Source: Ignavibacteria bacterium (GTDB lineage Bacteria; Bacteroidota; Ignavibacteria; UBA10030; SZUA-254). Taken from it: 32,974 nt of DNA. The notes below the pieces were generated by a model. That model did no database searches. It was not told the DNA's origin and saw only the letters and a list, made by a program, of their open reading frames with translations. Position numbers and translations under genes: made by a program. Location: assembly GCA_016178625.1 (NCBI GenBank), contig JACOSX010000067.1:1-32974 (forward strand), given 5' to 3'. Within the stretch, counting starts at the first letter, position 1; every line of letters starts with the position of its first letter. This document shows, one piece after another, positions 1 through 32,974 of this stretch.

Positions 1-243
1 ACTTTCACCGACGAGTAAGTCCCTGCGTGTATCGTAATGCGATGCCGATTGGTTAAATGTAAATGCGAGCAACAGGGAGAGCAAACCCAACAGCGCTCCT
101 TCAAGTGGACCCAACCCATCCGATTCATAGGAAGGATCTTTTTTCTTTTGATATTGCCTTGCCCACAGACCAAGTCTATGGAAGAGGATGATCCCGATGA
201 AGAGCAAGCCAACAAGAAGCAGAGCGGGTGTAGTGTATACCAT
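1..243 (-). CDS. Bestrophin-like (DUF4239-type) membrane protein, 5' part only
   Basis: An open frame of 81 codons starts at ATG 243 and runs off the left edge without a stop. The protein begins with a hydrophobic helix (residues 5-21), then a basic cytoplasmic-looking stretch (RQYQKKK, 29-35). A second hydrophobic block with the motif LEGALLGLLSLLLAFTF (47-63) follows, and then SASHYDTRRDLLVGE. That pattern (GALLGLL.LLL.FTF, then S..YD.RR.L...E) is what I know from bestrophin-like DUF4239 membrane proteins. An in-frame TAA six codons upstream and no other start between fix the ATG; no Shine-Dalgarno is visible. It lies 69 bases downstream of the HEPN-type gene on the same strand. Function of the family is poorly known; a channel-like role is only an analogy. 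The family call is moderate, the coding call stronger. Confidence 0.65.
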   Translation of the reverse strand, partial: MVYTTPALLLVGLLFIGIILFHRLGLWARQYQKKKDPSYESDGLGPLEGALLGLLSLLLAFTFNQSASHYDTRRDLLVGES

Positions 244-289
244 AGAAGTTGTTATTGTAAGTTAATGAAAATGTTTTGCTTTGGGCTCA

Positions 290-303
290 CAAGCTGAAGC
301 TTG
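290..303. repeat. Small palindrome, AGCTT-type hairpin
   Basis: CAAGC-TGAA-GCTTG is a perfect 5-bp stem with a 4-base loop in the 69-base gap between the HEPN-type gene and the bestrophin-like gene. It has no T-run on either side, so I do not call it a terminator. It resembles the AGCTT-centred palindrome near 21390. Confidence 0.4.
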
Positions 304-312
304 CGGTTACCA

Positions 313-1290
313 TTATTCGATTGTTCGGTAAACATCGCCACTGAGGCTTCTGAGCTGAAGCGGTTTTAACCTGGGCTCGATGTCTAAGACAGTGCTTAAA
401 ACAAAATTGAAAATAAAATCCGCCTGATCTTTTTGATAATTTCTTTTTACTGCATCCTCTCTGATACACTCGAATGTTCCATCTAGGAATATTAGATATT
501 TAGGATGTATTGATTCAAAATGTTTATAGTTCTCATACGCAGAACCTAACATTAACAAAAAGTCAACACGCCGTGCTAAACCAATGATCTTTTTATTTAC
601 CTGTTCTTCAACATGATTTGAAAGAGCCACTAACTCTGGAGAGGAGCCTATATTGACAAACTTCCTTTGTTCTTTTATCCAAGATATTTCGGTATTCCAA
701 AGAAAATCTGGGTGAAAATCACCTACTTGGTGACGACCTCGCTGGTTAATACGATGCTCAAGCATTGCGAAGCCATGACATGAAGAGATAACAGCCTCAA
801 GAAAATTTCTATCAGAAAGATATTTCTCTGCTTCTCGGAGAGGTAATCGTATCTTGTCGTCCTTTATCAAATCTGTAAGTGATAACTCATCATATTCTAA
901 GTTAAGATAACTTTTGAGGCATAGTTTGAAAGAACGCTCCGTAATTTCCTCTATATCCTTACAAGTACTAAAAGTATGTAACGTAGCGCCATGATAAATG
1001 GCATTGCGAGCTTTCACAATTTTGTCGAACTCACTAAATGGAAAGTCAGGGAGACTCTTCATGGATTTTAAAATTTCTGAAATATTATCATTGAACCGAT
1101 CTTTGCCTTGAACACAATACGCAAGAGTTTTAACGAGTACTTCAACTGCATTTGCAAATAAGATTACAGATATATTGAAGTATGATTCTACAACGTTGTT
1201 CTCTAAATATTTTTTTGCTTGACTGAGAAGAAACTTGGAATATACTAATCGCCTAGTTTCAAGCGCACCAACGGATTTTTTCAAATTCAT
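313..1290 (-). CDS. HEPN-motif protein, third main gene of the methyltransferase operon
   Basis: A 325-aa, mostly helical protein with no signal peptide or membrane segment. Residues 90-101 read KIVKARNAIYHG, containing R95-N96-x3-H100, the R-x4-H signature of HEPN domains; many HEPN proteins are RNases acting as toxins or defence effectors. The preceding helices (12-60, 'LLSQAKKYLE...SVILFANAVEVLVKTLAY') fit the helical HEPN core. A second helical half (about 150-300) has no motif I recognise. It starts 4 bases after the methyltransferase stop, with a GGAG-N7-ATG ribosome site inside the end of that gene, so the two are surely co-transcribed. Its GC content is much lower than that of the methyltransferase ends (my hand count over 481-720 is about 33%). 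The HEPN call rests on one motif plus context, and RNase activity is inference. Confidence 0.6.
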   Translation of the reverse strand: MNLKKSVGALETRRLVYSKFLLSQAKKYLENNVVESYFNISVILFANAVEVLVKTLAYCVQGKDRFNDNISEILKSMKSLPDFPFSEFDKIVKARNAIYHGATLHTFSTCKDIEEITERSFKLCLKSYLNLEYDELSLTDLIKDDKIRLPLREAEKYLSDRNFLEAVISSCHGFAMLEHRINQRGRHQVGDFHPDFLWNTEISWIKEQRKFVNIGSSPELVALSNHVEEQVNKKIIGLARRVDFLLMLGSAYENYKHFESIHPKYLIFLDGTFECIREDAVKRNYQKDQADFIFNFVLSTVLDIEPRLKPLQLRSLSGDVYRTIE

Positions 1291-1294
1291 CTTC

Positions 1295-2875
1295 TCACTC
1301 CATCTCCAACCCCATCTGCCCTTTAACTTTCTTCCCGCTATGCTGTGCCGCTTTGAAGGTAATGTTCGTCTGCGGGAGTTTCGGTCGCTTACCTTTGAAA
1401 TATTCTTCGAGCGTGAGGATTTGCACTTTCGGAAACTCGAAGCCCGGCACTTTCACATAGCCGGATGCAGCCACGGTTTGCAGCATTGGCTTCGTTGGCT
1501 CGGCAGCGGTGAGGAAGACGCCGAGCGCGCACTCGTGTTTCTGCATCGCGCCCATGAGCGCATCGATATCCTTTGATTGCACCGTCTCACCGCCCTTCAC
1601 CTGGAACGCGGCGCGGAGCGTTGTGCCTTTGGTATCGACTGAATAGAGCGCTATGCCATCAACGCCTTTGTCTGCGCCTTTGGTGCCGAAGGTGGACGAG
1701 AACGCATCGAACTCCGTGATCCACCAATCCTGGAACGCAAAAGGATTCTCTTTCCAGAGCTTGAGCGCGGAAGCTTCATCGGCGGGGATGCCGCGCACCT
1801 CGAACTTCGACAACCCTTTCTTATACGTGTGTTCGAGTCGTCGCTTGATAAGCGAGACGGCGATGGGAGAAATATCTATGCTGATCCATCGACGATGCAA
1901 TCCTTCCGCCGCATCGATCGTGGTGCCGCAACCGCAGAAGGCATCCAGCACGACGTCTCCTTCGTTGCTGCTCGCTTTGATGATTCTTTCCAAAAGTGTT
2001 TTGGGTTTTTGTGTGGGATAGCCGAGGCGTTCTTTGGATTGTGAGTTAATAGGTGAAAGGTCAGTCCAAATATCCTGTAAAGGCATTCCTGGCATCTCAT
2101 CCAAGTATCTAATGTACTCGGCCGTACCAGTTTTGGTATATCTCACGCGGCCAGCATCATGAAATTCCTGCATCCGATCTTTTGGCAATCGCCATAATTT
2201 TGTAACACCATTCCACTCATAGGTATAACCTCCCCCGGACAATCCCATTGCTGTTAAATTATCTGTCCGATAACGCCTCCCCTTTTCGTCCACCAATCTG
2301 TAATGCGATTCGATATAGTTTTCATCATAAGGTTGGTGTTGCTGATTCCATGTGAATTCAGAGGTCTTCGAATAGGATAATATAATGTCATGAGCGTTTC
2401 CGCATGTATTAGAATCGCTGTGAGCGCTCGTTCGCTTCCAGATTATTTCGTTCTGGAAATGTTCTACTCCAAAAACTAAATCGCACACAGTCTTAAGGTA
2501 ATGGCTCATCGTCGGGTCACAGTGAACATAAAAGCTGCCGGTCGGCTTGAGGATACGGTGAAGCTCTACAAGCCGGAGCGCCATCATCACGAGATATGGA
2601 AAGGCGTGCGGAGCGACTTTCTGGTACACAATGAGGAGCGCCCACAGATTTTCGTGCTCGAGCGTGTGGAGCTCCTGGAGTGAGTCCGCCACGTTCTTCA
2701 GCGTCCAGGTATCCTCGAACGCGATCCGCTGCGTCTGGATCTTCTTATCGTCGAAGAACATATTGTAGTCCCGCTTGCTGTTAAACGGCGGGTCGATATA
2801 AATGAGATCAACGCTCTCATCGGGAATATTCTCCCGTAGAACGTAGAGGCAATCACCAAGGTATAGGGTGTTCAT
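1295..2875 (-). CDS. Beta-class DNA methyltransferase fused to an Mrr-like PD-(D/E)xK nuclease domain
   Basis: 526 aa with two parts. Residues 1-350 are a DNA methyltransferase: motif IV is DPPF (28-31), motif I is DAFCGCGTT (311-319), and PTQKPKTLLERII (287-299) is the usual motif X region. Motif IV before motif I is the beta order (N6-adenine or N4-cytosine), with the target-recognition domain between, about 130-280. Residues 370-495 look like an Mrr-type nuclease: GADKGVDGIAL (400-410), whose D406 is the likely acidic residue, then AAFQVKGG (422-429), whose Q-x-K fits the catalytic lysine. The C-terminal tail (500-526) is basic. The start is set by AGGAG-N8-ATG and by an ATGA overlap with the membrane-protein gene upstream. 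One polypeptide could modify and cut, or the nuclease could act on modified or foreign DNA; the specificity cannot be read. Base composition drops across the recognition domain (see findings). Confidence 0.85.
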   Translation of the reverse strand: MNTLYLGDCLYVLRENIPDESVDLIYIDPPFNSKRDYNMFFDDKKIQTQRIAFEDTWTLKNVADSLQELHTLEHENLWALLIVYQKVAPHAFPYLVMMALRLVELHRILKPTGSFYVHCDPTMSHYLKTVCDLVFGVEHFQNEIIWKRTSAHSDSNTCGNAHDIILSYSKTSEFTWNQQHQPYDENYIESHYRLVDEKGRRYRTDNLTAMGLSGGGYTYEWNGVTKLWRLPKDRMQEFHDAGRVRYTKTGTAEYIRYLDEMPGMPLQDIWTDLSPINSQSKERLGYPTQKPKTLLERIIKASSNEGDVVLDAFCGCGTTIDAAEGLHRRWISIDISPIAVSLIKRRLEHTYKKGLSKFEVRGIPADEASALKLWKENPFAFQDWWITEFDAFSSTFGTKGADKGVDGIALYSVDTKGTTLRAAFQVKGGETVQSKDIDALMGAMQKHECALGVFLTAAEPTKPMLQTVAASGYVKVPGFEFPKVQILTLEEYFKGKRPKLPQTNITFKAAQHSGKKVKGQMGLEME

Positions 2876-3267
2876 GGAATCTTCTCCTGAATCTTCGAGG
2901 GGCTTTTTTCAAGATTCTCAGTCATAGGTCTGTTACTTTGCAGCTTATTCTGCGCATCTATTACCTGAACCAGTTTTCTGATTTCGTTTTGCAATAACTC
3001 AAAATTCCTAGATCGACGAGCTTGCATTATTACCAGAAATATTTGAACCAACGTGGCTCCAACCATGACACAAGTTAAATACAACATGACATCTGTCGAT
3101 CTCTGATTAGCGTCAGTCAAACGGACAAGCTGCTCAGACAAGTTGCTTAAGGAGTCAAGTGATCGTTCGGTCTTTTGCATTGAGGGTCCCCCTGGGCGGA
3201 ATTGGGCAATTGCAACTGTTGAAAACAGAATCGACAAAGCCAATACGAAGCATGTTTTGCTCGTCAT
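2872..3267 (-). CDS. Small secreted/membrane protein coupled to the methyltransferase
   Basis: 131 aa. Residues 1-21 form a signal peptide or anchor (MTSKTC, a hydrophobic run, then AIAQ as a possible cleavage site). Residues 60-82 (MLYLTCVMVGATLVQIFLVI and the bases after) form a transmembrane helix followed by a basic stretch (QARRSRN). Residues 35-58 and 85-110 could form short coiled coils. I recognise no family. An AAGGAG site 9 bases before the ATG supports the start. Its start overlaps the stop of the 48-codon ORF upstream and its stop overlaps the methyltransferase start, both as ATGA, so translation is probably coupled on both sides. A membrane partner in a restriction/HEPN operon could be an effector or an anchor, but that is inference. 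It may instead be a passenger inserted between two copies of the methyltransferase 5' end. Confidence 0.7.
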   Translation of the reverse strand: MTSKTCFVLALSILFSTVAIAQFRPGGPSMQKTERSLDSLSNLSEQLVRLTDANQRSTDVMLYLTCVMVGATLVQIFLVIMQARRSRNFELLQNEIRKLVQVIDAQNKLQSNRPMTENLEKSPSKIQEKIP

Positions 3268-3410
3268 GTTACCACGCTCCTTTTTATTTTTTTCTCAAAG
3301 TCCTCAATGGGAACAAGAAGAATCGGTGATGAGAAGACATAATCAACGCTTTCATCGGGAACATTTTCCCTGAGCACGTAGAGGTAGTCGCCAAGGTATA
3401 GGGTGTTCAT
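3264..3410 (-). pseudogene. Remnant of a second methyltransferase 5' end (48-codon ORF)
   Basis: From ATG 3410 the first 23 codons match the first 23 codons of the methyltransferase that starts at 2875: 60 of 69 bases are identical. Of nine differences, seven are silent and two change the residue (C9Y, I17V). After codon 23 the similarity stops; the frame continues to 48 aa and ends in TGA overlapping the start of the 131-aa gene. The silent bias shows that the two copies diverged while both were constrained as protein, so this is a relic of a related gene and not a fresh duplication. It has an AGGA sequence 8 bases before the ATG and may still be translated as a leader for the operon. Confidence 0.75.
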
Positions 3411-3472
3411 GTTATTCATCCTGTTCTTTTTTCTTCAGCCAAAACATGGGGCTGACCAATAAGTAAGTTAAA

Positions 3473-3572
3473 CGTCTTTGCGAGGAGCGAAGCGACGAAG
3501 CAATCTGACAAAATGAGGAAACTGGAAGAGTCGGATTGCTTCTCCCGCTCTCCGAGCGGGATCGCAATGACG
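3473..3572. repeat. Interspersed inverted-repeat element with nested hairpin
   Basis: The outer arms CGTCTTTGCGA (3473-3483) and TCGCAATGACG (3562-3572) are inverted copies with one mismatch. The inner arms GAAGCAATC (3497-3505) and GATTGCTTC (3534-3542) are inverted copies. A further hairpin CCCGCTC-TCC-GAGCGGG sits at 3544-3560. The sequence TTGCGAGGAGCGAAGCGACG is of the type I know as a dispersed non-coding repeat in many environmental genomes. No coding frame explains it. Confidence 0.7.
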
Positions 3573-3605
3573 CTAATAATTACTTTTTAATCAACACTCG
3601 CCAAT

Positions 3606-3641
3606 CAGATTCTTCTCCCGACTTCGTCGGGATCAGAATGA
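3606..3641. repeat. Second palindromic repeat sharing the CCCG hairpin module
   Basis: Arms CAGATTCTTCT and ATCAGAATGAT flank the perfect hairpin CCCGAC-TTC-GTCGGG (3617-3631). It shares the module TTCTCCCG...CGGGATC with the element at 3473-3572 although the arms differ, so the two look like modular relatives. It lies in the 279-base gap downstream of the DinB-like gene; the rest of that gap shows no gene. Confidence 0.55.
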
Positions 3642-3689
3642 TATTATCGAGCACATATCGCACATCTCACATCTGCTCTTGCATACATC

Positions 3690-4166
3690 TCACATCAGCC
3701 TCTTGATGAGCTGTACCTGCCCCGCATGGTACACGTCGTGCATGGCAACGCCGGAGATGATATAGCGGTTAGTCTGTTTGCTTCCGTGCGCTGCCTCGTC
3801 AAGATCGGATGACTTGAGTTGAGCGATTGTTTCGCGCATCATCGAGTGCATGTCGTCGAGCAGCGCAACGTCTTGTTGCCACGCTTCCTTGCTCAGTTCA
3901 TCCGGTCGCTTGAACCAATTGCTTCCTTTAATCGGAAACGATCCCCGCTTCTCTCCAAGAATTCTCCGCCGCACGATATACTTCCAGTACGCACAGTGCA
4001 CAACAATCTCCCAAATGTTATGTCGGTTCTTGCCCGGTCGCCAAGCGGCTTCTTTCGCCGTCAGTCCACGAATTGAGCCGCGAAGATTGGGACCGTGCCA
4101 GGCTTTTTTGAAGTAGCCTTCGTCGATGCTCTGCAAGAGCAAACCGATATTCTGAGAATGATTCAT
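3690..4166 (-). CDS. DinB/YfiT-like putative metalloenzyme
   Basis: 158 aa, the usual size for the DinB superfamily of four-helix proteins. The three expected metal-binding histidines are present: H57 in 'NIWEIVVHCAYWK', and H143 and H147 in 'AMHDVYHAGQ' near the C-terminus, the classic H-x3-H pair of the last helix. No signal peptide is present, so it is probably cytoplasmic. Family members include bacillithiol- or mycothiol-dependent S-transferases and stress proteins; which of these applies cannot be told. The ATG lies 13 bases after the stop of the outer-membrane protein gene, so it may be the last gene of that transcript, with the repeat region following. Confidence 0.85.
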   Translation of the reverse strand: MNHSQNIGLLLQSIDEGYFKKAWHGPNLRGSIRGLTAKEAAWRPGKNRHNIWEIVVHCAYWKYIVRRRILGEKRGSFPIKGSNWFKRPDELSKEAWQQDVALLDDMHSMMRETIAQLKSSDLDEAAHGSKQTNRYIISGVAMHDVYHAGQVQLIKRLM

Positions 4167-4179
4167 AAGTCCTTAAACG

Positions 4180-5031
4180 TTAGAATGGATGTTCGAATGA
4201 TAGATACGCAAAAGCCCCAACCTCAGTATCACCGTCAGCAAATCGGATAGGAACTGCAAAACCGGGGACGATCTGAAGGCTCTCAAGATTTATTGCCGCT
4301 CGAATACCGGGACTGACAACATGATCCGTTGAGAAGCTGAGATTGCCGTCGGGATCGATTGCGCTCGAAATTTCTGCGACATACTCAAGCATCAGATTGT
4401 AATTGGGATTCGTAAGCCAGATTGCACTTGCCCCAAGAGTGTACGACGACAACGGGCGTTTCACTTCCTCGCCCTTGGGCGTTGCGCCTTTCACCTCAGG
4501 AAAAATGGAAGTACCCGCGTTCGCATGAGCGATAAATTCTTCGGAGAACCTCCTGCTGACTGCAATATTCGTCTCGAAACCCACAACACCCATCCCAAAT
4601 TCCCTCTCCTGATCACCGGTTGGGAGAATCATTGACAATCGAGGAGCAATGGCAACTCCGCTCTCTTTCTCGCTAAGTTGATAACGGTAGTTGATCGCGA
4701 TGTCGCCGATCCCCCTCTCATCGCTCGAAGATTGTGCACTGTATGGGATTTCGTAACTGAACTGGTGCTTTGAACTCCACAGCGGCCATTCTTGCGTGAA
4801 GGAGAAGTCGATTTGTTTCTCTCTTGGTCCAAGATACCGAATGGTAGAAATATGCTGGACGACATTTTCCTCTTGATTGAAGGCTTCCTCTACCAGAAAA
4901 GAATTGTCCTGGATACTCATTGAATACGCTTTATCCCATTGTTCAACCTTTGCATCCGACTGGGCGGCGCTTGAAACAAAAAACGTAGATTGAAGAATAG
5001 TCATGAGAGTAACCTGCAGGTATCTATTCAT
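4180..5031 (-). CDS. Outer-membrane beta-barrel protein (Phenol_MetA_deg-like)
   Basis: 283 aa with a signal peptide (residues 1-23, ending SSAAQ). Then come alternating amphipathic strands ending in a terminal phenylalanine (LSFEHPF), the usual signal for outer-membrane barrel assembly. Motifs such as 'GIGDIAINYRYQL', 'APRLSMILPTGD' and 'LGASAIWLTNPNYNLMLEYVAE' resemble the Phenol_MetA_deg (MetA-pathway/transporter-like) barrel family. The substrate is unknown. It follows the ABC permease by 41 bases, so it may be the outer-membrane member of the uptake locus upstream. The position fits a transport role but does not prove it. Confidence 0.75.
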   Translation of the reverse strand: MNRYLQVTLMTILQSTFFVSSAAQSDAKVEQWDKAYSMSIQDNSFLVEEAFNQEENVVQHISTIRYLGPREKQIDFSFTQEWPLWSSKHQFSYEIPYSAQSSSDERGIGDIAINYRYQLSEKESGVAIAPRLSMILPTGDQEREFGMGVVGFETNIAVSRRFSEEFIAHANAGTSIFPEVKGATPKGEEVKRPLSSYTLGASAIWLTNPNYNLMLEYVAEISSAIDPDGNLSFSTDHVVSPGIRAAINLESLQIVPGFAVPIRFADGDTEVGAFAYLSFEHPF

Positions 5032-5072
5032 CTATCGGCCTATTGCGACTTCTTGAGTATGATCCATGTTCG

Positions 5073-5903
5073 TCAACCTTTTATTCCTGTCAGCGTAATT
5101 CCTCGGACAAAATACTTCTGTGCAATGACAAATACAAGAACAATCGGCAACATCACGACGACCGCGGCAGCCATCTGGTGGGGCCAATCGGTTTGATAGA
5201 GCGAGCTAAAGTTTGCAATGCCAACCTCGACCGTGCGCATGTCCATCCTGTTTGTCACGATCAGGGGCCAGAGGAAGTCCTTCCAGCTTCCCATGAAGGC
5301 AAAAGTTGCTAAGGTTGCAAGAGCAGGTTTGGAGAGAGGTATGACGATGCGCCAGAAGATCGTAAACTCTGATGCCCCATCGATGCGCGCCGCATCTTCA
5401 AGGTCTCTCGGAATGGATTGGAAGAATTGTCGCAGGAGAAATATTCCCCACACACTTGAGAGTGTCGGTGTAAAGAGCGCCCAATAGGTATTCATCCATC
5501 CGAACATATTGATGATCAGGAACGCCGGAATGATCGTGACAATCGCGGGAATCATCATCGTCGCAAGGTAGAAACTAAAGATTTTATCCCGCCATCGGAA
5601 GCGCAATCGGGAAAACGCGTACGCCGCCATCGAACAGAACACCAGTTGACCAACAACGGAAGCTAACGCAACAATGATGGTGTTGAGAAAGAACCGACCG
5701 AACGGCTGGAGCGTTAACGCTTCGACGAAGTTAGACCATTTGAACGTCGACGCGAAGAATTTCGGCGGAAACTGGTAGACCTCCAACTCGCCCATCAGTG
5801 AAGTGCTCAGCATCCAGAGGAAGGGTGCGAGCATGGTTAGTGCAAGGATAATAAGTATGACGTATGTTAGTATGGTAGTAAAGTTTTTCATCGTCTCAAG
5901 CAT
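5073..5903 (-). CDS. Carbohydrate ABC transporter permease, MalG/UgpE-like
   Basis: 276 aa with about six transmembrane helices. The binding-protein-dependent permease signature (EAA loop) is clear: 'DLEDAARIDGASEFTIFWRIVIPLSKPAL' at about 175-203, which docks on the ABC ATPase. The C-terminal end (QKYFVRGITLTGIKG) is typical of the MalG/UgpE branch of sugar-type importers. Two starts are possible, ATG 5903 or ATG 5891 (MKNFTTIL), and neither has a strong ribosome site. It follows the binding-protein/permease fusion after an 86-base gap and supplies the second permease half. No ATPase gene is in the window, so a shared ATPase of the MsmX kind is probably encoded elsewhere. Confidence 0.93.
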   Translation of the reverse strand: MLETMKNFTTILTYVILIILALTMLAPFLWMLSTSLMGELEVYQFPPKFFASTFKWSNFVEALTLQPFGRFFLNTIIVALASVVGQLVFCSMAAYAFSRLRFRWRDKIFSFYLATMMIPAIVTIIPAFLIINMFGWMNTYWALFTPTLSSVWGIFLLRQFFQSIPRDLEDAARIDGASEFTIFWRIVIPLSKPALATLATFAFMGSWKDFLWPLIVTNRMDMRTVEVGIANFSSLYQTDWPHQMAAAVVVMLPIVLVFVIAQKYFVRGITLTGIKG

Positions 5904-5989
5904 TCATCTTTCGAGAGGGGATGTGTGTCCAGTTTTTCTTTTCCAATTAATTGCTTCAACCACAATGTTCTTCTGTCAACTTCGAAACG

Positions 5990-8263
5990 TCAACCGTATT
6001 CAATCTCCTCCCCCATGAACTTAAACTGAATCCACGTTGCAATCATGATGATAACAAAGAGAACCCACGACATCGCTGACGCGTATCCCATGCGCAACTG
6101 TTCCCATGCCGTCTGGTAGATATGATAGACAATGACATCGGTGCTTCGGACGGGACCTCCAGCCGTCATGACGTAAATCGATGTGAACACTTGAAACGAC
6201 CCGATCAGAGATGTGACAAGGATAAAAAAAGTCGTTGGTTTCAACAGAGGCAGCGTGATGTGCCGGAATCGCTGCCATCCGCTCGCGCCATCGATCCGGG
6301 CAGCGTCGTACAGTTCCTCCGGAATGGATTGAAGCCCCGCGAGAAAGATCACCATCTGATAACCCAGCGCGAGCCACACGCTGAAGATGATTATCGCAAA
6401 CATTGAGGTTTGAACCGAATTCAACCATTGCATCGGCGGCAGCCCCCCAACACGGAGAATGAAATTTGCGGCTCCGAAGGAAGGGTGATAGATCCACATC
6501 CACACAAGAGCGATTGCAACGAATGATGTCACGCTCGGAAGAAAATAGAGGGTGCGAAGGAAACCAACACCTTTCAAACGTTGATGCATCATCAACGCCA
6601 CAACCAACGCGACGGTCATGCCAATAGGAACATTCAACGAGTAGACCAGCGTGTTCTTGAGTGCATTCCAGAAGGTTGGATCACCGAACATCTCATTGAA
6701 ATTTGCCATTCCAACGAACGGCTGATCCGGCACGACAAGATCCCATTGATGGACACTCAAGTATGCAGCGAACGCGATTGGTGTGAGAATAAAAATCGTA
6801 AGATGGAGAAGAGACGGAGCGATAAATGTCAACGCAGTAGGTACGATTCCCTTTTCTTGCTTTCTCGCTGTGAAGTAGAAGAGGAAACAACCTATTCCCA
6901 CCATGGCTATTACACCCAGAAGGAGATGGAGAATCTCGGAGTGTTCTTTGATAGGTCTGAAATCGAACTTCTCATGGCTCCGGATGCTTTCGAGTTCTTG
7001 ATCGACGCGCGCCGCGTACGTCGTCATCGTTTCGTGCATTGGCTTGCCATTGAGCATCACCTCATCGACCGCATCCTGCAATGTCCACTCAATCTCGCTA
7101 AACCTCTCGATGATCGATCCCCACGGTTGGCGGCAGTAGGGAATTTCATCGACGAAGACCTTTTCCATGCCCGATGTGTCCCCGGCAACAGATTCTTCCG
7201 CCACGTTGATGTTCGCCGGGATTTCCAGTCGTCCGACAGAGCGAATACGACACGAAACTTCTCCCGACATGAACGCGGCAAGCAATACCGCTTCGCGAGG
7301 ATGTTTCGAATTGACGGGTACGCACCAACCGGATTCGTAGAGTACGTTTACTTTTCGTCCCCCGGGAAGACGCGGGAGAGGTGCAACGCCAATATCGAGT
7401 GTCCCTTCTCGGATGTACTTCACAAACTTCGGCATGCGCCAGTGTCCATCGACAATCATCGCGATCTTGCCGTTTGCGAAGAGCGCGTAGTTAGCCCCCG
7501 TCTTCTCTGCTTGAATCCAGCTACCTACATCCGGTGCGACGCCGTGTCGACGACGAAGATCGATCGCAAATTGAAGCGCTGCCTCGGTCTTCGGAGAATT
7601 AAGATACCCTGATGCTCTCCTTCCATCGGGATCGACCACATCACCACCTCCAGTCCAAATCCAGGGAATCCAATAGAAATAATAGTTTGTAAACGCGGTG
7701 CCATAGTGATCGGGGGTTCCGTCTCCATCAATATCTCTCGTGAGACTCTGTGCTATGTGAAGATAATCGTTCCAGGTCCATTCTGATGAAGGAAAAGAGA
7801 TATGAGCATCGCGGAAGAGTCTCTTGTTGAAATATATCATCAATGGAGTGAATCCTTTTGGGAACGCGTAGAGCGCCGCGCCGCGACGTGCGATGTTCAG
7901 AACATTCGGAAACCACTGCGACGTATCAATCTGAAGGCTGGCAATGAATGGCGTGAGATCAAGAAGAACTTTTTTGTTGGTGAACGTCGGGATCAGTTTT
8001 GAGTCGAGAAGGAAGACATCGGGGGGATCATCGGCGACCATTCCGGTGAGGATTTTTTCCTCATACTGACGACCAGGGTTCGGCTCGTAGAGAACATCAA
8101 TTTCCGGATGGATCTTCTTGAACGCTTCTACCGCTTCCACGTCAACCGGCATCTCATCAAGGTCCGCCCAATCAACCAACCGAACAGTGACCTTCTGCTG
8201 AGCTATCCCTCGCGTTATGACCCCAGCCAAGAGGAGAAGGAGAGAGATCTTTACAAGAGTCAT
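5990..8263 (-). CDS. Fusion: extracellular solute-binding protein + sugar ABC permease (MalF/UgpA-like)
   Basis: 757 aa. Residues 1-21 are a signal peptide (ending GIAQ). Residues 22-430 are a family-1-like solute-binding protein ('YEEKILTGMVADDPPDVFLLD', 'LYAFPKGFTPLMIYFNKRLF', 'FANGKIAMIVDGHW'). An extra transmembrane helix (445-465) followed by basic RKQEKG (467-472) brings the chain back to the cytoplasm. Residues 475-757 are a complete permease with about six helices and the EAA loop 'EELYDAARIDGASGW...LPLLKPT' (649-677). These are normally two proteins; here the binding protein is tethered to its own permease, and the added helix makes the topology work. The frame is continuous through the junction. 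It is encoded just before the second permease. The substrate is probably an oligosaccharide or glycoside, by family only. Confidence 0.92.
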   Translation of the reverse strand: MTLVKISLLLLLAGVITRGIAQQKVTVRLVDWADLDEMPVDVEAVEAFKKIHPEIDVLYEPNPGRQYEEKILTGMVADDPPDVFLLDSKLIPTFTNKKVLLDLTPFIASLQIDTSQWFPNVLNIARRGAALYAFPKGFTPLMIYFNKRLFRDAHISFPSSEWTWNDYLHIAQSLTRDIDGDGTPDHYGTAFTNYYFYWIPWIWTGGGDVVDPDGRRASGYLNSPKTEAALQFAIDLRRRHGVAPDVGSWIQAEKTGANYALFANGKIAMIVDGHWRMPKFVKYIREGTLDIGVAPLPRLPGGRKVNVLYESGWCVPVNSKHPREAVLLAAFMSGEVSCRIRSVGRLEIPANINVAEESVAGDTSGMEKVFVDEIPYCRQPWGSIIERFSEIEWTLQDAVDEVMLNGKPMHETMTTYAARVDQELESIRSHEKFDFRPIKEHSEILHLLLGVIAMVGIGCFLFYFTARKQEKGIVPTALTFIAPSLLHLTIFILTPIAFAAYLSVHQWDLVVPDQPFVGMANFNEMFGDPTFWNALKNTLVYSLNVPIGMTVALVVALMMHQRLKGVGFLRTLYFLPSVTSFVAIALVWMWIYHPSFGAANFILRVGGLPPMQWLNSVQTSMFAIIIFSVWLALGYQMVIFLAGLQSIPEELYDAARIDGASGWQRFRHITLPLLKPTTFFILVTSLIGSFQVFTSIYVMTAGGPVRSTDVIVYHIYQTAWEQLRMGYASAMSWVLFVIIMIATWIQFKFMGEEIEYG

Positions 8264-8436
8264 GGCATCTGAGGCACAGCGTGAGATGTGAAGTGATCGC
8301 TCAAGATAAAAACAATTGCACTATGGTGAGGATGAACACGAGGGAGTACTCGATTGAACCTGGCTGTAGAACCGTGAACATGAACGCTTTCAGGAGCGGA
8401 GTTGCTCGGAAATCAGCCACAATTCATTCGAACTCA

Positions 8437-10713
8437 CTACATTGATCGCCACGTACATTCCCACGTCGTGGCTTCGCCGGGAATCAGCACGCGGTCACCA
8501 TTCCGATACGCCTGTGCGCCGGTAATCTTGTCGAAATAAAACGTGTCTGCAAGCTTGCGAGGCATTTCGACATAGATCAATTTTGACATCGTGTTGGGAT
8601 CGAAATCTTCCCGAATGAACTTTGTATGCCAGTTGTGTTTATCGACGGGGTCGAGAGTAACTGTCACTCTTCCCCAGCGAGTTGGTGAATAGGTTAACCC
8701 CATGGGCGTCATCGCATTCATATCCGCCACGCCCACGCCGTCGAACAAGCGGAGGTTCTTTTCGTCTTCGAGGATCATCATATGACGGAGAAAGCGGATG
8801 CACTCTGCACTCGCCCAATTATGCGGCATGTCTCCGATATACTGAATAGTCTTTGCGTCCAAGAGTGACTGCTCCTCGCGCCAAGCATACAACGGGGATG
8901 CGTGATTCAAGAATCCGATGAATGTTTTTCGCGCGAGGTCTGGCAATCCGGCAAACAGATACATTTGTGCAACGATCGCCCCATTATAGGGCCACACAGC
9001 TTCGTTGGCAAGCCAACCTGTCTCGATTGGCAAGTCTTCTTTGGTGACCGCCTTCATTAATTCGATGTGACCGAGGACGAGAGCATCGTCCTTTAAGAAC
9101 ACAAGTCCCGGATAGATTGCTTGTGACATATAGATCTGTGCTGCTTGTGGGCGTGGCTGTTTTCTTTCATCTTTTTCTTGCCACTGCGGATCGTCTTTCA
9201 TGAGCATTGGCAGGTAAGAAAACCCCTTCGGGTGGTTTCGCATTTCCTCGCGCCTCGAAGCGAAAAACGCTCCGCGAAGATCTTTATAGAAATCCCGAAT
9301 CTCCGTTCGCTTTTGAAGAAAGAAGCGATCCGCCACCTCAAGCAATGCCCGCAGGGCGATAAGTGCCCACAGTGTGTTCGTGTACTCGGAGCGAATTCCA
9401 CCAATACCACTATCACCAAACCCTTGTGGCAAGAGTGCGTACTTGCCGTTGGCTGTTCCATTCCCATATGCCTTATCACGAAGATCCTTCAGGAACATGA
9501 TTCCCTTGAAGGCGTCGGGATAGAGTTCTTTGAAGAAATCCCAATTCTGAGACAGTTCTGCTTGACGGATCAGGGCATAGACGGCAGCCGCCGTGTCTTT
9601 CCAATGCGCATCGCCGGCGCCGGCGAAAATCGCGCCCTTCTCATTTTGTAGATCCCAGATCGACTCGAGTCCCTCCTGGGCTTCTTTGTCGTATCCTAAA
9701 TACCTCGCTGCTTCAAGAAGAGAAACTCCATCGATTACCCAGAGCCCCCGATACACCGTCGGACCAACCTGGAAGATTTTCTTGCCATTTTTTATCTCCC
9801 TCGCTTCTAAAATATTCCGCGTACAGGCAACCAAAAATTCTTGATGAGGCGACGCCAATTTCCAGTCGACTTTTCCTGCTGTCGGTTTCCATGCTTGCCA
9901 GAACGTACGCGCCTCCAGAAGCAATGCATCAGGTTTTTCAATGCGATCTTTGACTTTGTCATATTTCTGACTTTCTTGAGGGAAGCGCGCAAAGAACTTC
10001 AACGGTTTTTCTGCCGTCGCCGTCCCTGCCGGAAGCTGATAACGATACATACCCTCTTCCGCCATTTCACTTCCCGGTACACTGATCACCATGAATACCT
10101 TCCGCACATCTCCCTCCATCTCAACAACACCATAGTCGTCTTCTTTCTTCGAGACAAACTTCTTAGTGGATTTGATTATTATTTCTGGTGTAAGTTGCGC
10201 GCCTTGCTTTCCCTTCGGACGGAACTCGATCAGTAAGTTATCGACTCTCCCTTCATCTTTGTCATTCGTCGCGTAGGAGGTAAGGTGGAGAGTGACATCA
10301 TCCCATTCTAATTGTGTCGTGATGATCGGTATTGCGGGTAACTCGAGTTTTTGGACGACATAGTTTCCACCATCGCGTCCATGTAAACCTATTGAGACGA
10401 TGTATGGGAAGAAATCGAGATCAGCTCCAATGCCTGGATGACCGTATAACAATTCACCCATCCTTCCGACGAGACTTTTGTACGGATCATCGGGGAAACA
10501 ATACGTCGATTGCCACTTCGCCGGCGCGTATCGGAAATCTACAATTTCAGCGTGATCCGTTCCCCTCGGTGTGACCCGGCGTTCTTTGACCTGAGTAAAT
10601 TCGGTCGATGGTAGCGCGTGCATGATGTCCTTTCCAACCGTAATTGCTCCGACTGTTATTCCAAGTTTGGTTAAGAATTCTCTTCGACTATTATTTTCCA
10701 TTAAACTTCCCAT
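8437..10713 (-). CDS. Tat-exported six-hairpin glycosidase-like protein
   Basis: 758 aa with a twin-arginine signal (N-S-R10-R11-E-F-L, then a hydrophobic stretch to about residue 32), so it is exported folded. Residues 280-640 carry the repeated helical pattern of an (alpha/alpha)6 barrel: 'LLEAARYLGYDKEAQEGLESIW', 'KDTAAAVYALIRQAEL', 'RSEYTNTLWALIALRALLEVADRF', 'NEAVWPYNGAIVAQMYLFAG'. This suits six-hairpin glycosidases or their relatives; the GH family and catalytic acids cannot be assigned by eye. The N-terminal part (60-270) looks like a beta-sandwich, and a short beta domain ends the protein. ATG 10701 (Met5) has GGAAG a few bases upstream and may be the true start. It sits just ahead of the sugar-type ABC genes, which suggests it trims a glycan that they import. 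Confidence 0.72.
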   Translation of the reverse strand: MGSLMENNSRREFLTKLGITVGAITVGKDIMHALPSTEFTQVKERRVTPRGTDHAEIVDFRYAPAKWQSTYCFPDDPYKSLVGRMGELLYGHPGIGADLDFFPYIVSIGLHGRDGGNYVVQKLELPAIPIITTQLEWDDVTLHLTSYATNDKDEGRVDNLLIEFRPKGKQGAQLTPEIIIKSTKKFVSKKEDDYGVVEMEGDVRKVFMVISVPGSEMAEEGMYRYQLPAGTATAEKPLKFFARFPQESQKYDKVKDRIEKPDALLLEARTFWQAWKPTAGKVDWKLASPHQEFLVACTRNILEAREIKNGKKIFQVGPTVYRGLWVIDGVSLLEAARYLGYDKEAQEGLESIWDLQNEKGAIFAGAGDAHWKDTAAAVYALIRQAELSQNWDFFKELYPDAFKGIMFLKDLRDKAYGNGTANGKYALLPQGFGDSGIGGIRSEYTNTLWALIALRALLEVADRFFLQKRTEIRDFYKDLRGAFFASRREEMRNHPKGFSYLPMLMKDDPQWQEKDERKQPRPQAAQIYMSQAIYPGLVFLKDDALVLGHIELMKAVTKEDLPIETGWLANEAVWPYNGAIVAQMYLFAGLPDLARKTFIGFLNHASPLYAWREEQSLLDAKTIQYIGDMPHNWASAECIRFLRHMMILEDEKNLRLFDGVGVADMNAMTPMGLTYSPTRWGRVTVTLDPVDKHNWHTKFIREDFDPNTMSKLIYVEMPRKLADTFYFDKITGAQAYRNGDRVLIPGEATTWECTWRSM

Positions 10714-10764
10714 GTAAAATTAATGAATGATGAACACAACTTTCCTCCCACAGTACCACTCTCC

Positions 10765-12804
10765 CTATTTCATCACAACAAACTTACCGATTTGTTTTCC
10801 ATATTGAGATTCGACACTGAAAATATATACACCGCTTGCGAGTGGACGACCACTCTCGCTGAACAATTTCCATTCTTCCTGACCAGCTGGTTTTCCGATT
10901 GATGACCGATATGAGTCCTCGTGCTCGATCGTTGTAATGATGTCCCCCGCGAGGCTAAAGACACGGATTGTTGCGCGCTGGGGTAGATCGATAAACCAGA
11001 TCGTACGTTCAGCATCTGTCCATGTTCGCTCGGGTCCTTCGAAGCCATTCTGATCGGTGTAATAAACGTCGGCGCGATAAGGGTTGGGAACAACTTTAAC
11101 TTCTCCAACTGTTGTTGATGGTCCGAAAGTCATTTGAACTTTCGTCGCATTTTGGTTAAGAGAGGATTCAAATGTCTTTGTGAAGGTTGTATCTTTCATC
11201 CGATTACCGCTGGGGTCAATCCTCGTCGTGATGATCCCTTCGGGTACGGAGTATGATGTTACAGCGTACCAATAACCGTTCCCTCTTCGCACTATAGAAT
11301 CAACATACGTATACTTCAATCCTGAGTGATATCCGTACACCGGATCATCACCGGTATTGTATTGCGCTAACAGTGTGTAGGTCTGGGGGTCTCCGCTGGG
11401 GTCTTCACTCCTCCAGACTCTGAACCCTTCTAGGTTCCTGCCACCGCGCACCTTGCCTGCCGGTGGATTACGTTTCCTCCAGCTTGTATCAGGCAAGCCA
11501 TCGAGGAGTTGATTGTAGTCGTCCCAATTCTCTTCCGGATCAACTCCAGCATCGCCCGCTCTCCACTTCCAATCAAGAACCACTTCCTTTTTTCCCTTGC
11601 TGATTCGTAGAGGAGGAGAAGGTGGGACTGGAGGATAGTTGTAGTCCCGCTGATAGAGTTCGAGGGCAGTCACAGCGTTGTTAAACAGATTATTAGGTCC
11701 GACCCTTACATAATCACCGGACACTAATGCGATAACAAATTTGAGTGTATCACCAGGCATCATTTGGGAAAAGGGACCAAGGGAAAATAAGAAACGAACA
11801 TCAGAAGGTGAGGTCGGTGGCTGGCACGGTGAATACTCGGTCGGAAATGCTTCGCCACTCATGAAAGTATAAAGTACTGAATCATTGTCGGAAGACCCCG
11901 GCGATGCCGAGTCAAACCGCGATGTCAAGTCAAACCAATGGAAGAAAAATCGTAACGAATCAAGTGGGCGTGGTGTGTGTAAAACAGTTAGTCCAATGGG
12001 AGTTGACCCTCGATCAACGGGGTTATGGACATACATGGTCCTGGTCGTCTCAAAGGAACAGACAAAGTTATGTTCCCAAAAATTTGCAACGCCGAACGGA
12101 CCAACATCGAAGTCCGCAAAGAAACCGAGATAAACATCTTTCAACACCTTCCTTCCTATATTCACAAAATTATATTCGATTGGGAGAATGGGTTCCTTGA
12201 TCCGCTCTCCCCAGGCAAAGGAGCGTTGCCATACTTTGATGCCGAGGGGAACATTGTTTTGAACGGGATACCTTCGACTCGTGTCGGTATAGCCACAGTA
12301 TAAATCATGTTCAGAGACCGCGCCGTAATCTTCATCGATCTTTCCGTCCCCATCGTTATCAATTCCATCTAGTTCATCTTCATCAATTTTTCCATCATGA
12401 TCATCATCGTAATTCCGCCTCCCACCGATTGCGTTTACATCTGAGGAAAAAAATGAGTCAACTCCTGTGAAATCACCGCCGCCGTCAAGAGACCGATAAG
12501 CGCGAGAAACCTTTCGTCTCCCCTCGACGATCGCGCCAATCATCGGTCCTGCGGCATAGAGATGCTGAATTCCAGAGCCGACCGGATATTCTAAGTTTGG
12601 ACTCCCATCATTGCGAAAATCATTGCAGCCGAGAACTCCATTATTCGCCATCCAGAGCTTCATCGTAAATCCCTGCTGCCTACAGATCGGCAGTGTATTT
12701 TCTTCTTTCACAACCCGCGGTGAATATTTTAATTGACATTTTACCACCATTGAATCGGCAAACACCAGCGCAACGCTAATCACTATGAGAGATCGACACT
12801 TCAT
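10765..12804 (-). CDS. T9SS type A sorting-domain surface protein with acidic Ca-binding-like segment
   Basis: 679 aa. A signal peptide (about 1-24) is followed by a large beta-rich region. Residues 132-159 are a duplicated DxDxDGxxDED-like acidic segment (NYDDDHDGKIDEDE..., IDNDGDGKIDED), like calcium-binding loops of thrombospondin-3 or dockerin type. An FN3-like stretch around 400-530 ('KKEVVLDWKW', 'GFRVWRSEDP', 'YWYAVTSYSVPEG') follows. The C-terminal 85 residues are a T9SS sorting domain ('VKVVPNPYRAD', 'RATIRVFSLAGDIITTIEH', 'GVYIFSVESQYGKQIGKFVVMK'), so it is exported across the outer membrane and anchored or released. The start has GGAGG seven bases upstream. It lies 51 bases before the Tat glycosidase-like gene and probably heads that cluster. 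The specific ligand is unknown. Confidence 0.82.
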   Translation of the reverse strand: MKCRSLIVISVALVFADSMVVKCQLKYSPRVVKEENTLPICRQQGFTMKLWMANNGVLGCNDFRNDGSPNLEYPVGSGIQHLYAAGPMIGAIVEGRRKVSRAYRSLDGGGDFTGVDSFFSSDVNAIGGRRNYDDDHDGKIDEDELDGIDNDGDGKIDEDYGAVSEHDLYCGYTDTSRRYPVQNNVPLGIKVWQRSFAWGERIKEPILPIEYNFVNIGRKVLKDVYLGFFADFDVGPFGVANFWEHNFVCSFETTRTMYVHNPVDRGSTPIGLTVLHTPRPLDSLRFFFHWFDLTSRFDSASPGSSDNDSVLYTFMSGEAFPTEYSPCQPPTSPSDVRFLFSLGPFSQMMPGDTLKFVIALVSGDYVRVGPNNLFNNAVTALELYQRDYNYPPVPPSPPLRISKGKKEVVLDWKWRAGDAGVDPEENWDDYNQLLDGLPDTSWRKRNPPAGKVRGGRNLEGFRVWRSEDPSGDPQTYTLLAQYNTGDDPVYGYHSGLKYTYVDSIVRRGNGYWYAVTSYSVPEGIITTRIDPSGNRMKDTTFTKTFESSLNQNATKVQMTFGPSTTVGEVKVVPNPYRADVYYTDQNGFEGPERTWTDAERTIWFIDLPQRATIRVFSLAGDIITTIEHEDSYRSSIGKPAGQEEWKLFSESGRPLASGVYIFSVESQYGKQIGKFVVMK

Positions 12805-12882
12805 ACATTATCCTCCACAATGCACATCGATCACGCGTCTTGAGGTAGAGCCAATCTTACATGTTCTCGCAACACCGTTGAA

Positions 12883-13764
12883 TTAATTGTCATCATCGTC
12901 ATCCTTGTCTTCATCATCCTTCGTCGAATCTGCATCACCGCGCTTCTTTATCGACCTATCCATTTCCTTCATCATGTTCTCGATATCTCTACCCTTTCCC
13001 TTGTTCTGCAAGCTATGCTCCCTCGCCTGCTTCATCTCATCATCCATCCCCTTTAACATCTTCTGCATATCGAACTCGAGCGATTGCTTCTTGTATCCCT
13101 GCGGCGGCTCGAAGGTGGACGCCGCGATCGTCTTGGAATCTATTCTTGTTACTTCCTGCGTTTCGCGAACCCTGCTATCCTGGGTTGTCACGATTTTCAA
13201 AGGAAACATCTTCATTGCGGCAAGCTCCTCTTCCCAATCTTCACTTTCATCGCCCTCTGTCTGTTCTGCCATCTGACCGAACGTCTTCATCAGACCTTCG
13301 TAGACGTTTCCTAATTTCGGTGTTCCCCAAATATGAGAAACGCGACTGCCGTCCTCCACCATCAATTCATCGCAGACATGTCCAAGGATCGTCTCGGTCT
13401 TGCCGGTCTTTACGAGTTTGCGCGCGGATCGTCCCTTCCTTTTACCGGAGTCAGTCTTTTGTTTTGAGGACTTGCCATCCTCCTTCACCGAGATTTCGAG
13501 AAAGTTTTTCTCATCATCGTTGATGATCCAAAATACCTTCTTGTCACCGCGGAAAATGAATTTTCCATGTTGCCCATCTTGGGCATCCCCCTTGAGTTCA
13601 GTTGCAAGCATATCATCTTTGACCGTGAGTGTATATATACTCTCCACCGGCTTGCTGTTGTCATTCTCTGTTACTTTCATCTCGATCACTCCCTCGAACT
13701 GTGCGCGGACAATGGCAACACAACTGCACATCAGAAGAATGAGAAGGGATGGAATTTTATTCAT
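12883..13764 (-). CDS. DUF4412-like secreted protein with acidic tail
   Basis: 293 aa with a signal peptide (1-21, ending VRAQ). The body reads 'FEGVIEMKVTENDNSKPVESIYTLTVKDDMLATEL' and 'FIFRGDKKVFWIINDDEKNFLEI', then 'TILGHVCDELMVEDG' and 'THIW'-like SHIWGTPKLG. This is the pattern of the DUF4412 family, whose members are periplasmic or outer-membrane-associated and of unknown function. Residues 225-293 are low-complexity and charged (KGKGRDIENMMKEMDRSIKKRG and a run ending DEDKDDDDDN). The start has GAGGA about eight bases upstream. The gene sits 78 bases ahead of the T9SS protein gene on the same strand. Confidence 0.75.
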   Translation of the reverse strand: MNKIPSLLILLMCSCVAIVRAQFEGVIEMKVTENDNSKPVESIYTLTVKDDMLATELKGDAQDGQHGKFIFRGDKKVFWIINDDEKNFLEISVKEDGKSSKQKTDSGKRKGRSARKLVKTGKTETILGHVCDELMVEDGSRVSHIWGTPKLGNVYEGLMKTFGQMAEQTEGDESEDWEEELAAMKMFPLKIVTTQDSRVRETQEVTRIDSKTIAASTFEPPQGYKKQSLEFDMQKMLKGMDDEMKQAREHSLQNKGKGRDIENMMKEMDRSIKKRGDADSTKDDEDKDDDDDN

Positions 13765-13959
13765 ACACTTTCCTCACAATGAAAACTTAATTCAACGCTT
13801 CTTTTATGGCTCCGGATCGAAATAAGCGAGTGATTGCCCAGATGGATCGTAGTTGTACATTGAATCTCACGAAACTTTTTGAAAACTACAAAACTCTTCA
13901 ATCTTTTCCAAATGATTGATCAGCTCCAAAAGATTCCAATGGGTGAAGCAAGCGAGATC
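13765..13959. other. 195-base gap, possible short ORF only
   Basis: Between the CDGSH gene and the DUF4412 gene. On the minus strand the CDGSH frame continues past its TAG for 29 sense codons (ending FCSFQKVS). Immediately after that there is an 18-codon ATG frame, MYNYDPSGQSLAYFDPEP, ending in TAA. Neither has a ribosome site I trust. I see no terminator hairpin with a T-run and no promoter. Confidence 0.35.
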
Positions 13960-14190
13960 CTACGATGCTGGTTTTGGGGGAGGTAACGTAAAGGCGACAA
14001 TCTCCGATTGGAACTCACATTGCTTGTGGGAGCTGTCGCAGAAAGGCTTGTTCTGACTGTGACCACACCGGCATAATGAGATTGCCGTTCGACCGGACAG
14101 ATCAAACTTGTTTCCGTTCTGATCACAGATTTCAAAATCGCCCTCGACGCGGATACTCCCGTTATTCTTTATGATGATTTTTGTCGGCAT
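13960..14190 (-). CDS. CDGSH-type iron-sulfur protein (CDSSH variant)
   Basis: 76 aa. Residues 40-55 read CRCGHSQNKPFCDSSH, matching the 2Fe-2S ligand motif C-x-C-x2-(S/T)-x3-P-x-C-D-G-(S/A/T)-H, with the three cysteines and one histidine as ligands. The usual glycine of CDGSH is serine here. The N-terminal part ('TKIIIKNNGSIRVEGDFEICDQNGNKFDLSGRTAISL') is the small beta fold usual for bacterial single-domain members. It is cytoplasmic, with no signal. An AAGGA sequence lies just before the ATG. It is 12 bases downstream of the FG-GAP protein stop, so it is likely in the same transcript. The role is probably electron transfer or Fe-S handling; the specific partner is unknown. Confidence 0.93.
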   Translation of the reverse strand: MPTKIIIKNNGSIRVEGDFEICDQNGNKFDLSGRTAISLCRCGHSQNKPFCDSSHKQCEFQSEIVAFTLPPPKPAS

Positions 14191-14202
14191 AGGATTCCTT
14201 GG

Positions 14203-16365
14203 TTATTTGAGTAAGAGCATGTTGCGCATCGCAGTGTCATGATTCGAGCTCAACCGATAATAGTAAACGCCGCTCGGAAAGTCAATGGCATTCCACGTTG
14301 CGTGATGGATCCCTGGTGACAGTCGACTATCAACAAGGTTCGCTACTTCCTGACCAAAGATATTGAACACTTTCAGAGATACAAGCCCTCCAAACTGTGA
14401 CCCACCATACGATGCGGGAGAGTTCGGCATCTCAAAGATGAAATGCGTTTCCGCGTTGAAGGGGTTGGGATAATTCTGCTGGAGCTTGAACGTGAACGGC
14501 GTGTGTAAATGTTCTGATACCCCGCTGATGAGATCGTTTCGGTAAAAGTGCAATCCGCCCTTCTTCGTTCCAACGAAGAGATCGGGATCCCCATCACCGT
14601 CAATGTCGCCTAACGCTGGAGCAGCCTCTCTCATCGGATCAGTGAGCGCAAAGTGATTCGACCTGAACACAAATTGGGGTGACGTTCGCGTGCCAACATT
14701 TTCATAGAAAGCGATCATTCCTTCTGCGTTACCGATGAAAAGATCGTAGTCTCCGTCACCATCGACATCGCAAAACGTCGGTCTCGCATTTTCGCCGACG
14801 GAGATGCCTTCAAAGTTTTTTGTAACCAGAAGAGGGATGAACTGAGTTGAATCTCCTACATTCCTATAAAAACTCATTTTGCCGCTGTCTGCCCGTCCGA
14901 CGAAGAGGTCGAAATCGCCATCACCGTCAATATCTGCAAATGCCGGTGAGGCATCGAGAGAGACATTGATCGTATCGGTAGGTGATACGGCAGCGGTGAA
15001 TTGTGGATTCGGTGGCGTGCCTGTATTTCGATAAAACTTTATCCGACCATTGAATTGACCGACGAATACATCCTTATCCCCATCGCCATCGATATCGACG
15101 AAGGCGGGCGCGTAGGTATAGTTTCCTGAGATCCCACCGAAGAGCGTGTCGACAAGTGTGAATGAAGGGAATCCCAACGTTCCATCATTCCGGAAATACC
15201 ACAGCTCGCCATAGAGTGTTCCCATGATGAGATCGAGCGTTCCATCACCATTGATATCGACCAGAGTCGGGGAAGCGTTCTCCCCAATATCGAGTGTGGA
15301 AATGTAATCTTTCGTACGGAGCTGGAAACTCGGTGCTGATGGTGTTCCGATATTTTCAAAATACCAAAACCCGTGGCGCTCCATATCGTTTAACACACCG
15401 ACAAACATATCCAGATCACCGTCACCATCAATATCAACAAAGGATGGCTGATTAAATCCAAATGTGACAAGGGTATCTGATGGAAAGCGGCTTGTCGTAC
15501 ACTGCAGATGAGGCATCGTGGGCGTTCCAATATTCTCCATCCGGAAAATGCCATGCGAGAATAAATCACCATAGTACAAATCTTGCGTTCCCTTTTGGAA
15601 GAGATCAACGAACCTAACCGCAGCTCCACCATGCAAAATGTTTGTAGGATGAAGATACGACGAAAATCTCGCCTCACCTGTCTCGCACGTATCTCCGAGA
15701 ACAATGATGTTATCCAAGTGGTCGGTGATGAACTTGAAGATTGGAGTGGATCTCGTACCAACATTTTGATAATAGTTGAGTGAGCCATTGGCAATATTGC
15801 TCGACAGGAAATCAAAGAGACTGTCACCGTTGAGATCGACGAACACAGGTGAGCCGATCGACGTTGCGAGGATCGGACTACCACTTGAATCCAGCATGTG
15901 CGAGGCGTGAAGAACAAAATTCGGTTCTTGCGGTGTGCCCTCATTCTGATAATACCGAACACCGGTCAATGAATCATCAGTCAGGAGGTCCAATCTACCA
16001 TCACCGTTAAGATCGACAAAAAGAAGCCATGTTAAGAAGGGAGGAAGCTGCATCAATCCGGGACGCAGTTTGAAATCAGGTGTAACCGGAGTACCTTCGT
16101 TTCTGTAGAAATCCAGGTTCAAATCGTTGTCCATCACAAATAGGTCGTAGTCACCATCTCCATCAATGTCCACGAACTCGTTCCTCGGCGTGTTGACCCC
16201 ACCTTGAAACGGTTGGGTGAGAGGGGACCCGCCGACGATGACTGGAATACCCTCGACCTGTCGCTTGAATGGTTGGGCAATCGCGTTGATCGCACATAAG
16301 AACATGATGGTGAGAAAAAAGAGATCAGCGCGCCGATTCGTCAACAAGGCTCTCCTGCTGTACAC
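14203..16365 (-). CDS. Ten-repeat FG-GAP/VCBS surface protein with T9SS sorting domain
   Basis: 720 aa. A signal peptide (about 1-31, MYSRRALLTNRR then a hydrophobic run ending INAIAQ) is followed by ten repeats. Each is built as (F/L)(V/A/C/G)D(I/L/V)(D/N)GDG..D(L/M/V)(F/L/I)..., then YF/Y(R/Q/E)N(V/E/I/T)GT, spaced about 55-65 residues apart, from about 65 to 620. The DxDGDGxxD loops fit calcium-binding FG-GAP/VCBS blades, as in integrin-like propellers. The fourth repeat (FVDLFQKGTQDLYY) has lost the acidic loop. The C-terminal 80 residues are a T9SS sorting domain ('LQQNYPNPFNAETHF', 'LKVFNIFGQEV', 'GVYYYRLSS'). Its start lies 41 bases inside the thiI gene; a later Met at 16305 would lose most of the signal peptide, so I keep the upstream start. 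A surface adhesion role is inference. Confidence 0.9.
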   Translation of the reverse strand: MYSRRALLTNRRADLFFLTIMFLCAINAIAQPFKRQVEGIPVIVGGSPLTQPFQGGVNTPRNEFVDIDGDGDYDLFVMDNDLNLDFYRNEGTPVTPDFKLRPGLMQLPPFLTWLLFVDLNGDGRLDLLTDDSLTGVRYYQNEGTPQEPNFVLHASHMLDSSGSPILATSIGSPVFVDLNGDSLFDFLSSNIANGSLNYYQNVGTRSTPIFKFITDHLDNIIVLGDTCETGEARFSSYLHPTNILHGGAAVRFVDLFQKGTQDLYYGDLFSHGIFRMENIGTPTMPHLQCTTSRFPSDTLVTFGFNQPSFVDIDGDGDLDMFVGVLNDMERHGFWYFENIGTPSAPSFQLRTKDYISTLDIGENASPTLVDINGDGTLDLIMGTLYGELWYFRNDGTLGFPSFTLVDTLFGGISGNYTYAPAFVDIDGDGDKDVFVGQFNGRIKFYRNTGTPPNPQFTAAVSPTDTINVSLDASPAFADIDGDGDFDLFVGRADSGKMSFYRNVGDSTQFIPLLVTKNFEGISVGENARPTFCDVDGDGDYDLFIGNAEGMIAFYENVGTRTSPQFVFRSNHFALTDPMREAAPALGDIDGDGDPDLFVGTKKGGLHFYRNDLISGVSEHLHTPFTFKLQQNYPNPFNAETHFIFEMPNSPASYGGSQFGGLVSLKVFNIFGQEVANLVDSRLSPGIHHATWNAIDFPSGVYYYRLSSNHDTAMRNMLLLK

Positions 16366-17551
16366 ACGGATAAGAAAAAACTTCTGTGCTCATAGCAGCA
16401 AGCGACATCTGCATAAGCCGAGGGATATCCAACTTCGCTTCGGCGTTATCTACTTCCGCTTGAGCTGCCCATGTTTCGGGTTTGCGTGGTGCAAGGAACG
16501 AGCAACAGTCATCATACGGTTCTTTTGAGATGTCGTGTGTGCCAATCTTTCGCGCAAGTGCCATCGTTTCCTCTTTGTCGGTTCCTGAGAGGGGTCGAAG
16601 GATGGGGAATGTCGACACTTGATCAATAACGCGGATATTCCTTAATGTCTGCGAGGCGACCTGCCCCACGGCTTCGCCGGTGACGAGACTTTCCGCCTTT
16701 TCACGACCGGCGATTGCTTCGGCGATGCGGACCATCATCCGCCGATATAAAATCACTCTCAGTGACTGGGGCGCCTGGAGAACAATCTCATTTTGAAGTC
16801 CTGCAAACGGAATCAAGTACAGTTTCGAAGTGAATTGATACTGCGTGAGGACCTGGACCAACTCCTTTACCTGATCCACAGAGCGGTGATTCGTGTACGG
16901 CAGACTATGAAAGTGAACGAAGATCGCTGAAGCGCCGCGCTTCATGATCTTCCATGCGGCAACGGGCGAATCGAATCCGGCAGAAATGAGCACGACGACC
17001 TTTCCACTTGTCCCAGAAGGCAATCCGCCTGCGCCGTCTACCTTCGATCGATACACGTAAGCAGTCTTATCGACAATTGTTATGTAGATGGTCTCGTCGG
17101 GATGCGACATGTCTGCCCTGACGTGAAAATAATCGCAGATGTACTTTCCTACATGTGCATTTACTTCCATTGAACGGATGGGAAAGTTTTTGTCTGGTCT
17201 GCGTGTCTCCACCCGGATTGCATGAAACGTTTGACCCTCCAATAACGATCTTGCCGCCTCACAGAACAATGCAACATCTTGATCGACTTTCACGCCAGTG
17301 CAGATCTTTGCCAACCCGAATACACGCGAGAGCTTTTGAGAGATCGCTTCAACGTTATCATTGGGTTGAAGGTGGATGACGAAGCGACCGTATCCCCCCG
17401 TCACTGCAGATGGAGCGATCAATCCGGTCAGAATTCGCCGGACATTCTTCAGCAATTGACGCTCGAAGAGATATCTGTTTTCGCCTTTTAAAATAATTTC
17501 GTGGTGATGAAGGATGATGACAGGTTCCATACCAACTGAAAGATACGACAC
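16325..17551 (-). CDS. thiI: tRNA 4-thiouridine sulfurtransferase ThiI, no rhodanese domain
   Basis: 408 aa. Residues 9-60 form the N-terminal ferredoxin-like part ('PVIILHHHEIILKGENRYLFE'), 60-170 the THUMP RNA-binding region, and from 184 the PP-loop adenylation domain with SAGFDSPVA (190-198). The sequence GEAVGQVASQTLRN (292-305), 'RPLSGTDKEE' (319-328) and 'YDDCCSFLAPRKPET' (346-360) are ThiI signatures. C349 or C350 corresponds to the conserved cysteine near the end of the core. It ends soon after and lacks the rhodanese domain found in the Escherichia coli protein, so another sulfur carrier must feed it, as in many bacteria. Family enzymes thiolate U8 of tRNA and often supply sulfur for thiamine. 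Met8 (ATG 17530, MEPVIILHHH) may be the true start, as ThiI proteins usually begin there. The 3' end overlaps the FG-GAP gene start by 41 bases. Confidence 0.93.
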   Translation of the reverse strand: MSYLSVGMEPVIILHHHEIILKGENRYLFERQLLKNVRRILTGLIAPSAVTGGYGRFVIHLQPNDNVEAISQKLSRVFGLAKICTGVKVDQDVALFCEAARSLLEGQTFHAIRVETRRPDKNFPIRSMEVNAHVGKYICDYFHVRADMSHPDETIYITIVDKTAYVYRSKVDGAGGLPSGTSGKVVVLISAGFDSPVAAWKIMKRGASAIFVHFHSLPYTNHRSVDQVKELVQVLTQYQFTSKLYLIPFAGLQNEIVLQAPQSLRVILYRRMMVRIAEAIAGREKAESLVTGEAVGQVASQTLRNIRVIDQVSTFPILRPLSGTDKEETMALARKIGTHDISKEPYDDCCSFLAPRKPETWAAQAEVDNAEAKLDIPRLMQMSLAAMSTEVFSYPCVQQESLVDESAR

Positions 17552-17574
17552 CGAGGGCAGAGATGCAAAGGATC

Positions 17575-18999
17575 CTATGGGATAGGAACATTGATCGGCT
17601 GGATCCCCGCAGTATCAAGATCGTAATGGAGGAACGACTCGAGATATGCTTTCATCCCCGCAACATAATATAATCGGTACCCTTGCGCGGTATACTTTTT
17701 AACTTCTGGGTACGACAGTGCATAGACGTAGTAAAGGTGTTGCTTCGTCCTCGATACGGCAACATCCTCATCCCGAAACATGTTCACGATTGTCTTGCTC
17801 GTCGTGACATGTGGATTCTCGACCCAAAAAATCGGACCGTTGGCAATCATTAGGATCGATGAATCTGGGAGTGCATAATGAGAAAGCGATTCCCTCCAAT
17901 CAAAAATCTTATTTCGTACTGAATACTCTCTGAGAATAAACCCTGTGCTGATACTCGGTGAAAAACGCTGCTTACCAAAATTATGCTCGATGAGATCAAC
18001 GTTAACAACGTTATACACCATGAGACAACCACAAATAATTCTCACGGCTTTGCGTGGCAGCGTTAGACCGAGCGCAATCAGCAAGAATGGCATCATCGGG
18101 ATGAGATACTCACGCTCATCGGCAAGAACAAAAAAAATGAAGAGCATCACCACGATTACCGCGACGCAGGTGAGAACGTAGCGATCTCTCTGCCGCAGCT
18201 TGTCAATGATCTGTCGACGATAGATCAATACACAAAGAAAAATGCCGATTGTTGCGATCAAACCAATCGAATACGTACTACGATACAGGAAGAACTCTAC
18301 CCTTTGGAGGATGGTGTAGTCTCTGACGTCGGCAATATATCTCGCAATCTCATCTCTAAACGCTGCTCGTAAGAACACTGGCAGGTAACACAGAATACTC
18401 ACTCCTGCAGTGACAAACGCCATGAGAACAAATTTCTTTTTTACTCTCTCACCTTCGAGCAAAAAAAAGAGAGGGAATAGGAGAATTGCATGCGTCAGTC
18501 GTGTTCCGACTGCCAATCCGAGGGTGATAGAGGCAAGAAGAAATCTTCCTTGCAGAACCAGGAGATAACTCAGCAAGATAAACGTGAGACCCCAGAGATA
18601 ATCCATCGTCACAGCCGAGTTCTTCCAAAGAATTGGCAAAAAGGCAAACGTCCACAGAAGAAGATTTGCTGCCTGCACTTCGATCTTCAACAGAATTCGT
18701 CGGAAGAGGAGCAGGGCGAGAACAAAGACTATCAATGTTGCGATGTTCGATGCGAACGAACCACCGAGACCGATCAGCGGTGCGTTGATAATTTCATAGA
18801 CCGGAAATCCGGGGAAGCGTGAAGGCTGGTAGACACCTTCATTCCACAACTTCGAGGCGCTCCATGCTACGCGCCAGCCATCGCCATCGGAACCGTAGCC
18901 GAGGGGTAGCGATGGAAGCCGCGTAAGAACAACTAACGCGATGAGAACGATAAGACGAGAACGAGACGTATTAACTGAAGGTGCGGATGATTCTCTCAT
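17575..18999 (-). CDS. GT-C-like multispanning membrane protein
   Basis: 474 aa with about ten hydrophobic helices between residues 18 and 345, then a soluble C-terminal domain of about 120 residues. The first loop holds 'GSDGDGWRVAWSASKLWNEGVYQPSRFPGFPVYE' (35-68): an acidic pair in the first periplasmic loop, as in GT-C glycosyltransferases that use polyprenyl-linked sugars, followed by an RFPGFP motif that I associate with related integral membrane proteins. The family cannot be fixed further. It is not in an obvious glycan gene cluster; its neighbours are thiI downstream (24 bases) and a hypothetical upstream. A protein-glycosylating or lipid-linked sugar role is plausible because secreted T9SS proteins surround it, but this is inference. 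Confidence 0.6.
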   Translation of the reverse strand: MRESSAPSVNTSRSRLIVLIALVVLTRLPSLPLGYGSDGDGWRVAWSASKLWNEGVYQPSRFPGFPVYEIINAPLIGLGGSFASNIATLIVFVLALLLFRRILLKIEVQAANLLLWTFAFLPILWKNSAVTMDYLWGLTFILLSYLLVLQGRFLLASITLGLAVGTRLTHAILLFPLFFLLEGERVKKKFVLMAFVTAGVSILCYLPVFLRAAFRDEIARYIADVRDYTILQRVEFFLYRSTYSIGLIATIGIFLCVLIYRRQIIDKLRQRDRYVLTCVAVIVVMLFIFFVLADEREYLIPMMPFLLIALGLTLPRKAVRIICGCLMVYNVVNVDLIEHNFGKQRFSPSISTGFILREYSVRNKIFDWRESLSHYALPDSSILMIANGPIFWVENPHVTTSKTIVNMFRDEDVAVSRTKQHLYYVYALSYPEVKKYTAQGYRLYYVAGMKAYLESFLHYDLDTAGIQPINVPIP

Positions 19000-19031
19000 C
19001 GAATCTCATGACTAGTCACGACGCGCATCCT

Positions 19032-19562
19032 TTAGTGTAATTCAAAGTTTATCTGGAAACCAAATTCTTGGCGCCTCGCGTCATAGAGCGGACTGAATCT
19101 AATTTGCTGAAGCGCCGAGTCATCTGGAGAGCCTTTAAGATGGTCATCATAGATGTAAGCAGAACGTTTGATCGCGTTGTTTCCGTTGATCTCAAGGATG
19201 ATGGCGGGAATCATTAAGATTCCCCCAACGACATAAAATGCGGTCGTGGAAGGTTTGTTCACCTGGTCGGATTTTTTTGAAAGATCAGTTCCGAGGCCCC
19301 ACCCGATCGAGAATCCCGAAACACCGCCAACGATATCTGCCCACGTTTTCAAGGTCTTGCCGGACTTCAGCTCATTGAGCGCGGGCTCGTACGAAGAGAT
19401 CATGCGTTCATATGTATCATCACCAAGATCACTCCATTCTATCCCGTTCCAATATTTATTTTTCTCGCGATCGAGCTTGAATGTCTCCTGGCAAATAGCA
19501 ACGTGAACGAGAATGAATGTACCTATTCCAAGAGTGAGAAGTCGGTATGTGAAGCAATCCAT
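19032..19562 (-). CDS. Hypothetical secreted protein with one membrane-like segment
   Basis: 176 aa. A signal peptide (about 1-23, ending AICQ) is followed by a charged region (KLDREKNKYWNGIEWSDLGDDTYERM). A glycine-rich stretch (about 75-95, 'ADIVGGVSGFSIGWGLGTDL') and a hydrophobic helix (109-124, 'FYVVGGILMIPAIILE') come next. The C-terminal part ends 'FSPLYDARRQEFGFQINFEL', like an outer-membrane or envelope strand. I do not recognise the family. An AAGGAG sequence seven bases before the ATG supports the start. Confidence 0.7.
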   Translation of the reverse strand: MDCFTYRLLTLGIGTFILVHVAICQETFKLDREKNKYWNGIEWSDLGDDTYERMISSYEPALNELKSGKTLKTWADIVGGVSGFSIGWGLGTDLSKKSDQVNKPSTTAFYVVGGILMIPAIILEINGNNAIKRSAYIYDDHLKGSPDDSALQQIRFSPLYDARRQEFGFQINFELH

Positions 19563-19603
19563 CGTTTATCTCCTTTCGATACCTGACCACCCGATGAGCG
19601 AAA

Positions 19604-19978
19604 TCATTGTTTCCTTCTTTGCTTCGGTATCCGCCCGATCCGCGGATCTCCTTTGACAATACACTCGCACGCTCGAATGACTGACGCTTCGAAGTCACGA
19701 CTTTTCTCCGGTAACACTTGCCAATTGGTCACACCCTCGCCGAGAACATCAATCGATTGCATTGAAGGAAAATCTTTCCTCAGGCTTGCGTGATGTTCCT
19801 TCGACGTGGCGAGCCATACGCCGTTGATGGAGGGATGATCCTTTCGTTTCCGTAATATAAGAGTAATCTTATCTCCAACATACAGAGCAAAGCAGCCAAA
19901 CATCTGCTTGATCACCGGCTCCTTCGGATAAAGGTGATCCAACACAAATGCAAACGGTATTGGTTTTCTTTGTTTCAT
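19604..19978 (-). CDS. TfoX N-terminal-like conserved protein
   Basis: 124 aa, cytoplasmic. 'FVLDHLYPKEPVIKQMFGCFALYVGDKITLILRKRKDHPSINGVWLATSKEHHASLRKDFPSM' follows the TfoX N-terminal pattern, in which 'K.MFG..A.Y...K' is the recurring core. 'TNWQVLPEKSRDFEASVIRACECIVKGDPRIGRIPK' is a conserved ending I associate with this group of Bacteroidota-type proteins. Function is unknown; the TfoX name comes from competence regulators, but this short form is not evidence for competence. It is 41 bases upstream of the hypothetical secreted gene. Confidence 0.7.
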   Translation of the reverse strand: MKQRKPIPFAFVLDHLYPKEPVIKQMFGCFALYVGDKITLILRKRKDHPSINGVWLATSKEHHASLRKDFPSMQSIDVLGEGVTNWQVLPEKSRDFEASVIRACECIVKGDPRIGRIPKQRRKQ

Positions 19979-20026
19979 CCTCTTGATGAAAAATGGTTGG
20001 GTGCCTATCTCTAACCTTCACTCCTA

Positions 20027-20914
20027 TTAAAAATCGATTCCCGCCGTCACCTGCATCATCGAGGTTGATTGCTTAGCCTTCGCGCTTACGGTACCACCTG
20101 TTCCTGAAGCGTGCAAAGTATACTCCGGCTCGCTATGCACAAAGCGCACACCCACCGTAAACTTATTCTCAATGAGCACACCTCCTCCAAGTCCGTACGC
20201 GAACGAGGTCGCCGAAGCTGATGCGACTGTCGCCCTGCCACCATTTCCAGAAAGTGTAAGCTCAGGCGAGTTGCCAAACAAAAACCCGAGCTGACCGGTA
20301 CCAAAGAAGCTGACGTTGGGAGAAACGGGCATTTTCGTTCGAATGTCCGTGAGTGCCCATATCGAAAACCAAGATCCAAAATCGGCGGTAAAACCAGCCG
20401 GTACTGAGACCGCTTGTACATTGACGCTGTTGAAGCTCATTGTCACGTCTGTCATCCAATCCAGGGTTAAGTCTACAGCAAGGCGCAAGTTGCCGCCAAG
20501 CAAAAATCCCGTTTGTGCTGCGCCTCCGGTGCTATCCGTCGCTGCAAAGTTTCCAGTTGGCGCTGCGACACCGGCACGAAGACTGAACTTAAATGGGGGC
20601 GGAGAAGAAACTCGAGGTGGACCTTGCGCTCGTAGAGAAAATGAAGACAAACCATGCGTGCTATCCTTGGTGATCCTTTCGACCTCTGCCATTCTACAGA
20701 TAAACACACTGCTGTCCGCTGTCAATATCTTGACAGTGCTATCGGGTATCAAATTCACAACATTGCCTTTGATGATACTTCCGTTTTTCAGATAGACAAT
20801 ATCTTGCACACCTGATGCGCGAAAAGGCGCTTTCCCTTCTTTGACTAAAAGCGATCCGATCAGAGTTACTTTACCATCGGTACTCATCTGATGCATATCG
20901 TATGAATGCAGCAA
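20027..20914 (-). CDS. Outer-membrane beta-barrel protein with N-terminal YLKNGSIIKG module
   Basis: Up to 295 aa. The module 'QDIVYLKNGSIIKGNVVNLIPDSTVKILTADSSVFICRMAEVERI' (about 37-81) is typical of Bacteroidota envelope proteins. It is followed by a linker and a beta-barrel-like region (108-295) rich in alternating strands, ending in F ('MMQVTAGIDF'). The listed start at 20914 is TTG; ATG 20896 and ATG 20887 are also in frame, and none has a clear ribosome site. No good signal peptide is seen from any of them, only a weak hydrophobic run (KVTLIGSLLV). That is odd for a barrel protein and hints that the true 5' end was lost or shifted. It overlaps the 98-aa upstream frame by 44 bases. Confidence 0.7.
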   Translation of the reverse strand: MLHSYDMHQMSTDGKVTLIGSLLVKEGKAPFRASGVQDIVYLKNGSIIKGNVVNLIPDSTVKILTADSSVFICRMAEVERITKDSTHGLSSFSLRAQGPPRVSSPPPFKFSLRAGVAAPTGNFAATDSTGGAAQTGFLLGGNLRLAVDLTLDWMTDVTMSFNSVNVQAVSVPAGFTADFGSWFSIWALTDIRTKMPVSPNVSFFGTGQLGFLFGNSPELTLSGNGGRATVASASATSFAYGLGGGVLIENKFTVGVRFVHSEPEYTLHASGTGGTVSAKAKQSTSMMQVTAGIDF

Positions 20915-21167
20915 CCACTCCTACAGCACAACCTTGAACGGCTCTTGAGCCACGCTCATCAAAACCAATCTTGACAATTGAATCGACCGAAACACTTCGC
21001 AATTTACCAGGCTGAAGAATGATTAATGAATCCTCACGAACTGTTACGAGGGAAACTTTAGATACCTCTTTGCCTCCCATGAGGCTGATAGACCACTCCC
21101 TCTCTTGAGCCAACAACCACCCACTCTGAATAAGAATAATGAGGATAACCCTTGTTAAGATTTTCAT
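20871..21167 (-). CDS. Short secreted protein, possibly a frameshifted partner of the next gene
   Basis: 98 aa. A signal peptide (1-20, MKILTRVILIILIQSGWLLAQ) is followed by 'ISLMGGKEVSKVSLVTVREDSLIILQPGKLRSVSVDSIVKIGFDERGSRAVQGCAVGVV', a beta-rich pattern that such proteins normally continue into a glycine-rich helix. Here it ends soon after (FIRYASDEYRW). Its signal peptide and the signal-less start of the following overlapping frame make a frameshift or decay plausible, although two adjacent related domains are also possible. I cannot tell which. Confidence 0.6.
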   Translation of the reverse strand: MKILTRVILIILIQSGWLLAQEREWSISLMGGKEVSKVSLVTVREDSLIILQPGKLRSVSVDSIVKIGFDERGSRAVQGCAVGVVAAFIRYASDEYRW

Positions 21168-21179
21168 ACTTTGAGTTAT

Positions 21180-21331
21180 GCAATTGATGGATAACGTCTC
21201 GCCGCACCACGTGTCGTATTTTATTCCCTTCGGGTTTAATACCCCGAAGCTTGCTTCGTTCTTTTTGGCCTCGTCATGCTGAAATGCTTTTGTTCAGCAT
21301 CCAAGCGTTGCCAATCAGCGTAGCCCTGCGT
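21180..21331. other. Gap with palindromic repeat sequence
   Basis: Between the 98-aa gene start and the truncated frame at 21332. It contains the first arm of the inverted-repeat element and a CCCCGAAGC-TT-GCTTCG palindrome near 21242. No gene or trusted promoter is seen. Confidence 0.5.
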
Positions 21332-21364
21332 TTAGATTCCGAACAAAAGCATTTCGGAATGACG
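21272..21364. repeat. 29-base inverted-repeat element
   Basis: Arms of 29 bases at 21272-21300 and 21336-21364 are inverted copies with four mismatches; both contain GAAATGCTTTTGTTC or its complement. The outer ends (CGTCAT / ATGACG) resemble the ends of the element at 3473-3572. The right arm lies in the reading frame at 21332-21604 and truncates it. Confidence 0.75.
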
Positions 21365-21604
21365 GAGAATTTGGGCTAAGCTCTTAATACCCCGCAGCTT
21401 GCTGCGGGGATGCTTTATTTTGTTTTGGCTATCTTGTTGAAAGAATGTATTGAAATTGTCTTTCAGCCAATCATAATAATCGTCCTCAACATAGTGGCAG
21501 AAAGCTTCCACAAGATCTTCAGTGCTGATATTGCTTGGTAGCTTGATTGCAGAATCCCGAAGACGTTGGCTTAAGAATTCTTTAACGACTTTTCTGTTTA
21601 GCAT
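21332..21604 (-). pseudogene. 5' fragment of an unidentified gene, cut short by repeats
   Basis: The frame starts at ATG 21604 with a strong AAGGAG site seven bases upstream. Residues 1-58 (MLNRKVVKEFLSQRLRDSAI, then 'STEDLVEAFCHYVEDDYYDWLKDNFNTFF') look like normal coding sequence. From about residue 62 the frame translates palindromic repeat DNA ('KHPRSKLRGIK' comes from the CCCCGCAGC palindrome) and it stops in the 29-base arm. So a gene that followed the restriction enzyme was truncated. I do not recognise its family; being next to a restriction enzyme, a methyltransferase or accessory gene is possible but unproved. Confidence 0.6.
21390..21409. repeat. Perfect CCCCGCAGC palindrome
   Basis: CCCCGCAGC-TT-GCTGCGGGG is a 20-base hairpin, a relative of the CCCCGAAGC palindrome near 21242. 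No T-run follows on the minus strand, so it reads as a repeat rather than a terminator. Confidence 0.7.
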
Positions 21605-22493
21605 AATTCTTCTCCTTAAAAAGAATAAAACTCAAACTGATTGCAGAAAAAAGGAGATGCTTTTGCGTTAGGGATGCGAAGGGCGAACGAAGTGAGGTGC
21701 GAAGCACGGGAGCAAAGCGAACCCCGAAGCAGCCCGACCCCACCCAGCTTTTGGGTGGGGGAACGCCCGAATAAAAACTATGACCCGATTCACTCAAGGA
21801 ATTCCGAACCCGCCCGCCCCAATCGCCTGCTTTGGTAATATAAACAAAGTCAAAGAAACGTAGCATTCCTTGTTGTTGGGGGTTAGTTATTTCTTTGTAG
21901 AAGTTAGTTGTGATGAAACCAACCTTGAAGTTTACCTGCGCTTGGTAGGAGAGTTCATACTTTGTTTTGATGGATTGGCAATCATCGGCAGTGGCAATGT
22001 CCATCAAAAGTTTCCATTTGTAAGTTTGTCCAACACGTTCACGAAGAGAAGTTTTCATTGAGTATATGATGACAGGTTTCTCAAGAGTATGAGCCTTGCT
22101 ATAAATCAACAAATCGATGTCTGGCTTCTGGATATCCTTGCCAACCTTGATCGTGGCGTATTCGTTAACGATGCGATGTCGCTTCCGCTTGAGCGTAATC
22201 TCAATATCTTCTGAAAGAATACCTACCTGCTGGTGTCTGATGAGTGTGTAGGCAACGAGCCCTTGAAAGGCGTTCCCAGCAACTGTCTTGCTCGCCTGGT
22301 CGAAGTCATTGATTACTCCCTGATCGATTCTTTTCTGAATGAGTTTGCCGACTTCGGGAATGCTACCCTGCATTATGTCGGTCAAACGGTTCATTGCTTG
22401 AGTGAGACCGACCTCCTGAGCCTCCTTCTCGAACTTCCTTTTCAGTGGGTTGAAGTAGTAACGACCTTCGAGTTCTTTGACTAGACCGTTCAA
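21582..22493 (-). CDS. BsaWI-like type II restriction endonuclease (CCGG family), 3' end replaced by repeat sequence
   Basis: 303 aa as read, of which about 221 look native. 'KPDIDLLIYS' (123-132) supplies the P-D pair, and 'IIYSMKTSLRERVGQTYKWKL' (142-162) the catalytic K147 and the R151-E152-R153 triad. R-(D/E)-R is the CCGG-recognition motif of this family. BsaWI itself cuts W^CCGGW; the specificity here is not certain. From about residue 222 (genome 21828 and below) the frame translates a GC-rich dispersed repeat, so the C-terminus is foreign. The start is TTG 22493, with an AGGAG site six bases upstream. No matching methyltransferase is next to it; the beta-class enzyme 19 kb away has no evident link. 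It may be inactive or may have lost its partner. Confidence 0.75.
   Translation of the reverse strand: MNGLVKELEGRYYFNPLKRKFEKEAQEVGLTQAMNRLTDIMQGSIPEVGKLIQKRIDQGVINDFDQASKTVAGNAFQGLVAYTLIRHQQVGILSEDIEITLKRKRHRIVNEYATIKVGKDIQKPDIDLLIYSKAHTLEKPVIIYSMKTSLRERVGQTYKWKLLMDIATADDCQSIKTKYELSYQAQVNFKVGFITTNFYKEITNPQQQGMLRFFDFVYITKAGDWGGRVRNSLSESGHSFYSGVPPPKSWVGSGCFGVRFAPVLRTSLRSPFASLTQKHLLFSAISLSFILFKEKNYAKQKSR
21661..21828. repeat. GC-rich dispersed repeat inserted in the restriction enzyme gene
   Basis: This stretch has the GCGTTAGGGATGCGAAGGGC...CGAACCCCGAAGCAGCCCGACCC pattern I know from repeats in Bacteroidota-type genomes. Within it is the hairpin CCCCACCC-AGCTTTT-GGGTGGGG (21738-21760). It makes up the last 80 codons of the restriction enzyme frame. 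Confidence 0.65.
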
Positions 22494-22567
22494 AGTGTTC
22501 TCCTGTGGTTGTGTGATTGATATTACTGCTTACGGTCATAATATAATCGCCTTTTTCTTTATTGATT

Positions 22568-24076
22568 TCACCTCCCTGCCGCCGACCACTCAGGCGTGAT
22601 CACCAGATCGATCCGGCGGTTCTTGACTCTGCCTTCCGGAGTGTCGTTGGTTGCAACAGGACGGCTCTCCCCGTAGCCTTGATGTTCCACAGGTATTTCT
22701 ACTCCCATGTTCGCCATCAGGTACTCAGCGACGGCTTTTGCACGGCTCTCCGAGAGCGTTTGGTTCGCATCATCGCTCCCCTGTGAATCGGTATGACCCT
22801 CAATAGTGATTCTGCAATGCGGGAATTTCTTAATCGCCTCTTGAACCTTCGTCAACAAACCATAGAACTCCGCTTCGATGGTGCTTTTCCCGACAGGGAA
22901 GGTCAAGCCATATAACCGGAGGACGATATTATTACCGTCGCGTAACACTTTTCCTTCATCCTCGGTGAACATTCCAGCAACTTGCTGGACTGTCTGCTCC
23001 TGTTGGTGGTGCACATCGATCTTCCGCTGAAGCTCCTTGCCTTCGTCTTGCAGCCGCCTCTCAGCTTCGGAGAGCGTGCCGAGTCTTCTCTCCATCAATG
23101 TTACCTGCTGTTTGAGGTTATCAATCTCGGTTTCTTTCTGCCTGATCGTTTCCGCAGCCTGCAGGAGGGCATCGGAGTTCTTGTTCACTTTGGCATCCCG
23201 TTCTTTGATTGCAGCGAGGGCATTCGCGACGGGTCTCGCGTATCCGCTATCAAAGCGCGAGAGAAATCCCAGCGCACCCGCGACAATCTGGAACTGCGAT
23301 TCCGCCGAGAGCATCGCATCTTCAAAACTCTCATCGGCTTGCTTCATTTTCTTGATCGTTTCATGGAGATAGATCGCGTGCGCCGCTTCATACTTCGCTT
23401 CTTGCGCGTACTGGCGCGCTTCGTCGGTGTCGTATCGGTTCTGCTTGAGCAGCTCCTCTGCGCGAGTTGCAAGCCGTTCCGCTTTCTCAAGCGTTTTTGG
23501 CGCATGATCCTTCACACTTAAAGCGTCTGCGCGTGCAAGCAACGCGCGTGCAGGCGATAGAAAATTTGCCTTGATTGCTTCCAACTCAGCCGTGCGATAA
23601 ATATCTTCAGCTTCTCCCGCAGATTGACGCGCGTCGCCGACATCTCCATCTTCCAGAGCAAGAGCAGCCTTTCTGAATTTCACCTCCGCCTTCGTCCAGA
23701 GTTCGCCGGACACCTTGGGCGCGCCGGCACTGTTGGCATCCGTTCGCGCCGACATCGTCTTGCTGAATGTGACTTCCGCAAGCTTGCATGCATCAACCGA
23801 TTTGGCAAAGTACGCGGCGGCATTCTTGATCTTCTCCCGGATGTCTTCTATGCTCTTACCCTTCTTGTATGCGTCATCCGCTTCGGCGTAATAGCTCATC
23901 GCCTTTTCGAAACTCTTCGGTGCGTAGATGTCCGCTTTCTTTTCCTTCGCCTGATTCATCACCTGGTCTGCCTCACCAAACAACTGAGATCGAAGGTTGT
24001 CCTGAGCAACGAGGCTCGTGCTTGTAAGGATGATTGAAAAGAAGACAACAAGAAAACTTACTCGTAGGACTGGCAT
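22568..24076 (-). CDS. OmpA-family peptidoglycan-binding protein with helical repeat region
   Basis: 502 aa from ATG 24076. AAGGAGG lies four to five bases before this ATG and a signal peptide follows at once (MPVLRVSFLVVFFSII..., ending LVAQ), so I prefer it to the longer frame starting at 24130. Residues 25-360 are helical and alanine-rich with repeated 'A..Y..A......G' units, like DUF4398-type helical repeats, with a coiled coil at about 305-360. The C-terminal part (370-495) is an OmpA domain: 'IEGHTDSQGSDDANQTLSESRAKAVAEYL' (425-453), with the D and R that bind peptidoglycan. It probably anchors the outer membrane to the cell wall. It is transcribed from the promoter at 24130-24158. Confidence 0.92.
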   Translation of the reverse strand: MPVLRVSFLVVFFSIILTSTSLVAQDNLRSQLFGEADQVMNQAKEKKADIYAPKSFEKAMSYYAEADDAYKKGKSIEDIREKIKNAAAYFAKSVDACKLAEVTFSKTMSARTDANSAGAPKVSGELWTKAEVKFRKAALALEDGDVGDARQSAGEAEDIYRTAELEAIKANFLSPARALLARADALSVKDHAPKTLEKAERLATRAEELLKQNRYDTDEARQYAQEAKYEAAHAIYLHETIKKMKQADESFEDAMLSAESQFQIVAGALGFLSRFDSGYARPVANALAAIKERDAKVNKNSDALLQAAETIRQKETEIDNLKQQVTLMERRLGTLSEAERRLQDEGKELQRKIDVHHQQEQTVQQVAGMFTEDEGKVLRDGNNIVLRLYGLTFPVGKSTIEAEFYGLLTKVQEAIKKFPHCRITIEGHTDSQGSDDANQTLSESRAKAVAEYLMANMGVEIPVEHQGYGESRPVATNDTPEGRVKNRRIDLVITPEWSAAGR

Positions 24077-24129
24077 GTACCCTCCTTTTTCACTGTGAGA
24101 GACGAATGTGGAACAAAATATTTCCCGCA

Positions 24130-24158
24130 AATATACCCCAATTTGGAATGACTGTCAA
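24130..24158 (-). promoter_or_regulatory. Promoter of the OmpA-family gene
   Basis: On the minus strand: TTGACA (24158-24153), a 17-base spacer, then TATATT (24135-24130). The sequence after it continues TG, so TATATTTG also fits the Bacteroidota TAnnTTTG -7 element. The leader would be about 46 bases to ATG 24076. The same hexamers and spacer occur at 29700-29728. Confidence 0.7.
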
Positions 24159-24236
24159 GATATGGCTGCAATGAGGATGCATGATGATTATTGAAGAGAA
24201 GGATTTGGGCACGCTCTGTCACACTCGGTTAACCTT

Positions 24237-25526
24237 TCAATCAAGACGAGCCAAATACGCTCTCGCAAGCAAACTCACAGGGTGCATCACCTCCATCTTC
24301 AATCCAAACTTCTTGATGCCATAGTGAAGCTGGAGATGGCAGCCCGGATTTGCCGTTGCAACGATATCTGCATGAGTCGAGGCGAGATTTTCCATCTTGC
24401 GCTCGAGGAGTTTCATTGAATCGTCGAAGCGGACAATGTTATAGATGCCTGCACTGCCGCAGCACCACGTCGACTCGGGAAGCTCAACGAACTCGACCCC
24501 CGGAATCGATGTAATCAATCGCCGCGGCTCGTGACTGATCTTCTGTGTGTGCACGAGATGGCAAGCATCATGATAGGTAACGCGTTTATTGAGCGATGTG
24601 ATCGGCTTCGGAAGTTCTATCCCTGCGAGGAACTCCGTGACATCTTTGCTTTTTTTTGATATTTCGGCTGCCCTTGACGCGTATTCGGCATCGTCTGCGA
24701 ACAGTCTCCCATACTCCTTCAAGAATGCGCCGCACCCAGCAGAGTCGACAATCAAAGCTTCGTAATTGTGTTTCTCAAACGCTTCAATATTGTTCCGAGC
24801 GAGAGATTTCGCCCCCTCAACATCGCCATTGTGACCATGCAACGAACCACAGCAGACTTGCTCCTTCGGAATCACCACCTCGTACCCCGCCTTGACGAGA
24901 ACACCAACCGCATCGCGATGGATGGACGGAAAGGCAACATTCATGATACAGCCTGAAAGAAACGCAACGCGACCGAGTGGTTTGCCTTTTGGAGAGATTA
25001 CTTCGGGCACATCATCGTCAAAGAATTCATCACTCACCTGAGGCAACAATTGGTGTTTCGCGTGGATGCGATCAGAAAACAAACTCAAGATTCCGGATTG
25101 ATCAACTGCATCCTGTAGTCCACTCTTGAAATAGAGCTTCATCAATCGCGCTGCCATCTTCGTGCGAGACTTGGAAGCAAGAACTCCTCGAAGAAAAAGT
25201 TTCTTGAAAAGCCGTAGCGAAAGTGGTTCCTGTCCTTGCTGCGAAATAATGTGGCGGGCATCTTCCACAAGCGATCCGTACTGCACTCCCGCAGGGCAGG
25301 CGGTCTGGCACGCCTGACAGTCCAAACAGAAATACATCTCGTTTACGAATTCATCAGACAATTGGAGCGAGCCGTCGTGAAGAGACCTGATGAGACGAAT
25401 CCTTCCGCGAGGAGATGACTGTTCTTGATACGTCATCGCGTAAGTAGGGCAAACAGGCAAACACATGCCGCAATGGATGCAATGACTGAGCACGTCATCG
25501 ATGTGCCGGAGCGTCGCGTCACTCAT
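24237..25526 (-). CDS. glcF: Glycolate oxidase iron-sulfur subunit GlcF
   Basis: 429 aa. The listed long frame begins at 25598, but ATG 25526 overlaps the rhomboid stop as ATGA and has GGAG six bases before it, so I use it. Two 4Fe-4S clusters are seen: C16-I-H-C19-G-M-C22-x3-C26 and C67-x2-C70-x2-C73-x3-C77, followed by the CCG cysteine-rich motifs 'VCCGSLHGHNGD' and 'WCCGSAGIYN'. This is the GlcF (or lactate-oxidase-like) Fe-S subunit that passes electrons from the flavin subunit to the quinone pool. Its partner GlcD is encoded at the start of the same run. No separate GlcE was seen. Confidence 0.9.
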   Translation of the reverse strand: MSDATLRHIDDVLSHCIHCGMCLPVCPTYAMTYQEQSSPRGRIRLIRSLHDGSLQLSDEFVNEMYFCLDCQACQTACPAGVQYGSLVEDARHIISQQGQEPLSLRLFKKLFLRGVLASKSRTKMAARLMKLYFKSGLQDAVDQSGILSLFSDRIHAKHQLLPQVSDEFFDDDVPEVISPKGKPLGRVAFLSGCIMNVAFPSIHRDAVGVLVKAGYEVVIPKEQVCCGSLHGHNGDVEGAKSLARNNIEAFEKHNYEALIVDSAGCGAFLKEYGRLFADDAEYASRAAEISKKSKDVTEFLAGIELPKPITSLNKRVTYHDACHLVHTQKISHEPRRLITSIPGVEFVELPESTWCCGSAGIYNIVRFDDSMKLLERKMENLASTHADIVATANPGCHLQLHYGIKKFGLKMEVMHPVSLLARAYLARLD

Positions 25527-26197
25527 TTCCATCTCCGCTTCTTCAGGAGTGGAACCATTACCACACCAATCGCAAATCCACCAATATGTGCCCACCATGC
25601 AACCCCACCGGCGTCTCCACCAATGCCGAGCGTCATCACTCCGCTAAAGATCTGCATGAGAAACCAGATACCCAGGAACAGGAACGCGGGTAATTCAACA
25701 ATCTGAAAAAAGAAAAAAATTGGAATGAGCGTGGAAACTTTTGCCGTGGGGAACATGAGAATATAGGCACCGAGGATACCTGCGATTGCGCCGCTCGCTC
25801 CTACCATTGGAACCTCTGATCTTGTGTTGATGAATGCCTGCGTCAAAGCAGCTGCAATACCCGCGAGCAAATAAAACACAAGATATTTCGCGTGTCCGAA
25901 TCGGTCTTCAACGTTATCACCGAACACATAGAGGAACAGCATGTTGCCGAGAAGATGGAGCCATCCTCCGTGCAGGAACATCGAAGTAAACAGTGGGATG
26001 ACTGTCGATACGCCCAAGTATAGTGATTGATTCTCACCAAACATGCGAGCGGGGACAACACCGAATGTGAAGATCAAATTCTGGAAGTGCCGCCCAAGCG
26101 AGACTTCGAACAGAAACACCACGACGTTGACAACAATCAGCGTGTAGTTGACAAAAGGGACTGTGTTCGATGGATTAGCGTCGCGGAGGGGAATCAT
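25523..26197 (-). CDS. Rhomboid-family intramembrane serine protease
   Basis: 224 aa with about six membrane helices. The catalytic pair is S135 in 'GASGAIAG' (133-140) and H204 in 'WWAHIGGF' (201-208). 'HGGWLHLLGNMLFLYVFGDNVE' (76-97) carries the conserved H81 and N85 of the rhomboid core. Such enzymes cut transmembrane or signal-linked substrates in the bilayer. It sits between the esterase and glcF, and its last bases overlap glcF (ATGA), so the two are translated together; why a protease lies in this operon is unclear. The ATG has no strong ribosome site. Confidence 0.93.
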   Translation of the reverse strand: MIPLRDANPSNTVPFVNYTLIVVNVVVFLFEVSLGRHFQNLIFTFGVVPARMFGENQSLYLGVSTVIPLFTSMFLHGGWLHLLGNMLFLYVFGDNVEDRFGHAKYLVFYLLAGIAAALTQAFINTRSEVPMVGASGAIAGILGAYILMFPTAKVSTLIPIFFFFQIVELPAFLFLGIWFLMQIFSGVMTLGIGGDAGGVAWWAHIGGFAIGVVMVPLLKKRRWK

Positions 26198-26266
26198 TCT
26201 TTAGATTTCGGATTTTTGGCCGAAGAGTAAGGGAGAAGGATAAGTTCACTACGATGTTACTCTTAC

Positions 26267-26281
26267 CGACCATAGTGGTCG
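26267..26281. repeat. Perfect CGACCA-TAG-TGGTCG palindrome
   Basis: A 6-bp-stem palindrome in the 118-base gap upstream of the rhomboid gene. It could be an operator or a hairpin; no T-run follows, so a terminator is unlikely. Confidence 0.4.
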
Positions 26282-26315
26282 TACCTGCATCGCATCAGTT
26301 ATTAATGTTCATCGA

Positions 26316-26966
26316 TCAGATGTGCTTCGTCAGCCACTGCATCATATCATTAAGGCTTTCCTCACTGATTTGATGTCCCATCTCGTACTCTCGATAGGTG
26401 ACCGAGGCATGAGCGTTATTCAGCAACTCCTTTGCCCTACGACCGAATGCTACAGGTATAACCGGATCGTACAGACCGTGAGAGACAAGAAAAGGTTTGC
26501 CTTTGACTTTGTCCCACTGAAACTGCAACTCTGTGTCTTCAGGAACATACCCACTGTTGGCAATCACTCCCACGATAGCTTCCGGCTTCGTGAGCGCAAT
26601 CGAATACGACATCATCGTTCCCATACTGAAACCGCAAAAGATTACTCGGGCGGGATCGACGGGATAGGCTCCCTTCACATCGTCGAAGAATTGTGATAGT
26701 TTGCTATAACTCTCTGCGAACATCTTCGGCTCTGGCTTGCCCACTTCCTCTATTTCGTACCACGTGAATCCGCCGCCATATTGAAAAGCAAACGGTGCCC
26801 GTGCACTGATGAGGAGCAGCCGTTCGTCAAGATATTCCGCAAGTCCGAGAAGATCGTCCTCATTCGCCCCGCGTCCATGAAGCAAAATCAGGGTTGGACT
26901 CTTCCCTGAACTTTTCTTCTTGGGCTGAAGCACTTTATGGATGAGTGTGGTTTGGATAAGATTCAT
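26316..26966 (-). CDS. Phospholipase/carboxylesterase-family hydrolase, MhqD-like
   Basis: 216 aa alpha/beta hydrolase of the Abhydrolase_2 (esterase) family. S114 is in 'GFSMG' (112-116), D167 in 'GLYDPVIP' and H198 in 'MGHQIS', and the oxyanion loop is 'LLHGRGANEDDL' (28-39). It ends close to the rhomboid gene and follows the dioxygenase by 18 bases. In Bacillus the same pair, dioxygenase MhqO and esterase MhqD, acts in hydroquinone detoxification; I infer a similar role here from the pairing, not from direct evidence. Confidence 0.88.
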   Translation of the reverse strand: MNLIQTTLIHKVLQPKKKSSGKSPTLILLHGRGANEDDLLGLAEYLDERLLLISARAPFAFQYGGGFTWYEIEEVGKPEPKMFAESYSKLSQFFDDVKGAYPVDPARVIFCGFSMGTMMSYSIALTKPEAIVGVIANSGYVPEDTELQFQWDKVKGKPFLVSHGLYDPVIPVAFGRRAKELLNNAHASVTYREYEMGHQISEESLNDMMQWLTKHI

Positions 26967-26984
26967 CGACTCAATGCAAATGTT

Positions 26985-28046
26985 TCATACCTGTTCGATG
27001 GGCGTTAATGATTCTTCAATTCTTTTTCTGTCATTCTCCAACCATGCCGGCAACTTCAAGGTTGTTCCAAGCTTCTCCTTTTCTTCATCGATCAGAAATC
27101 CTGGTCCGAGCGTCGCAATTTCAAGAATATGTCCATCAGGATCCTGAAAGTAAATCGACTTGAAATAGACCCGATCCATCACCGGCGTGACTTGCACGCC
27201 AGCTTTTACAAGCTTTGTTCGCCACTGGAGTTGAATTTCTGCATTTCCCACGGCAAAAGCAACATGATGCGTCATGCCAGTACCGATTTGTCCCCGCCGC
27301 ATTTTCTCCGGCGGATAACCGAAATAGGTGATGATGGTTCCCGGGTTTCCGTCACCAACACCGAAATAATAGTGAGGCGATGTCGTGTCATCATAGTTGA
27401 CGGTGCGTTTCACAAGCCTCATGCCGAGCGTTTCAGCATAGAATTCTGTCGTCTCATCTATGTTCGATGAGATCGCAGTGATATGATGCAGACCCAAGAG
27501 ACGCATATCGGATGTAATCTCCTTAACGGGGGTAATCCACATGAGTCGTGCGATCTCCTCCTCCTTCCGACCGAAGCGAGTCAATTCAATTGGCGGACTG
27601 ATCATCTTACTGCCGAGCTCACTTGCATCTTCATCAACTGTCCAGCCCGGAAGACGTGTTGCGATTTCAAGAATTAATCCGTCGGGGTCTTCAAAGTAAA
27701 TCGAAGTGAAATACTTTCGATTGTATGGACCTGTCACGCCGATCTTATGATCAATAAGCCATCGCTTCCATTTGAGCTGTGCCTCGGAAGATTCCACGAC
27801 GAGAGCGAGGTGGTGTGTCGTGCCGATGCCCCAGTGCCCTTTCGGCAGGCTCGACCACTCGAAGAACGTAATCAATGTACCCGGCTTGCCAGTCTCATCG
27901 CCGAAGTACAGATGGTACACGCCGGGATCATCGAAGTTCACGGTCTTCTTCACGAGACGCAATCCGAGGATCTTCGCGTAGAACTCAAGCGTGCGTTGCG
28001 CGTTGGAGCAAACAGCGGTTAGATGGTGGATGCCGATGATAGACAT
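26985..28046 (-). CDS. Tandem-VOC ring-cleaving dioxygenase, MhqO-like
   Basis: 353 aa made of two similar VOC (glyoxalase-type) halves. The first begins 'IGIHHLTAVCSN' (4-15) and the second 'LGLHHITAISSN' (184-195). Each carries an H-H pair at the start and an E near the end ('LILEIATRLPG', E127; 'HILEIATLGPG', E309); H261 ('THHVAFAVG') also fits the metal ligands. This two-domain layout matches extradiol dioxygenases that open hydroquinone-type rings with iron. The MhqD-like esterase follows at once. The leader before the ATG has the degenerate repeat also found near 3654. Confidence 0.9.
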   Translation of the reverse strand: MSIIGIHHLTAVCSNAQRTLEFYAKILGLRLVKKTVNFDDPGVYHLYFGDETGKPGTLITFFEWSSLPKGHWGIGTTHHLALVVESSEAQLKWKRWLIDHKIGVTGPYNRKYFTSIYFEDPDGLILEIATRLPGWTVDEDASELGSKMISPPIELTRFGRKEEEIARLMWITPVKEITSDMRLLGLHHITAISSNIDETTEFYAETLGMRLVKRTVNYDDTTSPHYYFGVGDGNPGTIITYFGYPPEKMRRGQIGTGMTHHVAFAVGNAEIQLQWRTKLVKAGVQVTPVMDRVYFKSIYFQDPDGHILEIATLGPGFLIDEEKEKLGTTLKLPAWLENDRKRIEESLTPIEQV

Positions 28047-28146
28047 GGGTGGATGTCAGATGTGCGATATGCGATATGCATCAAAAGAGTAGGACTCTTT
28101 AAGTAGCGCGCACATTTTACTTTTGAATTTTACTTTTTGAATTGAT

Positions 28147-29601
28147 TCATATCCACGCCACTTCTTCAAACTTCTTAATCTGATCTCGATCCCTCGGCAG
28201 CCGTCCTTCGCATTTCGGCTTGAGATCAAAGACTTTTCCGGGGTTCAGAATATTGTTCGGGTCCATCATCTGCTTTAACGTCCGCATCATCTGGACAGAT
28301 GGAGAGCCGACCATTTTTTCCAGCAAGCGTTTCTTGTAGAGGCCTACGCCATGCTCACCAGTGATTGTCCCACCCATTTCGATCGCAGCTTCCTCTACCT
28401 CGAAGACGGTCTTCTCAGCGCGTGCGAAGGCTTCTTTATCCCGCTCGTCAGTCATATAGTTCGGGTGGAGATTGCCATCACCAGCGTGACCGAAGTTCCC
28501 GATCATGACATCATTCTTCTTTCCGATCTCACGGATGCGTTCAACTAATCGGGCAAGGTCTGCGCGAGGAACAGCAACATCTTCCATGATCGTCGTTGGC
28601 TTCACTCGTGCAAGTGAAGTGAATGCTGATCGGCGTGCAACCTTCAGCCGAGTCGATTCCCGTTCGTCTTGCGCGACCTTGATCGAGGTCGCATGATGCT
28701 TCTTGCATATCTCAGCGATGAGCACGGCATCCTCTTCGACGACAACGTTCCTCCCATCAACTTCGATCAGCAGGATCGCCTCTGATTCGATGGGGAGACC
28801 GAGATGGGCATAATCTTCCACACACCGGATCGTCGTGTTGTCCAGGAATTCCAGCATCGCGGGTGTTATCTTCGCTGCAATAATCGCAGAGACCGTTTTC
28901 GCTGCGTCATCCATCGAAGAATAAAAGGCGAGCATCGTTTTGTATGCTTCAGGTTTGGGGATCATCTTCAACAAAATCTTCGTGAATATCCCCAGCGTTC
29001 CCTCCGAGCCGACAAGAACACTTTTGAGATCGTAGCCTGCGACATCTTTGACTGACTTTCCGCCGGTGTGGAGGATCTCACCTGTCGGCAATACTACTTC
29101 CAAGCCGAGAACATAGTTCTTGGTGACACCATATTTGAGCCCACGTAACCCCCCCGAGTTTTCCGCGACGTTGCCGCCGACCGTGCAGATACTCGAGCTT
29201 CCGGGATCGGGCGGATAGAGGAAGCCGAGCTTCTCGACTGCTGCGTGAAGATTGGCTGTGATAACACCCGGCTCGACCGCGACTGTCAAATTCTCCTGAT
29301 CGATCTCGAGGATGTGGTTCCAGTGATTGGTGAGGAGGACGATGGAATTCTCCAGCGGCAGCGCTCCTCCGCTGAGTCCGGTGCCTGAGCCGCGAGGGAC
29401 AATGGGGAAGTTTTCTTCATTGGCAAGCTTGACGATTTCAGAAATTTGTTCTGCAGTTGATGGACGGACGACCACTTCGGGAAGCTGCGGCTTCATCGCC
29501 GTTGCATCGTAGGAATAAGCGATGCGGGATTCGAGAGAATCGAGAACGTTCTCAGACCCGACGATCGCTCGCATCCGCTTAAGAATAGAGGCGTTCATCA
29601 T
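28147..29601 (-). CDS. glcD: Glycolate oxidase FAD subunit GlcD
   Basis: 484 aa. The FAD-binding part has 'RPSTAEQISEIVKLAN', 'PIVPRGSGTGLSGGALP' and 'YPPDPGSSSICTVGGNVAENSGG'. The C-terminal FAD-linked oxidase domain has 'NFGHAGDGNLHPN' and 'TGEHGVGLYKKRLLEKM'. These match GlcD/D-lactate-dehydrogenase-type oxidases of 2-hydroxy acids. With GlcF it should form the membrane-associated glycolate oxidase that gives glyoxylate; lactate as the substrate is also possible. It opens the run, and glcF closes it about 2.6 kb further downstream. ATG 29601 or the next ATG 29598 could be the start. Confidence 0.92.
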   Translation of the reverse strand: MMNASILKRMRAIVGSENVLDSLESRIAYSYDATAMKPQLPEVVVRPSTAEQISEIVKLANEENFPIVPRGSGTGLSGGALPLENSIVLLTNHWNHILEIDQENLTVAVEPGVITANLHAAVEKLGFLYPPDPGSSSICTVGGNVAENSGGLRGLKYGVTKNYVLGLEVVLPTGEILHTGGKSVKDVAGYDLKSVLVGSEGTLGIFTKILLKMIPKPEAYKTMLAFYSSMDDAAKTVSAIIAAKITPAMLEFLDNTTIRCVEDYAHLGLPIESEAILLIEVDGRNVVVEEDAVLIAEICKKHHATSIKVAQDERESTRLKVARRSAFTSLARVKPTTIMEDVAVPRADLARLVERIREIGKKNDVMIGNFGHAGDGNLHPNYMTDERDKEAFARAEKTVFEVEEAAIEMGGTITGEHGVGLYKKRLLEKMVGSPSVQMMRTLKQMMDPNNILNPGKVFDLKPKCEGRLPRDRDQIKKFEEVAWI

Positions 29602-29977
29602 CGTTTCGAGAGGAACGTAATGAATTCGAGCCTGAAAATCAAGAAATTGCTTCCCCGGACTTAGCCACCACGATTATTCACATTGAATCAAAATCGCTAT
29701 TGACAAGTAACCGTCTATTCTATATATTTCCACATCACTTCTTTACTGATATCACAGCACATCACCGAACGCACACGTCCCGCTTTGTTCGGTATGATTC
29801 AATTCTAACGGGAGAAGCATTCCCTTCGTTTCAAGAGATAACTCTTTTGTTCCAAGCGGTCGTCGTGGGAAGGACAATTCCAAGAGGGAGATTGCTATGC
29901 AGCGACGTCCGCTGAGATAAGCAATATTGGAGTAACCTAATCACAATACATTTCCACAATTCATAAGGAGTCGCATC
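29602..29977. other. 376-base divergent intergenic region
   Basis: It separates glcD (minus) from the dockerin/T9SS gene (plus). It contains the promoter at 29700-29728 and then a leader of about 240 bases. No RNA family was recognised in the leader and no hairpin I trust was found. The nearer-glcD half has a weak TTGATT-N17-TACGTT sequence on the minus strand (about 29612-29640), which I do not call as a promoter. Confidence 0.5.
29700..29728 (+). promoter_or_regulatory. Promoter for the dockerin/T9SS gene
   Basis: TTGACA (29700-29705), a 17-base spacer and TATATT (29723-29728): all six -35 bases and five of six -10 bases match the sigma-70 consensus. It has the same hexamers and spacing as the promoter at 24130-24158. 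Transcription would start near 29735 and leave a leader of about 240 bases. Confidence 0.65.
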
Positions 29978-32164
29978 ATGCGCACATTTCTACGCGTTCT
30001 TTCGTTTACGAGTGTGGCGCTTCACGCAATACTTTTCTTCGCGCTCGCTCTCTTCTGTTCTTTATCACCGATGTACGGAGGCGATTCAAAGTTCGTTACG
30101 GTCACCAACAATACTGGCTTAGCCGCCGCTGACTTGCACCTGACCTTCACGGGAACGGGTGGGAGTTTGCGGGTTGATTCTGTCGCCGTGGTTGCGCTCT
30201 CCTGCTTTTACCCCAACGTTCCAACGAATGGCACCCCATCCGATTCTGCGGTGATCGTTTGGCCAGCGGCATGCGTTTCTGCCGGGTCCGCGGTAACTCT
30301 CATCGCAGAGACGGACAATGGTCCTCTCGCATTTGCCAGTGGCTACTGGACTGATGGAGGTGGCAATAACATCGGCAATATCAATCCTGGTGACATCACC
30401 TTGCTTCCCCTTCCTCCTCCCGGGGCCGGACCACCATTCTGTGCCCTCAAGATTCTTGCCGAAACAAAACCGTTGAACGCGAACTACACCCCATGGGTTT
30501 TCGGAGGGAACCCTGCGCGGCCAACATGTTGGGCGCGGTGGTGCTGCATCCCTACTCAGCAAATTCAGTATCGCTTGATCGTGTGTAAGTTTAACAAACG
30601 CATCGACCGACTGATGGAGTTGCGAATGTGGATCCCACCAAATCCGGGGCTCATCGGATGCGCACCGCTGACAGGATGGCTACCGGATGGGATCTTCCCC
30701 GGATTCTGGGGGTGGCAGTTCACAACAATTCCACCGCCACCAGACACAGGCAATATCAAAGGTCCACCCCCCAACCGACCAGATTCTGCTGTCACTCCTC
30801 CGACACAATTTGAAGTGAGAAACTCTGATGATTCTGGTAAAACATTCCGACAAGCGGATGATTTCACAAGCGTATTTCTCTACATCCATGAATATCTACA
30901 GATATACAGCGATCCCTCCCTCCGACCAATCAGCGGCTTCGACACGACACTTCAGCGGATGGCATTCGGATTTTTGTACGCAAACATCTTCCTGAATCAA
31001 TTCAAATCGGAAATTGATTCCGTGAATCGTCATGAACCGGCGTCCGTCCTCGATTCTATGAAAGCACATATCAACAAAATGTCGGGCGCTTCCAATAGCA
31101 TCTTTAGCATGTTCCTCAACGGGATGGTTTCCAGCTCGCAACCCTTTAAGCTGCTGAGCCAATCGCTAAGAGGTCTCGCCACCGACATGAAAGGATTTGG
31201 TCATCTACGGCTGCTCAATGCGGGGAACAACCTTGTAAGCATGGCGGATGGAATTGATGTGTCCGCGAACATGGCAGACAGCGGAGTCGCGACGCAAAAT
31301 CAGAAGGATCTTTTCTTGTGGGGAATAAGGAATCGATTCATTCCCATGGTCAGACACTTCGCTCTGGCGATGGCTCCACACGTGCGGGTGAAACTGGACC
31401 TAAGTCCTTATCAGTGGTTTCCGTCAACGATCTCAGGTGCGAAAGTGAACGTGTACAATCGCACGAACGGAAACCTACTCTACTCGGATGTCATCCCTAT
31501 TTCAGACCGATATGAGGTTGACATCCCTATTCTCGGTCCTGACACAACCTGGCGCGTAGACATCAAGCTCCCCAGCTTCTTAAGCAAACGTATCAACATC
31601 GATGCATCTGATGGCATGACCATCGGTCCGTTTTCCAAGATGACTGCCGAAGGTACAAGCGCTGACGCGCTCACACTGACATTGGGAGATGTCGATGGCA
31701 ACGATTGTATTAATCAGGCTGACTTGGACAAAGTTCGCGCGGACAGCGGGATGGGCGGACGGTTTGCAACCGTCGTACCATCGAGCGACATCAACGGTGA
31801 CGGGATCGTCGATGCACAAGACATTGCTCTCGTGCAAACGAACCTCGGAAAGTGTGGTGATGCTGTAACAGGAGTTGAAAATGAATTGACAAACCTCCCC
31901 ACCGGGTACCGGTTGTATCAAAATTATCCCAACCCGTTCAACCCTGTCACAACGATACGATTTGAACTGCCGAAGGCTTCACACGTTACACTCAAAGTCT
32001 ACGACGTGCTCGGGCAGGAAGTAGCAGTGTTGGTGGACGGGATTAAAGACGGAGGATACAAAACGGTAAACTGGGATGCGTCCAACAAGCCAACCGGTGT
32101 TTATTTCTATCGGCTCATTGCAGGCAAGTTCGTCGAAACAAAGAAACTTATTCTTATTAAATAG
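29978..32164 (+). CDS. Dockerin-like/T9SS type A sorting-domain surface protein
   Basis: 728 aa, the only sure plus-strand gene here. A signal peptide (1-34, MRTFLRVLSF..., ending MYGG) is followed by a long unassigned region. It includes a cysteine- and tryptophan-rich stretch (about 185-195, 'CWARWCCIPT') and a proline-rich linker (about 255-275). Then come 'LGDVDGNDCINQADLDKVRAD' and 'DINGDGIVDAQDIALVQTNLG' (about 572-622), two dockerin-type calcium-binding loops, and a textbook T9SS sorting domain ('YQNYPNPFNPVTTIRFELP', 'LKVYDVLGQEVAVLVDG', 'GVYFYRLIAGKFVETKKLILIK'). The start has AAGGAG seven bases upstream. Its stop is six bases from the stop of the convergent DAHP synthase gene, with no terminator between. 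Ligand or role is unknown. Confidence 0.85.
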   Translation: MRTFLRVLSFTSVALHAILFFALALFCSLSPMYGGDSKFVTVTNNTGLAAADLHLTFTGTGGSLRVDSVAVVALSCFYPNVPTNGTPSDSAVIVWPAACVSAGSAVTLIAETDNGPLAFASGYWTDGGGNNIGNINPGDITLLPLPPPGAGPPFCALKILAETKPLNANYTPWVFGGNPARPTCWARWCCIPTQQIQYRLIVCKFNKRIDRLMELRMWIPPNPGLIGCAPLTGWLPDGIFPGFWGWQFTTIPPPPDTGNIKGPPPNRPDSAVTPPTQFEVRNSDDSGKTFRQADDFTSVFLYIHEYLQIYSDPSLRPISGFDTTLQRMAFGFLYANIFLNQFKSEIDSVNRHEPASVLDSMKAHINKMSGASNSIFSMFLNGMVSSSQPFKLLSQSLRGLATDMKGFGHLRLLNAGNNLVSMADGIDVSANMADSGVATQNQKDLFLWGIRNRFIPMVRHFALAMAPHVRVKLDLSPYQWFPSTISGAKVNVYNRTNGNLLYSDVIPISDRYEVDIPILGPDTTWRVDIKLPSFLSKRINIDASDGMTIGPFSKMTAEGTSADALTLTLGDVDGNDCINQADLDKVRADSGMGGRFATVVPSSDINGDGIVDAQDIALVQTNLGKCGDAVTGVENELTNLPTGYRLYQNYPNPFNPVTTIRFELPKASHVTLKVYDVLGQEVAVLVDGIKDGGYKTVNWDASNKPTGVYFYRLIAGKFVETKKLILIK

Positions 32165-32170
32165 GGGGAA

Positions 32171-32974
32171 TTAGTTTAATGCTCGCCCGATGGCTACAGC
32201 AATCGTCTTCACTTCTTTCATCAATTGCTGAAACGCCTGTGGCGTAAGCGACTGATCTCCGTCCGAGTACGCCTTGGCAGGATCGGGATGCACTTCAACA
32301 ATCAATCCGTCTGCACCACAGGCTACCGCTGCACGGCTCATCGGGATGATGAGATCGTGCCGACCGGTGCCGTGGCTGGGATCGACAATGATCGGTAGGT
32401 GCGAGAGTTGTTTCACAGCGGGCACGATATTGAGGTCAAGCGTATTGCGCGTGTATTCAACGAAGGTCCGTATCCCCCGCTCGCAGAGGATCACCTGATC
32501 GTTGCCGCCGGAAAGCACGTATTCAGCGCTCATCAAAAATTCGTTGAGCGTCGCGGAAAAATTTCGTTTCAATAAAATCGGCTTCTTGATTTTCGAAAGC
32601 GACCGAAGGAGTTTCGTATTCTGCATGTTCCGCGCACCGACCTGGAGAAGATCTGCATACTCCGCCACAAGTTCCACCTCGGATGATTCCATTACCTCCG
32701 TCACGATACCGAGTCCGGTTTTCTCTTTTGCCTTTGCGAGCAACTTCAACCCATCTTCGCCTAAGCCCTGAAATGCATACGGACTCGTTCTGGGTTTGTA
32801 TGCTCCACCGCGAAGCAGTGTCGCTCCTGAAGCTTTAACGGCAGCGGCAGTCATCATCAGTTGGTCTTCGGTCTCCACGGAACATGGTCCGGCCATCACC
32901 ACAACATTCTTCCCGCCTACCTTCACGCCGGCAACATCAACAATGCTAGCGGCTTGCTTGAAATCTCTACTGGC
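32171..32974 (-). CDS. aroF: DAHP synthase (3-deoxy-7-phosphoheptulonate synthase), 5' end beyond the window
   Basis: The first step of aromatic amino acid synthesis: phosphoenolpyruvate plus erythrose-4-phosphate. The frame is open to the right edge (16 further codons, [16 protein letters not shown], before the first internal GTG), so the gene is partial. The known part has 'AGPCSVET', '[18 protein letters not shown]', '[19 protein letters not shown]', '[17 protein letters not shown]', '[14 protein letters not shown]' and '[21 protein letters not shown]', all signatures of the type I-beta/KDOPS-like DAHP synthase family. The upstream residues suggest the usual N-terminal ferredoxin-like or chorismate-mutase segment lies outside. 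The symbol aroF is the common one, though aroG/aroA(G) is used too. Confidence 0.93.

Follow-up and report, generated by a model that had tools for sequence, protein, structure and literature searches.

A probable remnant of a type II restriction-modification system with a truncated CCGG-family nuclease in an Ignavibacteria bacterium

Introduction

How does a restriction nuclease gene persist in a genome where its partner methyltransferase is not found? Under the addiction model, loss of the methyltransferase is tolerated only by a cell whose nuclease is dead or whose recognition sites are shielded in some other way (excerpt of PMC3874152). The question is raised by a nuclease gene in a draft genome of an Ignavibacteria bacterium (assembly GCA_016178625.1, 3.36 Mb in 177 contigs, 97% complete), from which we analyzed a stretch of 32,974 nucleotides, hereafter the window. 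Comparison with relatives, structure prediction and searches of the whole assembly were combined to ask what remains of the system.

Results

The nuclease gene and its relatives

The nuclease frame occupies 21582-22493 on the minus strand, where the sequence and the list of open reading frames give 303 open codons from a TTG start, and it is present as a single copy in its own genome (Table 1). Relatives were collected by scanning genome contigs with three aligned nucleases via two short peptide patterns, which yielded 70 loci, and by a scan of viral contigs, which yielded one; the resulting sample of 71 loci takes in only relatives that carry the two short peptides. A search of 395 genomes of the phylum returned six with a match to the nuclease, its own included, where the strong matches are G228 (88%, same order) and G390 (54%) and three are weak. 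Among 98 genomes of the order, G228 is the only close match and two more are weak. G228 is Ignavibacteria bacterium K_DeepCast_100m_m2_316, and its locus, L042 (VGVZ01000013), encodes a nuclease of 244 aa that is 88% identical to the window protein over residues 1-231.

Table 1 Features of the nuclease locus in window coordinates
Feature	Position	Strand	Basis
Native nuclease part	21798..22493	-	Residues 1-232 of 244 (L042 count); Pfam RE_BsaWI; 88% identity to L042 over residues 1-231
TTG start codon of the nuclease	22491-22493	-	Sequence
AGGAG ribosome-binding site, six bases upstream of TTG	22500..22504	-	Sequence; common to L003 and L042
D125-x-D127, predicted metal-binding residues	22113..22121	-	Invariant in 48 of 48 aligned sequences; aligns with E167-x-D169 of PfoI
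Catalytic K147	22053..22055	-	Invariant in 48 of 48 aligned sequences
R151-E152-R153 recognition motif	22035..22043	-	R151 and E152 invariant in 48 of 48; R153 nearly so
Non-native tail of the frame, ~70 codons, in place of the terminal helix	21582..21797	-	No counterpart in 71 relatives; pLDDT < 50 from residue 233
Hairpin-rich element read through by the tail	21660..21777		Single copy in own genome; both ends matched in G004
Small ORF, start 21604	21332..21604	-	Residues 1 to about 56 match a 77-aa gene in G408 (L145 1501-1731)
Dispersed repeat of the genome	21220..21421		Close copies, complete or partial, on 10 further contigs

Residues 109-169 of the window nuclease match Pfam family RE_BsaWI (PF18643) with an E value of 1.1e-13 and 51.5 bits, against a curated cut-off of 26.2. 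Inspection of an alignment of 48 sequences (47 relatives chosen out of the 71, plus the window nuclease) reveals 29 columns that are invariant across the relatives, and all 29 remain invariant once the window nuclease is added. The catalytic lysine is followed by an R-(D/E)R motif (K147...R151-E152-R153), a feature of CCGG-family enzymes as defined in excerpts of PMC4652773 and PMC6344858. The lysine and the RER motif had been described as undamaged in an earlier note on this DNA, and both are indeed present, together with D125 and D127. The PD...K...D/E active site of this family places an acidic residue 10-13 positions past the lysine; no acidic residue occurs at K+10 to K+13 here, D127 and K147 are invariant, and the D125-x-D127 arrangement fits the permutation seen in PfoI.

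The predicted fold is closest to PfoI

With 47 of the 71 relatives aligned, the model of an intact relative reaches a pLDDT of 94.3 and ends in a helix at residues 232-242. Up to residue 219, the model of the window protein shows the same succession of elements, except that an early helix is split in two; its residues 233-303 all fall below a pLDDT of 50 and are predicted to be disordered. Structural comparison of the intact-relative model ranks PfoI first (Z 22.9), followed by AgeI (14.2), PspGI (13.7), Bse634I (10.7), BsaWI (10.6) and NgoMIV (10.4), and Foldseek likewise places PfoI first. These fold matches support membership of the CCGG family well, but not an exact target. The family had been named in the earlier note, and the above-threshold RE_BsaWI match, the modeled fold and the R-(D/E)R motif all agree with it.

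PfoI (type IIP, PDB 6eko) cleaves T/CCNGGA (excerpt of PMC6344858). Its match extends over 232 residues, aligned to the range 1-244 of the intact relative's model, where E167-x-D169...K187 of PfoI lines up with D125-x-D127...K147. Identity is about 20%, PfoI carries an RxKE motif in contrast to the classic R-E-R found here, and the window protein differs from PfoI in being without the terminal helix. BsaWI (W/CCGGW, PDB 4zsf, Pfam RE_BsaWI) shares with the window nuclease an R-(D/E)-R at +4 to +6 after the catalytic lysine. In contrast, it is a weaker structural match, with its Z of 10.6 covering 159 residues, and its second acidic catalytic residue, D175 (K+10), has no counterpart in the window nuclease.

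MvaI cuts CCWGG and BcnI cuts CCSGG. Nucleases of the MvaI/BcnI type neighbor 7 of the 71 loci; given these neighbors and the PfoI-nearest fold, a CCNGG-like target seems at least as likely as WCCGGW. The WCCGGW specificity assigned previously is without support, since PfoI outranks BsaWI in the structural comparison.

The native sequence ends at a junction

The window nuclease follows the L042 protein to residue 231-234, beyond which the last ~10-14 residues are gone. DNA homology between the window and G228 runs from 22547 down to about 21793 at 78% and then ends; that is to say, it covers about 54 bases upstream of the start through codon 231-234 of 244. Downstream of the end of homology nothing in the window matches G228, such that neither the methyltransferase gene nor the nuclease's terminal part is present. 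The alignment with full-length relatives proposed in the earlier note thus finds a terminal segment of ~10-14 residues missing, and it moves the end of the native sequence from the previously suggested residue ~222 to 231-234.

Counted from the FFD motif, 28-35 residues remain to the protein end in 70 of the 71 relatives and 18 in L067, compared with 89 in the window. The conserved terminal sequence is kept in 69 relatives, with L067 and L068 frameshifted there, and the extension appears in none. A shared C-terminal extension among relatives was the observation that the earlier note had named beforehand as counting against its reading; with 0 of 71 relatives sharing it, that reading stands. 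The tail as a conserved protein extension is rejected on this count and on its pLDDT below 50.

The tail had also been taken for a dispersed repeat, which does not hold: a 255-bp BLAST search and a 23-base pattern search with up to 3 mismatches each find one copy of the tail element in its own genome. What is dispersed in this genome is another element, located at 21220-21421 behind the small ORF, which is modular and contains an inverted repeat within it. G004, a genome of another family of the order, has a hairpin-rich relative of the tail element that shares both ends (84% over 77 columns, 96% over 26) and sits in a different place. Altogether the hairpin element is matched in 4 of the 395 phylum genomes, its own included.

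Because the frame stays open for ~70 codons past the junction, one might read the extension as a real and functional new C-terminal domain of the nuclease. We consider this scarcely credible: the pLDDT is below 50 throughout the tail, the 71 relatives offer no counterpart, part of the tail is read out of the hairpin element that is placed elsewhere in G004, and the tail frame overlaps the start of the next ORF by 23 bases.

Alternatively, the living strain may possess the full nuclease and its methyltransferase, and the draft may be misjoined near repeats. The assembly is indeed a draft of 177 contigs, a repeat that has close copies on 10 further contigs is only 0.4 kb off, and the arrangement occurs in 0 of 71 relatives. 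Against such an artefact, the junction (about 21793-21800) falls outside both repeat elements, though only 16 bp from one, the assembly contains the sequence that follows just once, and no other contig holds a close match to the partner methyltransferase at 97% completeness. An assembly error is therefore quite improbable.

Intact cassettes pair the nuclease with a methyltransferase

Inspection of the L042 cassette reveals the 244-aa nuclease followed after 4 bp by a 420-aa DNA methyltransferase and, after a further 7 bp, by a 229-aa nuclease of the MvaI/BcnI family, for which the nearest solved structure is MvaI (E 4e-21). The window shares with this cassette the TTG start, the ribosome site and the closely similar nuclease. 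It differs in that L042 has an intact end, the methyltransferase and MvaI/BcnI-type nuclease behind it, and other genes on both sides.

A methyltransferase lies within 1.7 kb of the nuclease in 69 of the 71 relatives, which amounts to every readable neighborhood (69 of 69), L080 and L110 having been left out of the count because both are at contig ends. The partner is an amino-methyltransferase of the L042 type in 57 of the readable loci and an m5C methyltransferase in 12. The m5C cases (L048, L050-L052, L054, L055, L060, L063, L069, L082, L083 and L109; 12 of 71) represent partner exchange, and the enzyme of L048 is cut by the contig end.

The nuclease is damaged in nine loci (L067, L068, L084, L101, L103, L105, L107, L109 and L111), where some of the damage may reflect sequencing errors; L092 was not counted, as its stop precedes the likely start. 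Five of the nine (L103, L105, L107, L109 and L111) retain a full-length or nearly full-length methyltransferase beside the damaged nuclease. The methyltransferase is broken as well in L067, L068 and L101, and that of L084, close to the contig end, is partial. The reverse arrangement, in which the nuclease is intact and the methyltransferase is missing or is disrupted anywhere but at a contig end, occurs in 0 of the 69 readable loci. A possible exception to this pattern is L080 (6004-7228), whose full-length nuclease is followed by 454 bp without a methyltransferase save for a 25-codon match at 40%, and which may represent an intact enzyme without a partner; in its close relatives L075 and L076 the methyltransferase is 50 bp away. 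With this possible exception, the 71-locus comparison largely agrees with the addiction model, given the five loci with damaged nuclease and intact methyltransferase.

PfoI-like CCGG-family and MvaI/BcnI-family nucleases occur together in 7 of the 71 loci: L042 (6001-8699), L064, L072, L075, L076, L080 and L112. The MvaI/BcnI-type gene is at most 150 bp from the first nuclease or its methyltransferase in all seven, and 1 kb away in an eighth locus, L045. Six of the seven cassettes have one methyltransferase; the L080 contig ends before any is seen. They come in three gene orders and are found in bacteria, an archaeon and a viral contig. With two unrelated nucleases beside one methyltransferase, the L042 cassette is of some interest itself. 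Our literature search returned no paper on this locus or on a PfoI-like and MvaI-like pair, which does not prove that none exists. The cluster of Clostridium cellulovorans and LlaJI, as described in an excerpt of PMC11779793, likewise have two nuclease genes per cluster; they have two methyltransferases, whereas L042 has one, with nucleases of unrelated families.

The cognate methyltransferase is not found in the genome

A cognate methyltransferase of either partner type has no match in the window. Across the 97% complete genome, the partner amino-methyltransferase finds only motif-level matches (best E 0.0017), and the m5C kind only matches of 24-31% identity. The locus thus falls short of a complete type II restriction-modification system, with no close match to the cognate methyltransferase and a nuclease that is not full length. 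It is possible that the cognate gene lies in the part missing from the assembly.

The earlier statement that no methyltransferase is visible stands for the cognate partner, of which there is no close match, but not overall: an N6/N4 methylase-Mrr fusion, unrelated to the cognate partner, is encoded in the window at 1295-2875, and several methyltransferases occur elsewhere. Family matches outside the window fall on eight contigs, where PF01555 is matched on C44, C129, C12, C132, C26, C39 and C122 (the last below cut-off) and an m5C methyltransferase on C86. On C26 (contig 26 of the genome, L117 6067-7829) an amino-methyltransferase gene is directly followed by a nuclease of the MvaI/BcnI family (E 3e-59; nearest solved structure MvaI, 1.1e-12).

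The opening ~23 codons of the methylase-Mrr fusion (2807-2876) recur 535 bp upstream (3342-3411) at 87% identity, followed by unrelated sequence. This repeat is perhaps the remnant of a second methylase-Mrr copy.

These findings bear on whether the truncated enzyme still cuts while another methyltransferase of the host protects overlapping sites in trans, for which the C26 system is the best candidate. The catalytic core and start region of the nuclease are intact and under constraint, candidate genes are present in the adjoining pair on C26 and the m5C methyltransferase on C86, and inclusive protection is described in an excerpt of PMC3874152, with CCWGG and CCNGG as an example. Against protection in trans, the window nuclease has lost the terminal sequence that 69 of 71 relatives retain. 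Similarity between the C26 methyltransferase and the cognate partner is confined to the surroundings of motif I (38% over 50 aa), and a target like that of MvaI or BcnI would include only a fraction of the CCNGG sites. Such protection is unlikely. The specific form in which the shortened nuclease is folded, selected and active as a solitary enzyme, protected by the C26 methyltransferase, is distinctly unlikely; if true, it would be a naturally occurring example of a nuclease whose antidote is supplied by a different system, the two having overlapping targets of the CCNGG type.

The remaining gene appears constrained

Over 229 codons, the window and G228 differ with pN 0.066 and pS 0.742, where the latter is saturated. 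As saturation of dS makes dN/dS unreliable as a number, that value was not used, and only pN versus pS and branch counts were considered. Polarization with four relatives assigns 7 derived amino-acid changes to the window branch and 6 to the G228 branch, while 13 are assignable to neither. This pattern shows, at the level of sequence, a remaining nuclease gene that appears to be under purifying selection, with no other damage. No excess of changes is seen of the kind expected of a gene that was free of constraint for more than a small share of the time since divergence, and the loss thus looks recent. Either the loss is indeed recent, or the shortened protein is still selected; we infer that the truncation is probably a recent event.

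A probable restriction-modification remnant

Taken with the structural and comparative results, the locus is most probably the remnant of a type II restriction-modification system that has lost the end of its nuclease and its methyltransferase, with the enzyme probably inactive and harmless. The earlier note had read the locus as a restriction system in decay, its enzyme either inactivated by the repeat or protected by a methylase encoded elsewhere, and apart from the role of the repeat the truncation and the absence of the extension from all 71 relatives support this core. Comparison with the intact cassette adds that the methyltransferase was lost at the same junction as the end of the enzyme.

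The cassette was probably acquired horizontally, and its ancestral order would have been nuclease then methyltransferase, followed in the nearest relative by the MvaI/BcnI-type nuclease. A rearrangement would then have removed the last ~10-14 nuclease codons together with the methyltransferase gene, leaving the hairpin element, the small ORF and the dispersed repeat adjoining the cut end. The truncated protein presumably does not cut DNA in the cell, whether misfolded, unstable or unable to assemble, and loss of the antidote would have been tolerated since the toxin had been disabled as well. One junction removing both is the simplest way to satisfy the addiction model, although two steps, with the methyltransferase and the tail lost separately, are possible.

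The last helix of BsaWI gives a partial parallel: its residues R259 and W262 belong to the tetramer interface, and the W262A mutant shows no activity on lambda DNA, yet the double mutant R259A/W262A is a dimer that still cuts (excerpt of PMC4652773). Since the double mutant cuts and the relationship is distant, these mutants are only suggestive for the window enzyme, and loss of the helix interface alone need not kill it. With the core fully conserved, activity is also possible on sequence grounds.

Solitary restriction enzymes and solitary methyltransferases likewise represent one half of a system left behind, where solitary restriction enzymes are the less frequent kind (excerpt of PMC3874152). 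The nuclease left in the window differs from these in having been cut short as well, at the point where the methyltransferase was lost. The decay is of an ordinary, known kind, and the locus is an unusually clean and fresh example, relevant to the addiction model in that both losses meet at one junction and the nuclease is otherwise undamaged.

The small ORF and the surrounding genes

The cassette stands behind a conserved FeS protein-OmpA pair, the order of which is kept in six loci of the family (L132-L137). Among the window genes between OmpA and ThiI, only 17575-18999 is found in those loci, in L135. These loci did not provide a clean empty site, and that they lack the nuclease is taken from the search of the family genomes. 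The 14 other genomes of the family that were searched hold no close copy of the nuclease and one weak match, on another contig, a distribution to be expected of acquired DNA. Mobile copies of the nuclease were sought in 50,697 phage and 72,556 plasmid records with no match at E 1e-5; one viral contig (L112) carries a relative.

After about residue 56, the small ORF departs from its G408 homolog and enters the dispersed repeat. G408 is its sole other match among the 98 order genomes, located directly behind a methyltransferase-nuclease pair whose nuclease is of the RE_BsaWI family (E 2e-24); the small ORF has no match in the plasmids or in the nuclease loci. As a regular part of such systems it is rejected, G408 being a single case, though it is perhaps an accessory gene of methyltransferase and RE_BsaWI systems. 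The nuclease frame and the small-ORF frame each end in a repeat element or just behind one, such that two neighbors with possible restriction-modification ties are both without their native 3' ends.
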